Shown here piece by piece: positions 1 through 64,000 of a DNA stretch of 64,000 nt (its first letter is position 1; every line of letters begins with the position of its first letter). Origin of the DNA: Candidatus Mnemosynella biddleae (GTDB lineage Archaea; Halobacteriota; Archaeoglobi; Mnemosynellales; Mnemosynellaceae); assembly GCA_002011165.2 (NCBI GenBank), contig MTMI02000010.1:124001-188000 (forward strand), in the 5' to 3' direction. The notes under the pieces were generated by a model that made no database searches, was not told the origin of the DNA, and saw nothing but the letters and a program-made list of their open reading frames with translations. A program made the translations under genes and the position numbers.

Positions 1-124
1 TGGCTATGACCGTAAGAGATGCAAAAACCCCTATTAAAATCTCCGGTCCATACTCTTTCGCTACATATGAACATAGAGCTACAGACCCGAGGACTAGAAT
101 TATCCATGCCACAACCTCAATCAT
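1..124 (-). CDS. VUT-family (YhhQ-like) queuosine/archaeosine precursor transporter, N-terminal part
   Basis: The reading frame is open on the minus strand from ATG at 124 to the window edge, giving 41 residues beginning MIEVVAWIILVLGSVALCSY. A hydrophobic helix (residues about 4-20) is followed by AKEYGPEILIGVFASLTVIA, which resembles the start of archaeal VUT-family transporters (DUF165). A Shine-Dalgarno sequence GAGGTGA lies four bases upstream of the ATG. The gene continues beyond the window, so the assignment rests on a short N-terminus. It is divergent from the F420 enzyme gene that follows. Confidence 0.55.
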   Translation of the reverse strand, partial: MIEVVAWIILVLGSVALCSYVAKEYGPEILIGVFASLTVIA

Positions 125-270
125 CCAATCACCTCACAGAGGGCAAATGAGCATTATCATTCGTTACAAAATCTCTCCTCGCAGTTTTTGAGAGACTATT
201 GCGGAGTTAAGTAGATATAATATTAAAAAGTTGTCGTTAAATGAGTAATTCAGAAGATGAGGTGATAGAA

Positions 271-1341
271 ATGGAGAAATATGGAGCCTTCGTTCAGCTT
301 AAGAAGGAGGTTATAGATACAGGAATTTGCTGTAAAGATGGAGCTTGTGCAGCTTTCTGTCCAACTGGAGCAATAATTTTCGAGAATGGAAAACCAACAC
401 TCAGAAAGCCTTCAGGAAAGGGCGTTGAGGGAAGATGCATCCAGTGTGGTCTATGCTACAATGTCTGTCCAAGGACAGAAGCATATGTAGAGGAGGTCAA
501 GGAGAAATATAACGGGGATCTCATTGGAAGTTATCTCGGGATTCATGTATGTGAAGCGGTGGATGAAGAGATAAAGAAGAGAGCTCAAGATGGTGGAGTT
601 GTAACCGCACTCCTGAAATATGCAATGGATAAGAACCTAATTCATGGAGCGATAGTCGCAAAAAGAGATAAACAGTGGAGATCTTATCCACTTCTTGCAA
701 CCAGCGTTGAAGAGATTCTCGATGCTGCGGGTACCAAATACACGATCTCATCGAATTACCTCGCGCTCACGCCGTTCAAAGAGGTTTTGAAGAGGTTTGA
801 AGAGAGAGAGATTCCCGAGAGCTGGATAAAGCTTGCATTCGTCGGAACTCCCTGTCAGATGCTTCCACTGAGAAAATCGGAAGTTATAGTAGATGGTGCA
901 AAAATAAGACCGGCCAATTTAATTGATTTTACAATAGGACTCTTTTGCATGGAGAATTTCGATTATGAAAGAATTATAGAAGAGAAGGTTGTAAAAGAAC
1001 TCGGAATTTCTCTGGAGAAAATAAAGAAATTCGACATAAAGGAGGGTAATTTCAAGATTTTCGCCAACGGAGATATCACCGAAATTCCGCTGAGCGAGCT
1101 CAATGAGTACGTTGCAAAGGGTTGTAAGGTTTGCTCGGATTTCGCAAGTAACTTCTCAGATATCTCAGTGGGAAGCGTGGGATCGTCGCCCGGGAAATCC
1201 ACAGTGATCATTAGAACGGAGAAAGGTATGAAAATCTATCTTGGAGCTCTGAAAGAAGGATACATAAGAGAAGTTCCCGAAACGCCAAAAGTTAAGGCGA
1301 TAAAGAGACTTACAAAGGTGAAAAGTAAAAGACATGACTAA
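271..1341 (+). CDS. coenzyme F420 hydrogenase/dehydrogenase beta-subunit family protein (FrhB/FpoF-like)
   Basis: This is an iron-sulfur flavoprotein of the FrhB family, which passes electrons between reduced F420 and a partner protein. The N-terminus carries two cysteine clusters typical of 4Fe-4S sites: CCKDGACAAFCPTGA and GRCIQCGLCYNVCPR. The family body follows (DGGVVTALLKYAM, then FVGTPCQMLPLRK and a late KGCKVCSDFASNFSDISVGSVG segment). An ATG at 241 is also in frame, but GATGAGGTGAT sits five bases before the ATG at 271, so 271 is the better start. No hydrogenase or dehydrogenase partner gene is adjacent, so the electron partner is unknown. Confidence 0.8.
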   Translation: MEKYGAFVQLKKEVIDTGICCKDGACAAFCPTGAIIFENGKPTLRKPSGKGVEGRCIQCGLCYNVCPRTEAYVEEVKEKYNGDLIGSYLGIHVCEAVDEEIKKRAQDGGVVTALLKYAMDKNLIHGAIVAKRDKQWRSYPLLATSVEEILDAAGTKYTISSNYLALTPFKEVLKRFEEREIPESWIKLAFVGTPCQMLPLRKSEVIVDGAKIRPANLIDFTIGLFCMENFDYERIIEEKVVKELGISLEKIKKFDIKEGNFKIFANGDITEIPLSELNEYVAKGCKVCSDFASNFSDISVGSVGSSPGKSTVIIRTEKGMKIYLGALKEGYIREVPETPKVKAIKRLTKVKSKRHD

Positions 1342-1742
1342 TCAAAAATGACCTCTCCGGTCTCGGATACATAAATCCGAAGAGGTTCTTTAACAATTCT
1401 TTTTTCTATTTTTCCCGGCACGGATTTCCTTATATGCTCCACAAGCTCCACGAAGCCGTATTTTACTTTTATACCCTCTTCATTGGATTTATTGAAAATA
1501 AGTGGAGGAATATCCATTATATCTGTTCCCTCTTTAATTTCTATTTCAACCTTCGAATTTATTTTCTTCCATTCTTCTATCGTTTTCAGAGCTCTTTCTA
1601 TATTCCTTCTGGCTCTTTTCTCTATAACACAAATATTCGCCCTTGTCGTATTCAAAATTTCTGCGATCTCTTTTTGAGAGAGGCCTCTTGCTCTAAGCCT
1701 GAGAACCCTTATTTGCTCATCTGTCAGAAATGGTCGCACCAT
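1338..1742 (-). CDS. Tfx-family DNA-binding transcriptional regulator
   Basis: The protein has about 134 residues. The N-terminus has a LuxR/sigma4-like helix-turn-helix, FLTDEQIRVLRLRARGLSQ followed by KEIAEILNTTRANICVIEKRA, which matches archaeal Tfx regulators first described near molybdenum formylmethanofuran dehydrogenase genes. The remaining 70 residues form the Tfx C-terminal region (SNEEGIKVKYGFVELVEH). It is convergent with the F420 gene and the two overlap by four bases. The TATA-like TTTATTATC (complement of about 1766-1776) lies roughly 25 bases upstream of GTG 1745/ATG 1742, so the mRNA is probably leaderless. The target is unknown. Confidence 0.82.
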   Translation of the reverse strand: MVRPFLTDEQIRVLRLRARGLSQKEIAEILNTTRANICVIEKRARRNIERALKTIEEWKKINSKVEIEIKEGTDIMDIPPLIFNKSNEEGIKVKYGFVELVEHIRKSVPGKIEKRIVKEPLRIYVSETGEVIFD

Positions 1743-2163
1743 CACTTTTTATTTTTCGCTAGGAGATAATAAATAATTCTTGGTGGGGGTTCTGTAAACT
1801 TATTGCTGGTATAAACGTTTGCAGGTATCTGAAATTTCGTCGAAGAACGTAAATTGTAGAAGAGCGCGGAAAAATGCCGACACAGATGCCCGTTATTAGG
1901 CAATGTTACGTTTTCTTCTCAAATGCGAGCACATAGTGCAAAACGCCCATACTCGCCACTCAATCTAAAACTTGCATCCCCACACCAACAAATTACAGTT
2001 TTTCGGCGAGGATAGTCTGGATCCAACAGGATTTGTCTCAAATGAAGTAAAAATGTGAGACTCGATAATTTTTATTTTTCATTTTCATCAACAATAAGTT
2101 AACGGAAACAATGGTGGGTGAAATTTATTAATGGGGTGGAGAAACTCTTAAAGAGGTGATCGT
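1743..2163. other. intergenic region with divergent promoters
   Basis: There are about 420 bases with no convincing gene. The left end holds the promoter of the Tfx gene. The right end holds AAATTTATTA (2121-2130), a TATA element for the phosphoribosyltransferase operon, and GAGGTGAT (2153-2160), its ribosome binding site. I found nothing recognisable in the middle (about 1800-2090). Confidence 0.6.
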
Positions 2164-2856
2164 GTGTCACTTCCAGAAAGATTTAAATGCACAGTTACGA
2201 CCTGGGATTTTATATATTCCCTTTGCAGAGATGTCTCAAAAAAGATAAAATCCTCAGGCTATCAGCCAGACGTCATCGTAGCCCTCGCCCGTGGAGGATG
2301 GTTTCCCGGGAGAGTTTTATGCGATTTTCTGAATCTTGATGATCTCACAAGCCTGAAGGTCGAGCACTACGTTGGAACAGCTGCTGCAACAGGGAGACCC
2401 GAAATAAAGTATCCTCTCCACGATGAGGCAATTAGAGATAAGAGAATTCTCATTGTAGATGATATTGCAGACACCGGAAAGAGCCTGAGATTCGCAAGAG
2501 AACATGTTCTAAAGAGTGGACCAAAAGAGGTGAAGACTGCATCCCTTCAAGTTCTGAGTACTTCAGAGTTCACACCTGATTACTATGCCCAGAAACTGAA
2601 AGAGTGGACGTGGGTGATTTATCCGTGGAACTTCCTTGAGGACATGTGTGACATAATTTCGAGGATGATGAAGAGAGAGGAGAGAATTTGGACAATTGAG
2701 GACATCTATGAGGGTTTGAAGGAGAACTACCAAATCGAGCCAATAGCACTGGAGATTGCTCAACCTGGCAGACTGCCAGAAGTCATGGATGAGCTCGTAT
2801 GGAGAGGAATTGTTGAAAAGGAGGGGAAGGGATGGAAGATCAGAAAGCAAAAATAG
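2164..2856 (+). CDS. phosphoribosyltransferase (HGPRT-like) with C-terminal winged-helix-like extension
   Basis: This type I phosphoribosyltransferase probably salvages a purine or xanthine base with PRPP. The signature PRPP loop is RILIVDDIADTGKSL, preceded by DVIVALARGGWFPGRVL as expected for this fold. About 65 residues after the catalytic domain (from residue 160) look like a small helical or winged domain ending in LVWRGIVEKEGKGWKI. The start is GTG, three bases after the Shine-Dalgarno GAGGTGAT. The next gene overlaps its end by 25 bases, so it is co-translated with MTA phosphorylase. That pairing fits a salvage operon, although the exact base is not provable. Confidence 0.8.
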   Translation: MSLPERFKCTVTTWDFIYSLCRDVSKKIKSSGYQPDVIVALARGGWFPGRVLCDFLNLDDLTSLKVEHYVGTAAATGRPEIKYPLHDEAIRDKRILIVDDIADTGKSLRFAREHVLKSGPKEVKTASLQVLSTSEFTPDYYAQKLKEWTWVIYPWNFLEDMCDIISRMMKREERIWTIEDIYEGLKENYQIEPIALEIAQPGRLPEVMDELVWRGIVEKEGKGWKIRKQK

Positions 2857-3683
2857 GAATAATTGGTGGTACTGGAATTTATGATCCTCAAATGATTGAG
2901 AACGTAAGGGAGGTTGAAATAAAGACGCCTTTTGGTGATCCGTCGGATAAGATTATCTTGGGAGAGATGAAGGGAATTCCAGTTGCTTTTCTTCCGAGGC
3001 ACGGAAGAGGTCACAGATATTCACCCACGAAAGTCAATTACAGAGCAAATATTTATGCGATGAAATATTTGGGAGTTGAGGCTATAATTTCAGTTGCTGC
3101 AGTTGGAAGCCTGAAGGAAGAGATAAAACCTCTCGATATAGTTATTCCAGATCAAATTTATGACAGAACGAAGCACAGAGTGGATACATTCTTTGAGGAC
3201 ATAGTAGTTCACATCGGATTTGCTGATCCATTTTGCAAAAAGCTGGGCGAGCAGATAGCGAGAATAGGGAGTGAGGAGTTCGAGATTAAAAAGGGAGGAA
3301 CTTATGTTTGCATAGAGGGGCCGCAATTTTCTACCAGAGCGGAGTCGAGAGTTTACAGATCTCTTGGATTTGATATTATAGGAATGACTGCTCTTCCTGA
3401 AGCAAAACTTGCGAGAGAGGCGGAGATCTGTTACGCAACGATTGCAACCGTCACTGATTACGATGTATGGCACGAAGAAGAGGTCAGCGCAGAGATGGTG
3501 ATTGAAAATGCAAAGAAAAATGAAGAGAACGTGAAAAGATTGCTTGGAAAAGTGATACCGAGGATTGAAATTGAAGATTGTGATTGCAGGCATGCTTTAG
3601 AGGGCGCTCTTACCACCTCAAAAGATTTGATAAATGAGGAAGTGAAAAGAAAATTGGGAATTCTGATAGAGAAGTATGTTTAG
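2832..3683 (+). CDS. mtnP: S-methyl-5'-thioadenosine (or purine nucleoside) phosphorylase
   Basis: A PNP/MTAP family-2 enzyme that releases adenine and methylthioribose-1-phosphate from methylthioadenosine. Visible family motifs include IGIIGGTGIYD at the N-terminus, KTPFGDPSDKI, LPRHGRGHRYSPTKVNYRAN, GVEAIISVAAVGSL and GPQFSTRAESRVYRSLG, followed by MTALPEAKLAREAEICYATI and TDYDVWH. The length of 283 residues is normal. It starts inside the end of the phosphoribosyltransferase gene, and its own end overlaps the next ORF by eight bases. Archaeal members can also act on inosine or guanosine, so substrate choice is not settled by sequence. Confidence 0.88.
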   Translation: MEDQKAKIGIIGGTGIYDPQMIENVREVEIKTPFGDPSDKIILGEMKGIPVAFLPRHGRGHRYSPTKVNYRANIYAMKYLGVEAIISVAAVGSLKEEIKPLDIVIPDQIYDRTKHRVDTFFEDIVVHIGFADPFCKKLGEQIARIGSEEFEIKKGGTYVCIEGPQFSTRAESRVYRSLGFDIIGMTALPEAKLAREAEICYATIATVTDYDVWHEEEVSAEMVIENAKKNEENVKRLLGKVIPRIEIEDCDCRHALEGALTTSKDLINEEVKRKLGILIEKYV

Positions 3684-4164
3684 CGTAAATGAAGAAATGG
3701 TGGATAAAGAAAGTGAAATTTTCTCGATTCTCATAGCCTCGAAAGATATTTCCCTCCTCTGCACTCCAGGAAAGATAGAAATATCGATTGAGCAGGGAGT
3801 GGAGAAAGAGATGATTGAACATGTTCTCATGAGCATCGCTTCAGTGGATTCCTCACTCTCGATGGAACTGGATATATATTGCAACTATGAGGAAATTGAG
3901 AGGTATGCCGGAAAAGGCTATAAAATAATGGTTTACAGGAGAATAGACGATAAATACAGGGTGAGCTTCAGCATACCATTCTCAAGAGATGAGCCTCTGC
4001 TGAATCTCGCTGAGGACATCTTCAGGATGAAAGAACAGGGAGGATTCAAAAGGACGATACTGTGGGAAGGAGATATGAAAAAAATAAAGAGACTACATGA
4101 AGTTCTCTCAAAAAAAGGCCACTGGGAGATAAAAGAGATACACTACAGGGAGGATCTCAAATAA
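3676..4164 (+). CDS. conserved hypothetical protein
   Basis: A soluble protein of 162 residues with no family I recognise. It alternates beta-rich stretches (ISLLCTPGKIEISIEQGVEK, YKIMVYRRIDDKYRVSFSIPF) with acidic helices. It overlaps the phosphorylase by eight bases, and its stop codon TAATG overlaps the ATG of the next gene, so it is certainly translated as part of this operon. Confidence 0.7.
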   Translation: MFSVNEEMVDKESEIFSILIASKDISLLCTPGKIEISIEQGVEKEMIEHVLMSIASVDSSLSMELDIYCNYEEIERYAGKGYKIMVYRRIDDKYRVSFSIPFSRDEPLLNLAEDIFRMKEQGGFKRTILWEGDMKKIKRLHEVLSKKGHWEIKEIHYREDLK

Positions 4165-4787
4165 TGGAAAAGATGGGCATTGGCAAAGAAGAGGAGATAA
4201 CTCTGGAATACATGAAAAACTCCATAAGAATAATTTCCAACTACGTCTCGAACATCATAGAGGATCTGGATGAGGAGAGGGTGAGAGAGGTCATAAAAAG
4301 AATACTCAAAGCCAATAGAATTTTTGTCATGGGTGCAGGAAGATCTGGCTTGGTTATGAGAGCATTTGCAATGAGGCTCATGCATCTGGGATTTACAACT
4401 TATGTCGTTGGAGAGATTGTCACACCTGCTGTTAGAGAGGGAGATCTCGTAATAGTGGCATCTGGTTCTGGAGAGACACTTTCAGTTGTGAATCTGGCGA
4501 AGATTGCTAAAGACATCGGTGCTCAACTCGTTCTCTTCACTTCAAATCCTGAATCCACGATGGCAAAGATTGCAGATGTGGTCGTCGCAATAAAAGGAAG
4601 AATTAGCCATGAAGTTATGGACTACATGGAAAGACAGCTCAGAGGGGATTACAAATCCTTGACACCTCTTGGAACGGTTTTCGAAATTCTCACACTCATT
4701 GTGCTTGACGGCATGGTGGCTGAGTTGATACATCTCACTCACCAAACTGAGGAGCATATGAAATCAAGACACGCAGTATTGGAGTGA
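4164..4787 (+). CDS. hxlB: 6-phospho-3-hexuloisomerase (SIS domain)
   Basis: This enzyme converts 3-hexulose-6-phosphate to fructose-6-phosphate and, in archaea, serves the reverse ribulose-monophosphate route that makes ribulose-5-phosphate. The SIS-domain sugar-phosphate motif is clear: ANRIFVMGAGRSGLVMRAFA, then MRLMHLGF and ASGSGETLSVVNLAKIA. The 207 residues match the family. Its position beside phosphoribosyltransferase and MTA phosphorylase genes suggests coupling of pentose-phosphate supply to salvage. No hexulose-6-phosphate synthase gene is in this window. Confidence 0.85.
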   Translation: MEKMGIGKEEEITLEYMKNSIRIISNYVSNIIEDLDEERVREVIKRILKANRIFVMGAGRSGLVMRAFAMRLMHLGFTTYVVGEIVTPAVREGDLVIVASGSGETLSVVNLAKIAKDIGAQLVLFTSNPESTMAKIADVVVAIKGRISHEVMDYMERQLRGDYKSLTPLGTVFEILTLIVLDGMVAELIHLTHQTEEHMKSRHAVLE

Positions 4788-4792
4788 TAGAG

Positions 4793-5896
4793 ATGAGGTT
4801 TTCTTCGCTTATTGAGAGAATTGATATCTCAGGGATACGAAAAATGTTCGAATCTGCTTCAAGTGATGCCATAAATTTGGGACTTGGAGAGCCGGATTTC
4901 GACACACCCGAGTATATAAAAAGAGCTGCTAAAGATGCAATCGAAAAGGGATTCACAAAATACACACATAATGTCGGAATTCCGGAATTGAGAGAAGCCA
5001 TAAGTGAGAAATTCAAAAAAGAGAACGGAATCGAATATTCTCCAGAAGAGATCATAATAACTTCTGGAGCTAGTGAAGGGCTTTACATAGCTCTCAGATC
5101 TCTTCTCGATCCTGAAGATGAAGTTCTGGTTCCAGATCCTGGATTCGTTTCATACTCGAACCTTACGATTATCTGCGGAGGGCGACCAGTAGGAGTTCCA
5201 CTTGAAGAAGATCTAACCCTCTCTCCCGAGAGAGTTTCAGAGTTCATCACAGAGAAAACTAAAGCAATTGTCCTGAATTCTCCCTCTAATCCTACTGGAG
5301 CGGTTCAAAGTAGGGAGAGCATAAAAGGAATTGCGGAAATAGCTGAAGATCATGACATCACAATAATCTCGGACGAAGTTTACGAATACTTCATCTATGA
5401 GGGCGAACATTGCTCTCCTGCGAGATACACCGATAATTGTATTACAGTGAATGCAACGAGCAAATCCTACGCGATGACAGGATGGAGACTCGGTTATCTT
5501 GGTGCTCCGAAAGAGTATGTGAATCAGATGATTAAAGTTCACCAATATGTCCAAGCATGTGCGTCTTCGATATCTCAGCACGCGGCATTAGCTGCAATCA
5601 CTGGACCAAAAGATTTTGTGAAGATGATGGTTGAGGAATTCAGAAGAAGAAGAGATTTTATTTATACCGCTCTTAGAGATCTCGGACTGGAAGTTGAGAA
5701 ACCAAGAGGTGCCTTCTACATTTTTCCGAAAGTGGGAGATGGAGTAGAGTTCACAAAGAAACTTATTAAACATAATATAATAACTGTCCCGGGAAGTGCT
5801 TTCGGAAAGAACGCTGATGATAGAGCAAGAATTTCCTATGCAACGAGCATGGATAACTTGAGAAGAGCGATTGAAATTATGAAAAAGATCATCTAA
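4793..5896 (+). CDS. PLP-dependent class I/II aminotransferase
   Basis: A fold-type I aminotransferase related to aspartate/alanine aminotransferases. It shows GLGEPDFDTPEYIKRAA, SGASEGLYIALRSLLDPEDEVL, the substrate-binding NSPSNPTGAV, ISDEVYEYFIYEG, the PLP lysine in NATSKSYAMTGWRLGYLGAP, and a C-terminal ARISYATS arginine. GTG 4784 is also in frame, but GGAGTGAT lies just before ATG 4793, which I take as the start. Amino donor and acceptor are not predictable. Its place at the end of this salvage operon makes the last step of methionine salvage one possibility, which is inference only. Confidence 0.85.
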   Translation: MRFSSLIERIDISGIRKMFESASSDAINLGLGEPDFDTPEYIKRAAKDAIEKGFTKYTHNVGIPELREAISEKFKKENGIEYSPEEIIITSGASEGLYIALRSLLDPEDEVLVPDPGFVSYSNLTIICGGRPVGVPLEEDLTLSPERVSEFITEKTKAIVLNSPSNPTGAVQSRESIKGIAEIAEDHDITIISDEVYEYFIYEGEHCSPARYTDNCITVNATSKSYAMTGWRLGYLGAPKEYVNQMIKVHQYVQACASSISQHAALAAITGPKDFVKMMVEEFRRRRDFIYTALRDLGLEVEKPRGAFYIFPKVGDGVEFTKKLIKHNIITVPGSAFGKNADDRARISYATSMDNLRRAIEIMKKII

Positions 5897-6450
5897 AAAA
5901 TGAAGATTGCTGCTGCCACTACGGTGGTAATCTTCTCCACTTTCGCTTCAACCGTTACATTAAATTTCTTCCCTACTTTTGTGTTAAACGCTGTTTTCAG
6001 CATGTAGGCTGCCATCTCCTCAGCGTGTCTTCCAATATCCTTTTCATCAGAAAATCCATGATACTCTGTTAAATATCCATTCAATGAGGGATCCTCCGGT
6101 ATCGCTGCCCCAATGCTTGCGCAGATTTTCCTTCCCTCTTCACCGCTGCTCATCTTTGCCATCACACAGAAGACTATCTGACCGGGGAAGAGCTCCTTTA
6201 GTCCCTCCTCTCTTTCGATAATCTCACAGCCTGGTGGAAAGATACTGCTCACGGGAACGAGGTTAAACTTCTCTATTCTCGCATCCCTCAAAGCAAGTTC
6301 AAAGCTCACGAGTTCGTCTTCATGCTTTCCGATCCCTCTCGTAAAGAAGGCTTTTCTTGGAATCAGAATTCCCTGAGAATGTAGTTCTTCATTATTTTTA
6401 ATTAATCGGCCGTTTAATGCAGTTAGAATGCCATTTGACGCCCTGTACAT
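5893..6450 (-). CDS. pdaD: pyruvoyl-dependent arginine decarboxylase
   Basis: It makes agmatine for archaeal polyamine and tRNA agmatidine synthesis. The proenzyme cleaves itself between two serines in NLVPVSSIFPPGCEI, creating the pyruvoyl group; that motif and the following GQIVFCVMAKMSSGEEGRKI and SLNGYLTEYHGF are intact. The length (185 residues) is slightly longer than the Methanocaldococcus enzyme. An in-frame TTG lies two codons upstream, but GGAGAGTGAT is well placed for ATG 6450. It converges with the aminotransferase, overlapping it by four bases. Confidence 0.9.
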   Translation of the reverse strand: MYRASNGILTALNGRLIKNNEELHSQGILIPRKAFFTRGIGKHEDELVSFELALRDARIEKFNLVPVSSIFPPGCEIIEREEGLKELFPGQIVFCVMAKMSSGEEGRKICASIGAAIPEDPSLNGYLTEYHGFSDEKDIGRHAEEMAAYMLKTAFNTKVGKKFNVTVEAKVEKITTVVAAAIFIF

Positions 6451-6555
6451 CTTCAATCACTCTCCAAGGTAAATGCAGTGTTCCGTATTTAAAACTTGCT
6501 CCTCTTCGCGAGAGTTATGAAAAAGTATTTTTCGGAGCGAGGAGAAAATTAATCT

Positions 6556-7266
6556 GTGTATGGAAGTTACGACCTTGGTGAACTCTCAATTAAAAATGAA
6601 TACTTCAGAATTGAGATAGAACGAAGAGGAGAGTGGTTCTTCTACACAAGAGAGAGTGAAAATGAGAAAAAGGAGAGAGTCCTCGGCGCTGAGAGAGGAA
6701 AAATAATTGTAACTCCGGTCGAACCTGTGAACCTTCCAAAAGAGATAACCAATTACATGGAAATAAAGCTAAAGAGTCCAATTGTAATCGGTCCTGGAGA
6801 TTCAAAAGTCGTTTATCTTAAATTCCCAGTTGAAATTGGAGTTTTCATAGCCTGGAGGAGAGCAAGTGAGGTTTTAGATATCATAGGCTTAAACAAACCT
6901 AAATATACCCTCTACGGGGAGCCCAAAAACGGTGTGATATGCAGATATTCTGAAAGTGAAGTGTACAGAAGTCTTCCTAATTCGAATCCCCTGAAAGAGA
7001 GTGTTATGAGATTGAGAATTATGAACGGAAGCGGAGAGTGGATTGAGGTCAACAACATTGTTTTCGATGTTTTTGGTATGAAGATGTATTACGATGATTT
7101 TCTTGTTTTCTGTGATGCAGAAATGAAATGCATATCGAAAAAAGTTGCAGAAACCCAATTTTATGACTCTCCTCTTAGAAAGGGTATGAAAAAAGCTCTC
7201 GAACTGTACGTTGCAAGGAGGATTATCATGCCGAAAGGCAAGTTCACAATGGAGTGGGGGCTATGA
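6556..7266 (+). CDS. DUF432 family protein
   Basis: A 236-residue archaeal protein of unknown function beginning MYGSYDLGELSIKNEYFRIE. A beta-rich body contains VNLPKEITNYMEIKLKSPIV and ends at the start of the mechanosensitive channel gene. The start is GTG at 6556. DUF432 genes are commonly found beside mscS in Archaeoglobales-type genomes, and here the two genes overlap by four bases, which suggests a role with the channel. That functional link is inference. Confidence 0.72.
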   Translation: MYGSYDLGELSIKNEYFRIEIERRGEWFFYTRESENEKKERVLGAERGKIIVTPVEPVNLPKEITNYMEIKLKSPIVIGPGDSKVVYLKFPVEIGVFIAWRRASEVLDIIGLNKPKYTLYGEPKNGVICRYSESEVYRSLPNSNPLKESVMRLRIMNGSGEWIEVNNIVFDVFGMKMYYDDFLVFCDAEMKCISKKVAETQFYDSPLRKGMKKALELYVARRIIMPKGKFTMEWGL

Positions 7267-8075
7267 TAGATCTTCTGAACATAAATATCTATGGAGATGT
7301 AACACTTTACAACTTTCTTTTCGCAGTTCTGGTGACTTTCATAGCTGTCCTACTTGCGAGAATCATTACGAGAAATTTAAGAAGAGTTCTAACAGATAAA
7401 CTTAAAAAAGACCAGCTGGAGCTTCTACTGAAGTCCATCTACTTTGGAATTTTACTCATAGCCTTCCTCAGCATTTCACCTCTTTTGGGAATAAATCTTT
7501 CCGGTCTTCTCGTTGCCGGAGGAATTCTCGGTATTATCATAGGATTTGCCAGCCAGAGCGTTGTTTCAAATCTCGTCTCAGGAATTTTTCTCTTAGCTGA
7601 AAAACCGGTGAAAATAGGAGATCAAATCGAGGTTGAAGGGGTCAGAGGAATTGTTGAAGATGTGAACATTCTCTCTACCATCATAAGAACTTATGATGGT
7701 CTTTATGTTAGAGTTCCCAATGATAAGCTCTTCGCCTCTAACATCGTGAATTTTAGTGCAAACGTTGCAAGGAGGTTCGAATATGTTGTCGGAATAAGTT
7801 ACCGCTCGGATATAAATAAAGCAATAGAACTGATTAAAAAGGTTATAGAAGATCATCCGTTCGTTTTAAAAAATCCTGAACCACTTATTTTTGTGGATGA
7901 ACTCGGTGAGAGTAGTGTGAACGTGAGCATCAGAGCCTGGACTCCCACATCGGAATGGTTCAATGTGAGAATAGAGCTTCTCCAGAAGATAAAGGAGAGT
8001 TTCGATGAAAATGGAATAGAGATTCCGTTCCCACAACGGGTTATTTGGTTTGGAGAAGATGAAAAAGAGAGCTGA
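7263..8075 (+). CDS. mscS: MscS-type small-conductance mechanosensitive channel
   Basis: Membrane channel that opens on osmotic downshift. Two N-terminal hydrophobic helices (LYNFLFAVLVTFIAVLLA and LKSIYFGILLIAFLSI) precede the pore-lining third helix, LLVAGGILGIIIGFASQS. The conserved beta domain follows: LLAEKPVKIGDQIEVEGVRG, then the channel motif IRTYDGLYVRVPNDKLF and a cytoplasmic cage. The in-frame GTG at 7254 is less likely than ATG 7263, which has GGAGTG upstream. It is coupled to DUF432. Confidence 0.9.
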   Translation: MIDLLNINIYGDVTLYNFLFAVLVTFIAVLLARIITRNLRRVLTDKLKKDQLELLLKSIYFGILLIAFLSISPLLGINLSGLLVAGGILGIIIGFASQSVVSNLVSGIFLLAEKPVKIGDQIEVEGVRGIVEDVNILSTIIRTYDGLYVRVPNDKLFASNIVNFSANVARRFEYVVGISYRSDINKAIELIKKVIEDHPFVLKNPEPLIFVDELGESSVNVSIRAWTPTSEWFNVRIELLQKIKESFDENGIEIPFPQRVIWFGEDEKES

Positions 8076-8096
8076 AAATGATTTCGGTGAGTGATT

Positions 8097-9104
8097 TCAA
8101 GAGTCAAAACCCACCACGTGATTTATTGCCTGTTCACAGATACCCCTTCCGTATTCACCGATCCTCTTCACACTCTCCGAAACGTTGCTCAAAGCTATCG
8201 CATATGAAGGTGGATACCCAAGAGCACGGAACTGAATCTCCTGATAGAGTTCAAAAAGGTCTTCTAGCCTTTCTATTGTCTCGTTTGCTCTTTTGAGATC
8301 TCCAGACAAAAAAGACTCAACCGAATTTCTCAGAATCTCGAGAGAGAGTTCAGATGCCTGAGAGATCTTCCTCAAATCATCTTCTCTCAACTCCTCTCCT
8401 ATAAGAGCTATTACGTTTTTCGCTATTCTTGCCACGTGGTCTGCAGCCCTTTCTATCAACCTTCCAGCCAGGGAGTAATGCGAGGAACTCATCTGATCGA
8501 TTTTCAATTTTTCAGCAATTGCAGGATTTTCTGAAATTATGTTATGCTGTCTCACAAGGAGCCAATAGAGTCTGTCAACTTCGTCGTCTCTTGAGATAAC
8601 ATCTTCAGCAAGCCTTCTATCTCTGCTCATCAGACTTCTTATTGCATCTTCAGCCATATTCTTGGAGAGGATGAACATCCTCTTGATGATGTTATCAAGA
8701 GGCATTTCCACAGGATTCAGAAGATTTTTCATCACTATATGATTCTCGCCTTCTTCGAGAATCTCCTGACCAATTGCCTTAAGCGTGAAAGTTCTCACTG
8801 CTTCACGCATCTCCGCATCTATCTTTCTCTCCGCTGTGACCCTTATGGAGTAAACTCCACTCATGTAAGTTGCGACAAGACACCTGAAGAGGAGATCTCT
8901 ATTCATCTCTTCGTTTATCTTGATTTCCTTAACCTCTGACTTCCGGGTTTCATGATCTCTTGGTATGATCACAAGGGAGCCGTCTTTCTGAGGCATTAGA
9001 AAAACCGGATCATTTTTCTTCAAGCCATTTTTCTCGATCCAGCTTTTTGGAAGTGTGATCATATAACTCGATCCACCGGTAATCTGAAGCCTTCTCGATT
9101 CCAT
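8097..9104 (-). CDS. AbrB-PhoU phosphate uptake regulator
   Basis: It has 335 residues. An N-terminal SpoVT/AbrB DNA-binding domain (residues about 1-50, RRLQITGGSSYMITLPKSWI) is fused to two PhoU-like helical repeats with the conserved LIERAADHVARIAKNVIALI and late SVKRIGEYGRGICEQ. Such archaeal proteins are thought to sense phosphate status and regulate pst genes directly. It is divergent from pstS across a very AT-rich gap, and a TATA element sits about 25 bases before ATG 9104, so the mRNA is probably leaderless. It is the likely local repressor of the pst operon (inference). Confidence 0.88.
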   Translation of the reverse strand: MESRRLQITGGSSYMITLPKSWIEKNGLKKNDPVFLMPQKDGSLVIIPRDHETRKSEVKEIKINEEMNRDLLFRCLVATYMSGVYSIRVTAERKIDAEMREAVRTFTLKAIGQEILEEGENHIVMKNLLNPVEMPLDNIIKRMFILSKNMAEDAIRSLMSRDRRLAEDVISRDDEVDRLYWLLVRQHNIISENPAIAEKLKIDQMSSSHYSLAGRLIERAADHVARIAKNVIALIGEELREDDLRKISQASELSLEILRNSVESFLSGDLKRANETIERLEDLFELYQEIQFRALGYPPSYAIALSNVSESVKRIGEYGRGICEQAINHVVGFDS

Positions 9105-9229
9105 GGACTAGTGTTTGCATTCTATATATATAAACATTATTGGGATCTATATATGATTATATTTAACTGTGCTTCTAACTATATATTATTTCGAAAAAAT
9201 ATATATTAATGGGTATTAAGAGGGGCATT
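9105..9229. promoter_or_regulatory. divergent promoter region of the phosphate locus with repeated AT-rich elements
   Basis: Four related AT boxes occur within about 90 bases: TCTATATATATAAAC, TCTATATATGATTAT, ACTATATATTATT and AATATATATTAAT. Some must be TATA boxes for the two divergent genes; the others may bind the AbrB-PhoU regulator or TBP. A Shine-Dalgarno GAGGGG lies before ATG 9230. Confidence 0.6.
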
Positions 9230-10189
9230 ATGATGAGAAGAAAAATACTGGCAATCACAATCCTGCTCTCAGTAGTTGCAGTGTCTTTTGCTGGATGTCT
9301 TGAGGAAGAGAGTGGATTGACCGGAGAAGTCAAAGTTGCAGGTAGCAGTACCGTTTATCCGATCACAACTGCGATGGCAGAAGAGTTCAGCAAGATATAT
9401 CCTGAGGTCGTCGTCTCTGTTCAGTCAACCGGAACTGGAGGAGGATTTAAAAACTTCTTCATACCGGGTCTAACAGATATCAACGATGCAAGCAGACCGA
9501 TTAAGCTAGAAGAGCTTGAAAGAGCAAGAGAGAATGGAGTCGAACCTCTAGAGTTTCTTGTCGGATACGATGCGCTTACAGTGATAATTAACCCAGAGAA
9601 TACTTGGGCAGAGTATCTGAGTTTTGAGGAGCTCAAAAGGATATGGGGGCCTGAAGCAACAAGAAATGTTACGAAATGGAGTGATGTGAATCCAGAGTGG
9701 CCAGATGAAGAAATGCGCCTCTATGGTCCAACCTCTGCTTCTGGAACGTTCGACTTCTTCACTGAACACGTGATCGGAAAAACTGGAGCGCACAGACAGG
9801 ACTATCACGGAACCGAAGAAGATAACACGATAATCGCTGCGATCTCTCAGGACAAATACGCGATGGGGTATTTCGGACTTGCATACTATCTCGAGAATAA
9901 AGAGAGGGTTAAGGCAGTGAAGATAAAGAATCCGAAGACTGGAGAATACGTTGAGCCCAGCATTGAGACAGGGAGAGACGGAGAGTATCCACTTGCTAGA
10001 CCGTTGTTCATTTATGTGAATAAGGAATCGCTGAAGAGACCGGAAGTCAGAGAGTTTGTGAGATTCTATCTCGAGAATCTTGATAGCGGGATAGTTGAGG
10101 AGATCGGATATATCCCCATAAGTGAGGATGTGAAGGAGGAGAATCTTCAGAAGTTCTATGAAGCACTCAGAGAGCTTGGAATCGAGTAA
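9230..10189 (+). CDS. pstS: phosphate ABC transporter substrate-binding lipoprotein
   Basis: Binds phosphate outside the cell and delivers it to PstCA. A basic N-terminus and hydrophobic signal end in a lipobox (SFAGC), so the protein is probably lipid-anchored at that cysteine. PstS motifs follow: VAGSSTVYPITTAMAEEF, QSTGTGGGFKNF, ASRPIKLEE, GYDALTVIINPEN, and GPTSASGTFDFFTEHVIG. The upstream in-frame ATG at 9209 overlaps the promoter, so ATG 9230 behind GAGGGG is chosen. First gene of pstSCAB. Confidence 0.92.
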   Translation: MMRRKILAITILLSVVAVSFAGCLEEESGLTGEVKVAGSSTVYPITTAMAEEFSKIYPEVVVSVQSTGTGGGFKNFFIPGLTDINDASRPIKLEELERARENGVEPLEFLVGYDALTVIINPENTWAEYLSFEELKRIWGPEATRNVTKWSDVNPEWPDEEMRLYGPTSASGTFDFFTEHVIGKTGAHRQDYHGTEEDNTIIAAISQDKYAMGYFGLAYYLENKERVKAVKIKNPKTGEYVEPSIETGRDGEYPLARPLFIYVNKESLKRPEVREFVRFYLENLDSGIVEEIGYIPISEDVKEENLQKFYEALRELGIE

Positions 10190-10231
10190 AATCATCAGGA
10201 ATTCTTCATTTTTGAAGGAGGTGAAAGGAGA

Positions 10232-11125
10232 TTGAAAGATACCAAGGAGACTTTCATTCGTGCTATACTCTTCTTTGCAGCTTTTCTCACAGTAGGAATT
10301 ACTTTTGGAATCATACTCACTCTCGTAGAAGATACATTGCGATTTTTCTCAGAGATATATCCTCTCGAATTCTTCTTCGGCAAAACATGGAGCCCAACCA
10401 TCAAACCATACTCTTTCGGAGTTTTACCTCTCGTTGCGGGAACTCTCATGGTCACCCTCGGAGCTGCAATGATAGCAATTCCATCTGGATTGCTCGCTGC
10501 GATTTACCTGAGTGAGTATGCAGATGAGAGAGTTAGAAGCATATTAAAGCCATTACTCGAGATTCTTGCAGGAATACCAACAGTTGTGTACGGATTTTTC
10601 GCATTCGTATATATAACTCCGTTTCTCAGAAGATTCTTCCCGGAAATATCAGCTTATAATGCGTTGAGTGCCTCGATAGTTGTAGGAATAATGATAATTC
10701 CTATCGTTGCAAGTATAAGCGAGGATGCCCTCAGAGCGGTTCCGAGATCTCTGAGAGAAGCAGGATACGCACTTGGAGCAAGAAAAGTTAGAGTTATCTG
10801 GAGTATTGTTGTCCCCTCTGCTCTTTCGGGAATCATTGCAAGCTTCACTCTCGGAATTTCAAGGGCCGTTGGAGAGACAATGGCAGTGACAATAGCTGCG
10901 GGAAGAACGCCAAGACTCGTGAATATCCTCAATCCAGAAGACTGGTTGAAATCCATAGAGACGATGACTGCTGCAATGGTTGAGATAGGTTTGAGTGATG
11001 TCTCAGGAGAGAGCATAGCTTACGAGAGCCTTTTTGCGATAGGCTTTACGCTCTTCCTTATCACTATTGCTCTCAACGCTGTAAGCCATGTGATCAAAAT
11101 GAGGTTCAGAGAGGTGTACAAATGA
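10232..11125 (+). CDS. pstC: phosphate ABC transporter permease
   Basis: Inner-membrane subunit with six predicted helices. The ABC-permease EAA loop is present as SLREAGYALGARKVRVIWSI, and ISRAVGETMAVTIAAG is the typical PstC/PstA segment. The N-terminal helix and long first external loop are as in PstC. Translation starts at TTG 10232, seven bases after GGAGGTGA. Its stop overlaps the start of pstA by four bases. Confidence 0.92.
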   Translation: MKDTKETFIRAILFFAAFLTVGITFGIILTLVEDTLRFFSEIYPLEFFFGKTWSPTIKPYSFGVLPLVAGTLMVTLGAAMIAIPSGLLAAIYLSEYADERVRSILKPLLEILAGIPTVVYGFFAFVYITPFLRRFFPEISAYNALSASIVVGIMIIPIVASISEDALRAVPRSLREAGYALGARKVRVIWSIVVPSALSGIIASFTLGISRAVGETMAVTIAAGRTPRLVNILNPEDWLKSIETMTAAMVEIGLSDVSGESIAYESLFAIGFTLFLITIALNAVSHVIKMRFREVYK

Positions 11126-11976
11126 AGTTTGAAGATCTGAACGATAAACTTTTCGCAATTCTCGCTCTTTTCGCTACGATCTTCGGTGTTTTTGTTCTCG
11201 CAGTTCTCATAAGCTACACATTCTATGAAGCTCTCTTCTGGCTCGACTGGCAGTTTTTAACTTCTCCACCTTCAAGATTTCCGGAGAGAGCGGGTATTTA
11301 TCCCTCTCTCGTTGGCTCCATCATGGCCATTGCTCTCGTTGGAATTTTCGCCGTTCCCCTCGGAGTCGGAGCAGCGATATATCTCGAGGAATACTCAAAG
11401 AAGAACTGCATCGCGAGATTTATTGAAATAAACATTTCAAACCTCGCAGCTGTTCCATCGATAGTCTACGGGCTTCTCGGCTTAGGACTTTTCGTCTCGA
11501 CACTTCATCTGAAACCCGGAATCGTGCTCGTTGGATCTCTCACACTGACGTTGCTTGTGCTTCCCATAATCATTGTTGCCTCTCAAGAAGCTTTGAGAGC
11601 CGTGCCAAAATCCCTAAGAGAGAACTCATTCGCTCTCGGAGCCACGAAATGGCAGACCATAAGAAGTGTTGTTCTTCCGAGTGCACTTCCGGGAATAACC
11701 ACAGGCGTCATTCTCGCTCTCTCAAGAGCAATCGGCGAAACTGCACCTCTAATCATGATTGGAGCAGCAACAACAATATTCACTCCTCCAAAAAGCATCT
11801 TCAGCACCTATTCTCCGATGCCAATGCAAATTTTCATGTGGACAGACATGCCAAAAGAGGAGTTTCTCCACGGACTTGCTCCTGCTGGCGTAATCACGCT
11901 TCTTGCTGTAATGCTCTCGATGAATGCGCTTGCAGTTTACCTCAGAAATCGCTACGAAAGGAAGCTGAAGGGGTGA
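11122..11976 (+). CDS. pstA: phosphate ABC transporter permease
   Basis: Second permease of the Pst system, with about six membrane helices. The EAA loop reads [20 protein letters not shown], and [17 protein letters not shown] is diagnostic of PstA. Start ATG overlaps the end of pstC, and the stop codon overlaps the start of pstB, so the four transporter genes form one translationally coupled operon. Confidence 0.92.
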
Positions 11977-12737
11977 TGATGTTGAGCGTTGCATTCGATG
12001 TGAGAGAACTTTCGGTTTACTATGGGAAGAAAATTGGAGTAAAGAATGTTAATCTTCAGATTTACAGAAACAAAGTTACAGCCATCATTGGACCGAGTGG
12101 ATGTGGCAAGTCAACTCTACTGAGATCGCTAAATAGACTTGTGGAGCTGATCGATGGAGTTAGAATCGAAGGAGAGGTGATTTTCGACGGAAGAAACATC
12201 TACGAGAAAGACGTGGATCCGGTGAAGCTGAGAAGGAGGATAGGCATGGTCTTCCAGCAACCGAATCCTTTTCCCAAGAGCATTTTCGACAACGTCGCCT
12301 ACGGCCCGAGAGTTCATGGAATCATAGACAAAGAGAGACTAAAGGAGATCGTCGAAGAAAGTTTGAAAAGAGCTGCGCTCTGGGAGGAAGTTAAGGATAG
12401 ACTTCATGAATCTGCCCTGAAACTCTCGGGAGGACAGCAACAGAGACTCTGCATAGCCAGGGCAATAGCAACAAATCCCGAGGTTATTCTTTTCGATGAA
12501 CCAACTTCAGCTCTGGATCCGATTGCTTCCTCGAAGATTGAGGATTTGATAGTCGAGCTGAAGAAGAACTACACGGTTGTCATCGTTACACATAGCATTC
12601 AGCAAGCTGCAAGAATCAGCGACTACACAGCCTTTATGTACATGGGAGAACTGATTGAATATGGAGAGACCGCTCAAATTTTTGAGAGGCCCAAAAAAGA
12701 GCTGACAGAAAGATACATAACTGGAAGGTTCGGTTGA
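11976..12737 (+). CDS. pstB: phosphate ABC transporter ATP-binding protein
   Basis: ATPase that powers phosphate import. Walker [18 protein letters not shown], the PstB-typical Q-loop [21 protein letters not shown], signature [16 protein letters not shown], Walker [14 protein letters not shown] and H-loop [20 protein letters not shown] are all intact. The frame is open upstream through pstA, but only ATG 11976 or 11979 gives the normal length of about 253 residues. Confidence 0.93.
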
Positions 12738-12748
12738 GGTGTCTTGAA

Positions 12749-13399
12749 ATGGTGGAAAAATTTGAGAAAGAGTTGAACGAGCTGAAGAATAAAATTCTGG
12801 AAATGGGCGAATACTCGAAAAGCATGCTCGAAATGTCCATGGAAGCTCTTGTGAAACAGGATGTGGAGCTTGCGGAAAAAGTTATTGAGATGAGGAGGAG
12901 ACTTCCTGAATTTGATCAGGAAGTGGAGGAGAGGGCTCTGAAGATGATTGCCCTTTATCAGCCGGTTGCAAAGGATCTGAGAACCATAGGATGTATTTTG
13001 AAGATGACCGAGCACCTTGTGAGGATTGGAAGATATGGAAGGGAGATCGCAGCAATAGCGAGAGATCTCTCTGGAAGACCTCATGTGAAGAGATTGATTG
13101 ATCTTCCTTATATGTGCAGAATCACCTGTGAGATGATCAACAATGCTCTTGAAGCATTTAGAACGGAGAGTCTCGAAAAAATAAGAGATATAGGAGAGAA
13201 AGACGACGTGGTTGATGCAATAAGATATTCGATCTTTCGTGAGTGTCTTTCTTACATGCTAGAAGATCCTAGAAACATAACACCCTGCACGAACTATGTG
13301 ATGATAGCAAGATATCTTGAAAGGTGTGCTGATCATGCATGCAATATAGCAGAGAAGATTCATTATATGATAACTGGAGAGAGAGTTGAAATAAATTGA
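12749..13399 (+). CDS. phoU: phosphate uptake regulator PhoU
   Basis: About 216 residues forming two three-helix PhoU repeats. The metal-binding-like E/DxxxD patterns are seen in QPVAKDLRTIGCILKMTEHL and later ARYLERCADHACNIAEKI. It normally restrains Pst transport through contact with PstB. The in-frame TTG 12734 is rejected in favour of ATG 12749, which follows GAGGTG. With the AbrB-PhoU protein this locus has two PhoU-type regulators. Confidence 0.9.
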   Translation: MVEKFEKELNELKNKILEMGEYSKSMLEMSMEALVKQDVELAEKVIEMRRRLPEFDQEVEERALKMIALYQPVAKDLRTIGCILKMTEHLVRIGRYGREIAAIARDLSGRPHVKRLIDLPYMCRITCEMINNALEAFRTESLEKIRDIGEKDDVVDAIRYSIFRECLSYMLEDPRNITPCTNYVMIARYLERCADHACNIAEKIHYMITGERVEIN

Positions 13400-13409
13400 G
13401 GTGAGAGAG

Positions 13410-14156
13410 TTGAGAATCGTTCACATTTCCGACCTCCATATTTCCAGCAAAGATTACGTAGAGGGGTGGGGGGAGAATCTGATAAAAATTCTGAGATCTC
13501 TTGATCCTGAACTCGTAATCATTACAGGAGATCTAACAGACCAGGGATACGCTCACGAATATGAGGTTGCAGTGAATTATCTTCAGAGAATTGAATCAGA
13601 GAAACTCGTAGTCCCGGGAAATCATGATTCGAGAAACGGAGGAGATATTCTCTTTGAGGAGATCTTCGAGACGAGATTTCCAATTTATGAGAACGACAGG
13701 CTTATCGTTCTCGGAATAGATTCCTCTGAACCAGATATAGACGACGGTCATATTGGAAGAGAGAATTACGAGAGAGTAAAAGAGATTTTTAAAGACGAAG
13801 AGAGAATAAAAGTGATAGCAATGCACCACCATCTCATCCCGATTCCCGGAACCGGAAGGGAGAGAAATATACCTGTTGATTCTGGAGATTTTCTGAAGCT
13901 TTGTACTGAGCTCAATGTGAATTTCGTGTTTTCTGGGCACAAGCACGTACCCTGGATATGGAAACTGGAAAACTCGCATCTCATCACCGCTGGAACCGCA
14001 ACAACAAAAAGACTGAAAGGGAGGGCTCATCCATCCTTTAATCTTCTTGAGATCGAAACCGGCGTGATTCTCAAAGAAATAAACACAGCTGAAGGAGTAG
14101 TTGAGAGAGAGGCAAGTTTCAATCTCCACCCAAGTAAAGATACTTCTGTGTTTTAG
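13410..14156 (+). CDS. calcineurin-like metallophosphoesterase
   Basis: A phosphodiesterase of the cyclic-nucleotide/Icc-like group with five intact metal motifs: HISDLHIS, ITGDLTDQG, VPGNHDSRNGG, MHHHLIP and SGHKHVPW. GTG 13401 is in frame, but GAGGTGA is spaced correctly for TTG 13410, giving the typical start MRIVHISDLH. It directly follows phoU, so it may be part of the phosphate regulon. The substrate is unknown. Its 3' end overlaps truD on the other strand by 38 bases. Confidence 0.85.
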   Translation: MRIVHISDLHISSKDYVEGWGENLIKILRSLDPELVIITGDLTDQGYAHEYEVAVNYLQRIESEKLVVPGNHDSRNGGDILFEEIFETRFPIYENDRLIVLGIDSSEPDIDDGHIGRENYERVKEIFKDEERIKVIAMHHHLIPIPGTGRERNIPVDSGDFLKLCTELNVNFVFSGHKHVPWIWKLENSHLITAGTATTKRLKGRAHPSFNLLEIETGVILKEINTAEGVVEREASFNLHPSKDTSVF

Positions 14157-15375
14157 TGTATTCTCTGATGACTGAAGTTGCATATCCTCCCTTAAACAAC
14201 GAGAACTCAAGAGTGACGCTCTCTTCAGAAACTTCACATTTTGGAGAGACGGGCAACAAGATTGCTCTTCTCATTCCCGGAGTGTTAAAGGTTGAGTTCT
14301 CGAAGTTCATCGAAGAGATCTGAGATAGAATCTCTTTTTCGATCTCCCCCATCTCACCTTTTGCAAAGACTGTTTTCTCCCCTATAAGCGGAGCAGTTGG
14401 CAGAACTCTTCCTTCTCTTACCAGTTTTCTCATTGTCTCGAGATTTCTTCTATCCACAAATCTGAGCTTTCCGACATCTGGGACTCCATGCTTTACGAAA
14501 CACACAACATCACCAAGAATGACATCATTTATAGGAATTTCTCTCCTCATTCTCTCACTGAGTATGAGATTGAAGAGATAGGATTGGTATGCATGAGCAA
14601 ACATCATTCTCAAATTTCTCGGGAGAATATTGAAGGCTCCTTTATAATCTCCTCTCTTCTTCAAAATATATCTCATTAACATTCTCTCATACTTCAAGTA
14701 GGGAGGCATAAGTTCAAGACCTCTCTCTACATCTCTTGACTCCCAAATGTATTTTCTTGCCTCTCTCACCTCTTCCCTTTCTCCCTCGAAGGGCATTGCT
14801 ACATATGTGAAGAAGGCTCCCTCGTAGTCACCTCTCAAAATTCTCTCGCCGACAAGATGAGATATCGGCCTAATAGTCCCAAATCTCTGCTCCCCAAAGA
14901 AATTCGGAATCCCTCCTATCTCTTTTATCTCTTCGGTGATCTTTTCAGCCCTGTCCACATCCTTTGCTTCTCTGATCACTATCCGAAACCTGTTTCCGAA
15001 GAGATCACCGAGAGAGATTGGCTGATGAGATCTTCCAAGAATTTTTATCTCTGCATCCTTTATCCTCACTTCGGCAACTCTCGATTCATCCACTCCGAGA
15101 ATGCTGAACCTTTGAACTGTGATCGCTCTCTTATCCTTTGTCCCAGCCCAGCTGATGTGATGCTGAGGAATTCCGAGTGCCTTTGCGAGTGCTCTCACGA
15201 AAAGGTGAGTGTCCCAGTTCTTCTTTTTCACTTCGACAATCAGATACTTACCACCATTGAGCTTCCTTTCAACAGGGATCTCCTCAACCAAAAAATCCTC
15301 AGGAAACTTCTTGATGACTCCACCAACTCCAAGTGTTTTTGTTACATATCCTTTTATCCCTATGAGTTCCTCCAT
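14119..15375 (-). CDS. truD: tRNA pseudouridine(13) synthase
   Basis: Modifies U13 of tRNAs. The N-terminal FPEDFLVEEIP and KKKNWDTHLFVRALAKALG, and the catalytic-aspartate motif HISWAGTKDKRAITVQRFSI are all present, as is FGNRFRIVIR. The inserted TRUD domain occupies the middle, as in archaeal members (418 residues). The start ATG 15375 lies just after the stop of pth2 (15378), so the two RNA-related genes form one minus-strand operon. Confidence 0.92.
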   Translation of the reverse strand: MEELIGIKGYVTKTLGVGGVIKKFPEDFLVEEIPVERKLNGGKYLIVEVKKKNWDTHLFVRALAKALGIPQHHISWAGTKDKRAITVQRFSILGVDESRVAEVRIKDAEIKILGRSHQPISLGDLFGNRFRIVIREAKDVDRAEKITEEIKEIGGIPNFFGEQRFGTIRPISHLVGERILRGDYEGAFFTYVAMPFEGEREEVREARKYIWESRDVERGLELMPPYLKYERMLMRYILKKRGDYKGAFNILPRNLRMMFAHAYQSYLFNLILSERMRREIPINDVILGDVVCFVKHGVPDVGKLRFVDRRNLETMRKLVREGRVLPTAPLIGEKTVFAKGEMGEIEKEILSQISSMNFENSTFNTPGMRRAILLPVSPKCEVSEESVTLEFSLFKGGYATSVIREYTKTQKYLYLGGD

Positions 15376-15377
15376 GA

Positions 15378-15716
15378 TTACAGCAACCTTAGATTTCCTG
15401 TTACTTTGTCAATTTTTTCTGAGAGATCGGGACCTATTCCAAGAGCTGTGACTGTCCCGGGAGGGATTTCAGTTAAACCAGCATCAACGACAAGAGCACA
15501 GGGAATTCCGAGATCTTCACATCTCTTCTTCAGTTCTAAAAGCTCCTTCTCACTCTCAACCTGAAGAACAACTTTTTTCTGACCTTCTTTTTTCCATTTC
15601 TCTTTTATCTTTCTTTCAGCCTTCTCATAAGAAAGAATGGAAGCATGAGCAACTTGAACTGCAGTTTTTCCCTTTGAGAGCTTCAGATCTGCTCTAACAA
15701 CTATACATTGCTTCAC
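15378..15716 (-). CDS. pth2: peptidyl-tRNA hydrolase 2
   Basis: Recycles peptidyl-tRNA released from ribosomes. The archaeal/eukaryal Pth2 core is evident: KQCIVVRADLKLSKGKTAVQ, then HASILSYEKA, VVLQVESEKELLELKKRCED and CALVVDAGLTEIPPGTVTA, ending in LGIGPDLSEKIDKVTGNLRL. The frame is open further upstream, but only GTG 15716 gives the family length (about 113 residues). Upstream of truD. Confidence 0.92.
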   Translation of the reverse strand: MKQCIVVRADLKLSKGKTAVQVAHASILSYEKAERKIKEKWKKEGQKKVVLQVESEKELLELKKRCEDLGIPCALVVDAGLTEIPPGTVTALGIGPDLSEKIDKVTGNLRLL

Positions 15717-15768
15717 TTCATCTATCTGAGGCACAAATTTATGAAAGGGAGGATCCAATAAAAAAGTT

Positions 15769-16851
15769 GTGAAGTACGATGTTCTGATTGTTGGTGGAGG
15801 ACCAGTGGGATGTTTTCTGGGAGCTCTTTTAGCTGAAAGAGGTTTTTCCGTTCTCATAGTTGAGGAGCACGATGAAATAGGAGAGCCCGTTGAATGTGCA
15901 GGACTCTTGAGTACTAGAGTCTTCGAAGTTGCGGGAATTTCGCCTATGAAGGTCAGAGGGCATCCAATAAAAGGAGCAAAGGTGATTGCGTCAAACTCCT
16001 CATTCGAATTTAGAGCTAAGGAAATAAAAGCTTATTCAGTTGATAGAGCTCTCTTCGATAAAATTCTTGCAAATAGAGCAGAGAGGGGAGGAGCGGAGAT
16101 TCTTTTAAAGAGGAGATTTAGAAAAATGATGGGGGATTCTGCTCTTATTGATGGAGAAGAAGTTAAAGCCAAGATTTATGTTGGAGCAGATGGGGTTTCA
16201 AGCGTTATGAGGAGAGAGATTGGAGAAAGCGTAAAGAAAATTGTAGGTGCCTCCCAAGTTGAGATTGAGAATGAGATTGATGAAGAGATCGTGGAGATCT
16301 ATCCGTGCTTTTCAAACACTTACTTCGCATGGAAAATTCCATTCCATGAAAACATGAGAGTTGGTGCAGTCGGAGGAGATCACTCTCACGCTCTTAGGAA
16401 ACTCTGTTCAGTAGGGAAGATCTCAAGAGGGGCAATTCCCATAGGGCTGGTTCGAAAATCTGTAAAGAAGAATATTCTTCTTGTTGGAGACTCTGCAGGA
16501 CATGTTAAACCGAGTTCATTTGGAGGGATCTATCCTGGTTTGAAGTGTGCTGAGATTGCCTCAAAAGTCATAGAGGCTCATCTCTCTGAAGGTGCTCCTC
16601 TCGAAGCCTATGAAAAAGCTTGGAGAAGGGAGATCGGAAAAGAACTCAGAAAAGGCATGCTGATACATAGAATTTTTCACAATATTGGAGAGGAAAGATG
16701 GAGGAAGATTGTGGAGATTATGGATGAAGAAATGATGATGCTCATATTGAATTATGGAGACATAGATTATCCCTCCAGACTCATCAGAGAAGCAATAAAA
16801 AAGAGGCCTCTGAAGATCATGAAAATTCTTCTAAGGATGATTTTTATATGA
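15769..16851 (+). CDS. geranylgeranyl reductase-family FAD-dependent oxidoreductase
   Basis: A flavoprotein of the digeranylgeranylglycerophospholipid reductase superfamily, members of which saturate archaeal lipid chains or quinone tails. N-terminal FAD-binding DVLIVGGGPVGCFLGALLAE is followed by the family motif GEPVECAGLLSTRVFE and by GADGVSSVMRRE and VGDSAGHVKPSSFGGIYPG. It starts at GTG 15769 without a clear ribosome binding site. It is divergent from pth2. Several paralogues usually occur per genome, so lipid saturation is likely but not proven. Confidence 0.82.
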   Translation: MKYDVLIVGGGPVGCFLGALLAERGFSVLIVEEHDEIGEPVECAGLLSTRVFEVAGISPMKVRGHPIKGAKVIASNSSFEFRAKEIKAYSVDRALFDKILANRAERGGAEILLKRRFRKMMGDSALIDGEEVKAKIYVGADGVSSVMRREIGESVKKIVGASQVEIENEIDEEIVEIYPCFSNTYFAWKIPFHENMRVGAVGGDHSHALRKLCSVGKISRGAIPIGLVRKSVKKNILLVGDSAGHVKPSSFGGIYPGLKCAEIASKVIEAHLSEGAPLEAYEKAWRREIGKELRKGMLIHRIFHNIGEERWRKIVEIMDEEMMMLILNYGDIDYPSRLIREAIKKRPLKIMKILLRMIFI

Positions 16852-16882
16852 GCAAAAGTCTCTTTTTAAAAGAGGTGATTCA

Positions 16883-17521
16883 ATGGTCTCGATTTACAGA
16901 ATACTTCCCCATTTCTACAGCGGAAACGTGTATTTCATAGACGATGAAAGGAAAGTTCTTATTGACGCAGGGATAAATGGAGAGAGAGTTGTGAGATTTC
17001 TCAGAGAGAAGGGTGTGAAAGAGCTTGACTATGTGATTCTTACTCACTGCCACTATGACCATTCGGCTGGATTGGAAGGGATCTTGAAAAGCTACTCTCC
17101 AGATATTTGCCTTCACGAAGCAGAGGTTGATAAAAGAAATGATCCAGAATATTCCGTTTCTTGGATGTTTGGTGAAGACCCTCCAGAATATGAAGTTGAT
17201 GTTGAACTAAGAGACTCCCAAGTTATAAATCTTGGAGAAGTTAAGATGAGAGTTCTTCATACTCCTGGGCACTCTTTAGGAAGTATATGTCTTTACAATG
17301 AGATAACCGGAGAACTCTTCTCTGGAGATACTGTGTTTCCGGATGGAGGGATAGGAAGAACAGATTTGAGAGGTGGATCTACTGAAAAGTTAATAGAATC
17401 CATAAGAAAGTTAAGAGAACTGGATATTAATGTCCTCTATCCGGGTCACGGAGAGATTTTAAGAGATGATGTTAAAGAGAGTATTAATCTCTCTTTAAGA
17501 TTCGCCTCAATGATTCTCTAA
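16883..17521 (+). CDS. MBL-fold metallohydrolase (glyoxalase II-like)
   Basis: A metallo-beta-lactamase-fold hydrolase of 212 residues with a complete zinc set: LTHCHYDHSAG, VLHTPGHSLGSICL, SGDTVFPDGGIGRTD and YPGHGE. The start ATG has GAGGTGATT five bases upstream. It resembles hydroxyacylglutathione-hydrolase-like enzymes; the natural thioester or other substrate is unknown. It follows the reductase gene by 31 bases and overlaps the DUF61 gene convergently. Confidence 0.83.
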   Translation: MVSIYRILPHFYSGNVYFIDDERKVLIDAGINGERVVRFLREKGVKELDYVILTHCHYDHSAGLEGILKSYSPDICLHEAEVDKRNDPEYSVSWMFGEDPPEYEVDVELRDSQVINLGEVKMRVLHTPGHSLGSICLYNEITGELFSGDTVFPDGGIGRTDLRGGSTEKLIESIRKLRELDINVLYPGHGEILRDDVKESINLSLRFASMIL

Positions 17522-17897
17522 GATTAACCTTAGAGATATTGGATATTACGAGGAGATCTCCAATCTTTATTCTTTTTAAATAAGGTGGCATTTTTTCAAT
17601 AAGTTCCTCCGAAAGAACAACTTCACCATTTTTCGACTTCAATTTTGCTTCAGGAGTGCTTTCGGTCAGAGGTATCACTGAAAAAGGTCTTTTGAAGATG
17701 AGGGGATATCCAGGAGCTTCAAATTTTCTGAGTATTACCTCATCCACAAATGGAACTATGTTTGTGTTTTCTAAGAGGGCTCTTCTAGAAATTCCTATTT
17801 CCCATTTCCCAAGTTCGGCTGAGAAACCTCCCAAAGGAGATAAATAGTGCTCTGGAAGAGATTCCACAGGATAGGGGATCCTCTCCATAAAGATCAT
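17484..17897 (-). CDS. DUF61 family protein
   Basis: An archaeal conserved protein of unknown function, about 137 residues. Recognisable features include NTNIVPFVDEVILRKFEAPG and PPYLKRIKIGDLLVISNISK. A TATA-like TTTATATTT (complement of about 17922-17930) lies about 25 bases before ATG 17897; ATG 17888 is the alternative. The mRNA is probably leaderless. It overlaps the MBL gene by 38 bases at its end. Confidence 0.65.
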   Translation of the reverse strand: MIFMERIPYPVESLPEHYLSPLGGFSAELGKWEIGISRRALLENTNIVPFVDEVILRKFEAPGYPLIFKRPFSVIPLTESTPEAKLKSKNGEVVLSEELIEKMPPYLKRIKIGDLLVISNISKVNLRESLRRILKRD

Positions 17898-18067
17898 AAC
17901 AATTATTATTTTTGATGAGCCAAATATAAACATTTTTTCTTTTGAGCATGTTCTATTTGCTCAATTTTTTATAGTATCTAAGATGTGTTTGGGGTTGCAA
18001 AACCTCTTTATATGTCTCTTCGATAAAATATTAGGGATTGATTGGAAAAGCAAATAATAGAATAGGT

Positions 18068-18150
18068 GCGGGGGTTGCCGAGCTGGAAAAGGCGCAGGGC
18101 TTAGGACCCTGTCCCGTAGGGGTCCGGGGGTTCAAATCCCCTCCCCCGCA
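18068..18150 (+). tRNA. tRNA-Leu (UAG)
   Basis: An 83-nt class II tRNA with acceptor stem GCGGGGG/CCCCCGC, discriminator A, anticodon loop CTTAGGA (anticodon UAG), a long variable arm and T-loop TTCAAAT. CCA is not encoded. The 3' half (from 18100) is supplied by the provirus attachment site, yet the gene remains intact. TTTATATG at about 18007 is a strong upstream promoter element. Confidence 0.95.
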
Positions 18151-18154
18151 TGAT
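18100..18154 (+). repeat. attL, 55-bp direct repeat overlapping tRNA-Leu 3' half
   Basis: Identical base for base to 52627-52681. It begins in the anticodon loop and runs four bases past the discriminator base. In the virus it encodes 18 codons (LGPCPVGVRGFKSPPPHD) of the integrase, so attachment site, tRNA and protein-coding sequence are superimposed. Confidence 0.95.
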
Positions 18155-18967
18155 AAAACAATTTTTGATAAATATGTAAGCTTCATAAAATCTCTCGAGC
18201 TATCACACATTTCAAAGAGTGAAATACAGGCATATAAATCAACAATTTTAAGTTTTCTCAAGGGTTGTTCATACAAATTGAACGAAGACAACATAACATC
18301 TTATATAACCATGTTGCGTGATAACAGTAGTCCAAAGACACTCAGAAATAAGCTCATAAAAATCCGCAGATTTTTGAGATATATCAATCATCCCCTTGCT
18401 GAAGAAATCAAACTTCCCCGAGTTCCGGCAAGACGTAAAATTATCATCAAAAAAGAGCAGATTCGAAAGCTTCTCGAAGATATTGAAAATCTGAAAGAAA
18501 AATACCGTATTAAGATGAGAGCAGCAGTTCTTCTCGCTGCAACATCGGGACTCAGAGCAGAAGAGCTGTATAAACTCAGAATGAAAGATATTGATCTGGA
18601 AAACAGAACAATTTATATTAAAGCTGAAATAGCGAAAGATTACGAAGATCGAGTTACGTTTTTCTCAGAAGAGGCTCGTGAGGTGCTTGAGGATTATGTG
18701 AGCACAGTGGGGAGTCATTATTATCTCTTCACAAAGAAATCTCTGAACTATCATCTGAGGAATCTCGATTCGGAACTCAGGATGAAGCACATGCGGAAGT
18801 TCTTCTCTCAACAATCAGATCGTCTCGGGATGCCAACCTCTGTGAAGAAGATGCTTATGGGGCACTCAATTCAAGGAGACATCGATCTCAGTCACTATGA
18901 CTTTCAAGACGAAGAAGAGCTAAAAAAGATATACGATCACTTCTGGAGAGACTTTAAAATAGCTTAA
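18101..18967 (+). CDS. SSV-type tyrosine integrase, C-terminal (catalytic) part, split by integration
   Basis: Together with 50 codons at 52478-52627 this restores a 338-residue integrase, close to the length of SSV1 integrase. Catalytic features are SGLRAEELYKLRMKDIDLE (first Arg), a KAEI lysine region, KHMR as a KxxR version of HxxR, MGHSIQGDIDLSHYDF with the nucleophile candidate Tyr. In the integrated state the frame continues upstream through tRNA-Leu to 18038, but that is read-through of the tRNA sequence and not a real N-terminus. Excision would rejoin the gene. Its end overlaps the convergent last virus gene by 14 bases. Confidence 0.92.
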   Translation, partial: LGPCPVGVRGFKSPPPHDKTIFDKYVSFIKSLELSHISKSEIQAYKSTILSFLKGCSYKLNEDNITSYITMLRDNSSPKTLRNKLIKIRRFLRYINHPLAEEIKLPRVPARRKIIIKKEQIRKLLEDIENLKEKYRIKMRAAVLLAATSGLRAEELYKLRMKDIDLENRTIYIKAEIAKDYEDRVTFFSEEAREVLEDYVSTVGSHYYLFTKKSLNYHLRNLDSELRMKHMRKFFSQQSDRLGMPTSVKKMLMGHSIQGDIDLSHYDFQDEEELKKIYDHFWRDFKIA

Positions 18968-19136
18968 CTCTTGTTTTGATTAAATCGAGTTCAGATCTTA
19001 GACTTATATTTTCCTGTTTTAATTTCTCGATCTCTGATTGAAGAGAAAGAACAAGCTTCTCAATCTGATCAACTTTATCAATCTTAATCTTCCGCATCTT
19101 CAGAACTTTCCCGCTTCTCTCTCTTCGAACTCTCAT
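18954..19136 (-). CDS. small coiled-coil protein
   Basis: Sixty residues with a basic N-terminus and a heptad-like helix (IEKLVLSLQSEIEKLKQENI). It is the last gene of the tail operon, starting three bases below the preceding zinc-ribbon stop, with GGAGGGAGA as ribosome binding site. Function unknown; a tail-end or regulatory role is possible. Confidence 0.6.
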   Translation of the reverse strand: MRVRRERSGKVLKMRKIKIDKVDQIEKLVLSLQSEIEKLKQENISLRSELDLIKTRVKLF

Positions 19137-19232
19137 CTATTCTCCCTCCATAAGTATGAACCCACAATCTACACAGATTAATGAGTTCTCAGAATTTTCA
19201 ATCATCATTCCTCCACAAACACTGCACTGCAT
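19137..19232 (-). CDS. 31-residue zinc-ribbon protein
   Basis: A very small gene encoding MQCSVCGGMMIENSENSLIC followed by VDCGFILMEGE. Two CxxC pairs form a minimal zinc ribbon. GGAGGAGTG directly precedes ATG, and TGATG overlap with the tail-hub stop shows coupling. Similar tiny zinc ribbons are common in archaeal viruses; the role is unknown. Confidence 0.7.
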   Translation of the reverse strand: MQCSVCGGMMIENSENSLICVDCGFILMEGE

Positions 19233-21169
19233 CACTCCTCCCTCCAGAGTACTGAATACATTGTGAGATAACATGTGCTGGTCGATTGATTGTCTCCCCA
19301 GATCCTCATTTTCAGCTGTGAACCAGTGTTCATGAATGTGTGGACTGAATCTTCTGTGATCTCTTCCCAGTTTGTACCTCCGTCTGCACTCATTTCTATT
19401 TTTGAAATGTTCCCAACAGCATTTAACCGAACCTCTCCTTGTGTGATTGTTGTTCCGGTTTCAGCGTTAACGAGTACTGTTTCAAGTTTTTTCTTTCTGA
19501 TTACCCTGATGTTATCAAGCCAGAAATACCAATCCGGTTCATCTGAAGACGTGTGTTGCTCACTCATAACCCACTTGATTGTATGTACTCCAGAATATCC
19601 AGAAACATCAATCACCACATCATTCACAATAGAATCGTAATCCTCTCCCGGATGGTCTGGATTCCATGATTTTCCGTGACTCCATAGCTCTACTCCATCA
19701 ATATAAAAATACATATAAATATGACCACCAATTCCAGATGAAAAAACATCTGCAAATAATCTTGCATCAAATTTTAAAGTGTCGACATCTGTGAGATCTA
19801 CGTCCTGAGATATTTCTAAAGTTCTACCCCCGTATAAGTAAGTTCCTGTTGTTACTTTAAATGAATATAATCCATCAGTTTTCCAATCCGTTGCGGCTCC
19901 ATATCCACTCATTCCATTATTTACAACTGTCCATCCAGATGTATCTCCAGTTTCAAAAGAGTGATTCTGTACAGCGTGCTCTCCTGTTATGTCGTAGATC
20001 TTATTATTTACATCATAACTTCCAGTACTGTTTGCAGAATCAATCATTGATTCGTCTTCAAAAAAATCAATGAGAGCAGAATTTAGAGTTGTTGAAATCA
20101 GCTCGTCCTCAACCTCTTCAGCAAAACTCTCTTTTGCCTCTTCGAGTGCGGAATACCACTGCTGCATCCGAATTTCCTGTTGCTGTCTTTCAATCTCTTT
20201 CAGCTTTGTGATGATGTCACTGATGTCTCTTTCAAGCTCAACATCGCAGAGACCATCATCGAGATTGAACATCACCGATGTTATTGTGTATGTTTCTCCA
20301 ACTCCATCTCCATCTTCATCGACAACAACAGAGAGCCCAGGTTTCAGATTGAGATTTATGAACGTTCTGATTGTGTATTTCACGCTCTCAATTTTGTATT
20401 TTTCAAGCAGTGAACGTGCGTATTCATTCAGAGTATCGAAATCCAGCCCCTCAAGAATCACCGGCTCAGCCTCTTTCACACCATAAAGATTCTGTGAAGT
20501 TGTATCGTTTTCCTCAACAAAAAGCGGGACTCCGAACTGAGGTTCTCCGCCCCAGACATGGACCCTGTTCTTCAGTTCATAGATGTCTATATTCTTCTTC
20601 GATCCCTCGAGGATGTTTCCAAATTTCGGAGAAAATGTGATTCCAGAGCTCATTGATCCTTTCTCTTCGATATAGATCTTCCCATCAGCATCCACTCTCC
20701 AGTAATAATCTCCAAGAAGCTCGCAAACTGTGTTTAGTGCTTTGTGTCGTGGAATTGCTTTAAAATCAACAGTAATTGCTGGGTATGAAGATGCGAGAGC
20801 AGATTTATCAACCCAAGAAAACGCAGAAAGAATATCATCTATAATTGTTCTTGCATCTGTTGAAGAAAATGAGACTCTGATAATACGCTCTGAAAATTCA
20901 TATGTTTTCTCCTTTGCTTTCACTCTTTTTATTTCAGTGAAAAGATCCTCATCAATCTCTTTCACATAACCCCTGAAAATAAGCTCATCGTTATAGTATA
21001 GCTCAAGCTCATCATCGATGTTGATCTCATCTGTTGTGATGAATTCGAGTTCTGAAAACTTGTTGATGCTCCTTGTAAATCTCACAGATGATGCAGTAAT
21101 CTCAGAGGAATCAGAAGACCTCACAAGCTTGTATTTCATGAGATCATTTATCTCGAGTGCCTGAACCAT
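19232..21169 (-). CDS. tail hub / receptor-binding tail protein
   Basis: About 645 residues, directly after the tape measure. Residues 1-330 resemble the baseplate-hub/Tal type: an early beta-barrel (LELYYNDELIFRGYVKEIDE) and KNRVHVWGG typical of tail-hub proteins, followed by EIERQQQEIRMQQWYSALEE helices. Residues about 410-560 form a jelly-roll-like module (HSFETGDTSGWTVVNNG, YWFWLDNIRVI-like region) expected of carbohydrate-binding domains. The likely role is host recognition at the tail tip. TTG 21172 is in frame, but ATG 21169 overlaps the tape-measure stop (TGATG). Confidence 0.75.
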   Translation of the reverse strand: MVQALEINDLMKYKLVRSSDSSEITASSVRFTRSINKFSELEFITTDEINIDDELELYYNDELIFRGYVKEIDEDLFTEIKRVKAKEKTYEFSERIIRVSFSSTDARTIIDDILSAFSWVDKSALASSYPAITVDFKAIPRHKALNTVCELLGDYYWRVDADGKIYIEEKGSMSSGITFSPKFGNILEGSKKNIDIYELKNRVHVWGGEPQFGVPLFVEENDTTSQNLYGVKEAEPVILEGLDFDTLNEYARSLLEKYKIESVKYTIRTFINLNLKPGLSVVVDEDGDGVGETYTITSVMFNLDDGLCDVELERDISDIITKLKEIERQQQEIRMQQWYSALEEAKESFAEEVEDELISTTLNSALIDFFEDESMIDSANSTGSYDVNNKIYDITGEHAVQNHSFETGDTSGWTVVNNGMSGYGAATDWKTDGLYSFKVTTGTYLYGGRTLEISQDVDLTDVDTLKFDARLFADVFSSGIGGHIYMYFYIDGVELWSHGKSWNPDHPGEDYDSIVNDVVIDVSGYSGVHTIKWVMSEQHTSSDEPDWYFWLDNIRVIRKKKLETVLVNAETGTTITQGEVRLNAVGNISKIEMSADGGTNWEEITEDSVHTFMNTGSQLKMRIWGDNQSTSTCYLTMYSVLWREE

Positions 21170-23013
21170 CAAATCCTCACTCCGTAATACTTCGTGAGCT
21201 GTCTTCTCTCAAGCTCATTCAGCAGATAATCCACATCCGCTTTATTCTCGATTTTTTCAATGTTGATCGTGACCGAGTTATCGATGCTCTGATGAGCAGG
21301 AGGCTGTACAATCTTTATCTCTGCGGGAGTGAGAGGTCTAATGAGTTCGTTTATACCGAGCATTGCCCTGAGATTCGGGGCCGTGATGGTTGGAATTGTG
21401 AGAGCCTCTTCAATCCCAGGTATTTTTGAAACAAGTGAGTTGTAGAGAGATATTGCTCTGTTCACGAATGAGACGATTGCATTGATGATTGTTTGAATAC
21501 CATCAACGATTTTCAGCACAACGCTGATTGTGAATTCTCCTATCCCTCTCCAGAAATTCGCCCAGTTTTCATAGAGCCACTTAACTGTTTCAACGAGCCA
21601 GTTAAATGCTTTTTTTGTTGCATCTCTAATCCCGAAGAGATTCAGAGCCCATGCAGTTCCAAGTGTAGTAATAGCGAGTATAAGAACTCCAATTGGTCCA
21701 CCAAGTGCCGTAAGTGCTAGTTGTAGAGTGCCCACTGAAGTTACTAACGTTTTTATTGTTAAGATTGCTACCATCATACTTTGAATAAAACCTATGAGTG
21801 GTACAACAATTTTCGCAAAAGTGAATGCTAATACACCAACCATAATTATTAACTTCGCCACCTCTGGATGTTTCTCTAACCAAGAAAATAACGTCGCAAA
21901 TACTCCAGACAGAATATTAATTGCTCTTGTAAGAGTATTTACTACATTCTCTTTTCCACCCATATTTCTGATTAAATCTGAAAAAATGTTCTTCACACTT
22001 TGTATTATTGAAAACAAATTTTTGAATGTCGGACTTAACTCATTTATAAATGATGATATGCTTTGGCCAATTCTCTTAAAATCAACAGTATTCAAATATG
22101 TGAGGATCTTCTCAACAACACTACGAATTTTCTCAAATAAAGAATCAGCTTCAAAAGATGCAAGAGATTCATTCCATCCCATTAAAGCTAAACTCGCTCT
22201 AAATAACGCATCTTTAACGTTAGAGACCATACCTTTCAATGTTTGCGATTGTTTTTCCATTGCACCTGCATATTTTTCGTTCCAAATAGCCAAAAGAGTA
22301 GAAGTGATGATCTCTCTGTTATTCCTATCAATTTGAACTCTACGTTCTTTACCATATTTATCAGTATATAACAAGAATGTCTCTCCTTGATCTTGTATTG
22401 CTTTAATTCCGAATTCTTTCAACCTCTCGAATTCTCCTGTTTGAGCATCAGCTAATGCCTCAACAACCATCATAATATCTTTACCCATCGAAGCAGCGGT
22501 ATCCCCCAATATCCTCAGAACTCTATCAGCCTCTATACCGTATGCTTTAAGTCGCACTGTTGCCTCAACAAGATCTGGTAATTCGAATGGAGTAGTTCTC
22601 GCAAAATCTGATAACCATGCAAGTTTGTGTGCTGCTATTTCAGCATTCCCATATAGATTTTCGAGAGTGATAGCAAATTGTTCCATTTCGGCAGCAGATT
22701 GAGCAGACTTATACCCGCTTGCACTAAGTGCTGCCCCTAAGACTGCTCCAAGAATTTTAGCTGTTTTTGTTATTCGATTTACAGCAGATGTTATTCTATT
22801 CTGTGCATTCTCAATTGATCTTGAGAGATCATTTATTGATGCACTAACAGAAGAATTTACATGTTTAAATGTATTTTCTATATTCCTCGCATTTAGACTT
22901 ACAGTATTATCAAACGATTTTATTTGAGTTTTTGCTAATGCAATATTAGTTTTTAATGAGCTAATATCCCCCCGAATTTTAATAATAATGTCACTTATTA
23001 CATCAGATGACAT
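21169..23013 (-). CDS. tail tape measure protein
   Basis: About 614 residues: N-terminal helices with DISSLKTNIALAKTQIKSFD, then AKILGAVLGAALSASGYKSA and a phage tape-measure segment (TTPFELPDLVEATVRLKAYG, AASMGKDIMMVVEALADAQT), followed by long hydrophobic helices (LIIMVGVLAFTFAKIVVPLI). It sets tail length. GTG 23037 in frame would overlap the promoter; ATG 23013 with GGGAGAG upstream is chosen. From about 21,700 to the start the gene is clearly more AT-rich than its last 500 bases, suggesting a mosaic gene with an imported N-terminal part. Confidence 0.85.
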   Translation of the reverse strand: MSSDVISDIIIKIRGDISSLKTNIALAKTQIKSFDNTVSLNARNIENTFKHVNSSVSASINDLSRSIENAQNRITSAVNRITKTAKILGAVLGAALSASGYKSAQSAAEMEQFAITLENLYGNAEIAAHKLAWLSDFARTTPFELPDLVEATVRLKAYGIEADRVLRILGDTAASMGKDIMMVVEALADAQTGEFERLKEFGIKAIQDQGETFLLYTDKYGKERRVQIDRNNREIITSTLLAIWNEKYAGAMEKQSQTLKGMVSNVKDALFRASLALMGWNESLASFEADSLFEKIRSVVEKILTYLNTVDFKRIGQSISSFINELSPTFKNLFSIIQSVKNIFSDLIRNMGGKENVVNTLTRAINILSGVFATLFSWLEKHPEVAKLIIMVGVLAFTFAKIVVPLIGFIQSMMVAILTIKTLVTSVGTLQLALTALGGPIGVLILAITTLGTAWALNLFGIRDATKKAFNWLVETVKWLYENWANFWRGIGEFTISVVLKIVDGIQTIINAIVSFVNRAISLYNSLVSKIPGIEEALTIPTITAPNLRAMLGINELIRPLTPAEIKIVQPPAHQSIDNSVTINIEKIENKADVDYLLNELERRQLTKYYGVRI

Positions 23014-23044
23014 AACTCTCCCAGAGGAATATAACACTTTGAAG

Positions 23045-23061
23045 TATTTAATACCGAAAAA
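23045..23061 (-). promoter_or_regulatory. virus-specific promoter copy 1 (tape measure)
   Basis: On the minus strand the sequence is TTTTTCGGTATTAAATA: a BRE-like TTTTTCGG joined to the TATA-like TATTAAATA. The same 17-mer recurs exactly at 31010-31026 and 37730-37746, with near copies at 40706-40722 and 44912-44928. Here it lies 32 bases upstream of ATG 23013. Confidence 0.8.
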
Positions 23062-23063
23062 GA

Positions 23064-23510
23064 TTAGATATGACTTGAAATTACATTTACGACCTCTTTT
23101 TCAAACCCAAGTGCGTTGATCTCCAATTCGTCATTCGCAGTTTTTAATATGACTTTCGGTAAATATTTCTCATAACTTATAGAGACAGAAACGATTTTAT
23201 CGTAAGGGATTACTTTTAAGCTCTCCCTTAATGAAGCTAATTTACTTAATCCTATGTTCATTGTATAGATTATTACTCGTTTGTCTGTACAAATTAAAAA
23301 TTTATCAATTCCTCCCTTCATTCCTCCCATACTCGGAATTAATATTCTAGAAATGAGTTCTATCTTTTCATTTTGCTGTAAAATCGGTTTGATTGCTAAA
23401 TATTCTTTTAGTTTTAATTTTGGATGTCTGTATAGGATAGATAAGAATTCATCTTCTATCTCTTTGCTGATTTTCTTATCTCCACCTCTCTTGAAGAATC
23501 TCACCCTCAC
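23064..23510 (-). CDS. bacterial PH-domain (bPH) protein
   Basis: The protein has 148 residues. The second half reads LIPSMGGMKGGIDKFLICTD KRVIIY, followed by a beta-rich region (IVSVSISYEKYLPKVILKTA), like the PH-like domains of the YdbS/YokE type. No membrane segment. Start GTG 23510 follows GGAGAG at the end of the AbrB gene, so the two are co-transcribed. It lies in the AT-rich cassette, upstream of the tape measure promoter. A second bPH protein is encoded at 51766. Function unknown. Confidence 0.65.
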   Translation of the reverse strand: MRVRFFKRGGDKKISKEIEDEFLSILYRHPKLKLKEYLAIKPILQQNEKIELISRILIPSMGGMKGGIDKFLICTDKRVIIYTMNIGLSKLASLRESLKVIPYDKIVSVSISYEKYLPKVILKTANDELEINALGFEKEVVNVISSHI

Positions 23511-23519
23511 CCACTCTCC

Positions 23520-23675
23520 TCATGCTTTTCGTAGTATTATTTCGTTGTCTTTTCTAATAAAAACTACTCGATCTCCGGGGTTTAAGCCCAAAATCTTTCG
23601 AATTGGCTTAGTTATAGTAATTTGGTGTTTCACACTTAAAGTTGCCACACCCAATATCTCTTCTTTTTTATTCAT
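23520..23675 (-). CDS. AbrB/SpoVT-type small DNA-binding protein
   Basis: A 51-residue protein. VATLSVKHQITITKPIRKIL followed by GLNPGDRVVFIRKDNEIIL is a complete AbrB swapped-hairpin domain. It is the first gene of the two-gene minus operon in the cassette and faces a divergent promoter with a palindromic site, so it probably controls this cassette (inference). Confidence 0.8.
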   Translation of the reverse strand: MNKKEEILGVATLSVKHQITITKPIRKILGLNPGDRVVFIRKDNEIILRKA

Positions 23676-23704
23676 GATGTAAATTAAGTAACGAAATCTT
23701 TAAA

Positions 23705-23722
23705 TACTTTACGACTAAAGTA
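23705..23722. promoter_or_regulatory. palindromic operator between divergent cassette genes
   Basis: TACTTTA-CGAC-TAAAGTA is a perfect 7-bp inverted repeat, and further TAAAG copies follow to about 23745. It sits between the AbrB gene and the plus-strand operon and overlaps the TATA region of the AbrB promoter. Likely binding site of the AbrB-type protein or of the 86-residue protein. Confidence 0.5.
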
Positions 23723-23764
23723 AAGAATGTAAAGAAAATAAAGAAAGAAAAGAGGGAGGTTAAA

Positions 23765-24025
23765 ATGGTTGGCGAAAAAATTGTAGTAGATAAAGAAGAA
23801 TGCGTTAGAGTCACATTGTTGCTCAAGAAGAGATATGTTGAATTTTTAATGGAATATGGTGGATGGATTGGTTATAAAGAGCAAACTGAATTTCTTGAAA
23901 AGATAATCGGAGATTCCATTAAATCAACAATCTATTCAATACTCGATGAAGCTTCAGTGATTGCTCCTCTAAAAATACATGAATTTAAAAGAAAATACAA
24001 ACTGACGGAAGAAGAACCATATTAA
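23765..24025 (+). CDS. hypothetical cassette protein, possible DNA-binding
   Basis: Eighty-six residues, ATG preceded by the strong ribosome binding site GAGGGAGGT. VRVTLLLKKRYVEFLMEYGG followed by two helices loosely resembles a ribbon-helix-helix fold, but I cannot confirm that. It precedes the Hint/LAGLIDADG gene by 31 bases on the same strand and probably forms an operon with it. Confidence 0.55.
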   Translation: MVGEKIVVDKEECVRVTLLLKKRYVEFLMEYGGWIGYKEQTEFLEKIIGDSIKSTIYSILDEASVIAPLKIHEFKRKYKLTEEEPY

Positions 24026-24056
24026 TTCATTATTTTTATTTTTCGGGGTGTTTTAG

Positions 24057-25202
24057 TTGGGTTATGATGAGAAAACTGAAGTTTTAACGAAAAATGGTTG
24101 GAAATTTTTAAAAGATCTCACCATTAGAGATGAATGTGCAACGCTTAATCCAAGAACACATGAATTTGAATGGCAAAAAATTGAAAAAATTACTGTAAAG
24201 AGATATTCTGGTGAAATGTATTGTTGTAAAACTAAATATGTTGATTTATTAGTCACACCAGATCACAAGATGTACGTTTGCCCATATAAAAAGTGCACTG
24301 TTGATTCTACGGATAAATTTAAACTGATAGAGGCACGAGATGTTTTTAATACTGGAGTTCATCACATTACTACCGCTGCGAGGTGGAGGGGAGAAGAAAA
24401 AGAATATTTTACATTACCAGAATGTAAAACAAAAACGGGTTGTAGGATTCCAAAGAAAGAAATTCCGATGATGGATTGGGTTGAATTTTTTGGTTATTAT
24501 ATTGCTGAGGGGTGTATTTGGGAGGGAGGAAACGGTCATTATAGAATTGTGATTGTGCAAAGAAGTGAAAATTTTGAAAAAATTTACGACGCATTTCATA
24601 GGATTGGGATGGGAAAAATCAAAATTAAGAGTAACCCACACTACCCACATGTCCAACATATTATAATGCATAATCTACAATTATATTCATATCTCTCTAG
24701 ATTTGGTAAATCCTATGATAAATGGATACCCATAGAAATTAAAAATCTTTCATCTAAATACCTAAAAATCTTTTTTGATGCATATATCAGTGGAGATGGG
24801 TTAATAAAAAGTTATAAAAGTGGGAGTGTAGGTATTGGCGTTTCAATAAGTGCATGGACATCTTCTAAAAAATTACGTGATGATCTACAAGAAATTGGTA
24901 TTAAACTTGGATATGGAGTTCAATATAAATTGGATTGTGATATAGGAAAGAGTCATTATGTAAAAAGTATTGGAAGAACAATTACAGCAAAACATAAATG
25001 TTGGGTTATTTATTTTTCGCCACGGAAGACTCCATATTTCAATCAGAAACATAATGAGAGAATAGCATATAGTAGAAAGAAAAAAACGTTGACTGAAGAA
25101 AAGAATGTACACTACTCTGGAAAGATTTACTCTCTTGATGTTCCAAATAATATAATTCTTGTGCGTAGAAACGGTAAATGTTTTTTCTCTGGATCCAATT
25201 AA
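24057..25202 (+). CDS. free-standing Hint-domain LAGLIDADG homing endonuclease (intein-derived)
   Basis: The 381 residues have intein architecture without exteins. Block A is YDEKTEVLTKNGWKFLKDL; block B contains LLVTPDHKMYV; two LAGLIDADG helices are FFGYYIAEGCI (about residue 142) and FFDAYISGDGLI (about 238); block F/G is YSGKIYSLDVPNNIILVRRN ending in FFSGSN and stop. The usual first Cys/Ser is absent (a TAG stop precedes the TTG start), and no nucleophile follows the last Asn, so protein splicing is not possible. GGGGTG upstream supports TTG 24057 as a start. It is probably an active endonuclease mobilising the AT-rich cassette. Its last four bases overlap a truncated tape-measure start on the other strand. 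Confidence 0.85.
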   Translation: MGYDEKTEVLTKNGWKFLKDLTIRDECATLNPRTHEFEWQKIEKITVKRYSGEMYCCKTKYVDLLVTPDHKMYVCPYKKCTVDSTDKFKLIEARDVFNTGVHHITTAARWRGEEKEYFTLPECKTKTGCRIPKKEIPMMDWVEFFGYYIAEGCIWEGGNGHYRIVIVQRSENFEKIYDAFHRIGMGKIKIKSNPHYPHVQHIIMHNLQLYSYLSRFGKSYDKWIPIEIKNLSSKYLKIFFDAYISGDGLIKSYKSGSVGIGVSISAWTSSKKLRDDLQEIGIKLGYGVQYKLDCDIGKSHYVKSIGRTITAKHKCWVIYFSPRKTPYFNQKHNERIAYSRKKKTLTEEKNVHYSGKIYSLDVPNNIILVRRNGKCFFSGSN

Positions 25203-25279
25203 ATACTCCTATCTAATCCACTTAAATCCCCTTTAATTCTGATGATAATCTCGCTTAGAGATCCAGTTCCGAAAACCAT
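25199..25279 (-). pseudogene. truncated 5' stub of an older tape-measure gene
   Basis: ATG at 25279 overlaps the stop of the upstream tail gene (TGATG), as in the rest of the operon, but the frame ends after 26 codons. The peptide MVFGTGSLSEIIIRIKGDLS GLDRSI matches the start of the present tape measure (VISDIIIKIRGDISSLKTNI): nine identities in 19 aligned positions and mostly conservative changes elsewhere. I read it as the original tape-measure start, cut off by arrival of the cassette. Confidence 0.72.
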
Positions 25280-25788
25280 CAGGGTGCCTCCACTATCACG
25301 TCTTTTAGTTTAATCTTCTCAAAAGTTTCAGCTACTACAACCTCTGTCTCCGGATCAGTTGTAAATACCTCATCTCCGTTCTCATCCGTGATGTAAACTC
25401 CAAGTTCTCCGTTTTTGATTGCAAGAGGAGTTTCTGGGGCAGAAATGAATTCAGGTCTTTCGATCTCGTCTGGAATGATGATGTTCTCCTCTTCGATGAT
25501 CCTCTGCACTGCAATTTTCTTCATCTTTTTCAGACAGAGTTTTCCTTGAGCATCGAGATAGACTGGAATGGTGTTTGGGATTCTCCCTCCAACTGAATAT
25601 ACTTTTGTTCCAACAACGATCTTTTTGAAAATCGGATTTCTCACTTCATCCCATGATGCCGCTACTCCAACCTCAGCATCCGTTTCAATTATCACCGTAT
25701 CTCCCTGATACTCAATAACCGTGAATGAGGAATCACAATCTGGCCGAATTCCCTCTTCGTCTTTAATTATTTTAACCCTCCTGAGCAT
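25279..25788 (-). CDS. hypothetical tail-module protein
   Basis: A 169-residue acidic protein rich in beta strands (CDSSFTVIEYQGDTVIIETD, LGVYITDENGDEVFTTDPET). GGAGGTGA is well spaced before ATG 25788. Its start lies inside the end of the LamG-like protein gene, and its stop overlaps the tape-measure stub, so it belongs to the tail operon. No family recognised; an accessory tail or fibre role is likely. Confidence 0.6.
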   Translation of the reverse strand: MLRRVKIIKDEEGIRPDCDSSFTVIEYQGDTVIIETDAEVGVAASWDEVRNPIFKKIVVGTKVYSVGGRIPNTIPVYLDAQGKLCLKKMKKIAVQRIIEEENIIIPDEIERPEFISAPETPLAIKNGELGVYITDENGDEVFTTDPETEVVVAETFEKIKLKDVIVEAP

Positions 25789-28700
25789 CGCTTCTCACCT
25801 CCAAAATTTTCGTTAAATTGGAATTAACCATCGAGAAAAAAGCAATATCTTGTGGCATTAGTGTCTCTGATTCGAGTCCGCTAATCGGTATCAACAGGAA
25901 GTAATCGAGCACAGTCGTTGCTCCCACATTAAAACCGCTCTCCGTAGCTAACCCAACCGCAATCTGATCATTTAAATCATCGTTATCAATAGCTATTGCT
26001 CTAATCAAATATTTATAATCGTTATTTAATAAATCACCTACCAAAATCCATCCACTCTCATCTATCGTAACCGAAACACCGTCATTGTTATTGTATCCTC
26101 CCTTAAACTGAACTTTACTTGCTGAAATACTATTCTGCAACCCTTTAACTCTAACAACGACTAAATATCTCCCTAAAGGTATATCCGACCCAGCTTGAAG
26201 ATATAAATGTTCATAAATCCAATTAGTATTGTATCCACCATGTGCTAATCCGCCAGCAATAACACAACTGTTCCCGCTGCTCGTCACTTCCTCTGCGTTG
26301 ATTTCGAGGTCGTCGAATTCTACTGTACCTAAACCAGCCCTTAAACCAACATAGCCACTTGTAAACGTTGTATCAGTAGCACTAACAACCAATGACCCAT
26401 CAATATATACTGATATGTTGCCTGTGCTGCTATCTACGTGAACTTCTACTTCATACCATTTGCCCAAATCCAATGTATATGTTGCAAATGCTAAAACCGT
26501 TTCAGTACCTCCGACAGACTTTGCAATTTTTACTAGATTTAAATCTTGTCGCAATGATATCAAATATGTATTGTTATACGGATTCGTTGCATCCTGTGCA
26601 AATACAACTATCTGACCAGAACAATATCCACTAGCATTTTGACTAACCGGTCTATACTTAACCTTTATAGTTCCTGTACCCCACTTGAGAGCATTAACTA
26701 CAATACCGTTGTCCCAACCGTCACCATGTGTAATAACTCCATTCGTTGCATCCCACGTATAATTCGCCACATCACCACTATACTCCGCACTGCTATCCCA
26801 ATCAAAGTCATCAATGAACCTGTTCACCTGTGCTCCTCTGCCTACCACCTCGGTTGCTGTTATGCTGAGGTTGTCAAACTCCACATCGAGATTACCTACT
26901 CCAGCAGTAGCGACTATAGCTTTTAGCCCAACATTTCCACTCGCAAATGATGTATCTATTGCCGAAACCGTAGGCGTAGCTGCATTGTCGAAGTATGCAT
27001 CTATCGTCCCTGTTGAAGAATTCCACTCAACTTTCAGATTATACCATGTTCCTGTTGTAGCCGTTACTGATGCTGATGCAAGGACAGATACAACACCGTT
27101 TAATCGTTTTCTAATATCTATGGTTGCAGCCCCTGTCGAATCGATCCTAAATCTTATGAAGTAATAATTGTCTGAATCCTGATATCCAAACACTAACCAT
27201 GCTGCTCTGTCAACAGCATTCGTACTGTTCATTTTAACATCTACACTGTATGTTCCATCAGCAAATTTCAAACTTCTTAATCTAACAAATCCCTCAGTTT
27301 CAGTATCACTATAGACCTTTAAGACTCCATTAACAGTATCCCATGAAACACCAGTTCCTGATAATATTGCATACCTCGCACTCGTATCACTGCTAAAGTC
27401 ATCCGTGTATGTCAACGGATCTGGTGCCGTGCTGAGCGTAGCGGATTCGGCTTCTTTGAAGAGGTTTGCATACCATGTTTGATAATCTTCGTACAACATT
27501 ATCCTACCATCTGTTGCTGTACACCGTATGGCACGATTAAAGTAGTACGGTGAAGCATACGCTACATACAAAATGTTAGAGCCGTCATGCGGAATAGCTA
27601 CAACAAACGGCGTATCTACAAATTGAGTACTTTCTTCGATAGGAGCCCACCCCGATCTTATATTTCCAGTACCATAGTATGCATATGCTGTACCTGTAGC
27701 CCATATCAATGCCAAAGAACCCCCAGTAACAATTTTGCAATCCATGTCATATCGTCCAAATCTTACTCTCCATATCTCACTACCATACCTCACTTCCACA
27801 TCCACATAATCAGGGGTAATCTCAAGAACTTTAGGTTCTTCAAACTCTACCCAACCAAGTAGTATTTCTGCAGTTTTCACCCAAGTAGTGCCATCCCAAA
27901 CATATGTATCTGTACCCACAGTCTGATTTAACACCCATCGTATTAGTCCGTTCTCAACCACACAATCCCCAACAAACTCATGCTCCTTACTATACACCCT
28001 CACCCACTGCGACTCATCACTGCTTCCCATCGTATCATAAACCTTAACCTCTCCGACATCATGCTCCTGAACGACATCATAGAGTAGCTTCGCAGTGTAT
28101 GTCGGTTTTAGATAACAGTAATCAATTTCTACGAGATTTACAGTCGTTGTGGCTTTCTCTATTTTTATCGTGAGAGTTTCATCAGTAAAAGCATTGAATT
28201 CTGAAGATTCAAGCAATGTGAAATCAGTCCCTCCTGTTGAAAGAGTCTCTGTGAGAATAGTTCCGCTCACGGAACCGCTTATTGTGATTTTGATATCATC
28301 TGCAACATTATCATCTCTAACTCTTATCACAACTTTATAAGTCCCCTGAGGAATATCCGTTCCAACAACAGTTGTCCACTGTGCATATTCTCCCTGTGCG
28401 TCGAGATTGATTGTCTGGAGTCTGTAGGCTTCCTCCAGATAAGTTATATCACCCGTCGTGCTTGCATTATCCTGATCAAAGAGAGGGAACGGTTTGTAAA
28501 ATGGAATGTCTCCGTCTTTTCCGGTGATCTTGGCCCAATATGAAGATAAGTCTATGATTTGCCATGGTGATTTTAGCCTGACGTTATAGGCCCCAACTGG
28601 AAGTGGGATCACAGCCGGAAAACCAATTCCAAAATCATTTACCACTATCTCATTTGTGAAAGAATATCCAGCCTGATAAACTGTTCTTGGGAGGAATTTT

Positions 28701-29044
28701 CCATTTAGAGTGAAAGGGATGAGGTTGGTAGATTTTGCTGAAATTGGAGCATCAACATTCTCGACACTTAAAAATCCTGCGTGATTGTTGAAGTTTATGA
28801 AGTTATATCCTGCTGAACGATCTACAAGTGCAAGGAGATCTTCCATGAAGTCTTCAGCATCCTTGGATCCGGAGGGGAAAAGATATCCTCTTAGTCTCGC
28901 CTCTCTTGCATTGCTTGGAAAATGCTCGAGAATAACCGGTTCTGAGATTCCAAGAGCCTTAATCTCATTAATTTTCTTCTGTTTTCTCCCGATATTCAAT
29001 TCCTCGACAGCTGGGATATACACATCACCTATATACATTCCCAT
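25772..29044 (-). CDS. large tail protein with two LamG/concanavalin-like domains
   Basis: The largest virus protein, 1090 residues. The N-terminus (MGMYIGDVYIPAVEELNIGR, then LRGYLFPSGSKDAEDFMEDL) resembles siphovirus distal-tail proteins. Two related beta-sandwich domains follow: one around YTDDFSSDTSARYAILSGTG to GNLDVEFDNLSI, the other around FIDDFDWDSSAEYSGDVANY to GTVEFDDLEI. Both have the W-Y-N/E-(L/V)-x-V-x-(W/H) core of LamG-like sugar-binding modules. Role: tail tip or side fibre that binds the host surface. It lies before the tape measure, an unusual order for a siphovirus. Confidence 0.78.
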   Translation of the reverse strand: MGMYIGDVYIPAVEELNIGRKQKKINEIKALGISEPVILEHFPSNAREARLRGYLFPSGSKDAEDFMEDLLALVDRSAGYNFINFNNHAGFLSVENVDAPISAKSTNLIPFTLNGKFLPRTVYQAGYSFTNEIVVNDFGIGFPAVIPLPVGAYNVRLKSPWQIIDLSSYWAKITGKDGDIPFYKPFPLFDQDNASTTGDITYLEEAYRLQTINLDAQGEYAQWTTVVGTDIPQGTYKVVIRVRDDNVADDIKITISGSVSGTILTETLSTGGTDFTLLESSEFNAFTDETLTIKIEKATTTVNLVEIDYCYLKPTYTAKLLYDVVQEHDVGEVKVYDTMGSSDESQWVRVYSKEHEFVGDCVVENGLIRWVLNQTVGTDTYVWDGTTWVKTAEILLGWVEFEEPKVLEITPDYVDVEVRYGSEIWRVRFGRYDMDCKIVTGGSLALIWATGTAYAYYGTGNIRSGWAPIEESTQFVDTPFVVAIPHDGSNILYVAYASPYYFNRAIRCTATDGRIMLYEDYQTWYANLFKEAESATLSTAPDPLTYTDDFSSDTSARYAILSGTGVSWDTVNGVLKVYSDTETEGFVRLRSLKFADGTYSVDVKMNSTNAVDRAAWLVFGYQDSDNYYFIRFRIDSTGAATIDIRKRLNGVVSVLASASVTATTGTWYNLKVEWNSSTGTIDAYFDNAATPTVSAIDTSFASGNVGLKAIVATAGVGNLDVEFDNLSITATEVVGRGAQVNRFIDDFDWDSSAEYSGDVANYTWDATNGVITHGDGWDNGIVVNALKWGTGTIKVKYRPVSQNASGYCSGQIVVFAQDATNPYNNTYLISLRQDLNLVKIAKSVGGTETVLAFATYTLDLGKWYEVEVHVDSSTGNISVYIDGSLVVSATDTTFTSGYVGLRAGLGTVEFDDLEINAEEVTSSGNSCVIAGGLAHGGYNTNWIYEHLYLQAGSDIPLGRYLVVVRVKGLQNSISASKVQFKGGYNNNDGVSVTIDESGWILVGDLLNNDYKYLIRAIAIDNDDLNDQIAVGLATESGFNVGATTVLDYFLLIPISGLESETLMPQDIAFFSMVNSNLTKILEVRSDAQEG

Positions 29045-29279
29045 CTTCAGCCCTCCTCATCTTCTCCATCTCCCTGTTTGTGATTTCTGAGATTCTCGTA
29101 AACGCAATCACAACCTCATGTGGGGTGTTCATGAGTTCCTCATAGCTCCAGCCCATCTCTTTACAGATCTGATATTCGAAGAGCTCGTCCATGTTCACAC
29201 TCTTCCCTCTCGCTGCTCTTTTGACCCTCCTCACAAATTCTCTCCCATCTCTGAAGATGTCACCAAGAACTGTTGTCAC
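29025..29279 (-). CDS. tail assembly chaperone-like protein (downstream of pair)
   Basis: Eighty-four residues, helical, starting GTGACA at the stop of the preceding gene (GTGA overlap). Position between tail tube and tail-tip genes is where tail assembly chaperones lie, often as a frameshift pair. MGWSYEELMNTPHEVVIAF is reminiscent of the T part of G/GT proteins. No slippery heptamer is obvious at the junction. Confidence 0.55.
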   Translation of the reverse strand: MTTVLGDIFRDGREFVRRVKRAARGKSVNMDELFEYQICKEMGWSYEELMNTPHEVVIAFTRISEITNREMEKMRRAEDGNVYR

Positions 29280-29650
29280 TTCACTTTCATCGACGTAGAA
29301 ACGCCTGTGTATCTCTCGAAAAAATGATTCACATCTCCTCCGATTGCCTCTTTCGATTTCTCGTAAAGATCCCAGAACGTATCCTCATCAAGCTCTTCAA
29401 TTTCCTCTCTGCTCATTCCAGTTGCGAGCATGATCGTTGCAACGAAATTGAAATTCTCCATATCAGCTGCGAATGATGCAAGCTTCTCTGGATCCTTGAG
29501 CTCCTCACTGAGAACATCTTCAAGTTTTGTGTCTACTCCATGCTTCTGAAGTGCCTCTCTCGAAATATACCTCATTAATATCTTCAGCTGCTCTTCTCTA
29601 ACTCTCTTCACATCTCTGTGTAGAGGCTTACTTCTGAACTTCATCCTCAT
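29276..29650 (-). CDS. tail assembly chaperone-like protein
   Basis: About 124 residues, helical: FRSKPLHRDVKRVREEQLKI, then NFVATIMLATGMSREEIEEL. It follows the tail tube gene with an ATGA overlap and overlaps the 84-residue protein, forming a pair in the expected chaperone position. The start could be ATG 29650 or 29644. Confidence 0.6.
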   Translation of the reverse strand: MRMKFRSKPLHRDVKRVREEQLKILMRYISREALQKHGVDTKLEDVLSEELKDPEKLASFAADMENFNFVATIMLATGMSREEIEELDEDTFWDLYEKSKEAIGGDVNHFFERYTGVSTSMKVK

Positions 29651-30531
29651 GCCACCGTTATTGCTGTGCATACTCCACTCTCAATCGTTTCTTCAATGAG
29701 ATCATCAGCTTTCAGCGGGAATGTCACCTTGGGGAACACGACATCTTTTACCGTCACGGTGTTTGCCCCAATTGTGAGAACGAGATCCTGTTTCGTTCCA
29801 TTCCTCACAGCAGAAATCATGCTGAGATCTTCGAAGTCCATCGTGAGCAATGTTTTAATCGTTCTTGAGGTTGGAATGATTGCAACAATCTTTGTACTTG
29901 TGTTCGCTCCGATATCTGGAACTGTTTTCAGCTCATACTCAACATTGATTTCAACTGCTTTCACGTAATCAGTGATGTCTGCTCCTCCAAGTGTTGCGGC
30001 AGAGATGTCATCAAACTTCAGCGGTGCAGATGTGGATTTTGTCGCATGAGATCCAAGGCCAACGTAATCACTCGTTCCCGGCTCTGTATAATCTGCTGAA
30101 AGAAGTTCAACATCAAGCGTTGCAACTTTCTGATGCTCGAATTTCAGAGATGCTCTCCTGACAACGCATCCTTTGAACACATCGAAGTAATCCGTGCCTC
30201 CAACATCTGTAATTCTTCCAATCGAGATGCTCTTCAGTGCTTCAGCAGTTCCGCTTGCGGATCCAAGGCAGTATTTAGACCAGAATGTGAGATCCTGAGG
30301 CCTCATGCCTATTGAGATGCTGAGATTTTCACCAACTTTCTGCTCAACGATTTCCGCAAGTTTATCTGTTGAAGCATTTGATGCAAGATGTCTAATCGTC
30401 TCATAGGTTCCAGATATCCCCGCCTCGAAGGATTCCACGAGACCGAGCCACTGCATCGCTGGATCTGATGGAAGTTCTCCGAAATTGGTTTCTTCAACAT
30501 ACTCAACAACCTGATTTCCAATAAGCACCAA
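29647..30531 (-). CDS. major tail tube protein
   Basis: 294 residues, rich in small residues and beta strands (GIGRPQD-like absent, but SISIGMRPQDLTFWSKYCLG and KTLLTMDFEDLSMISAVRNG are present). It follows the tail-terminator gene and precedes the chaperone pair, the standard place for the tube protein. Starts at TTG 30531 (GTG 30528 is the alternative) behind GGAGGTGGT. Identification is from position and composition more than motif. Confidence 0.7.
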   Translation of the reverse strand: MVLIGNQVVEYVEETNFGELPSDPAMQWLGLVESFEAGISGTYETIRHLASNASTDKLAEIVEQKVGENLSISIGMRPQDLTFWSKYCLGSASGTAEALKSISIGRITDVGGTDYFDVFKGCVVRRASLKFEHQKVATLDVELLSADYTEPGTSDYVGLGSHATKSTSAPLKFDDISAATLGGADITDYVKAVEINVEYELKTVPDIGANTSTKIVAIIPTSRTIKTLLTMDFEDLSMISAVRNGTKQDLVLTIGANTVTVKDVVFPKVTFPLKADDLIEETIESGVCTAITVA

Positions 30532-30948
30532 TCAAACCACCTCCGGATTATAGACCCTGAGGAGCTCATAATCAATCGATCTCTGCCATCTACGATCTCT
30601 TTCTGGATCCTTGATAATTGGAGAGATGTTCGCAGGAGAAACGATGATGAAGTTTGAGAATTCAGTAGATAACATTACTTTATCCACTTTTGAGATCAGT
30701 TGATCCACCTGAAGCGCCGTTAATCCGTAAACCGTGATACTCAAAAGAAGATTCGAAAATTTCGTGCCTCCAAGGGCTGAGCTTTCAAATCTCATTCCTA
30801 TGACATCAACTGTTGCTCTTGGAAAAGATGAATCGCTGAGATCCGTCCTTGGATAGTCATGATAAACTCTGTTTTGAAATTCTGTGATATTACTCCGTAA
30901 TGCACTGATGATTTCTTTCTTCACATTCTCGAGATCAAGTTCTCCCAT
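30532..30948 (-). CDS. tail terminator / head-tail completion protein
   Basis: About 138 residues beginning MGELDLENVKKEIISALRSN. Pattern and position (after the gp10-like protein, before the tail tube) fit tail terminators, which cap the tube and join it to the head. The ORF extends up to 31002, but GGGGAGA before ATG 30948 marks the start. A viral promoter copy lies 62 bases upstream. Confidence 0.62.
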   Translation of the reverse strand: MGELDLENVKKEIISALRSNITEFQNRVYHDYPRTDLSDSSFPRATVDVIGMRFESSALGGTKFSNLLLSITVYGLTALQVDQLISKVDKVMLSTEFSNFIIVSPANISPIIKDPERDRRWQRSIDYELLRVYNPEVV

Positions 30949-31009
30949 AATCTCCCCTCTTGGATCCAGAAGCCCCTCTTGGGTCCTTAAGAAAAATAAC
31001 ACTTGGAGG

Positions 31010-31026
31010 TATTTAATACCGAAAAA
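31010..31026 (-). promoter_or_regulatory. virus-specific promoter copy 2 (tail genes)
   Basis: Exact repeat of TTTTTCGGTATTAAATA (minus strand), placed between the gp10-like gene and the tail-terminator gene. It would start a tail transcript with a leader of about 40 bases. Confidence 0.78.
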
Positions 31027-31029
31027 GAA

Positions 31030-31368
31030 CTATCTGAAGAGGAAAGAGAGTCTTGTTTTAAGACGTAATTTCCAAGAATGAATAATTCCTCTCACATTAT
31101 GTTTAACAGGCATCTTTGAAGTTCCGAAAATCAAAAATTTTGCATATTTCACATCGTTGTAAACAATATAATCGAGCTTTCTTCTGATTGTTCTCCATGC
31201 ATTTCTGTATCTTCCTGTTCTTACAGGTGAAGTCCTCACAATTTCAGCCTCGAGCGAATAGACTTCCTCTGCTAGAAGATTATCAAGAGTTTCTGGGATC
31301 TCACGAAGTTTGATCTCAAGAAATTCAACTGTTTCATCCGTTCCAATCACTTCAATTTTCATTTTCAC
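31030..31368 (-). CDS. HK97 gp10-like neck/head-tail protein
   Basis: 112 residues with the gp10-family core VYSLEAEIVRTSPVRTGRYR NAW, followed by YAKFLIFGTSKM. These proteins join head and tail in siphoviruses. The start overlaps the PP-loop gene by four bases. Confidence 0.7.
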   Translation of the reverse strand: MKMKIEVIGTDETVEFLEIKLREIPETLDNLLAEEVYSLEAEIVRTSPVRTGRYRNAWRTIRRKLDYIVYNDVKYAKFLIFGTSKMPVKHNVRGIIHSWKLRLKTRLSFLFR

Positions 31369-32048
31369 CCCTCTAAAAATACTGTGATGTCTATAACGTC
31401 TTCATGTGCGAGTTCTTCCGTCTTTTTCTTCCAGTTAAGGTATATCTCCCTCTCTGCTCGTTCTGAAGCCAACCGTTCTATCTCTTTTCTTTTCTCGTAT
31501 AGCTCTCTATGTTTCAAGTAGAGCTCTCTGACTTCTTCTTTTTTTGCAAACGGACATAACCAGCAACCGCTCTTCCTCGGAATTTTCAACCCATGTTCTT
31601 TTATAATCTTTATACATTCTTCCCGTGTAACTCTGTAGTTCACAAGAGGATATGCGTTTATCACACCGTTTTTTACTGGTTTTGTGAACGCTCTATGTTT
31701 TTCATCATATGCAATTCCTACGAACATCACAGCTGGTGATTCGATGTAATTCTTTAACGTTTTGATCTTGAATTTATATGTGCACCATCTCGTGAATTGC
31801 CCTGGGACTATGCGGTAATGCTTACAGTAGCCGTAGAGGTTGTCAAACCCCCCCACATCTGGCTTCAGAACCGTTATCTCATATCCCTGTTCTCTGAGAT
31901 AGTTCAAGTATTCATAAGTTTCAGGATGCTCACAACCCGTATCGACGAAAACGGCTTCGTATTTTATCCCGAAATCTTCGAGCATTAACATTAGTGCAGT
32001 AGAATTAACACCCATTCCATGTGAGAGGTAAAGTTTGATTTCACTCAT
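31365..32048 (-). CDS. PP-loop ATPase of the PAPS-reductase family
   Basis: 227 residues. SHGMGVNSTALMLMLEDFG is a variant PP-loop (SGGxDS-like), with VFVDTGCEHPETYEYLNYL following as in PAPS reductase/DndC-type proteins. A later RKSGCWLCPFAKKEEVREL has a CxxC that could bind a metal cluster. It may adenylate or sulfurate a nucleic acid or protein. Its position between structural genes, coupled on both sides, is unusual for a metabolic enzyme. The true reaction is unknown. Confidence 0.75.
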   Translation of the reverse strand: MSEIKLYLSHGMGVNSTALMLMLEDFGIKYEAVFVDTGCEHPETYEYLNYLREQGYEITVLKPDVGGFDNLYGYCKHYRIVPGQFTRWCTYKFKIKTLKNYIESPAVMFVGIAYDEKHRAFTKPVKNGVINAYPLVNYRVTREECIKIIKEHGLKIPRKSGCWLCPFAKKEEVRELYLKHRELYEKRKEIERLASERAEREIYLNWKKKTEELAHEDVIDITVFLEG

Positions 32049-33084
32049 CTTTAAATCTCCTCATATACTCGATTCCTTGCTCGAAATCTCTGAAGATCAT
32101 CATCTTTTTCTCGTGATGATCCAGAAGCACTGCTGGCATCACTGGATCTGCATCTCTGTATCCCCACTTCATCGTGTACCAGTCATGAATCTTGTATGAT
32201 CCAAGCCTGATGAGTACTTTCTCCTCTCCTCTGATCTTCGTGAGTTCGATTGCATATGAATGATTATGTCCGACGATTGCAATATCCCCATCTTCGTATT
32301 GCTCGAGGAGTCTTTTACATGTATGAGTCATGTTAAAGCTCGAATTGTAGCGATATTTATGTCTCACAACAACTTTGTATTCTACTCCTCCAATATTAAG
32401 CCGAAGAACTCCTCCATGACCGAGATAAACAGCATTCCCCTCCCTTGCGAGATAATCAATGAAATCAAAGTTATCAGAATTCCAGCTCCACGCTTCGTGA
32501 CACCCATGGACCATCGCTACAATCTTATCTTTGATCTTATCGATGCACTTGCGTGTGAACTCTTTCTGCATGTGTAGAGGCATCACAGCTTCATGACTTC
32601 CTCCGTCGTGGGAATACGTGTTGTAGTTGTCAACGAGATCGCCGTTCAGGATGATCAAAACGTTTTCAGCTTTTGATAGAATCTCGATGTGTCTCTTAAG
32701 AGCCTCATAATCCACATAACGATTTCCTATGTGAATGTCGCCAATTGGAATGAGGAGAACCGGAGAGTCTGTATTTACGTTTACGGTTGCTCTCTCCTGC
32801 ATGATGTCGTGTTTATCGAGCATCTTCTGTACTCTGATGATTGCCTCAAACATCTCATCAAAATCCAGTTCTCCGATATTCCGATCGATAACCTTAAAGA
32901 ACTGTTTTTGTCTTTCTCTCTCGTGCTGATTTCTGATTTTTCGAATCTTAATTCCATGTTTCTTAGCATGTCTGAGAAAAGTTACGTGATGAATGCCTAA
33001 TAGTTCAGCTGCACCTCTCACACTTCCAGCTTCACGATAGGCTTCCTCGAGCTCCTCCTTCGTGAAGCTGTATTTAACGCTCAT
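32041..33084 (-). CDS. metallophosphoesterase with N-terminal helix-turn-helix
   Basis: 347 residues. Residues 1-50 are HTH-like (LEEAYREAGSVRGAAELLGI HHVTF). The phosphoesterase part has IPIGDIHIGN, LNGDLVDNYN, VHGCHEAWSW, a VVVRHKY histidine and VGHNHS. The third motif is normally GNHD/E; here the metal-bridging Asn is replaced by Cys. Such enzymes are often nucleases (SbcD/Mre11-like) in phages. It is coupled to the PP-loop gene by an eight-base overlap. Confidence 0.8.
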   Translation of the reverse strand: MSVKYSFTKEELEEAYREAGSVRGAAELLGIHHVTFLRHAKKHGIKIRKIRNQHERERQKQFFKVIDRNIGELDFDEMFEAIIRVQKMLDKHDIMQERATVNVNTDSPVLLIPIGDIHIGNRYVDYEALKRHIEILSKAENVLIILNGDLVDNYNTYSHDGGSHEAVMPLHMQKEFTRKCIDKIKDKIVAMVHGCHEAWSWNSDNFDFIDYLAREGNAVYLGHGGVLRLNIGGVEYKVVVRHKYRYNSSFNMTHTCKRLLEQYEDGDIAIVGHNHSYAIELTKIRGEEKVLIRLGSYKIHDWYTMKWGYRDADPVMPAVLLDHHEKKMMIFRDFEQGIEYMRRFKDE

Positions 33085-33353
33085 AAATAACCCTCTGGAT
33101 CAGGAATTGCTTTTGAAACGTAAAAATTCGAAATAATTTCATCTACAACATCAAAATCGAGTTTGAGAACTCTTTTCAGAACTTCGATGAGATATGGAAG
33201 CTCTTCAATTCGAATGTCAAAATGTGGAGGATCTTCATCAGATTGATCTTTTTTCATGTAAAACCTCAAAACACCCTGATAGATCTTCCCAGAATCATGA
33301 AGAAAAGATGGAATGTAGGCTATCTCAAAATGAACTCCATCTCTTTTCTTCAA
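33081..33353 (-). CDS. hypothetical structural-operon protein
   Basis: About 90 residues (GVHFEIAYIPSFLHDSGKIY, IEELPYLIEVLKRVLKLDFD). The only good start codon is TTG 33353; coding-like sequence continues upstream without ATG/GTG/TTG, so the N-terminus is uncertain. It overlaps the phosphoesterase gene by four bases. Function unknown. Confidence 0.5.
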   Translation of the reverse strand: MKKRDGVHFEIAYIPSFLHDSGKIYQGVLRFYMKKDQSDEDPPHFDIRIEELPYLIEVLKRVLKLDFDVVDEIISNFYVSKAIPDPEGYL

Positions 33354-33367
33354 GTAAACGCATCTCT

Positions 33368-33700
33368 CTATCGCTTCAACTTCAATTTCTTGAATTTGAT
33401 CTCCCCCCTGAAACTATCCTCCTCAACCTCAACAATTCTGAATTCATCAGATCCGTAAACGATTGCATCATTCGGAGATACTGAAACAGAACTCTTCACA
33501 TAAGCAACAGCATCGTAGTCAGGAATTTCTCCGGGTTTATCGAGCTTCTTTTCTTTTTTCACGAGAGAGATGATTGCTTTAATTGTACTTTCTGTAAAGC
33601 TCTCTGAAACAGTCCCATAAAGATCGTCTTCCACAATTGTGCTTCTACTCTTCAGCGTGACATCAGTTCCGAAATTTTCAATGAAATTATCAACATTCAT
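33368..33700 (-). CDS. head-tail adaptor-like protein
   Basis: 110 residues: FGTDVTLKSRSTIVEDDLYG, then PNDAIVYGSDEFRIVEVEED. The early VTL strand and the late Y-x-x-x-E-F-R-I-V pattern resemble siphovirus head-closure proteins. It starts at an ATGA overlap with the small cysteine protein. Position fits the connector region. Confidence 0.6.
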   Translation of the reverse strand: MNVDNFIENFGTDVTLKSRSTIVEDDLYGTVSESFTESTIKAIISLVKKEKKLDKPGEIPDYDAVAYVKSSVSVSPNDAIVYGSDEFRIVEVEEDSFRGEIKFKKLKLKR

Positions 33701-33783
33701 CTCCAGTAATCCCTCCCAGATTTACAGATTTTGAGATCTTCGCCTGAACATCTTAATCCATCTCTCTCGCAGATATAACCCAT
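33697..33783 (-). CDS. 28-residue cysteine-containing protein
   Basis: A tiny ORF encoding MGYICERDGLRCSGEDLKIC KSGRDYWR. AGGAGATG lies six bases before ATG, and the stop TGA overlaps the next ATG, as seen throughout this operon. Protein-like sequence continues upstream of the ATG in frame, so the start may be earlier at a rare codon. Three cysteines suggest metal binding or disulfides. Confidence 0.42.
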   Translation of the reverse strand: MGYICERDGLRCSGEDLKICKSGRDYWR

Positions 33784-33830
33784 TTGAGCCCATCTCCTGA
33801 ATTTGCATGCTTCGTATCCTGTATGGATCC

Positions 33831-34199
33831 TCAGTTTTTTTCCGATTCTATAAGATACGAGAAATATTTCCTGAAGCGTCTTGGGAGATCGGGAGCGTCA
33901 TCGACAACAAGTCCAAAGCCAAAAGAATACATCAACGTGAATCCATCATCTCCAATGGATCCGTGGAAGCGATATGCAAAATACATGAGTGCAAGACCAA
34001 ATTGGAAGTGATGAATGCTGTTGAGAGCAGCAGAAATCAAATACTGCTTGAATTTTGAACTTTTCATGAATTTTTGTGTCTTTTTGATCTCAAAATCGAT
34101 CTTTTTGAATGATCTCCCGAGAACGAGTCCGCTCGAGAGACCGAGGATAACAAGAATAAGTGTTGGATCCAGAAGCTGAAGATAGTTTTCAATAGGCAT
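33831..34199 (-). CDS. membrane protein, holin candidate
   Basis: 122 residues with two or three hydrophobic helices (LDPTLILVILGLSSGLVLG, YLISAALNSIHHFQFGLALM, SFGFGLVVDD). It is paired with a small coiled-coil membrane protein at 34201, a combination like phage holin plus XhlA-type protein. No endolysin was recognised, so a lysis role is inferred only. Confidence 0.5.
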   Translation of the reverse strand: MPIENYLQLLDPTLILVILGLSSGLVLGRSFKKIDFEIKKTQKFMKSSKFKQYLISAALNSIHHFQFGLALMYFAYRFHGSIGDDGFTLMYSFGFGLVVDDAPDLPRRFRKYFSYLIESEKN

Positions 34200-34200
34200 T

Positions 34201-34401
34201 TCAGTGCCTCCAGAAAGTCAGATAGCCAGCAAGAACTGAAAGAACTGAAACTGCCCCAATAATTTTCGCTTTAAATCTTTCGAGCTCACCGATTCTTCGT
34301 TCATGATTCCCTATTTCCTCACAGATGTCATCGAGTTTCTTGCGTATATGCTTCACATCTGCTCTCAGCTCGATGAGTAGATCGTGATCATTCATCTTCA
34401 T
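34201..34401 (-). CDS. XhlA-like coiled-coil plus membrane anchor protein
   Basis: 66 residues: a charged coiled coil (LRADVKHIRKKLDDICEEIG, GELERFKAK) followed by one C-terminal membrane helix (IIGAVSVLSVLAGYLTFW). This is the layout of XhlA-type lysis accessory proteins. Start overlaps the connector gene stop by four bases. Confidence 0.6.
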   Translation of the reverse strand: MKMNDHDLLIELRADVKHIRKKLDDICEEIGNHERRIGELERFKAKIIGAVSVLSVLAGYLTFWRH

Positions 34402-34796
34402 TCATCTCCCAGATTCGTCACATCTCTAACTCTCGAAAAAACACACAGATAATCAACACCAAGCTGGGATCTGATGTAATCGTCAATGTAGTTCTTTGCT
34501 TTCTCCTTGAATGCTTTGATCTGTTCATCGAGCTTGTTTGTGATTGAGAAATCCCCGAGATCAGCTCTTTCAGGAGAGGTTCCATCAATCTTCTGTCTTT
34601 CGAGAACTTTCGCAGCTGAGAGATGTAATGATGCGAGCTCAATCGTCGTTGGGACCTGAGCTGGAACCGAGAGCCCAGCTCTCTGAAGTTCCATGTCGAT
34701 TTCATCATCAGCGATTGCGATGATTGATTCGATTGTGGATGTGGGGAGGGGGGAGCCAGTCAGAGCAACCACATCCGCTGCTGTACAGTAAGCCAT
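34398..34796 (-). CDS. head-tail connector protein (gp6-like)
   Basis: 132 residues beginning MAYCTAADVVALTGSPLPTS, followed by IESIIAIADDEIDMELQRAG and a helical remainder. The start with a VxxLTG-type segment and D-x-E-I-D helix is typical of HK97 gp6/DUF3199 connectors. Downstream of the capsid gene as expected. Confidence 0.78.
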   Translation of the reverse strand: MAYCTAADVVALTGSPLPTSTIESIIAIADDEIDMELQRAGLSVPAQVPTTIELASLHLSAAKVLERQKIDGTSPERADLGDFSITNKLDEQIKAFKEKAKNYIDDYIRSQLGVDYLCVFSRVRDVTNLGDE

Positions 34797-34812
34797 TTAT
34801 GCTCCCCCCATT

Positions 34813-34986
34813 TCATCCTACTTTTTCGACATCTCCCTCACGGATGAGCATCTCCGCAAGCTTTGGATCCAGCTCTATGATCGTGCCCCTCTCATGTGCT
34901 TTCCCATCGAGCCCCAGAGTTCCAACTGTGACCCTGACTTTCACTTTCTTTTTCTTCTTCTCATCTCTCTTGACTTCCTCAGCCAT
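34813..34986 (-). CDS. small basic virion-region protein
   Basis: 57 residues: a lysine run (KRDEKKKKKVKVRVTVGTLG) and a beta-rich end (GTIIELDPKLAEMLIREGDV). GGTGA is placed correctly for ATG 34986. It sits between capsid and connector genes; a small capsid-associated or head-tail protein is likely. Confidence 0.55.
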   Translation of the reverse strand: MAEEVKRDEKKKKKVKVRVTVGTLGLDGKAHERGTIIELDPKLAEMLIREGDVEKVG

Positions 34987-35025
34987 CTTGTTCACCAGCC
35001 GTGAACAAAAGATCACGATTCACGA

Positions 35026-35856
35026 TCAGATGTTCGTCAGCTTGCAGATCGCATTCGAGTCATAGACAACTGGAACAAGACACTCGAAAACCTTACCAAC
35101 GACATTCTTGTTTCTGTCGAAATCAGCCTCAACTGTGAGATCCTGTGCAATGATTATCTCGAATTTCCTCTGACTTGGAGTTGCAAGAAGCAGACCAGTA
35201 CCATCTGTGAGATACGGACAGACGATGATGTCTCCTCCGATCATCGCTTTCACTCTTGCAGCCTCATCAACCGATCCTCCGCTTGCTGTGTCAATGGATC
35301 CATAGAGCTCAGAGAATTGAGTTGGATGAAGAAGCAGGTTATATGGTGGATAAATCTTGTCCGCCATTAGTAAAGACATCGCAGCTCTGATCTTTTTGAT
35401 AGCATTTCCGTATGTACCGAAATCGAGTGCTGTGCTCTCAGAATTTCCTGCTGCGTTATAGAGTCCGTTGATTCCAGCTGAAGAGTCTCCGATGATCACG
35501 AGCTGATTCTCTTTGTATGTGACCTGATATGCGGCTGCCTGAGCGGCCTCAGTCTTCAGAGGCAGTCCGAATCTCTCAGCAGATGCGAGATCTCTTCTAT
35601 CGATTCTGAAATCCTTGTGAAGCACTGGAATCTTCACAGATGAGCGAGTGAAGTTCAGAGCATCCTCAGAGCCAGTAACGAACGCATATGTGAGCTCTGC
35701 AGCACTCATCTCAGAAAGTGTGTCAAAGTCATATTGCTGCACCCCAAGACCGAGTGGTCCTCTCACTGCAGCGATCTTCCTTGCGATGTTCTGCTCTCTT
35801 GCGGGAACCACAACGTCCTCTTTAATTTGCTTATACCATTCAGACGGGATTGCCAT
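35026..35856 (-). CDS. major capsid protein, HK97 fold (encapsulin-like)
   Basis: 276 residues, beginning MAIPSEWYKQIKEDVVVPAR. The series RKIAAVRGPLGLGVQQYDFD, RIDRRDLASAERFGLPLKTE AAQAAAYQV, ENQLVIIGDSSAGINGLYNA and YPPYNLLLHP matches encapsulin-like (Linocin_M18) HK97-fold proteins, which also act as capsid proteins in archaeal head-tailed viruses. Neighbours (prohead protease, decoration, connector) make the capsid role secure. GGAGGTG precedes the ATG. Confidence 0.88.
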   Translation of the reverse strand: MAIPSEWYKQIKEDVVVPAREQNIARKIAAVRGPLGLGVQQYDFDTLSEMSAAELTYAFVTGSEDALNFTRSSVKIPVLHKDFRIDRRDLASAERFGLPLKTEAAQAAAYQVTYKENQLVIIGDSSAGINGLYNAAGNSESTALDFGTYGNAIKKIRAAMSLLMADKIYPPYNLLLHPTQFSELYGSIDTASGGSVDEAARVKAMIGGDIIVCPYLTDGTGLLLATPSQRKFEIIIAQDLTVEADFDRNKNVVGKVFECLVPVVYDSNAICKLTNI

Positions 35857-35869
35857 CTTTCACACCTCC

Positions 35870-36385
35870 TTAAATCAGGCTCAAAACGAGAATATCCTGT
35901 GCTCCTCCAGAAGCATCAACACTCTCGAGAGCTTTTGCAACAATTGGAGCATCTCCATAGTGTCCTGTGATGATATCTCCGTTTGCAGCAGTAGATGTCA
36001 CAGATGTTGCTCCAGATGCAATCTGCAGAGTTTCAGCTTTCTTGAGCTCTCCATTTGCAGCTGGAACGAGTAGATCTCCCTTGTTTACAACCTCTCCGCT
36101 TGCGAGTCTCCCAACGATCACAAATTTTCCGCCATACAGAACTGGAGCGAAATCGTTTGCAGAATAAGCTGTATCAACGTCGGATGGTTTATATGGACCT
36201 GCAGCCTGCTCATAACCGAGCCATCCAACTGGCATGTCTGTTGCTCCGCAAACAACAATCTGAGAATCGCTGGATCCTTTCTTCACGAGCCTCCCAGGAT
36301 ACATGTTTGTTGCACTCTCTACCTTGCACTCCTCAACGAGAGGTTCTCCCTGAACAACAATCTTGTTATTTGGTTTTGTCACCAT
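35870..36385 (-). CDS. capsid decoration protein (DUF2190-like)
   Basis: 171 residues, beta-rich: MYPGRLVKKGSSDSQIVVCG, MPVGWLGYEQAAGPYKPSDV, and GEVVNKGDLLVPAANGELKK. The pattern matches DUF2190-type head decoration or fibre proteins, which lie just before the capsid gene as here. Confidence 0.75.
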   Translation of the reverse strand: MVTKPNNKIVVQGEPLVEECKVESATNMYPGRLVKKGSSDSQIVVCGATDMPVGWLGYEQAAGPYKPSDVDTAYSANDFAPVLYGGKFVIVGRLASGEVVNKGDLLVPAANGELKKAETLQIASGATSVTSTAANGDIITGHYGDAPIVAKALESVDASGGAQDILVLSLI

Positions 36386-36399
36386 CTTTCATTCCCTCC

Positions 36400-37704
36400 T
36401 CACGGTTTCCATCTTTTCTCGACCGGATCCCAGTATCCGACCGTGAGACCAGAAGCCTCGAGCGTATCAGTAACGAGCTTTGTCTCAGAGAATTTGTTCA
36501 CAGATGCGGAGAGCTTCGTTTTGATCTTCTCCACTCTCTTCTTCTCTGCCTCAAGCTCTTCAATCGAGGATGCCATGAGCGACGCTCTCTTTACTTCAAC
36601 CTCCTCATCAGCAAGGAGCTCACATGCTCTGAGCGTCTCGATGATCTCATCCACAAGAGCTTCTTTCTTCAGCTCCTCTTTCACAGCCGCTTTGATTGCT
36701 TCAATGTCAATCTCTTCTTTCTTCGCAGCCGCAACCGGAATGATGTCCACGTGAGACTCAGGACTGGTCTCAGTCTCCTGAGCCTCCGCTGCTGCCACTT
36801 CTTCCGTATTTTCTTTTCTTTCCTCTTCCACGTTCATCTCCCCCTTAAATTCGGGAGCTTCTTTCTCGAACTGCTCGTAATGAGCAGCGAGATGATTGTA
36901 AACCGCTTTTCTATCAGAATCAGGAATGTCAACCCCACCTCTCGCACCCATGAGAGCTGCCATGGCTGCAACAACTCCTCTCCAGACGACTACGAGTTTT
37001 CCATCCTCCACATCATGATGTGGAAGCTTGTAGGATCCAAAATTCTCTGGATCTGAAGCATCATACCAAGCAAAAGCCTCACGGTATTTCTTCCAGTTGA
37101 TCTTCTCCTTGTCTCCAGATCCATCAGAACTTGCCCACTTTCTGATTCTCCTCACCGCTGCGTCAGCATCCCATGAAGTCTTCTTCGAGAGTGGGGTCGT
37201 GTGTTTTGGAACAGCTCCAGCTTCAATCACCTGATACTCCCCCCTCCAGATTCTTCCGAGAGATTCAGCAGAAGCTATATCAAAACGAGCCTCCTCATAA
37301 GCCGGATTTCTCACAAGAGTGACTGAATGGATCCTGACGCTCCTTGCGAAGCCATCCTCCCCAATCTCACCGTTGCCGTAGAGGCTCCACGTTCTTGACC
37401 ACGTTCCGTCCCTGATCTTCCTGATTGCTTCTCTATCCGTGATATATCCGACAGCTTTGATCTCGTCTCCCTCTCTGTATGCATCAACGAAGAACCCAAT
37501 TTCTGAGAAGCGATCTCCGGTTCTGTCGCATACATGTTCAGAAGCTCCGGGAGGAACATTGCAAATACGAATAACTGCATTTCTCAGAGAAGAGAGAACA
37601 TTTGGCACTTCCTCCTCCGGAATTGCCCATCCGTTTTTATTAAGCTTCCCAACTGTGAGAACAGTTCCAACTATCTTCAGAGCATGCTCTGGAATCTCCC
37701 GCAT
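36400..37704 (-). CDS. prohead protease with scaffold-like C-terminus
   Basis: 434 residues in three parts. Residues about 1-165 resemble HK97/DUF2213-type prohead proteases (SEIGFFVDAYREGDEIKAVG, IHSVTLVRNPAYEEARFD). Residues about 170-275 are the phage-associated module DADAAVRRIRKWASSDGSG, NFGSYKLPHHDVEDGKLVVV and GARGGVDIPDSDRKAVYNHL. The remainder is a charged helical region suited to a scaffold. A promoter copy lies about 26 bases before the ATG, so the mRNA is leaderless; no Shine-Dalgarno is present. Confidence 0.82.
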   Translation of the reverse strand: MREIPEHALKIVGTVLTVGKLNKNGWAIPEEEVPNVLSSLRNAVIRICNVPPGASEHVCDRTGDRFSEIGFFVDAYREGDEIKAVGYITDREAIRKIRDGTWSRTWSLYGNGEIGEDGFARSVRIHSVTLVRNPAYEEARFDIASAESLGRIWRGEYQVIEAGAVPKHTTPLSKKTSWDADAAVRRIRKWASSDGSGDKEKINWKKYREAFAWYDASDPENFGSYKLPHHDVEDGKLVVVWRGVVAAMAALMGARGGVDIPDSDRKAVYNHLAAHYEQFEKEAPEFKGEMNVEEERKENTEEVAAAEAQETETSPESHVDIIPVAAAKKEEIDIEAIKAAVKEELKKEALVDEIIETLRACELLADEEVEVKRASLMASSIEELEAEKKRVEKIKTKLSASVNKFSETKLVTDTLEASGLTVGYWDPVEKRWKP

Positions 37705-37729
37705 TAAGAATATATGTGTTTTCTTCTAT

Positions 37730-37746
37730 TATTTAATACCGAAAAA
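37730..37746 (-). promoter_or_regulatory. virus-specific promoter copy 3 (head genes)
   Basis: Exact copy of TTTTTCGGTATTAAATA. The ATG at 37704 is about 26 bases downstream, the spacing for a leaderless start. The palindrome TAATTCGAATTA (37750-37761) sits directly upstream of the BRE and recurs at the terminase promoter. Confidence 0.82.
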
Positions 37747-37758
37747 GAGTAATTCGAA

Positions 37759-37923
37759 TTATTCGGATTTTAGAAGCTCTGGAAAGTATTTTTTGAGGAG
37801 TTTGAGTTTATTGCTTGAAAGATTTGATATTGAGATCTCTTTATTCTCAATTTTAGAACGTAAAGTTAAGGCTTCGATTTGTTCAAAGAACTCTGTATCA
37901 TCCTCAAATGGTATTTCACTCAT
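37759..37923 (-). CDS. 54-residue acidic helical protein coupled to MuF-JAMM
   Basis: A small gene encoding MSEIPFEDDTEFFEQIEALT and further helices to a KSE terminus. Its ATG overlaps the stop of the MuF-JAMM gene, so it is translationally coupled. Its stop lies just upstream of promoter copy 3. By analogy with MuF-toxin loci it could be a partner or immunity protein, which is inference. Confidence 0.6.
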   Translation of the reverse strand: MSEIPFEDDTEFFEQIEALTLRSKIENKEISISNLSSNKLKLLKKYFPELLKSE

Positions 37924-39293
37924 TTTATTAACACCTCTTCGAATTTCAGATTCAAATTGTATTTTTTGTTAAGATCTTTTAAAGCTTTCCTGTATCCAAT
38001 TTCATGTGCTTCGAGTAGTTCCATTCCTGATTTTTCAAGTTCCCGAGCATAATTAAACGCTAAATCAACGTATTCTTTTTTAATCGCTGAAAAATTTGCG
38101 ATCCAGTTGAGATCTTCAAGTAAAGGAGTGTCTTTCGTTCTCTCAATTATGAAAATCTTTTTCCGTGTAACTATTTTTGTCTTAGTCTGATTCTCTCTGA
38201 AGAGAAATGCGAAAATATCCTCAAAACTTGGTGCACATACATCATTGGGATGTGTATGATAACCCTCGTATTTTATTCCAGCTTCTTCAAGTTTTGAAGC
38301 AACATTCCATATATTTACAGATCTTCTACCTCCACGTATTCTGAAAATTTCCCCTCTCTCTGTTACAATTGCTGCAAACTCTCTGTTAGTTCTCTCACTC
38401 TTCTCCCATAACTCCTCTGCGATGATCTTATCCCTGTTCCTCTCGCTGAGATCTTTAAGAGATGTCTTCACCGTTTTCTTTGCTCTTTTCTTCACCTCTC
38501 TCCCGAGGATCCTCTCAAATTTCTTACCCTCATCTGCAAACTCTGTTCTGAATCTTGCCACTTGCTTCATCAACTTTATTGGAAGCTTCGCTGCCGATTT
38601 CTTTCTCCCAAAATACGGAACTAAACGAGATCGACAGTTGAAATGCAGAGGAGGTTTCAAGATGCTTGGATCCGAAATTTCCCAGACTGATCCATGCATT
38701 CGTCTGCAGATTTCAGATGTTCTTTTATCGAGAGCAGCAATATATTCAACTTTTTTCACTACTCCTGAGAAGCTGTAAGCCTCGAGATGGCCCTGATTGT
38801 AAACCTCATTTGTGATTGTCCTTGCGAGTCTTGTCGCTCTATGTCTTTCAACTTCCCATATTATCTGCACTCGTCTTGAGAGCTCTTCAATGCTCTCTCC
38901 TTTCAGATATCCATCTGTTAGCGAGTCCTTGAGCTTTCGTTTGATGTCATCTGAAATGTAAGACATGTGTTCGAGTGTGCGTCTTGTGAGGGTGTGGATG
39001 GGATAATCACTCGGAATCTCTGCTGCGGAGATCTCCGCTTTCAGTTTCCCCCGTCTCTTCAGATATTCGAGAGCTTGCTGAAAAGAGAGAGTGTAAATCT
39101 CTTTGATGAGTTTGAAGATCTTCTGGTATGTGAGAGGTCTATCAATCTCGCTGAAGTGATACTCAACGACATCAAAGATGTTTTCGTGCTCTGGAAAATC
39201 TCTGCGGATCCTTGCAACTATCTCATCAAAAATACCCTCGATTGTGCGGATTGCTTTGATCTCCCTGATCCTCACCGCTCTTTCATCCACCAT
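37920..39293 (-). CDS. MuF-type head morphogenesis protein fused to a JAMM/MPN metalloprotease-like domain
   Basis: 457 residues. Residues about 150-225 are the MuF minor capsid core: RLARTITNEVYNQGHLEAYS, ALDKRTSEICRRMHGSVWEI and PPLHFNCRSRLVPY. Residues about 305-400 carry a full JAMM motif: a glutamate (E312, in VTERGEIF) and H346-T-H348-P, six residues, S356-x-x-D359 in GYHTHPNDVCAPSFEDIFAF. MuF proteins ride in virions and can carry effector domains. The JAMM domain could act in head assembly or on a host protein after entry. All catalytic positions are present. Confidence 0.85.
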   Translation of the reverse strand: MVDERAVRIREIKAIRTIEGIFDEIVARIRRDFPEHENIFDVVEYHFSEIDRPLTYQKIFKLIKEIYTLSFQQALEYLKRRGKLKAEISAAEIPSDYPIHTLTRRTLEHMSYISDDIKRKLKDSLTDGYLKGESIEELSRRVQIIWEVERHRATRLARTITNEVYNQGHLEAYSFSGVVKKVEYIAALDKRTSEICRRMHGSVWEISDPSILKPPLHFNCRSRLVPYFGRKKSAAKLPIKLMKQVARFRTEFADEGKKFERILGREVKKRAKKTVKTSLKDLSERNRDKIIAEELWEKSERTNREFAAIVTERGEIFRIRGGRRSVNIWNVASKLEEAGIKYEGYHTHPNDVCAPSFEDIFAFLFRENQTKTKIVTRKKIFIIERTKDTPLLEDLNWIANFSAIKKEYVDLAFNYARELEKSGMELLEAHEIGYRKALKDLNKKYNLNLKFEEVLIK

Positions 39294-39296
39294 CGC

Positions 39297-40682
39297 TTAT
39301 CCCAGCTTTGGAATCTCAGGAGGAAAACCTGCTCTCACTCTTACTTCTTCCAGAGTGATGATTCCGTTCACGTAGAGTTCTGAGAGATCTCTCAGTGAAT
39401 ACTCCGGTTCTGCAAGAGGATCGAATCTGATTTTGATTGGAGTTTCAACACCCATGAGCTTCAGCTGATGCCCTATAATCTCTTTTTCCATTGTTCTGCG
39501 TATCTGACGCTGAAGCGATTGTAGAATTCTGAGGTTTCTTTCTTCAGTAACATATGCTGAAGCGTATGTGCTTCCCTTTGTTCTTCCTGAAGCCGGCTCA
39601 GTCTGAAGCAGACCGATTGCGATGTATTTGTCGATCATATCAACGATTTCAGTGACATCCACAGAAGTTTCAGTAGTAAGGGGTTTGATGTCAAATCCTG
39701 TTCCGATGATGTCCTGATTTTCCTCAAGCTGTGCTTGATCCTCAGCCGCTTTCTGGATGATCTCATATACTTCCTTGTATCTCTTCTCTTTCAGGAGGTC
39801 CTCGAGTGAATAGTAGTTGATGAACAGACGAGCGTAGCCATAGCGACGCATCATTCTCGCAAAAGAATCCAGAAGATCCCACTTCATTTTGATGAGGAGC
39901 TCAACGCTTTTTAGAATTGGTTTTCCGTAGATCCCGTAGGTCATCCTCCCGAGGATGTCTTCTTCGAATCTTCCACGATACATGAATCTGAAGAGAGCAA
40001 CCTCATCTCTCTCGTATTTTATGAGGTCGTTCTGAGAGCTCTCATTCACGCAGATTGTTTCAATTGATCCCTTGAGAACGAATGGAGGACGATCTCCGGG
40101 TTTAACTCCCTCTGGAAGAAGAGTCACGCTCCTCATGGGGAGAAATTCGAGAGCCTCGATGGATCCACGATCGATGAACTTGTAAACTGGAACCGTTCCA
40201 TCACGCAGGAGGAGCTGAGCGATATGTACGATGGCCTCATCGAGGTTCAGCTCTGCAGCCCACTCATCAATTTCCTCTTTTACTCTTCTGTCTTCAGCTG
40301 TGATCTCATCTTCTGGTTTGTCGATGTATGTTTCGAATCCCTTAGCAAGTAAGAGGGCGGTTGAGAGGATGCTCATCGAAACAGTAGAGTCGATGTTTTC
40401 GAGCTGCTCAAAGTAGGCATAACGGTTGGATACATCAATCTGTTTATCTCCGAACCACACGTAATTCTTGTTTGAGAATATCCTGCTCCGTGGAACTCCT
40501 GAAATGGCTGCGAAGACTTCAGAACGAGCATTCGCAAGATAACGAGAAACCGCATTTGATGAGACATCATATCCGTCATCTTTCAGAATTGCAGCAATCT
40601 CATGAGGAGATTTTCCAGAAGCAGCGAGTTCTTGAACTCTTTCTCCTATCCCAAGTTGTTCAACTTTTAACGGTCTTGACAT
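39297..40682 (-). CDS. portal protein
   Basis: 461 residues. The first 60 resemble a terminase-small-like HTH (ELAASGKSPHEIAAILKDDG); then the portal body: LLLAKGFETYIDKPEDEITA, QLLLRDGTVPVYKFIDRGSI, FRFMYRGRFEEDILGRMTYG and LKSVELLIKMKWDLLDSFAR. Adjacent to MuF, as is usual. Promoter copy 4 is 24 bases before ATG with no Shine-Dalgarno, so the mRNA is leaderless. An HTH on a portal protein is unusual. Confidence 0.8.
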   Translation of the reverse strand: MSRPLKVEQLGIGERVQELAASGKSPHEIAAILKDDGYDVSSNAVSRYLANARSEVFAAISGVPRSRIFSNKNYVWFGDKQIDVSNRYAYFEQLENIDSTVSMSILSTALLLAKGFETYIDKPEDEITAEDRRVKEEIDEWAAELNLDEAIVHIAQLLLRDGTVPVYKFIDRGSIEALEFLPMRSVTLLPEGVKPGDRPPFVLKGSIETICVNESSQNDLIKYERDEVALFRFMYRGRFEEDILGRMTYGIYGKPILKSVELLIKMKWDLLDSFARMMRRYGYARLFINYYSLEDLLKEKRYKEVYEIIQKAAEDQAQLEENQDIIGTGFDIKPLTTETSVDVTEIVDMIDKYIAIGLLQTEPASGRTKGSTYASAYVTEERNLRILQSLQRQIRRTMEKEIIGHQLKLMGVETPIKIRFDPLAEPEYSLRDLSELYVNGIITLEEVRVRAGFPPEIPKLG

Positions 40683-40705
40683 GTATTATTATGTCGTTAT
40701 CCTCA

Positions 40706-40722
40706 TATATAATGCCGAAAAA
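40706..40722 (-). promoter_or_regulatory. virus-specific promoter copy 4 (portal operon)
   Basis: TTTTTCGGCATTATATA on the minus strand, differing from the 17-mer at two positions. The portal ATG at 40682 lies 24 bases downstream of the TATA-like part. Confidence 0.75.
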
Positions 40723-40814
40723 CCGTTCTGATTTCCACACCCACCGTGTAATATTCCAAAATCAGTGTAAAGAGCAGAACATTTATTATCATGCTAAAAG
40801 ATGGATATTTATAG

Positions 40815-41021
40815 GTGAGAGCTGTGAGGGATAGTCCTGCGGGGGTTATCGCTGGAGTTCTGTTGATTCTATTTACAGCGATTATACTTGCAATGATTTT
40901 TAATTCCCCTGCAGCTGTAACAGTTCCACCTGAATTCAAATCTAATCTCTGGACAATCTTCCTCATTACCATGGTTATTATAGGGATTGGTGCAACTCTT
41001 GCATCTCGTAAATCAATTTAA
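40815..41021 (+). CDS. small two-helix membrane protein
   Basis: 68 residues: basic start MRAVRDSPAG, then two membrane helices (VIAGVLLILFTAIILAMIF and LWTIFLITMVIIGIGATLA). It is one of few plus-strand genes in the structural half and starts at GTG. ATATTTATA lies just upstream of the start, and ATTTATTA about 35 bases upstream. A holin, superinfection-exclusion or membrane-anchoring role is possible. Confidence 0.5.
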   Translation: MRAVRDSPAGVIAGVLLILFTAIILAMIFNSPAAVTVPPEFKSNLWTIFLITMVIIGIGATLASRKSI

Positions 41022-41040
41022 TTTTTTAAATAGTAAGTGT

Positions 41041-41063
41041 ATTCGAACCGAGGTCTCTGAGTA
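41041..41063 (-). pseudogene. fragment resembling the 3' half of the viral tRNA-Gln
   Basis: ATTCGAACCGAGGTCTCTGA matches the T-loop, T-stem, variable loop and 3' anticodon stem of the tRNA-Gln at about 42573-42595, with only a few differences in 23 bases. It lacks acceptor and D arms. It lies next to CTACATAATACCAAAAAC (41065-41082), a weak match to the viral promoter. Confidence 0.4.
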
Positions 41064-41084
41064 CCTACATAATACCAAAAACTG

Positions 41085-41525
41085 TTAGATCTTGATAGTA
41101 AATGAAAATGTAACCCCAGTTAAACCAATAGAGACTGTTATAGACTCTACTCCGAAGTGTCTGGCAGTTTGTTTAGCCTCTTCTACAATTTCATTTAATT
41201 TATCTCTCAACTTCCCTCTAAGAAAAAACCCGACATATTCGGATAAGTCTATTTTTCTGATCCCATGTCGTATTAGAGTTCCCCAGAATCTTTTCCAAAT
41301 TTTATCAGTAATTTTTCTCTGTGTTAGTGAATATACAGCTGAGACGTAATTCAGGTAATCTGCTAATTCCATAACATTTTCACTCATTTTTAATTTAGAC
41401 GCTGTACATTCGAGCTCTGTGAATGTTCTCTCAGTCTCTTTATTGATTATTCTTTCGAGCTCATATCTGTAATCCTCTCCAACTATTCTCTCTATTTCCC
41501 CGAAAATACAAGAATTGAACTTCAT
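41085..41525 (-). CDS. hypothetical viral protein
   Basis: 146 residues, mostly helical (YELERIINKETERTFTELEC, FFLRGKLRDKLNEIVEEAKQ) with a hydrophobic end (SITVSIGLTGVTFSFTIKI). TTTATAA about 25 bases upstream of ATG 41525 indicates a leaderless promoter of its own. No recognised family. Confidence 0.55.
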   Translation of the reverse strand: MKFNSCIFGEIERIVGEDYRYELERIINKETERTFTELECTASKLKMSENVMELADYLNYVSAVYSLTQRKITDKIWKRFWGTLIRHGIRKIDLSEYVGFFLRGKLRDKLNEIVEEAKQTARHFGVESITVSIGLTGVTFSFTIKI

Positions 41526-41626
41526 AAATAATGGTTGGATGGAAAATTATAAATTTTTGGCTCTCCACGCCTATCTTTTCGTCAATCTTATATAAATATC
41601 CAGAAAAATATTGCATCGTGGACCCA

Positions 41627-42244
41627 TTATACAGCATACTCCTCGGATTTCTCGGGTGGTTGTAGGATTATTTTGGAAACTTTTGACTGCTCTGGACCTG
41701 TTTTTTTTACATCTTCAATGCAGTCGAGAAAAATCTCAGTTTGAATCTTTACCCTCGTTTCTGGATCCAGAGGCTCATCATCAAGTCTTGGCCTCCCGTA
41801 TTTCACGCAGAGAACTGATGGAATATCGATATTGCAGTTTTCACACCATAGGAAAAAGTTGTATTCACTCCAATGAAGTCGCTCGTCTGCTCCACAAATC
41901 GGACATGCATAACCGAGTTCCCATGGCTCGTAAAGTGCTGTACCGTAAGGACGTCTCCCGCAGAGCTCTTCAGCTCTCGGATTTTCACTCACTTCGAGCT
42001 CTTTTTCAATTAGATTCATAATTGTTTCTTTTGCGTTGATAATATCAAAATCAATCTCCTCGTGTATCCTCATGAACCTCGCAATTTCACGAGCAACTAC
42101 CGTATCAACCGAGATGACACCATCAAAGTTCATGATGAGTTCATCCCCATCTTTGAGTTCTTCGAGAGTTTTTAAAATAGCATCAACATGCTTTTTCATG
42201 ATGTGCTTCCCGAACGCATTTTTTAGGATCCAGACCACTCTCAT
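41627..42244 (-). CDS. STAS-like (DUF4325) protein with C-terminal zinc ribbon
   Basis: 205 residues. The first 90 resemble DUF4325/STAS-like alternation (KDGDELIMNFDGVISVDTVV AREIARFM). A zinc ribbon follows (YACPICGADERLHWSEYNFF LWCENC). A second DUF4325 protein is at 47778. GGAGGATT precedes the ATG. The gene lies directly downstream of the tRNA cluster and may be co-transcribed with it. Function unknown; DUF4325 is linked to signalling. Confidence 0.65.
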   Translation of the reverse strand: MRVVWILKNAFGKHIMKKHVDAILKTLEELKDGDELIMNFDGVISVDTVVAREIARFMRIHEEIDFDIINAKETIMNLIEKELEVSENPRAEELCGRRPYGTALYEPWELGYACPICGADERLHWSEYNFFLWCENCNIDIPSVLCVKYGRPRLDDEPLDPETRVKIQTEIFLDCIEDVKKTGPEQSKVSKIILQPPEKSEEYAV

Positions 42245-42277
42245 TTTTTCTTAATCCTCCTCGAGTATTTTTGAAAT

Positions 42278-42324
42278 AGCTGGGTGCAGAGTTCTTATGC
42301 AGAGAGGTCTTATTGCACCCAGCT
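42278..42324 (-). terminator. strong hairpin 3' of the RNA cluster
   Basis: Perfect 11-bp inverted repeat AGCTGGGTGCA (42278-42288) / TGCACCCAGCT (42314-42324) with a 25-base loop. It ends the structured-RNA cluster and precedes the DUF4325 gene by 33 bases. It could be a processing or transcription-ending structure or the leader of that gene. Confidence 0.5.
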
Positions 42325-42328
42325 TAAT

Positions 42329-42397
42329 CGGGTGACCCCGCTTACTCCTCCCCCACTCTTACGGAGCTGTCATCGTTTCAGCGGGACTTACCACCCG
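42329..42397 (-). ncRNA. structured RNA candidate next to tRNA-Thr
   Basis: On the minus strand a 69-nt segment folds into nested helices: CGGGTG/CACCCG at the ends, CCCGCT/AGCGGG inside, and CTCC/GGAG at the tip. It starts four bases after the tRNA-Thr 3' end. CTGA and GATGA occur close together (CGCTGAAACGATGAC), as in box C/D-type kink-turns, but the full box set is not present. No T-loop, so not a tRNA. Identity unknown. Confidence 0.45.
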
Positions 42398-42400
42398 AAA

Positions 42401-42475
42401 GCCGGTGGTCGGATTTGAACCGACGATCTGGGGATTACAAATCCCCCGCATTCAACCAGACTATGCTACACCGGC
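42401..42475 (-). tRNA. virus-encoded tRNA-Thr (UGU)
   Basis: 75-nt cloverleaf: acceptor GCCGGTG/CACCGGC, D arm GCAT/ATGC, anticodon loop TTTGTAA (anticodon UGU), T arm GTCGG/CCGAC with TTCAAAT. CCA not encoded. It lies in the provirus between the tRNA-Gln and a structured RNA. Confidence 0.93.
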
Positions 42476-42485
42476 TAAGGGATTG

Positions 42486-42559
42486 GCGTGCCCCGACCTC
42501 CACCCTCCTTCATCGATACCTCGGGACCGCCTCACCACGGCACGCTCCGATGCATCGGA
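42486..42559 (-). ncRNA. second structured RNA candidate between the two tRNAs
   Basis: The ends GCGTGCC/GGCACGC (42539-42545 with 42486-42492) form a perfect 7-bp acceptor-like stem, with an internal CCGA/TCGG helix, giving a 60-nt folded RNA. It is preceded by a perfect 14-bp palindrome TCCGATGCATCGGA (42546-42559) abutting the tRNA-Gln 3' end. It lacks an anticodon arm and a T-loop, so it is not a normal tRNA; it might be a decayed tRNA or a new small RNA. Confidence 0.4.
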
Positions 42560-42754
42560 TAGCCCCGCCCGGATTCGAACCGAGGTTTCTGGGTCTCCTC
42601 CATCCACGGAGGGGACAGGAGGCAGCTATGGCAACGGGCATACGCCCGAAACCACAGTTGGGTACCGGAACAATTTGTGTTACAGGGTCAACGGTACATC
42701 CCCTCCGTAGATGCCCAAAGCCCAGAATGATTGACCGGCCTACACTACGGGGCT
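42560..42754 (-). tRNA. virus-encoded tRNA-Gln (UUG) with a 120-nt intron
   Basis: Exon 1 is 42754-42715 and exon 2 is 42594-42560. Spliced, they give a 75-nt tRNA: acceptor AGCCCCG/CGGGGCT, anticodon stem CTGGG/CCCAG with loop CTTTGGA (UUG), T arm CTCGG/CCGGG, discriminator A. The intron (42714-42595) lies at the canonical position 37/38 and its ends pair strongly (CATCTACGGAGGGG with CCCCTCCGTGGATG), giving the bulge-helix-bulge surroundings required by archaeal splicing endonuclease. The 5' end overlaps the upstream gene by 15 bases. Confidence 0.88.
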
Positions 42755-42961
42755 CCTCAAATATTCCTCGATCTCTTTCAAGACTCTCTTGTATCTGTTT
42801 CTCAAGGCGATTGTTTTGAATTTCTGATCGATCTCTTCCTCGCTTGGGAGCTCTTTGAAGTGTCTCATGAGGGTTTTATACGCACGTATGATGTCTGCAG
42901 CTTTCACAGGATTGTATTTCTTCCAGAGATAGACCCGAAATTCATCAATATCAATTTGCAC
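42740..42961 (-). CDS. hypothetical viral protein
   Basis: 73 residues, helical (YNPVKAADIIRAYKTLMRHF, ALRNRYKRVLKEIEEYLRSP). The last five codons lie inside the tRNA-Gln 5' part, so translation of this gene and tRNA processing exclude one another on the same transcript. It overlaps its upstream neighbour by 11 bases. Confidence 0.55.
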   Translation of the reverse strand: MQIDIDEFRVYLWKKYNPVKAADIIRAYKTLMRHFKELPSEEEIDQKFKTIALRNRYKRVLKEIEEYLRSPVV

Positions 42962-43208
42962 TATGCCACAACTCCCGAAAGATCTTCATGAAATCCGAAG
43001 CTTTATTCTTCATCTTGTAGCTCTCCGGAATGTTCCAAAGAATCTGAAATTTGAGAACGAATTTATGGTTGCTCTCTGGATCACGGTAAACGAGAATCAT
43101 GAGAGCTTCAGGAGAGTCTCTCGGATGGGGTTCTGAAAAATCTCTGATAATACGAGTCATCTCTTCAACTGCTCTTTCGAGCTCTCCACATATCGTGAAT
43201 GACATCAT
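42951..43208 (-). CDS. hypothetical viral protein
   Basis: 85 residues (SFTICGELERAVEEMTRIIR, HKFVLKFQILWNIPESYKMK). TTTTAAATTC about 23 bases before ATG 43208 suggests a leaderless promoter that also drives the next gene and the RNA cluster. Function unknown. Confidence 0.55.
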   Translation of the reverse strand: MMSFTICGELERAVEEMTRIIRDFSEPHPRDSPEALMILVYRDPESNHKFVLKFQILWNIPESYKMKNKASDFMKIFRELWHSAN

Positions 43209-43268
43209 AAATTTCTTTGATTATGAATTTAAAAGACTTATTAGACAGTTCTGAAAGTATTTAGGTTT

Positions 43269-44468
43269 TTAGTGTATTTTTCCTCCAAGAACGATTGGTT
43301 TGAATGGGGTAATCGATGAGCGGAGTCCCATCACAGCATATCTGAGAGCGTCCATCGCATGATCGTTGATCTTTAATGGAACCTCCTTGTCGTTCTCATC
43401 GTAGCGATACATCTGGAACTCGTTGATTAGGTTCTGGCATGAGAAGTGAACTTTCAGTTTCTCGCTCTCAAGGAGAGATGTCACCTCCTTGATCCCAGGA
43501 GTGATCTCGTTGTTTGCTTTCACAGCATCCAGCCCAGCCCTCCTGAATTTCTCGATTGATGCGGGTTCAGAGGGATCGCAGAAGAAAGTTCCCACCCCCC
43601 ATTTTTTCTGCATCTGATCTGCAATTTCAATAAGCTCATCATCTGTTGTCTTTGGTGCATAATACTCCTGAAGCACGAAGACCTCCTCGCCTTTGATCCC
43701 GAGTGCGAGGATGCACGCAGGGTTTCTGAAACCCCAATCCACACCGTAGAGGATCCTGTCAAACTCCTTGGGAACTTCAGCTGTGACGTGTTTTGAAACA
43801 TTAAATGAGGGATACACAAGGCCCTCAAACTTCACGAACTTTCCTTCGAGCTCCTGAAGTGCAAATTGGCCCTGATACTGCTCTCTGAGAGATCTGATGT
43901 ATTCAGCTGGGAGGAAGATGTTTGATTCGGTTGGAATGTTGTAGAGGATGAAGCTCTCCGGAATCGGATCCGCAATAAAGAGATCATACACCCAGTTGAA
44001 TCCCTTTGGAGTTCCTGTGATCCATGCCCTGTAGTTATAGCTAGGCTGCCTCAATCTACCTATCAAGATATCCCAGACGAGTTTAGGAAGTAAGGTGCAC
44101 TCGTCAATCCAGAACCATGCGATAGAGAGACCTCTCAAACGTTCAATGTGCCTTGGATTGTCCGCAGATCGGAAGAGGATCTCAGAACCGTTTTTGAGTT
44201 TGAGAATCTTCTTCGTCTCGTTGAAATTTGAGATGATCTCTTGTGGGACCCAGCGGTCCATCTCTCTCCAGATGACATCTCTGATGAGCGGGTAGGTTGG
44301 AGCAACAATCAGACCGATGGATCTGGGTTGCTCTATCGCCTCTTTTATTGCGTGCATCCAGCCAACAGTGGTTTTCCCCGCACCTATTCCACTGATGAAC
44401 GCTTTGAATTTGCTTTCATTCGTGAAAAATTTCCACTGTGGATCCGTGAGCTTCCAGTCAAGGATCAT
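43269..44468 (-). CDS. terL: terminase large subunit
   Basis: DNA-packaging motor of 399 residues. Walker A SGIGAGKTT (about residues 26-34), Walker B IAWFWIDEC (D122, E123), coupling motif TGTPKG, and nuclease acidic residues in LYGVDWGFRNPA (D244), FFCDPSEPAS (D298) and NDHAMDALRYAV (D373). All catalytic features are intact. The start overlaps terS by four bases. No intein is present here. Confidence 0.95.
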   Translation of the reverse strand: MILDWKLTDPQWKFFTNESKFKAFISGIGAGKTTVGWMHAIKEAIEQPRSIGLIVAPTYPLIRDVIWREMDRWVPQEIISNFNETKKILKLKNGSEILFRSADNPRHIERLRGLSIAWFWIDECTLLPKLVWDILIGRLRQPSYNYRAWITGTPKGFNWVYDLFIADPIPESFILYNIPTESNIFLPAEYIRSLREQYQGQFALQELEGKFVKFEGLVYPSFNVSKHVTAEVPKEFDRILYGVDWGFRNPACILALGIKGEEVFVLQEYYAPKTTDDELIEIADQMQKKWGVGTFFCDPSEPASIEKFRRAGLDAVKANNEITPGIKEVTSLLESEKLKVHFSCQNLINEFQMYRYDENDKEVPLKINDHAMDALRYAVMGLRSSITPFKPIVLGGKIH

Positions 44469-44887
44469 GATTCCACCCTCATAACGTTGATGACTATGGT
44501 CTGAGCCTCCTGAATGTCCCCGAGGAGCTTCGCTTGAAGTTCAAGTTGCTTTTCTATTCTCTCGATTGCTCTGAGTGCAGTTCTCAGATCTCCAGAGTTC
44601 TTCGCTTCCTCAAGAATTGCGAGAGTTGCAGCATTGATCTCGAGGAGCTGTCTTACGGTGTCAATCCGTCCATTGATCGCTTTCTGAACGATCTCCTCTC
44701 GATGTTTAACTCTCCTCAGGACCACATCTCTGTTCTGGTTAAAATATCTCCAAACTGAGGATTGAGTGATCTTCTGTCCACAGAGTTCTGATAATCTTCT
44801 TGCAATCTCATAATCAGAGAGGCCCTGGGATTTTAAGCGATGTGCCTCTTCTTCGAGGCCGAGCTTGATAATTCGATTTATCGCCAT
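44465..44887 (-). CDS. terS: terminase small subunit
   Basis: 140 residues: an N-terminal HTH (HRLKSQGLSDYEIARRLSEL and QSSVWRYFNQ) followed by a long helical oligomerisation region (IERIEKQLELQAKLLGDIQE). It recognises the packaging site and stimulates TerL. A promoter copy is 25 bases upstream of the ATG, so the mRNA is leaderless. Confidence 0.85.
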   Translation of the reverse strand: MAINRIIKLGLEEEAHRLKSQGLSDYEIARRLSELCGQKITQSSVWRYFNQNRDVVLRRVKHREEIVQKAINGRIDTVRQLLEINAATLAILEEAKNSGDLRTALRAIERIEKQLELQAKLLGDIQEAQTIVINVMRVES

Positions 44888-44928
44888 TTAATTCGAATTA
44901 ATTCATTCGAATATATAATACCGAAAAG
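44888..44928 (-). promoter_or_regulatory. terminase promoter (copy 5) with palindromic sites
   Basis: CTTTTCGGTATTATATA (44912-44928, minus strand) is a near copy of the viral promoter. Between it and the ATG lies the perfect 14-bp palindrome TTAATTCGAATTAA (44888-44901), plus ATTCGAAT at 44905-44912. The 12-bp core TAATTCGAATTA also lies beside promoter copy 3. It covers the predicted transcription start, as expected of a repressor site. Confidence 0.75.
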
Positions 44929-45003
44929 CAATTAGTTTTACCTCTCTGAAGAGCTGGGAGGAAAAAATAAATACCACTTGTAGCCCCAAACTAAAGATTA
45001 GCA

Positions 45004-45927
45004 ATGAAATGCGATTATGCGTCTTACAAAGTTCATCACAGAGTAGGTGCAAGTCCTATATTACAGATGGAAATTAAAATAGATTTTAGTGGGGATTCTT
45101 TTGAGGAGGGTCCATTTTTAGTGATTCCGGAATACAGGGTTACACTTTATGAAGTCTCTAAAGATCTAAGATCGAGGCGTCCGAGAGGTTTTATTGACTA
45201 CATTATCGGACCAAATGTAGTGGTATATGATCCAAAAATTCCAGTTAAAACACATATTGAGATACCTGTTTCACAAGAGCTGATCAATATATTCAACGAA
45301 CTCAGGAGCCAAGATAAGCTACCTGCTTTGGAGATTGAAGTAAACTCAGATATCATATATTACAAAGACTTAAAACTTCAGGCTATACCAAGAGCGAACA
45401 TACCTGTCTATAAATCTGTATACGGACGAACTGAGGGGTTAGTTGTTTTTACTTCAGATGAAGTGGATCTTCTAATGAGAGATCTTAAATACACCGATGT
45501 AATTAGAGTTGAGATTCCATTCCCTCTTGAAGCCGAAAATATTGCTCAGGAGAATATAGTTAAGAGCGTTGAAGAGCTGAGAGCAGCAAGAGAGTTATTA
45601 ATACAAGGAGATTATCCAAATGTGTTGCAGACCTGTAGGAATATAATAATGAATTACCTCACGAAGAGAGAAAATAGAGAGAACCTGAGAGAAGATATAA
45701 TCGATTATATTATTAGCAGAGCTCCAGAGAGCCAGAGAGATCTATACGAAGATGTGCTTAAAGCTCTTGGTAAAACCATACACAGTCTTCTACAGCATCT
45801 TCATAAGTTTGTCAAAGAAGATACAGGAAAACTTATGGAGAACCCTCTAAGATCTGATGCCGAATATGCATTCTACACTTTATCTACCGTATTAAAATAT
45901 ATTTCCGAGTTATCAACAGAGAAATAA
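45004..45927 (+). CDS. AT-rich cargo gene of unknown function
   Basis: 307 residues. The N-terminal half is beta-rich (HRVGASPILQMEIKIDFSGD, PAEIEVNSDIIYY-like stretch near residue 120), while the C-terminal half is helical with RAARELLIQGDYPNVLQTCR, a pattern that recalls HEPN/DUF4145-type helices in defence proteins. It is on the opposite strand to its neighbours and more AT-rich, as are many virus cargo genes. A TATA element AAAATAAATA lies about 30 bases upstream. No recognised family; a host-defence or exclusion role is speculation. Confidence 0.6.
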   Translation: MKCDYASYKVHHRVGASPILQMEIKIDFSGDSFEEGPFLVIPEYRVTLYEVSKDLRSRRPRGFIDYIIGPNVVVYDPKIPVKTHIEIPVSQELINIFNELRSQDKLPALEIEVNSDIIYYKDLKLQAIPRANIPVYKSVYGRTEGLVVFTSDEVDLLMRDLKYTDVIRVEIPFPLEAENIAQENIVKSVEELRAARELLIQGDYPNVLQTCRNIIMNYLTKRENRENLREDIIDYIISRAPESQRDLYEDVLKALGKTIHSLLQHLHKFVKEDTGKLMENPLRSDAEYAFYTLSTVLKYISELSTEK

Positions 45928-45938
45928 ATGATTTTTCC

Positions 45939-46166
45939 TCAGTAATTAGTATGGAGAAGACTAATAATTACAAGAATTATTACCACGATTATAAATGGGA
46001 TGGCCCAAATCCAAAAGAAAGCTCCTGCTAACTGATATGTGAAATATTGTAATTCTGATGGTAGTTGTGGAGCGACAAAGAATTTCAAAACAGCCCATAA
46101 TATTGCAAATACGATAATTATAGCCGCAGCAACTCCAGCAATTCCCTCAATCTTTATTGAAAACAT
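45939..46166 (-). CDS. small two-helix membrane protein
   Basis: About 75 residues with two strong membrane helices (GVAAAIIIVFAILWAVLKFF, FFWIWAIPFIIVVIILVIIS). TTTATAA 22 bases before ATG 46166 gives a leaderless start; an upstream in-frame ATG at 46181 would overlap the promoter. Convergent with the cargo gene and equally AT-rich; the two may act together. Confidence 0.55.
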   Translation of the reverse strand: MFSIKIEGIAGVAAAIIIVFAILWAVLKFFVAPQLPSELQYFTYQLAGAFFWIWAIPFIIVVIILVIISLLHTNY

Positions 46167-46212
46167 AATACACTTAATCATTGTACATTATAAATTTTAA
46201 AAATTTCGCTTG

Positions 46213-46536
46213 TTACCTCATCATCACCTCGAACTCAACCACCCAGATCTCTTGCTCAGGATCCCATCTACCATTTATTCGCTCCCACACTTTCCTGAAT
46301 TCCTCGACGGTATAGCCGCCTTCAGCCCATGCATCTTCTTCGGAGATGTCTCCTAACCTCTCTTTTCTGAGCCCTGTAACTTTCAACATGGTGAAGTAAT
46401 CTTTACTGAAAAGCTTCGTCTTGGCTTTGTAGATTCCGCCAACCTTTACTCGTGGTTTTTTCCACACTCTCCGGGTTTGGGTTTTTATTCCGTTCAGGAT
46501 CGGTTGCACGTGTTCGGGTTTAAAAAGCAGGGTCAT
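46213..46536 (-). CDS. ASCH-domain protein
   Basis: 107 residues with the ASCH pattern FKPEHVQPILNGIKTQTRRV at the start, then KPRVKVGGIYKAKTKLFSKD and YTVEEFRKVWERINGRWDPE near the end. ASCH domains bind or modify RNA nucleosides. It is the last gene of the early minus operon, coupled to the upstream gene by TAATG. Confidence 0.82.
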   Translation of the reverse strand: MTLLFKPEHVQPILNGIKTQTRRVWKKPRVKVGGIYKAKTKLFSKDYFTMLKVTGLRKERLGDISEEDAWAEGGYTVEEFRKVWERINGRWDPEQEIWVVEFEVMMR

Positions 46537-46727
46537 TAGCTCTCCTCCAATATCTCTCTAATTTTATCCAGTTTTTCGAACTCTTTCTGAAGATCTTTCA
46601 TTCTTGTTCTTCCCTTGAGTTTTCTCAGTTCTCCCAGCGGTAAGAAGAAAACGGCGAATGGAAATTCGTAGTATTCTGAAATTAATCGAAGCTTCTCAAT
46701 CTCGATTTCTATTTTTTCATCAGACAT
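46536..46727 (-). CDS. hypothetical small protein
   Basis: 63 residues, charged (EIEKLRLISEYYEFPFAVFF, TRMKDLQKEFEKLDKIREIL). Good ribosome binding site (GATGAGGA) and coupling to the ASCH gene. Function unknown. Confidence 0.55.
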   Translation of the reverse strand: MSDEKIEIEIEKLRLISEYYEFPFAVFFLPLGELRKLKGRTRMKDLQKEFEKLDKIREILEES

Positions 46728-46733
46728 TCCTCA

Positions 46734-47597
46734 TCAACCCTCCTCGAAACAATTTGAACATAAGACGAGCTTTTTATCCTCAAGCGGTGTAAAGTAGAAG
46801 TAGATCTTCTCTCCCTCTTCAATTCTTCTCCCGCATGCAGAACAGATTCCTCTGACATTCAGAACTCCGACGATTGAGAGTGATAGATCATCAGTATGAA
46901 GACTTCTGAGCTCTCCGTCAGCTATAACCTCCCCATCGGTTTTCAGCTCTCTAAATAATTTCAGAGCGTTCTGAATTCTCAGCTTTGCATCTTCAATTCT
47001 CTTCTCTAATAAATCGCTCCTGTTCCTCTGTTGTTTCTCGATTTGTTTATGAGTCAATCTTATGATCTTCTGGAAGTTGTAGATTCTTTCAAGAGTTTCA
47101 TCATCTAAACTTGAAGAGAGATCCTCTATAAACCGTGAAAAAATCTCCTCGTAAAACGGAGTGAGACGGTAAAACTTTGCTTTCTTTGTATGATATTCTC
47201 CTGCTTTCGTTTTCTTCCTGATGACTGTTTTGAAGACTTCTTTCTCTTTGAGCATTTCATTTGGAGGAACTTCTTCTATGATTTCCACATTGAGGAGATC
47301 GTTAATGGATCTTCTGAGAAGTTCTGGATGAGCGTTTAAGATTTTAGAGAATGCCCTATAATAACACGTCTTTGTAAGAAGAAGAGTGAAGATGATCCCA
47401 GCTTTTGTTTTGTTTTTTACAACTCTTAAGTTGGTCACAATTTTTTGAAGTTCTGTGACCAATTCAGATAGATTTAGATTATTATCTAAGTTGGTCAGTT
47501 GGTCACGTGAGTGAGTGACCAACTTCAATATCTCTCTATATATCTCTGAATTGGTCACAAAATTTTGAGAATTTGTGACCAACTTATCAGGATTCAT
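46734..47597 (-). CDS. putative replication initiator / winged-helix DNA-binding protein with iterons in its gene
   Basis: About 287 residues. The central part (KAGIIFTLLLTKTCYYRAFS to LLNVEIIEEVPPNE) looks like a winged helix, and the end has a zinc ribbon (GICSACGRRIEEGEKIYFYF, then LCSNC). The first 60 residues are low-complexity with repeated LVTN/VTNS units, because the DNA there holds a cluster of TTGGTCAC sites in both directions. That layout, an initiator gene containing its own iterons, is known from lambda O. TTG 47603 is in frame; ATG 47597 is preferred. Confidence 0.6.
   Translation of the reverse strand: MNPDKLVTNSQNFVTNSEIYREILKLVTHSRDQLTNLDNNLNLSELVTELQKIVTNLRVVKNKTKAGIIFTLLLTKTCYYRAFSKILNAHPELLRRSINDLLNVEIIEEVPPNEMLKEKEVFKTVIRKKTKAGEYHTKKAKFYRLTPFYEEIFSRFIEDLSSSLDDETLERIYNFQKIIRLTHKQIEKQQRNRSDLLEKRIEDAKLRIQNALKLFRELKTDGEVIADGELRSLHTDDLSLSIVGVLNVRGICSACGRRIEEGEKIYFYFTPLEDKKLVLCSNCFEEG
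47431..47582. repeat. TTGGTCAC iteron array (candidate replication origin or operator)
   Basis: Six copies of the octamer plus one seven-base copy within 152 bases. Forward copies are at 47431, 47499 and 47551 and a truncated one (TTGGTCA) at 47491; reverse copies GTGACCAA are at 47455, 47515 and 47575. The outer two inverted pairs have identical 24-base spacing, and the whole array is itself roughly palindromic. Spacers are AT-rich (ATTATTATC, CTCTATATATCTC). Confidence 0.8.
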
Positions 47598-47781
47598 CCT
47601 CAATCTTCCTCCTCACAAACAGGTACCATCCTATGCAATTGATCGTGAAACATGCAATTATTCCGGCTTGGATCCATGATAGATTCAGCTTCCTGAGTAA
47701 CATGAGCACGGATCCGAAGCTTGCTGTTACCCCGAAGCCCCAGAGCTGATAAAAAATAAAAGAAATGAAGTTATTTCTCAT
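47587..47781 (-). CDS. small membrane protein
   Basis: 64 residues with two hydrophobic helices (FISFIFYQLWGFGVTASFGS and WIQAGIIACFTINCIGWYLF). It overlaps the upstream DUF4325 gene by four bases and the iteron gene by 11. Function unknown. Confidence 0.55.
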   Translation of the reverse strand: MRNNFISFIFYQLWGFGVTASFGSVLMLLRKLNLSWIQAGIIACFTINCIGWYLFVRRKIEDES

Positions 47782-48044
47782 ATCTGTCTCCTCACGAGCT
47801 CTACCATCTTTTTAACATCCTCATTCATCCTTAACAACAACAGTTTTTTATCAGGATTCTTTTTGATGTACATTAGAAGCTCGTGAGCGAATGATCTTGA
47901 AACAAATTGTACACCACTGAAATCCAACACAATTAAATCTGCACCTTTACATTTTTCCTCGAGTAAGTTCCTTATGAGGTCCCTTGAGCTTGGTCTTGGA
48001 GCAATCTCTTTTGCGACATTAATCTGTACCTTATTGTAACTCAT
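47778..48044 (-). CDS. STAS-like DUF4325 protein
   Basis: About 88 residues: NKVQINVAKEIAPRPSSRDL and CKGADLIVLDFSGVQFVSRS FAHELL match the DUF4325 anti-sigma-antagonist-like fold. ATGA overlap with the upstream gene fixes the start at 48044. It is related to the N-terminal part of the protein at 41627. Confidence 0.72.
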   Translation of the reverse strand: MSYNKVQINVAKEIAPRPSSRDLIRNLLEEKCKGADLIVLDFSGVQFVSRSFAHELLMYIKKNPDKKLLLLRMNEDVKKMVELVRRQI

Positions 48045-48451
48045 TTCTCCCACTCGTCCCCTTTCCTCGTTTTTATCCTGATATAAGACAGTAAAATTGC
48101 TGAGTAGTTTATCAGGTCTTTTAATGTATCTTCAATTGTCTCATCTCGTACTGCAGTGTCTTTTTTCTTGAGGATTGCAGCAATCCTCGTCATCTTATCG
48201 AGCATACGTGTGTAAATCCCAATTTCTACTTCACAGACCCCGAGGACCTCACAGAGTCGGAAGTTACCAAATGGATCCTCGTTTGGTCTGTAATCATGAT
48301 TTTTCTTTTTCAAAATCTCTATACACTCTTTGAAAATCTCTGTAGTTTCGTTGAGGAGAATTAAAGCTGGATTCTCGTTTTTATGATATTTCTGATTTTC
48401 TAAGATCCACTTCTTCTCCAACTCAATCTCCCTTTCCCAAACACTCATCAT
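48041..48451 (-). CDS. nucleotide-modification associated domain (Nmad1/DUF1599-like) protein
   Basis: About 136 residues, all-helical. KKKNHDYRPNEDPFGNFRLC, then RMLDKMTRIAAILKK and DETIEDTLKDLINYSAILLS are the conserved positions of Nmad1/DUF1599, a family found with phage nucleotide-modification genes. GTG 48460 is also in frame, but GAGGTG is spaced for ATG 48451. It may modify or monitor nucleotides during replication. Confidence 0.75.
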   Translation of the reverse strand: MMSVWEREIELEKKWILENQKYHKNENPALILLNETTEIFKECIEILKKKNHDYRPNEDPFGNFRLCEVLGVCEVEIGIYTRMLDKMTRIAAILKKKDTAVRDETIEDTLKDLINYSAILLSYIRIKTRKGDEWEK

Positions 48452-49017
48452 CTCATACACCTCAGCGAAACGTATTGCAGAAATTCATCCATCCTCTTCA
48501 AGCGAGCGATCGGAACGCACCACGATAGGACGTTCGTATCCTCTCTTAGATATCCGTAAAGTGGAACGAGAGGCTTCCGGATCCAGCCAATAACATGTGC
48601 AATGAGATCGCTTTGATCAATTGCAACAAAAACGTAAATGTCAATGTCTTTCTCTTCAAACTGATCCGCCGGAATAAGCAATCCAACAGAGTCCTGATGC
48701 AGAACTATATCAACGCCACGCCTGAAAAGCCCAGTCTTCACATCGATCTTCTTCCCTGCAATCATGAAATCAAATTTATCGGGATTTTTGGGATTCTCAC
48801 GATCTTCAAAATCATCTTTCTCATACGGAACTCCGTGCTCTTCCAAGAAGAGCTCAAAGAACATCTCCCCGATGATCCCGACCATCTTGTTCGTGAGCTC
48901 ATCAGTCTGAAATCTCGGAGTGCAGTCCTCTGTGATCTTCACGAGCTTCTGAGCTCTCTCTCTTGCATCACTGATCATCTGTGCTGAGATCGGTGCAGAA
49001 AGTGCAATGGATTTCAT
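48448..49017 (-). CDS. PD-(D/E)XK nuclease-like protein
   Basis: 189 residues. GIIGEMFFELFLEEHGVPYE, KFDFMIAGKKIDVKTGLF give the E, D-x(n)-D-V-K core of the PD-(D/E)XK fold. It may be a recombination or resolving nuclease. GGAGGATT precedes the ATG, which overlaps the upstream stop codon. Confidence 0.7.
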   Translation of the reverse strand: MKSIALSAPISAQMISDARERAQKLVKITEDCTPRFQTDELTNKMVGIIGEMFFELFLEEHGVPYEKDDFEDRENPKNPDKFDFMIAGKKIDVKTGLFRRGVDIVLHQDSVGLLIPADQFEEKDIDIYVFVAIDQSDLIAHVIGWIRKPLVPLYGYLREDTNVLSWCVPIARLKRMDEFLQYVSLRCMR

Positions 49018-49220
49018 ATCACAATCCTCCAGCGTTTTTTCAGAGTTCTTCTGATGTATCTTCGATCAATCACCTTTATCGCTCCGATATGTCTTGCTTT
49101 TATCAGTGCCGCCTTATTTCTGAGCTCTTCAGGTAATTCATCGAAATAAAAAGTTGATCCGCAGTGCTCTTTCACACTGTGGACCCATTCAAGAGCATCA
49201 AATTTTGAGATTTTTCCCAT
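49014..49220 (-). CDS. small basic helix-turn-helix-like protein
   Basis: 68 residues with a basic C-terminus (KVIDRRYIRRTLKKRWRIVI). Starts inside the end of the winged-helix gene (23-base overlap) with GGTGAGAA as ribosome binding site. Possibly DNA-binding; function unknown. Confidence 0.5.
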   Translation of the reverse strand: MGKISKFDALEWVHSVKEHCGSTFYFDELPEELRNKAALIKARHIGAIKVIDRRYIRRTLKKRWRIVI

Positions 49221-49476
49221 TTCTCACCATCTCCAGAATTTCAGAAAATCTCACTTTCGCTTCATTATCTGGAAATGAGATGACTTTCGTCTGTCCGATT
49301 CGCTTTAATTTGATGATCCCAGCATCAGCCAACCCTTCGAGGTAACCGTAAAATTTCTGACTACCCATTCCATAGATCGTTCTTGCTCTAAACTCTCTCA
49401 GAGCTTCGGATCCAGAGACATAACCATGTTCTTCGATGATCTCCAATATGATTCTCAGACGCTCTGGGATTTCCAT
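49198..49476 (-). CDS. winged-helix DNA-binding protein
   Basis: 92 residues: LRIILEIIEEHGYVSGSEAL, then KFYGYLEGLADAGIIKLKRI GQTKVI, a typical winged-helix with its recognition helix and wing. It follows PCNA by three bases in the early operon and may regulate replication genes. Confidence 0.65.
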   Translation of the reverse strand: MEIPERLRIILEIIEEHGYVSGSEALREFRARTIYGMGSQKFYGYLEGLADAGIIKLKRIGQTKVISFPDNEAKVRFSEILEMVRNGKNLKI

Positions 49477-49479
49477 CGC

Positions 49480-50178
49480 TCACACCTCCGTGTCAATCCG
49501 AGGAGCGAGAATGTATCTCAGCTCGAAGTAATCGTCGCTGATAAACTCGAACTCGGCTGGTTTATCGCTTGAAAATCTGATGATTATCTCGTCTCCAGTT
49601 TTCCCTCCTCTGAGAATATTACTGAGAAAATCGAGCCCGTATTTCGCTGATGCTTTTCCAGTTCCTCCCTCAAACTCAAACTCAGCTTTCCCATCCCCTG
49701 CGAGATAATAACTTTCGCAGATTATCCTGAATATCTTGTTATCAACCTCGAAAATTACATGATCTCCTATTTTATCGCAAAATTTAATTGCATCTCTGAA
49801 ATCCTCAAAAGAGATCTTTACCTCTGCGGTGTAATCGAGCTCTGGATATTTTTTCACTTTACTCCATTCTTCAGAGAGAGTCTTTACTCTGTATGTTAGT
49901 CTGTTTGATCTTAAAACAAGCTTCTCGTCTTCGATATCAATTGAGATTTTCTCGCTTTTCAACACGTTAAGAATATCATAAAGCTGTCCAAAATCGAGAA
50001 CGACTTCAATATGCTCATCGTTATCCTCAACCGGAACTCTTGCATGAACGAGCATCGTATTTGAAGAATTGACTGCAGTAACTGAAAACCATGAAGCAAT
50101 TATGACTTTCGCCTCATACACTCCAGCATTGAAAACAGCTCTAACAAGACGTTTGAAAAAATTTGAAGAGATGAGCAT
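49480..50178 (-). CDS. PCNA-like sliding clamp
   Basis: 232 residues in two similar halves. VEVVLDFGQLYDILNVLKSE-type first domain, and the second domain ends in KASAKYGLDFLSNILRGGKT and FELRYILAPRIDTEV, matching PCNA C-termini (YLLAPR). A virus-encoded clamp implies that the virus recruits polymerase and ligase to its own DNA. It is coupled to the zinc-finger gene upstream. Confidence 0.85.
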   Translation of the reverse strand: MLISSNFFKRLVRAVFNAGVYEAKVIIASWFSVTAVNSSNTMLVHARVPVEDNDEHIEVVLDFGQLYDILNVLKSEKISIDIEDEKLVLRSNRLTYRVKTLSEEWSKVKKYPELDYTAEVKISFEDFRDAIKFCDKIGDHVIFEVDNKIFRIICESYYLAGDGKAEFEFEGGTGKASAKYGLDFLSNILRGGKTGDEIIIRFSSDKPAEFEFISDDYFELRYILAPRIDTEV

Positions 50179-50181
50179 CGC

Positions 50182-50730
50182 TCATCCCACCCTGAGGATT
50201 TCAAAATCATCATCATTCGCTGGTAGCGGTTCTTTATTCGCTTTATAGGTTTTCTGACAATCAAAGCAGAGAATCTTACCGTCGAAATCGCTTTTATGTT
50301 CGTTACAGTAATTCATCACTCTCTTTGAAATCTTGGAACCACAAAACTCGCATTTCAGATTCTCGCTCTTAACCGCTTTTTTCTCACTCGGTTTTTTATT
50401 TTCTCTGATCTTCGATTTCAAAGTTATATCGTGAATGAGCTTTGCTTTATGCCACGCATATCTTTCGATGTAATCTGAGATTGTGAAAGAAAGTGATTCA
50501 AGTAGAGCTCTGAGTTCTGTATCGCTCAGTTCTGAGAATTCTCCGCCCACGAGAGCACGAATTTCCTTGAAATCTTCTAACATTGCAGATCTGGTGTCCT
50601 GAATTTCAGCTCGAGAGATGGGTATATTGTACGTTTTTGAATCGTATTGAACTTTCACGATGAACTCTGTGTCGTATTCATTTGGATCTCTGTTGATATG
50701 AGTTTTTGCGAGATCTTCCCACCTGCTCAT
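50182..50730 (-). CDS. zinc-finger protein of the early operon
   Basis: 182 residues with a C-terminal zinc cluster CEFCGSKISKRVMNYCNEHK and ILCFDCQKTYK. The N-terminal part is a helical region (ELSDTELRALLESLSFTISD). Just before PCNA, so a replication accessory role is likely. Starts at an ATGA overlap. Confidence 0.6.
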   Translation of the reverse strand: MSRWEDLAKTHINRDPNEYDTEFIVKVQYDSKTYNIPISRAEIQDTRSAMLEDFKEIRALVGGEFSELSDTELRALLESLSFTISDYIERYAWHKAKLIHDITLKSKIRENKKPSEKKAVKSENLKCEFCGSKISKRVMNYCNEHKSDFDGKILCFDCQKTYKANKEPLPANDDDFEILRVG

Positions 50731-50912
50731 TGCTCATCAGCCTCCTCCAAGATCGCATTTACTATCGCATTTATGAGCTCTTTTGCGTCGAAAACAAGCG
50801 TAGTTTCGTTGTAGTGAAGCGTTATACAAGTCTCCTCGAATGTAAGATTAACAATCACATCGTCTATATCGTCATCTCCTTCGATCATTCTTGTTGCAAT
50901 AACCTGTTTCAT
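50727..50912 (-). CDS. hypothetical small acidic protein
   Basis: 61 residues (DDIDDVIVNLTFEETCITLH, AKELINAIVNAILEEADEQ). Coupled to the zinc-finger gene and preceded by the AbrB gene. Function unknown. Confidence 0.55.
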   Translation of the reverse strand: MKQVIATRMIEGDDDIDDVIVNLTFEETCITLHYNETTLVFDAKELINAIVNAILEEADEQ

Positions 50913-50924
50913 CCTTCAAACACC

Positions 50925-51101
50925 TCACACAGTTTGTTCAACTTCCTGTGTTGGTTTTCTTAGAAGAATGACGATTTTATCACCGTCTATGTCAACGAAA
51001 ACCTCTTGTCCACTTTCAAGTCTAAAATGCTCTTTAATGAATGCTGGAATACCAACGTAAAGCTGTCCAGAACCAGTTTTTTGTATACGCATCTTTTTCA
51101 A
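50925..51101 (-). CDS. AbrB/SpoVT-type regulator of the early operon
   Basis: 58 residues: QKTGSGQLYVGIPAFIKEHF, then LESGQEVFVDIDGDKIVILL, a clear AbrB swapped hairpin. Start TTG 51101 has GGAGGG upstream (ATG 51092 is the alternative). It is the first gene of the early minus operon and faces the switch region, so it is a candidate virus repressor. Confidence 0.78.
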   Translation of the reverse strand: MKKMRIQKTGSGQLYVGIPAFIKEHFRLESGQEVFVDIDGDKIVILLRKPTQEVEQTV

Positions 51102-51104
51102 TTT

Positions 51105-51214
51105 TACATCCCTCCGTATATCAATACGTAATAGTATCCGTAAAAATACTTAAATATTTCGGATAAATACACGTTATTATTACGGAAATATTTCCATAGT
51201 GATGGTGAAGAAAA
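51105..51214. promoter_or_regulatory. divergent early switch region with operator-like repeats
   Basis: TATCCGTAAA (51135-51144), TTTCGGATAAATA (51157-51169) and TTACGGAAA (51180-51188) are related sites; TCCGTAA and TTACGGA form an inverted pair. TTTCGGATAAATA also resembles the viral BRE/TATA motif. It separates an AbrB gene (minus) from a ribbon-helix-helix gene (plus), the layout of a lysogeny switch. Confidence 0.65.
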
Positions 51215-51439
51215 ATGCCGAAAACTAAATCAGAAACCATGAGTATAAGAAAAGAATATAGACTGAGCCCCTACATCATCAAAAAAATTGAAGAACTCCT
51301 TAAAACTGGAGATTTCGCTTCAGAAGCTGAGCTTATTAGAATTGCAATTTTAAATCTATACAAAGATTACGAAATCGAGGGAAAAATAAAAAGAAAGAAA
51401 GAAAAAATCATAGATGTTCGTGAAGTTGAAATTGATTGA
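51215..51439 (+). CDS. ribbon-helix-helix (CopG-like) regulator
   Basis: 74 residues: MSIRKEYRLSPYIIKKIEEL LKTGDFASEAELIRIAILNL fits an RHH with the strand and two helices, and a basic tail follows. GGTGAAGA precedes ATG. First gene of the plus-strand operon that ends with the integrase N-terminus. A candidate lysogeny regulator. Confidence 0.78.
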   Translation: MPKTKSETMSIRKEYRLSPYIIKKIEELLKTGDFASEAELIRIAILNLYKDYEIEGKIKRKKEKIIDVREVEID

Positions 51440-51449
51440 GGTGTAGGGG

Positions 51450-51776
51450 ATGTTTATTAAAATCCCTTCATCACGAAAGTGGATGCATATAGTTTTCAGA
51501 GGATATGAGATGAAGTGCTTCGATGGAGAGAGGGAATTCTATCGCTATCTCCTGAAATCATATGATGTGAAAGATCTTGTTGATGAAGAAGAGCTTGCAA
51601 GAGATATCTCACGCATGGTTATATCATTGATGAAGCTTGGGTACACAGTAGATGAGATTATCGAAGAGGTCTCGGTTGCATGCGGAATTCCCGAAAGAGA
51701 TCTCAGAGATCTGGTTGAGCGTATTTTTTACGAGTACGGACTTTATGAAAAGAACGGGATTGTAGTTGGTGTTTGA
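51450..51776 (+). CDS. hypothetical viral protein
   Basis: 108 residues with DEEELARDISRMVISLMKLG and DEIIEEVSVACGIPERDLRD helices. It overlaps the next gene by 11 bases and follows the RHH gene closely. Function unknown. Confidence 0.6.
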   Translation: MFIKIPSSRKWMHIVFRGYEMKCFDGEREFYRYLLKSYDVKDLVDEEELARDISRMVISLMKLGYTVDEIIEEVSVACGIPERDLRDLVERIFYEYGLYEKNGIVVGV

Positions 51777-52461
51777 GGTGCTTAGAAGAAAAAAGAGAGA
51801 TGTAGAAGACGATGTTAAAAAGAGCTTTATCTGTTTTGAATGCGGTGGAGATGTGATTGTAAAAGAAAGTGGAAAACTCATAAAGAAAAAGATTCTTGAG
51901 TGTTCAAACTGCGGGAAAACGTGGAACGGTTTTGAGGAGTACTATCTTTCACGAGAGATGAAAGAGGTTGAAGAAAAAATCAAAGAGATATATGAAACAG
52001 GAAATCTTGAAAGACTTGCAGAAGAGCTCAGACTCCTTGAAGTTGATGTTCCGCTTATTTTAAAGAAAAATGAAGTTCCATATCTCGTTGAAGAATCAAA
52101 TCTCCTTGAAATGGTCAGAGAATCATATAAGTTTAGAGGACAGAGTATTGGAGTGAGTTTTAGAGTTGCACGGGGAGTTTATCTCAGACCCAGAATTGGA
52201 ACTGGAACACTAAGAGGGAGTGAAGAAAAACTCAGGCTTACAGATTCTGGGATCCTCGTACTTACGAATAGAAGACTTGTGTTTCTTGGAAATAAGAAGA
52301 CAACAACAATTCAGCTAAACAAAATTATCAATGCTGAAGCAAATGAAGACAAGCTCGTGATAGCGAGAGAGGGTAAACAGAAAGTTGAGATGTTCCAGCT
52401 CAGATATCCTGAACTCTGGGAAGCTGCAATAGTTACAGCTGTGCAGAATCTTCAGGAGTGA
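51766..52461 (+). CDS. zinc-ribbon plus bPH-domain protein
   Basis: 231 residues. Residues about 22-55 are a zinc ribbon (CFECGGDVIVKESG and LECSNCGKTW). The C-terminal 110 residues resemble a bacterial PH-like domain (LTDSGILVLTNRRLVFLGNK, IQLNKIINAEANEDKLVIAR), a fold also predicted for the cassette protein at 23064. Start at TTG 51766 or GTG 51769 is uncertain. Role unknown; two bPH proteins in one virus suggests a shared ligand or membrane-related function. Confidence 0.65.
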   Translation: MVFEVLRRKKRDVEDDVKKSFICFECGGDVIVKESGKLIKKKILECSNCGKTWNGFEEYYLSREMKEVEEKIKEIYETGNLERLAEELRLLEVDVPLILKKNEVPYLVEESNLLEMVRESYKFRGQSIGVSFRVARGVYLRPRIGTGTLRGSEEKLRLTDSGILVLTNRRLVFLGNKKTTTIQLNKIINAEANEDKLVIAREGKQKVEMFQLRYPELWEAAIVTAVQNLQE

Positions 52462-52477
52462 AAGTATATAATCATAA

Positions 52478-52687
52478 ATGGGGAAGATCATGAAAAGACG
52501 GACGTCGCTTTACGTGGAAGAGAAATTAATAGATCTGGCTAAAGAAAGAGGTATAAATCTATCTCAGCTCCTTGAAAAATCAATAATCAGAGAGCTTTAC
52601 ATGAGAAATGAAGAAAAAAATGATAACTTAGGACCCTGTCCCGTAGGGGTCCGGGGGTTCAAATCCCCTCCCCCGCATGATTGCTGA
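52478..52687 (+). CDS. SSV-type integrase, N-terminal part, split by integration
   Basis: Residues 1-50 (KRRTSLYVEEKLIDLAKERG, NLSQLLEKSIIREL) look like a ribbon-helix-helix domain. The next 18 codons are the attachment site, identical to those in the left part, after which the frame runs into host DNA and stops at 52687. Joined with 18101-18967 it gives the complete integrase. ATG 52478 or 52490 may be the start. It lies at the end of the plus-strand early operon. Confidence 0.9.
   Translation: MGKIMKRRTSLYVEEKLIDLAKERGINLSQLLEKSIIRELYMRNEEKNDNLGPCPVGVRGFKSPPPHDC
52627..52681 (+). repeat. attR, 55-bp direct repeat
   Basis: Identical to 18100-18154, but here without the 5' half of a tRNA. 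The host sequence that originally followed tRNA-Leu continues from 52682. Confidence 0.95.
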
Positions 52688-52701
52688 AATGTTTTGCAGT
52701 T

Positions 52702-53262
52702 TTAGGACTCCTCGAAGAAGTCCACTTTTTTCACATCTCTTAACATTAAAATCGCAATTATTACAGCACTTCCAACAACTGCTATCTGGTTTTCAATATA
52801 CAAAATTTCCAGCTTCCACAGGGAAATGAAGGAAATTAACAGAAGTGCGAATAAAAGTACCGTAACTTTAGATTTCATTGTATTTTTCAAATCTTCGACG
52901 CTGAGTTTCATGAGTAAAGCTGAAAATACAGCGAAAACTAGGAAAACTTCGTGAATGAGCCCCATGATTGAAAGAAGTATTATGGAATACGACCTCATCC
53001 CCCTAGGCTTTTCAAACCCTTGGAGAATCTCGCTCAAACACATTACAGAAGGTATTGCCACGAGAACTGAAATTCTGAAGCTTTCAAAGGAAAATAGGTT
53101 TGAGAGCTGAATTTCTGAAAGCAGAAGTATTATGTAGAAGAAATAGGATAACAAACCGAAATCCTTATTCCTTTTTGATATTAAGTAGACGAGTGGAAGA
53201 GCTGCAACTACTTTTACTTTTAAAATAATCCCGGAGACGAGAAAGATTACGAGCCAGATCAT
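52702..53262 (-). CDS. hypothetical membrane protein of the MoxR-DUF58 cluster
   Basis: 186 residues with about six membrane helices (IWLVIFLVSGIILKVKVVAA, LLSYFFYIILLLSEIQL, VTVLLFALLLISFISLWKLE). Last gene of the MoxR-DUF58 operon, coupled to DUF58 by a four-base overlap. It ends about 20 bases inside host DNA beyond attR. Function unknown. Confidence 0.6.
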   Translation of the reverse strand: MIWLVIFLVSGIILKVKVVAALPLVYLISKRNKDFGLLSYFFYIILLLSEIQLSNLFSFESFRISVLVAIPSVMCLSEILQGFEKPRGMRSYSIILLSIMGLIHEVFLVFAVFSALLMKLSVEDLKNTMKSKVTVLLFALLLISFISLWKLEILYIENQIAVVGSAVIIAILMLRDVKKVDFFEES

Positions 53263-54512
53263 AACTCCACCTCTCTGATTATTTCCTCATAATCTCCTGG
53301 ACCTAGATCTACGACCGGCACTTTTGAGCTGAACTTCTTGAGAATTCTATCTCGTTCCACATAACCCTCATAAAGTCGTTTCAGAGACTCTCTCTCCAGT
53401 CTTTCCGAATAAAATAAAATAGGGTTTGGAGAGAGAATTATTATCCTGTGTTTTTTGCTCAACTTGCTGATCAGGAGGTAGAGCTGAGAAGTATGACTCA
53501 TCAGATCTGTTATGATGATGAGATGGGAAGGAGTCTTAACACTGAGGAGAGCCTCTTCCAATCCTCTCTTACCAACTTTTTTGAGGAATTTTTTCGTCTT
53601 TTCACTCATCCCAGAAAGAGCGAATTTCAAACTCAGCAATCCTTCATCTCTTTTGAACTGAATTCTAGAGCGAATTCTCTGTATTTGAGTTCTCTCATGC
53701 GAGGGTTTGATCAAGCTATATCTGTTTTCCTGATAACCTATGAATCCAACCCTGTAACCATCTTTTACAAGCATTGAAGCAAGATATAGAAGAAGAGAGA
53801 CCGCATAATCTATCTTGGCTCTTCTTGCCCTTTTCCTCATCTCTCTCGTCATGTCCAGAACCAGATAGACGTCTCTGCTCTCCTCTTTCAAGAAATCTCG
53901 AACTATGAGTTCACCTAAGCGAGAGGATGCCTTCCAATCTATTCTCTTAAGATCATCTCCTGGAGTATACTCTCTAAGCTCATCGAACTCAAGAGACTCT
54001 AAACCAAAGAAGCTCTTCTTATATGTCTCTTTTATTCTAATCCTCTCTTTTGCTCCTTTCTTTATGGATTCAAGAGACGGTAAGACGTTTACCTTCACTG
54101 GATCCAGAGAGAGCTCCTCATAGTATAATTCATCTGGATCATAGATTTCCACTCTGGTGTCGAGAATGTACTCTCCTTTCTTCTCGGGAAGTATTTTGTG
54201 ATGCAATCTTCTCTTCTCTCCTGGGTTTAAAACAGTTTCAAGCTTTTCAGACCGCAGAGCGTTCTCCATTACCCTAAGCTTAACTTTACTTCCAAAATTT
54301 TCAACAAAAACGTCAATTACTCCCTCGGCTCCCTCTTCAAAGTTTTTCTTAACCTCTCTCCGAACTTTTATTTTGGGTTGAAAGCTCATTCTCCGGTGCA
54401 CCAGATAAAAAGTCAAGAAGAGGGCGAAAAGAGCTCCAAAAGCATTTAACATGAGATAGGCATAAGTGAGAGAGAGCAATGCGAGCATCCAGAGCACAGT
54501 CTCCCTCTTCAC
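53259..54512 (-). CDS. DUF58 family protein (vWA-like)
   Basis: 417 residues. Two N-terminal membrane helices (residues about 8-38) are followed by the DUF58 core: LESLEFDELREYTPGDDLKR, IDWKASSRLGELIVRDF, and a vWA-like half with VYLVLDMTREMRK (MIDAS-like D). DUF58 proteins work with MoxR ATPases, probably in maturation of envelope proteins. Overlaps the moxR stop by four bases. Confidence 0.85.
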   Translation of the reverse strand: MKRETVLWMLALLSLTYAYLMLNAFGALFALFLTFYLVHRRMSFQPKIKVRREVKKNFEEGAEGVIDVFVENFGSKVKLRVMENALRSEKLETVLNPGEKRRLHHKILPEKKGEYILDTRVEIYDPDELYYEELSLDPVKVNVLPSLESIKKGAKERIRIKETYKKSFFGLESLEFDELREYTPGDDLKRIDWKASSRLGELIVRDFLKEESRDVYLVLDMTREMRKRARRAKIDYAVSLLLYLASMLVKDGYRVGFIGYQENRYSLIKPSHERTQIQRIRSRIQFKRDEGLLSLKFALSGMSEKTKKFLKKVGKRGLEEALLSVKTPSHLIIITDLMSHTSQLYLLISKLSKKHRIIILSPNPILFYSERLERESLKRLYEGYVERDRILKKFSSKVPVVDLGPGDYEEIIREVEL

Positions 54513-55438
54513 ACAGGCACCTCAACCCTTTCCAGAATGCTCTCAATTATATCTTCTGACCTGAGCTCATCTAGCTCATATTCTGCTTTAAGTATCAGTC
54601 TGTGAGCCAAAACACTTGGAGCAACCTCCTTCACGTCATCAGGAATAACATATTCTCTTCCCCTGAGAAAGGCAAGTGATTTTGAGGCTTTTAACAGGTG
54701 TTCACCAGCCCGAGGAGATGCACCAAGAAGAACTCTATCATCAAGTCTTGTCCCCATGACTATCCTATGAAGATATTTGAGCACTTCCTCTCTTATTTTC
54801 ACGTCCTTCACTTTTTTGATGGCAAATGTTAGCTCATCGGGTCGAGTGATCTGTTTTAAATCGAAACTCTCATCCTCGTTTTTCCTCTTCAGCATTCTTA
54901 GCTCGCTCTCTTCATCAAGATAATGCATCTTTATGTTAAGCATAAAACGATCAAGCTGTGCTTCAGGGAGTTTATATACGCCTTCAAGCTCTATCGGATT
55001 TCTCGTCGCTATTACCAAAAATGGATCTGGAAGCGGAAGAGTGTTTCCCTCTATAGTCACCTGCCTTTCCTGCATTGCTTCTAGAAGAGCGGATTGAGTC
55101 TTTGGAGTTGCCCTGTTTATTTCATCCACAAGCACAATGTTGCTGAAAATTGGACCTCTCTTAATTTTAAACTCGCTGGCTTTCATATCGAAATAAACTG
55201 TTCCCAAGATGTCAGCAGGAAGAAGATCGGGAGTCAGCTGAATTCTTGAGAACTTTAAACCTGTGATCATTGCAAAACTTTTGGCAATTGTCGTTTTCGC
55301 CACTCCTGGAACGCCTTCAAGTATCACATGCCCCTCAGCCAATAAGGCTACTGCCAACATCTCGATAACTTCATCATATCCCACAACGACTTTGTGGATC
55401 TCCTCTTTAATCCTCTCCATCAGTTCTCTTCCATTCAT
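54509..55438 (-). CDS. MoxR-type AAA+ ATPase
   Basis: About 309 residues. VILEGVPGVAKTTIAKSFA (Walker A), the Walker B region VLVDEINRATPKTQSALLEA, MQERQVTIEG and IATRNPIELEGVYKLPEAQL DRF are diagnostic of MoxR. It remodels partners such as the DUF58 protein downstream. The long ORF starts at 55468, but ATG 55438 gives the usual N-terminus and still overlaps the upstream gene by 32 bases. Confidence 0.9.
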   Translation of the reverse strand: MNGRELMERIKEEIHKVVVGYDEVIEMLAVALLAEGHVILEGVPGVAKTTIAKSFAMITGLKFSRIQLTPDLLPADILGTVYFDMKASEFKIKRGPIFSNIVLVDEINRATPKTQSALLEAMQERQVTIEGNTLPLPDPFLVIATRNPIELEGVYKLPEAQLDRFMLNIKMHYLDEESELRMLKRKNEDESFDLKQITRPDELTFAIKKVKDVKIREEVLKYLHRIVMGTRLDDRVLLGASPRAGEHLLKASKSLAFLRGREYVIPDDVKEVAPSVLAHRLILKAEYELDELRSEDIIESILERVEVPV

Positions 55439-56447
55439 CACGACCACCGAGTTTTTTTCCTTTTTCAATTTCTTCTATCATCTTTAGCAGTATCTCCGTG
55501 TTGCACCCTTCTTTTTCAAGAGTTTTTATTATGCTCTTTAAATCATTTTCTTTCTCCACTCTAGAGAGATTCTGGAGTATCTTCGTAAGAATTTCAAATA
55601 ATCTGTGAAACAAACCACTCTCAAAAACGATAAAAGTTAAAGCCACCAAGAATATCACCTGAAACAGAAGAGTCTCATCAACACTTCTTTTAAGAGTCAC
55701 TGTCCCGCTCTGATAAATATTGAAATTCGAGTGATGAGCTTCGTCCACGTAAACTCTTCCCCTAACATTCTGATCGATAAAATTTCTCACGAATTCCTCA
55801 TTAAACTGAAACATATCGTTTATGAAGACACTGGGATCTGAAAATAGAACTATCTTCCCGTTACCGTAGGAAATTGTTGTCATTATCGGATACTCTCCAA
55901 TTCTCTTGACTAGCAGGGATATCTTGCTCGAGTAGACTTCTCCCTTTGCATTGAGAATGACAGAAGGGATGTTGAGAACGAGCCCATCAACTCCTTCACC
56001 AAGCTCTGGATCCAGTATTCTGACAACTTGTGGAAAGTTCTCGTTTTTTTGATAGAAAACGTCCATAAATTGCCTTTCCGAGAATCTCACAGAAAGATTT
56101 AATCCGCGTAATATCTCGTTACCTGTTCCAAAGTCGTCCATGAGTATGAGGGTGCCTCCTCTTTCGAGAAATTCTCCTATCTCTTCTATTTCATCTTTGG
56201 AATATCCCAAATCTGGGCCAATGATTATAAGAGTGCCGTCTTTTTTTCCAATTTCGAATGAACTGAGAGGAAAGAAGACGGGGATCACAGAAGTTCTTTC
56301 AATCAGCAATTCCCCGAATTTCGAGCAACCATCCCAGTTGGAGTTAAAAATGCTGAATTCTGCGGTTGACTGAAAAACTGGCACGGAAACTGGAGCCACA
56401 AGCAGAAAAATTGCAAAACCCAGAAGTATGGCATATCCGACCTTCAT
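55407..56447 (-). CDS. DUF4350 family membrane protein
   Basis: 346 residues. N-terminal membrane helix (residues 4-22), a Rossmann-like extracytoplasmic domain (DGTLIIIGPDLGYSKDEIEE, GGTLILMDDFGTGNEIL, GNGKIVLFSDPSVFINDM, VYVDEAHHSN), and a second membrane helix near residue 265. DUF4350 proteins typically sit between MoxR and DUF4129 genes, as here. Confidence 0.8.
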   Translation of the reverse strand: MKVGYAILLGFAIFLLVAPVSVPVFQSTAEFSIFNSNWDGCSKFGELLIERTSVIPVFFPLSSFEIGKKDGTLIIIGPDLGYSKDEIEEIGEFLERGGTLILMDDFGTGNEILRGLNLSVRFSERQFMDVFYQKNENFPQVVRILDPELGEGVDGLVLNIPSVILNAKGEVYSSKISLLVKRIGEYPIMTTISYGNGKIVLFSDPSVFINDMFQFNEEFVRNFIDQNVRGRVYVDEAHHSNFNIYQSGTVTLKRSVDETLLFQVIFLVALTFIVFESGLFHRLFEILTKILQNLSRVEKENDLKSIIKTLEKEGCNTEILLKMIEEIEKGKKLGGRDEWKRTDGED

Positions 56448-58309
56448 GCTCTCCCCCTGATCAGCTGAATGATTCTTCTTATAGCTCTAAGGAACATTCT
56501 CCTCTCTGGCAGTTGAAGTCTCTTCATCCCGTAAAAGCTTCTCTCGTGGAAAATTGTAGCTTTTTTCAACTCTTCTATAAACGGTTCGTTTTCAAGCTTC
56601 TTCAAAAGTTCTCTTGGAGTTAGACTCTTCTTGAGACCATACAGTTTTGTGAGCATGAAATAAAGTTCTCTATAACGAATTCCCGAGAATTTTGAGATCT
56701 CCTTCTCTTCTTTTTTCTTCAGGACTTCCGAGATTTTCTCCTCTTTTTTAACTTTTCTGCCAAAAATTTTTCTGCCAAAAGTTAATTTCAGAAGAAGAAT
56801 AGACAGAAGAGTTAAAGCTACGAAGATAAATAAAACTAAGGGAATATACTGAGAATAAACATGAAGTTGTGGAATATTTGATTTTGCCGGAAGGTGAAGC
56901 TGTAGAATGTTCGACTTTACTGGAAGGTAAAGTTGCAGAACATTTGACTTTGCTGGCTCGTAGCGTTCATCTCCATTGAATACCGCGAATATCTGATGAT
57001 TTCCAGCTTCTAGAGACAGGTTGAAATAAAAGTCGCCCATAGCATGAATCTTCTTTAAAGGCTTACCATCAACATATACCTCAAGAGGAACTTCATATTC
57101 TGAATCAACATATCCTGTGATCTTGAACTCTTTTCCTGCTATCGGAACTTCTGATGAACTCAGAGTGATATTCAGCTTATCGCCATAGAAGATAACTGTT
57201 ACAGAAGTTTTTGAACCTTCGTAGATTTCGTCACCCAAGAAGAGAATATCAAGGTAGAATGTTTTTCTGATATCACTTTTAAGAGTGATCTCGAAGTTTC
57301 CATGATGGTCTGTGAGAACTTTTTCACCATCCACTATGACTTCTTTATTGCTCAGGGGATTGTTCTTGTAATCCTGAAGAGAACCGTGAATCGTGAAGTT
57401 CTCGGAAATGTGAGAGACCCCTCCATCAGCAATTATGAAAGTCGGAATTTTTGAAACGTTCAAAATCAATGTGTTTGATCTTAGCTCTCCACTTGTGGCA
57501 AAAATTTTGTGAGCGCCAACCTCTTTAAAAGAGGTCGCAAAAATGAAGCGCTCATTTTCGACTCTGAAAGGTATTTCTGTCTCTGAAGCTGAAGAGATTA
57601 TGTGGAGTTTCACTTCACTTACTCCAAAAGCATAACCGTAAATCTCAACGGTTTCAAAGAGGTAGGGAGTCTCCTTAGAGGCATATATGACTATTGCCAT
57701 TTTGGAAATTTCAGAATATTTCTCCAGCATTTTTTCGTATTGCGTGAAGATTCTCTCCAATCTTTCAAGATTCTTTTCTATTTCCTCCGTGTTTAATCTC
57801 AGCTCTCTCCCTTCAGAGTCATAGAAACTGAGATTTTTAATGGTCTCAACACTTTCTTTTGCCTCTTCAATCCCCATTCTTCCCAACTTAACTCCTCTGA
57901 GAGCATCCAGATATGCATCCCGACTGCCCTCCAGTTGCAGAACCTCGAAATTCTTCAAAAAGATCCTCTGACCTTCAGCTATGTTCTTCAAACCCTCTCC
58001 GAGCTTTATGAAGGGAGGAAGATCTTCTTCCAGTCTGCTCGTAATTCCTCTTGCTTTGTAGTATGTCACCTCGTTTGAAGTGATCGTGAGCCTGTTCTCT
58101 AAAATTTTCAACTCAGTGATGTTTTGCTCTATTTCTAAAATCTTCTCTGTAGAAGTGGTTGCCAGTTCAAGAAGGGAATCAAGAAAGAGATAAACAGGCA
58201 AATCGCTATTTTCAGCCTCTTCTATCTTCATCTGACGCTCTTCTATCCCCATTACAGGACTCGTCAAAATCAGCATGAGAGCGAGGACGAGAGAGATTGA
58301 TTTTCTCAT
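56444..58309 (-). CDS. secreted/membrane DUF4129-type protein with Ig-like repeats
   Basis: About 621 residues: signal peptide (ISLVLALMLILTSPVMG), a helical domain, several Ig/beta-sandwich repeats (TFIADGGVSHISENF-type), three short KSNxLQL repeats (around residues 470-490: VLQLYLP VKSNILQLHLP AKSNIPQLHV), a membrane helix (IPLVLFIFVALTLLSILLLK) and a cytoplasmic DUF4129-like tail (RYRELYFMLTKLYGLKKSLT). First gene of the MoxR operon. ATG 58309 is leaderless behind the shared TATA element. Confidence 0.75.
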   Translation of the reverse strand: MRKSISLVLALMLILTSPVMGIEERQMKIEEAENSDLPVYLFLDSLLELATTSTEKILEIEQNITELKILENRLTITSNEVTYYKARGITSRLEEDLPPFIKLGEGLKNIAEGQRIFLKNFEVLQLEGSRDAYLDALRGVKLGRMGIEEAKESVETIKNLSFYDSEGRELRLNTEEIEKNLERLERIFTQYEKMLEKYSEISKMAIVIYASKETPYLFETVEIYGYAFGVSEVKLHIISSASETEIPFRVENERFIFATSFKEVGAHKIFATSGELRSNTLILNVSKIPTFIIADGGVSHISENFTIHGSLQDYKNNPLSNKEVIVDGEKVLTDHHGNFEITLKSDIRKTFYLDILFLGDEIYEGSKTSVTVIFYGDKLNITLSSSEVPIAGKEFKITGYVDSEYEVPLEVYVDGKPLKKIHAMGDFYFNLSLEAGNHQIFAVFNGDERYEPAKSNVLQLYLPVKSNILQLHLPAKSNIPQLHVYSQYIPLVLFIFVALTLLSILLLKLTFGRKIFGRKVKKEEKISEVLKKKEEKEISKFSGIRYRELYFMLTKLYGLKKSLTPRELLKKLENEPFIEELKKATIFHERSFYGMKRLQLPERRMFLRAIRRIIQLIRGRA

Positions 58310-58332
58310 CTCAAACACATCTGTAAGAGAAA

Positions 58333-58342
58333 CTATTAAAAG
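58333..58342. promoter_or_regulatory. symmetric bidirectional TATA element
   Basis: CTATTAAAAG reads CTTTTAATAG on the other strand, so one element offers a TATA box in both directions. ATG 58366 (plus) and ATG 58309 (minus) are each 24 bases from it, the spacing of leaderless starts. It probably fires the MoxR operon and the DUF1616 operon alternately. Confidence 0.6.
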
Positions 58343-58365
58343 GGTTTCCCTCCCTATAACTCTCG

Positions 58366-59103
58366 ATGCGCAGTTTAATTGCTACTCTCGCCCTCCTGAT
58401 GCTTGGATTGACACTTCTTGTTTATGGAAGTTTAAACGATGAAGTCTCCTATGTTAACCTTGGTCTTGCTGGCATTTTTCTCTCTATCATCGTTTACACC
58501 TTCAAAACTTCAGAGTACGTGAAAAAGAACTCGTTTGAAATTTCTCTCGAACCCCTTGGGAGAATTCTAAACTCTTTAATTTCTGATTTAGCTCTTGAGG
58601 GTGAGGCTATATATGTGCCTCCATTTGGGGATCTCTCAAAGGGCGGAGTCTTCATACCACTGCATAGAGACTTTGAGCTCGATTTGACGAGATTGAGCTA
58701 TGACGTGGCTTTTTTAACTTCAACGAGTAGCGAAAGAGAGATGGGTGTTTTTGTGGTCTCACCTGGAGAGAGACTGGTTGAGAGATACGAAGAACATTAT
58801 GAGGGCTCACTGGAAGGTCTGAGCTCTAAAGAAGTCGAGAGCGTATGTCATGCCGTTCTGAAATCACTTGAGCTTGCCAAGAGCATTTACATAAAAGAGA
58901 GTGAAAATGAAATTGAAATTCTCGTGGAATCTGAAATTGGTTTTGAGGGTTTTTCTGAACAGCTCTTGGATCCGCTCAGCTCCTCAATTCTATCAGCTCT
59001 TGCCAAGGCAACAGGAGAACTTCTGAGGGTGAGGAAATATAAGAGTGGAGAGAGAATAGAGATAAAAGCTGAGAAGATGGGGAGGCCCGAAAAATGGATG
59101 TAG
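58366..59103 (+). CDS. conserved archaeal membrane-anchored protein
   Basis: 245 residues. Two N-terminal membrane helices (IATLALLMLGLTLLVYGSL and LGLAGIFLSIIVYTF) precede a soluble domain with LEGEAIYVPPFGDLSKGGVF and SPGERLVERYEEHYEGSLEG. No named function recognised. First of three overlapping genes ending with DUF1616. Confidence 0.65.
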   Translation: MRSLIATLALLMLGLTLLVYGSLNDEVSYVNLGLAGIFLSIIVYTFKTSEYVKKNSFEISLEPLGRILNSLISDLALEGEAIYVPPFGDLSKGGVFIPLHRDFELDLTRLSYDVAFLTSTSSEREMGVFVVSPGERLVERYEEHYEGSLEGLSSKEVESVCHAVLKSLELAKSIYIKESENEIEILVESEIGFEGFSEQLLDPLSSSILSALAKATGELLRVRKYKSGERIEIKAEKMGRPEKWM

Positions 59104-59336
59104 AGGATATCATAATACTTTTCCTCTCGTTCTGGATCCTCCTTTCAGCAATTTTAGTAAGAGGCGTAGATGTTTTTTTAACTCTCGTTCTTATAGGACT
59201 TCTGATTACTCTTGAAGTCTCTGGAGTATTCTTGGAGAGAGGCAAAAAAGAGCAGATCAAACCTATTGTTTATCTTCTTCTCTTCGTCTTCTCGATTATA
59301 GTGATGAAGAAGATATATGAGGTTCTGGTAAAATGA
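59094..59336 (+). CDS. small membrane protein of the DUF1616 operon
   Basis: 80 residues with three hydrophobic segments (IIILFLSFWILLSAILV, VFLTLVLIGLLITLEVSGVF, IVYLLLFVFSIIVMKKIYEV). Overlaps both neighbours (10 and 4 bases). Function unknown. Confidence 0.65.
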   Translation: MDVEDIIILFLSFWILLSAILVRGVDVFLTLVLIGLLITLEVSGVFLERGKKEQIKPIVYLLLFVFSIIVMKKIYEVLVK

Positions 59337-60298
59337 TGAACCGATGGAGGGATCACTGGGACTTAATTTCAATAATATTGCTCTCTCTACTCCTCAATCT
59401 CATCATATTTCTCACTCCAGAAAGCGTTCTCAGAAAGTTACTGGGAATTCCATTCATCCTTTTCTTCCCGGGCTACGTGCTGATAGCCACCCTCTTCCCA
59501 GATGAAGAAGATTTGGATAATATTGAAAGAATCGCCCTGAGCTTCGGTTTGAGCATTGCAATTGTTCCGCTGATCGGTTTAACTCTGAATTATATTTGGG
59601 AGATAAGATTAATTCCGATTTTGATCAGCTTAACAGCCTTTACACTTCTCTTTGGAGTTGTTTCGATTTACAGAAGAGAGAAGTCTATGGATCCGTGGAT
59701 ACCGGAGATTAGTATTGAGAGGATAAAGGAAGAAATTGAGTGGGAAAGAGCGAGCAAAGTGGATAAAGTTCTAACGGTGATTTTAGTAATCGCAATAATT
59801 TCCTCGCTATTCGTGCTGGGATACATAATAACACATCCGAAACCTGGAGAGAAGTTCACAGAGTTTTACATTCTTGGAGAGTACGGAAAAGCGAGTGATT
59901 ACCCAACCGATCTTCTCCTCGGAGAAGAGGGAAAGGTGATTATAGGGATTGTCAATCACGAATACAGAAATGTCACATATTTCATCGAGATTTGGCTGGT
60001 GAATGCCACGTATGATGTTGAGAGGAATCAAACCGTGATTCATGAGATGCACCTTCTCGATGTTCTCAGCGTTACCCTGCCTCATCAACCAGTTCAAATA
60101 GAAGGTAACTGGACTCCACAGTGGGAAACAAACTACACTCTCAGGATAAATGAGCCCGGAACATGGCAAGTTTGGTTTTTGCTTTTCAAGGATTTAAGAC
60201 CCGAACTCACAGAGAACAATGCATCTCAGAGAATTTACGATGCGATAGAGGGAAAAATACAGAGTTTGAAGTTGAATGTTAAAGTTAGAGGTTACTGA
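59333..60298 (+). CDS. DUF1616 family membrane protein
   Basis: 321 residues: four N-terminal membrane helices (LISIILLSLLLNLIIFL, GIPFILFFPGYVLIATLFP), a linker and a helix near residue 150 (VLTVILVIAIISSLFVLGYI), then an external beta domain (FYILGEYGKASDYPTDLLLG). LFFPGYVLIATLFP is characteristic of DUF1616. Probably acts with surface-protein assembly genes around it. Confidence 0.82.
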   Translation: MMNRWRDHWDLISIILLSLLLNLIIFLTPESVLRKLLGIPFILFFPGYVLIATLFPDEEDLDNIERIALSFGLSIAIVPLIGLTLNYIWEIRLIPILISLTAFTLLFGVVSIYRREKSMDPWIPEISIERIKEEIEWERASKVDKVLTVILVIAIISSLFVLGYIITHPKPGEKFTEFYILGEYGKASDYPTDLLLGEEGKVIIGIVNHEYRNVTYFIEIWLVNATYDVERNQTVIHEMHLLDVLSVTLPHQPVQIEGNWTPQWETNYTLRINEPGTWQVWFLLFKDLRPELTENNASQRIYDAIEGKIQSLKLNVKVRGY

Positions 60299-60304
60299 GA
60301 TATC

Positions 60305-61174
60305 TCATTCTTTTCTCAGCACTAAATACATTGCAATCACCAATCCTGCTATAGCGAACACGATCTCAAATCCCGGTATTCCTTGGATTGGTGTCGGAGT
60401 CTCCGTCGGGGTTACAGTTGGAGTAACAGTCTCTGTAGGAGTTGCTGTTGGAGTTACAGTTACTGTTTCTGTTGGTGTTGGAGTAACTGGTGTTACCGGA
60501 GATGGAGTTGGCGCTTCTGTGACAGTTGGAGATGGTGAAGGGGCACCTCCACCTCCCTGAAAAGACGAAGGTTGAGCTTGTGTGGGAGATGGAGCTGGAG
60601 GAGAGGATAACAGAGTTACCTGCTTTGTTATTCCTCCAACGCTCAGAGTGAACGTACCCGGTGGAATTGAACTCGTGTCATAGGAGTATTGATAGCGTCC
60701 TTCAGAATTAGCTGTTATCTTAGTGCTTGCGATGATCTCTAACTCCACAGTTGAGGCTGAACTCTCCCCATATATCATCACATCATAAGTTCCAGCTGGT
60801 ACATTGCTCTGAGATACAACAGCAACCCCGTTGGATGCATCTGAACCTTTAGAGATCCATATGAGCAGTTTTACACCTACATTAAGGTTCTTCACGTTTT
60901 TTGCAACGACCTTAAAGTTATTCGGGCCAGAAGGAATCTTCACATCTGATATATAATACCGATAAGTTCCCTCTGAGACCGATACGATAGTCTTGAATGA
61001 TACACTTACGGTTATCTCTTCTCCAGGAGAAGCGTCTCCACTTATGCTCACAACATCTCCCTTCATCGGTGTTTCGGGAGAGATATGCAATGAGGTGACG
61101 GCAGCACTAACTGGTGAGATCGCGAGAAGGAAAAAAAGAAAGGTGAGTGAGAGGGTTCGTGCTAATTTATCCAC
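60305..61174 (-). CDS. secreted surface protein with Thr-Pro linker and PGF-CTERM-like anchor
   Basis: 289 residues. Signal peptide (LSLTFLFFLLAISPVSA), two or three beta domains (SLHISPETPMKGDVVSISGD, IPPGTFTLSVGGITKQVTLL), a Pro/Thr-rich linker of about 60 residues and a C-terminus GIPGFEIVFAIAGLVIAMYL, which looks like a PGF-CTERM archaeosortase signal. It shares a perfect 96-bp linker repeat with the next protein. GTG start with GGTGAGCGA upstream. Confidence 0.75.
   Translation of the reverse strand: MDKLARTLSLTFLFFLLAISPVSAAVTSLHISPETPMKGDVVSISGDASPGEEITVSVSFKTIVSVSEGTYRYYISDVKIPSGPNNFKVVAKNVKNLNVGVKLLIWISKGSDASNGVAVVSQSNVPAGTYDVMIYGESSASTVELEIIASTKITANSEGRYQYSYDTSSIPPGTFTLSVGGITKQVTLLSSPPAPSPTQAQPSSFQGGGGAPSPSPTVTEAPTPSPVTPVTPTPTETVTVTPTATPTETVTPTVTPTETPTPIQGIPGFEIVFAIAGLVIAMYLVLRKE
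60389..60484. repeat. 96-bp perfect direct repeat, copy 1
   Basis: Identical to 61269-61364, 880 bp away. Encodes 32 codons of Thr-Pro linker in two different proteins in the same frame, with no synonymous change. Confidence 0.95.
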
Positions 61175-61178
61175 TCGC

Positions 61179-63026
61179 TCACCTTCTCCTCATTAGGTAT
61201 ATGGCTGCCACAAGTATGAGAACTATGACTGCCACAGCTATCCACAGCCATGGTGCTCTCTCCTCAACTGGTGTCGGAGTCTCCGTCGGGGTTACAGTTG
61301 GAGTAACAGTCTCTGTAGGAGTTGCTGTTGGAGTTACAGTTACTGTTTCTGTTGGTGTTGGAGTTGGAGCTACAGTCTTAGCAAGAGCTGCAAACTCGGT
61401 GAAGTGACTTACCGTGGCAGTTAAGGTATGTGTTGCTGTGTCTACTGTTGTCTCCAGCTCAATCCACTGAGCGGTTGCTCTATCATAGTATGCAATGACA
61501 AGATTCTCCTCACTAACCCCTTCCGGTAAACTCTCTGGATCATAGTTCATCTTTAGCGTGATTGGAGGATCAAAAGTTGCTCCGTCTGGACCGAGATCAT
61601 AGACAGTTCCAACGACGTAGGCATTAGAGGGTGGCTCAGGCGCTTCTGCTACAGGCTCAATGGTTATCTGAGTCACCGGTTCTCCACCCACGAGTGCTCG
61701 AGTCCCTTCTGGAATGCTCAACGTAAGCATCTCATCGCTTGAAGATGCCTGAACGCTCTGCTGTATCACTCCGTTCTCATCTATTATATCTGTGAGATCC
61801 AGAGTGACTGGAGCAGCAGGAGTTGGGGACGGAGTCACCGTTGGAGTTGGTGAAGGAGCCGGTGCAGCGACTGCCTCTGGAGTATATGTCATGAGATTAA
61901 TTTCCTTCTGGGCGAAAGCAACTAGCCTGTTGCTCCCGCTGGAGTCCCACACACCAACGGAAAGGATGTACTTCCCTGATTCCAGACCGCTGGTGACGAA
62001 GGAGAGAGTCTGAGATGTACTGCTTGTGACTGTCTTATAGACCACAGAGCCTTTATTAGCTCCTATTATACCCTCAATTTTCTCCTTTGCTATTGATGCA
62101 TTCACATTACTCAGTCCCACTCCCGCTATTTTCCAAGACTCTGCAAGAGAGACACCATCGGCAGTCAATTTCGTACTCGACTTGTTTCCCTCACATGTGA
62201 ACTTGAGTGTTGCGCTGTAGGCATCTTCGTGAATCAGTGCACCACCGAATCGATAATTTCCAGAGGGTGCTCCAGAAAGAGTCATTGTTGCTTGAAGGAT
62301 GTCTCCAACATAAGCGCTGGAAGGTGCAGTCAGAGTAGAAGCATAATCAAGCACCTCAATTACGGTTGCGGAGAGAATATGCAGATCTTTATCTCCTGTC
62401 TGATTGAACATGGCAACCAGCACATAATCTCCTGCGCTGAGGTTTCCAATATTTAATGTCACATCTCCGTTGGAGTCGAGTGTAGCTGATGTATTCCACA
62501 CCGATTTATTGAGGAGGTTTCTGAAGGTCTGAGAATTCCCATCCACCATGTCGGCGAATGCGTTCTTTAGTTCTGTTGGTGAGGTTTTCACCAGATAGAA
62601 GTAGGTTATGTAATTTGAGAAATTACTTGAAGCATCCAGTGTAACTGATATGTTATCTGTTGGGAGATAGAGTGAGTGTGTAGTATATGGGTAATTGACT
62701 TCATAATCCTGATGATCTCCAACTGTTGAATTTATTGTAATCGTTTTTCCGTTTTTGGTATATGGCCCAACAGAATTAACGCCATTATACACGAGTTTTA
62801 TTGTTGGGATTTTTATGGAGGTACCTCCAATGGTTTTGAACCAGTTTCCTTCCTTGGCGATGATGATCTTCTCAGTACTTCCGTTTCCCTGAATTGTAAC
62901 TTCAACCAGTTTATCACTCTCTGAAATATAGCCGGGAGTGCCTCCGTCTGCGGAGACAATTGAACTCATGGAGACCAAGATTAAAAAAGAAACTATGGTG
63001 GCGGTCATCATTCTCTTCTTCATCAT
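61179..63026 (-). CDS. large secreted surface protein (TIGR04279-like) with Thr-Pro linker
   Basis: 615 residues. Signal peptide (residues about 8-26, ending SIVSADGG). The first 350 residues contain LVEVTIQGNGSTEKIIIAKE GN, YLPTDNISVTLDAS and two later beta domains (SAYVGDILQATMTLSGAP), a pattern like the TIGR04279-type archaeal surface proteins. A conserved late domain has PEGTRALVGGEPVTQITIEP and VSHFTEFAALAK. A Thr-Pro linker and membrane helix (LWIAVAVIVLILVAAIYL) end it; the PGF signature is absent (ERAPWLW). Likely S-layer associated. Confidence 0.72.
   Translation of the reverse strand: MMKKRMMTATIVSFLILVSMSSIVSADGGTPGYISESDKLVEVTIQGNGSTEKIIIAKEGNWFKTIGGTSIKIPTIKLVYNGVNSVGPYTKNGKTITINSTVGDHQDYEVNYPYTTHSLYLPTDNISVTLDASSNFSNYITYFYLVKTSPTELKNAFADMVDGNSQTFRNLLNKSVWNTSATLDSNGDVTLNIGNLSAGDYVLVAMFNQTGDKDLHILSATVIEVLDYASTLTAPSSAYVGDILQATMTLSGAPSGNYRFGGALIHEDAYSATLKFTCEGNKSSTKLTADGVSLAESWKIAGVGLSNVNASIAKEKIEGIIGANKGSVVYKTVTSSTSQTLSFVTSGLESGKYILSVGVWDSSGSNRLVAFAQKEINLMTYTPEAVAAPAPSPTPTVTPSPTPAAPVTLDLTDIIDENGVIQQSVQASSSDEMLTLSIPEGTRALVGGEPVTQITIEPVAEAPEPPSNAYVVGTVYDLGPDGATFDPPITLKMNYDPESLPEGVSEENLVIAYYDRATAQWIELETTVDTATHTLTATVSHFTEFAALAKTVAPTPTPTETVTVTPTATPTETVTPTVTPTETPTPVEERAPWLWIAVAVIVLILVAAIYLMRRR
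61269..61364. repeat. 96-bp perfect direct repeat, copy 2
   Basis: Identical to 60389-60484. It lies at the same relative place, just before the C-terminal membrane segment of the second surface protein. Confidence 0.95.
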
Positions 63027-63220
63027 ATCTACATGCCCCCGTTTTTAACTTTTGACAATTTAAATTGTTTTTAATCAAAACCATTTATATCTTACTACGG
63101 TCTTTTTTAAGAGGGTTCCACTCGACGTAACGTTTATTTGTGGATAAAAACAACTTATTATTAAAAGCCAAGCTAAGAGATGGTTGAAGTTTTAAAAAGA
63201 TAACGAAGGAGGATTTTTGG

Positions 63221-63574
63221 ATGCTATGTGTTCATGAATCAAGTAACGAGAGAGTTTGGGCAAACACGCAAAATGGAGTTATGAAGTCTCACCCATACTG
63301 TAAAAAATGTGGGACTTTGAAGAATGTCTCCTCAGATAAAGGAAAGAAGATCAGCTATTTCATTATAGCCTTATCGAGGCTCAGGAAAATTCTCAGGATG
63401 AGAGGATATAAAATATCTGATGCTCAGATAAGGTTGATCGTAAAAGAATTAACTGAGATTGAAGGATTTGACGATCTCTGGTGGATAACTTTCTCAAAAC
63501 AAAAAGAAATTTTCATTCAAGTGGTGAGGAAATATGTCAGAGTTTCTAAAAATCTTGTAGAGTCAGTCGTATGA
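63221..63574 (+). CDS. conserved small zinc-binding protein
   Basis: 117 residues. CVHESSNERVWANTQNGVMK then HPYCKKCGTLKNVSSDKGKK gives one Cys-His pair and a CxxC, a probable zinc knuckle; the rest is helical and basic (RLRKILRMRGYKISDAQIRL). GGAGGA is placed correctly before ATG 63221. Resembles conserved archaeal hypotheticals, probably nucleic-acid binding. Function unknown. Confidence 0.6.
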   Translation: MLCVHESSNERVWANTQNGVMKSHPYCKKCGTLKNVSSDKGKKISYFIIALSRLRKILRMRGYKISDAQIRLIVKELTEIEGFDDLWWITFSKQKEIFIQVVRKYVRVSKNLVESVV

Positions 63575-63611
63575 TTGAGAAAATATTAGAAATAAATTAC
63601 GGAAATTAACT

Positions 63612-63665
63612 CTCTCCGGCCAGCAGAAACTGAGCGTCAAGCGATGAGGGGGGCTGGTTGGAGGG
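63612..63665 (+). ncRNA. strong hairpin RNA candidate upstream of glmS
   Basis: A 13-bp helix pairs 63612-63624 (CTCTCCGGCCAGC) with 63653-63665, with three G-U pairs, around a 28-base loop. The loop holds CTGA-GCGTCAAGC-GATGA, the two halves of a kink-turn, as in archaeal box C/D or H/ACA guide RNAs. About 195 bases before glmS. Orientation is assumed from the G-U pairs and box order. Confidence 0.5.
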
Positions 63666-63859
63666 TTAGCAGGCATTATTAATATAAAATCGGAATTACA
63701 ATCAACTTATAACCTCTGAGTGAAATGAAAGTGGTGTGGAGAACTCGGTGGCTATTCTAAGATTGCTCAAGAATGTTGCAAACTGGAAGGAGCTCGTTAA
63801 ATTTTAAATTTTAATATTTCCAACAAAAAGATCTCTCATTGAAGTTTTTGGTGATGTAT

Positions 63860-64000
63860 ATGTGTGGAATAATCGGTTATATAGGTCTCAAAAAAGCCAG
63901 CCCAATTCTGCTAAAAGGATTGAAAAATTTAGAATACAGGGGATATGACTCTGCAGGAATGGCAGTCTTAAGTTCTAATGGTATAGAATTCAGAAAAGGT
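63860..64000 (+). CDS. glmS: glutamine-fructose-6-phosphate aminotransferase, N-terminal part
   Basis: First 47 residues of the enzyme that makes glucosamine-6-phosphate: [20 protein letters not shown], then [14 protein letters not shown]. The cysteine nucleophile must follow Met directly, so ATG 63860 is the start although GTG 63851 and ATG 63854 are in frame. Cut by the window end. Confidence 0.93.

Follow-up and report, generated by a model that had tools for sequence, protein, structure and literature searches.

The tail locus of the provirus

The window analysed here, the whole stretch of 64,000 nucleotides from Candidatus Mnemosynella biddleae, contains a provirus extending from position 18100 to 52681. 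Both of its edges carry a copy of a 55-bp direct repeat (18100-18154 and 52627-52681) corresponding to the 3' end of a tRNA-Leu, and the provirus integrase reads through the tRNA. Profile searches identified the terminase, portal, MuF, capsid, neck, tail tube, tape measure (TMP) and YQBQ-like tail genes. The two small genes found 3' of the tail tube are called chaperones, a label that comes from their position. The run of neck and tail genes also includes, at 31365-33084, genes for a PAPS-reductase-like protein and a metallophosphoesterase.

A comparable locus was found in a provirus of the genome designated G014. The tail tube, the chaperones, the integrase and counterparts of the genes named here 25772 (51% identity) and 25279 (73% identity; 25279-25788, minus strand) are all located within this one provirus, so that a comparison of the window with G014 is a comparison between real relatives. 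These two tail genes are closer to G014 than most other genes of the window are. In G014, G010, G025 and L058, the TMP comes after the chaperones. The interval between them is occupied by one small gene in L058 and by accessory genes in G014, where an HTH/ImmA-like peptidase and DUF4411 pair and a bPH-like gene are found (L028, 9788-12229). This gap can be regarded as an accessory-gene site, since it holds such genes.

A short reading frame resembling tape-measure starts

In the window, the stop codon of 25279 overlaps the ATG of an ORF of only 26 codons, MVFGTGSLSEIIIRIKGDLSGLDRSI followed by a stop codon (25199-25279, minus strand). This TGATG coupling, pointed out in an earlier sequence-only reading of the same DNA, was confirmed, and the ORF, hereafter the stub, has its own GGAGG site upstream. 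The resemblance of its peptide to TMP starts, also proposed in that reading, proved to be well founded. The best match of the stub is the TMP start of G014, with which it aligns without any gap over residues 1-26 (score 72), followed by the TMP starts of G010 (score 55) and of the gene presently found in the window (score 53). In each of these three comparisons, none of 20,000 shuffles attained the observed score. At the DNA level, the stub shares 36 of 54 bases with the start of the present TMP over their common stretch. A profile was also built from four TMP starts, with the present TMP included and the stub left out. Run against the window, cut into 1,800 six-frame segments, it gave just two matches, the TMP (3e-15) and the stub (3e-4); the score of the former is no test because this sequence is part of the profile, and that of the latter is the test. 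No free-standing copy of this short ORF came up in the searches. The provirus of G014 has an uninterrupted TMP whose start is of the stub's kind, but the order of the genes is different there.

Judged on its sequence, the stub is taken to be what is left of the 5' end of an earlier TMP gene. Its good ribosome-binding site and its coupling to 25279 could also suit a functional small gene that merely resembles TMP starts, but it ends exactly at the end of the endonuclease gene described below and aligns over its full length to residues 1-26 of the G014 TMP, which makes this alternative very improbable.

The surrounding gene order is informative as well. In G014, the TMP follows the chaperones and precedes the 25772/25279 pair, which forms the end of the operon. 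In the window (25279-29044), the pair sits between the chaperones and the stub, and the genes overlap throughout. This location and these overlaps indicate that the order 25279-TMP predates the arrival of the cassette. No relative with this exact predecessor order, an intact TMP directly after 25279, was found, and the searches gave no match for 25279 in viral contigs, GTDB contigs or phages and none for 25772 in viral or GTDB contigs.

Gene content of the cassette

The genes lying between the stub and the present TMP are those originally described: a bPH-domain protein, an AbrB protein, a protein of 86 residues and a Hint/LAGLIDADG protein. The bPH gene (23064-23510, minus strand; PF14470, E 3.3e-7) is located between the AbrB gene and the TMP. 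No match to its product was found in the same class; a weakly similar bPH-like ORF is found before the TMP of G014 too, on the strand opposite to it. The AbrB-family regulator (23520-23675, minus strand) belongs to the looped-hinge-helix type, with a TIGR01439 match (E 3.6e-11) of 42.6 bits against a cutoff of 28.3. It is divergent from the gene of the 86-residue protein, p86 (23765-24025, plus strand), which lies upstream of the nuclease gene.

The divergent promoter/operator region separating these two genes (23676-23764) contains a TTTAAATA box and GTAAAG-type repeats. The window AbrB is identical at 33 of 51 residues to the AbrB found next to p86 in L094 of genome G026. The 89-bp intergenic region is 83% identical to its L094 equivalent in spite of an identity of 35% at the third codon positions of AbrB, which points to a conserved predicted operator. 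With G026 and G023, only the operator/AbrB part is in common. Homologs of p86 were detected only in proviruses or genomes of the same class, and none was found in phages and plasmids. Its AF2 model has a pLDDT of 81 and gives a weak match to NikR (probability 0.69, E 0.55), a modelled likeness that hints, very tentatively, at a ribbon-helix-helix DNA-binding protein.

A free-standing endonuclease at the junction

The last gene of the cassette (24057-25202, plus strand) encodes a Hint/LAGLIDADG endonuclease of 381 residues whose match to PF14528 (E 2e-5) exceeds the cutoff. This gene is an ORF of its own, not in frame with any host gene: its TTG start directly follows a TAG codon and a TAA codon directly follows residue 381. 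Its stop codon (25200-25202, plus strand) overlaps that of the stub (25199-25201, minus strand). The alignment of the stub to the G014 TMP extends through the last residue of the stub, so that the point at which the old TMP was broken coincides with the 3' end of the nuclease gene, give or take a few bases.

TATA-type promoters and the relatives of the provirus point to an archaeal host, and MCM-type inteins are found in many genomes of the host phylum. The endonuclease can be aligned with inteins from end to end, mainly with MCM inteins of this phylum, at about 30% identity. Its AF2 model (pLDDT 86.8) retrieved the TliVMA intein (2.6e-15) and also PI-SceI in a fold search of the PDB; a sequence search of the PDB returned chance-level matches only. 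The TPxH motif and both LAGLIDADG acids are retained, in IAEG and SGDG motifs aligned with those of the inteins. Position 1, which holds the Cys or Ser nucleophile (C1) in inteins, is a Gly; the protein ends with GSN and the stop codon, so that a Ser occupies the aligned position of the displaced terminal Asn, and in-frame exteins are missing. Given Gly1, this Ser and the flanking stop codons, the enzyme is not expected to splice, and a functional intein was rejected on account of these lost residues. The sequence and the model argue instead for a free-standing, intein-derived endonuclease which may be active. No relative of this enzyme was found in viral contigs, and the database searches revealed no donor or sister block for the endonuclease or for 25279.

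The cassette is bordered by an inverted match of 11 out of 12 positions (GATTAGATAKGA; 23062-23073 and 25207-25218). This match was noticed after the fact, and 2 of 300 random pairs of segments equalled it. An inversion of the cassette DNA was considered and rejected, since on inspection of the sequence a flip would not restore the TMP.

The present tape measure is a mosaic

The TMP now found in the window starts at an ATG at 23013 preceded by GGGAG, and the 50-bp gap that separates it from the bPH gene contains a TATA-like sequence, ATTAAATACTT. The new promoter predicted for this gene in the gap is plausible from these letters; a scan for sigma-70-type promoters gave chance-level results, with a model that is not suited to archaea.

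Along this gene, GC3 shifts from 0.21 to 0.47 at a change point near codon 470 (about position 21,600), a contrast that none of 2,000 permutations reaches. The genes of the cassette have a GC3 of 0.22-0.31. Causes other than import can also make GC3 vary along a tape measure. The two parts of the protein have, in addition, different relatives. The core (residues 100-380) matches, among the loci fetched, only TMPs of IMG/VR contigs, with identities of 37-55%, and no match to it was found in any fetched provirus of the same class; the matches of residues 380-614 are limited to TMPs of same-class proviruses. The core is PF20155-like in the window and of the PF10145 type in the TMPs of G014, G010 and G025. 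The present TMP is thus a mosaic, both by its GC3 and by the distinct relatives of its core and of its C-terminus. Codons 1 to about 470 (21604-23013, minus strand), with a low GC3 and a PF20155-type core, appear to be imported, and the 3' end (codons 471 or so to 615; 21169-21603, minus strand), whose GC3 equals the provirus background, is probably native.

The foreign DNA is consequently larger than the cassette of about 2.2 kb suggested earlier. The block of low GC3 runs past the start of the TMP to codon 470 or so and reaches about 3.6 kb. In the simplest reading of the sequence, the replaced tract would extend from about 25,200 to 21,600; codons 1 to about 470 would have arrived along with the cassette, the old gene supplying the 3' end. 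A simple insertion into one TMP was rejected, the start of this gene being present twice.

Two copies of the start could also have been produced by a local duplication, the cassette later separating copies that then diverged, and the 36 of 54 identical bases would be in keeping with such an event. Against it, the stub is nearer to the TMP of G014 (72) than to its supposed sister (53), it shows no decay while the copies differ at one third of their bases, and the low GC3 of the downstream copy points to import; a duplication is hence judged most unlikely. Splicing was considered too. A split gene would have the stub and the present TMP as its exons and the cassette in its intron, as in the nuclease-interrupted and spliced TMP genes reported in phage ICP1 and in other phages (PMC10448857). 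Yet no Rfam family was detected in 21000-26500 at E values up to 1, hence no known intron, the insert carries genes on both strands, and the start of the present TMP is complete, so that splicing would duplicate the N-terminus. This intron-split TMP was rejected, being the least probable of the alternatives considered.

Allelic replacement and its probable driver

The locus is, as far as sequence comparison can tell, well supported as an allelic replacement of the tail-length gene, in which most of the older TMP would have given way to about 3.6 kb of other DNA. Of the replacement by a homing cassette initially put forward, the replacement itself is upheld by the stub, the GC3 and the mosaic core; the cassette, however, is not a simple endonuclease insertion. 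In the ancestor, 25279 would have been translationally coupled to a TMP with a G014-like start. A block of about 3.6 kb from a different virus would have brought in an AbrB-regulated p86/endonuclease cassette, the bPH gene and a TMP of the other core type. On the left, this block would have been fused to codon 26 of the old TMP, exactly where the endonuclease reading frame stops, and its right end would have been resolved within the conserved 3' part of the TMP, at about codon 470. The old start would have been left behind as a dead-end ORF of 26 codons, and the new TMP would use its own start.

The most likely driver of this exchange is the endonuclease, a role that is assigned to it with some preference. 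It would have cut a cassette-free TMP, at the site now marked by the stub, and the repair of the break from a cassette-bearing donor would have co-converted the flanking TMP sequence. The AbrB protein probably keeps the nuclease at a low level through repression. The duplicated N-terminus of the stub and of the TMP implies that the left junction is not that of a clean homing insertion.

The ordinary mosaic recombination of tailed viruses could instead have replaced the TMP, with the endonuclease cassette as a passenger beside the donor gene. The region between chaperones and TMP evidently tolerates cargo, as the HTH/peptidase and DUF4411 pair and the bPH-like gene of G014 attest, and the tail genes were rearranged too, 25772 and 25279 preceding the TMP instead of following it. 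But the break falls exactly at the stop codon of the nuclease gene, and nuclease genes recur next to tail genes in a related provirus. A passive cassette is therefore regarded as possible but rather unlikely, and the replacement driven by the endonuclease is preferred.

Related p86 units in other proviruses

The insertion of a homing endonuclease does not account for the whole cassette, which also includes an AbrB/operator/p86 unit that recurs and whose counterparts carry other nucleases elsewhere. In G025, a related unit composed of a DUF2080 gene in place of AbrB, a zinc ribbon and p86 is present in two copies (L073, 3644-5135 and 8934-10471), the second of which sits between the tail tube and the chaperones. 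The p86 DNA of the two copies is nearly identical, and this identity stops about 10 bases past the p86 stop codon; TnpB follows one copy and a zinc-finger LAGLIDADG enzyme the other. In G026, the p86 unit is followed by a 139-residue protein resembling the C-terminus of MCM and by terminase genes, which shows that p86 does not always precede a nuclease. This protein (L076, 7884-8303) matches the C-terminal domain of MCM, and MCM inteins are the closest to the endonuclease of the window. Similar AbrB/operator elements are found beside the TMP of G010 and, in G014, upstream of a 215-residue protein which is suspected to be a PD-(D/E)XK nuclease and to which Pfam assigns no family. Two contigs of G021 (L074 and L075; C102 and C36) both end in p86-like DNA that is nearly identical between them, which suggests that the genome contains a repeated element.

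These units raise the possibility, still doubtful, of a mobile carrier made of an AbrB-like gene, the operator and p86, in which p86 and the operator would be constant and the nucleases interchangeable: intein-derived LAGLIDADG, zinc-finger LAGLIDADG, RNA-guided TnpB and perhaps PD-(D/E)XK-like. Such a carrier would spread itself together with flanking virion genes, and it is with the same reserve that the tape measure is proposed as the gene spread here.

Comparison with known systems

Bacteriophages already offer examples of homing nucleases that sit in TMP genes or at the borders of exchanged segments. Phage nucleases mark the limits of exchanged regions and often interrupt TMP genes, and the class of the nuclease found there can itself be exchanged (Barth, Dunham and Seed 2023, PMC10448857). 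Like these HEG islands, which are preferentially located in tape measure and tail operons, the window has a homing nuclease that borders an essential gene which has been exchanged. It differs from them by its archaeal host, by an interrupted TMP without sign of splicing, by the preserved stub of the old allele and by a nuclease accompanied by an AbrB/operator/p86 unit. Free-standing homing endonucleases cut the allele that lacks them and are copied in by repair, with co-conversion of the flanks (reviewed in PMC2988022). In T4-like phages, mobE in nrdA of Aeh1 and mobA in gene 60 of T4 are, in the same way, free-standing endonuclease genes inside an essential gene that they split (PMC2988022), but both fragments there encode parts of the enzyme, whereas the window has a stub and a complete replacement gene.

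MCM-type and viral LAGLIDADG inteins, PI-SceI and TliVMA share with the window enzyme the Hint and LAGLIDADG fold over the full length; the latter, in contrast, is not embedded in a host protein, has lost C1 and the terminal Asn and is bounded by stop codons on both sides. As for IS200/IS605-type TnpB associated with DUF2080 (NF040570, NF033496), the TnpB and the LAGLIDADG enzyme of G025 share the DUF2080/p86 setting; the window has AbrB (TIGR01439) as its regulator instead of DUF2080, together with a nuclease derived from an intein. The new part is the carrier, with its divergent AbrB gene, its conserved predicted operator and p86.

The locus constitutes a readable scar in which the start of the old allele, the junction and the right-hand breakpoint are all visible in the window, and it illustrates one route, a selfish nuclease cassette, by which a gene of virion architecture can be exchanged in an archaeal virus. 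In bacteriophages, the borders of exchanged genes are as a rule marked by nucleases, and the locus extends this rule to the tailed viruses of archaea. Finally, the swap of TnpB and LAGLIDADG enzymes behind one and the same p86 unit connects, in a way that can be tested, RNA-guided nucleases of the transposon type with homing endonucleases.
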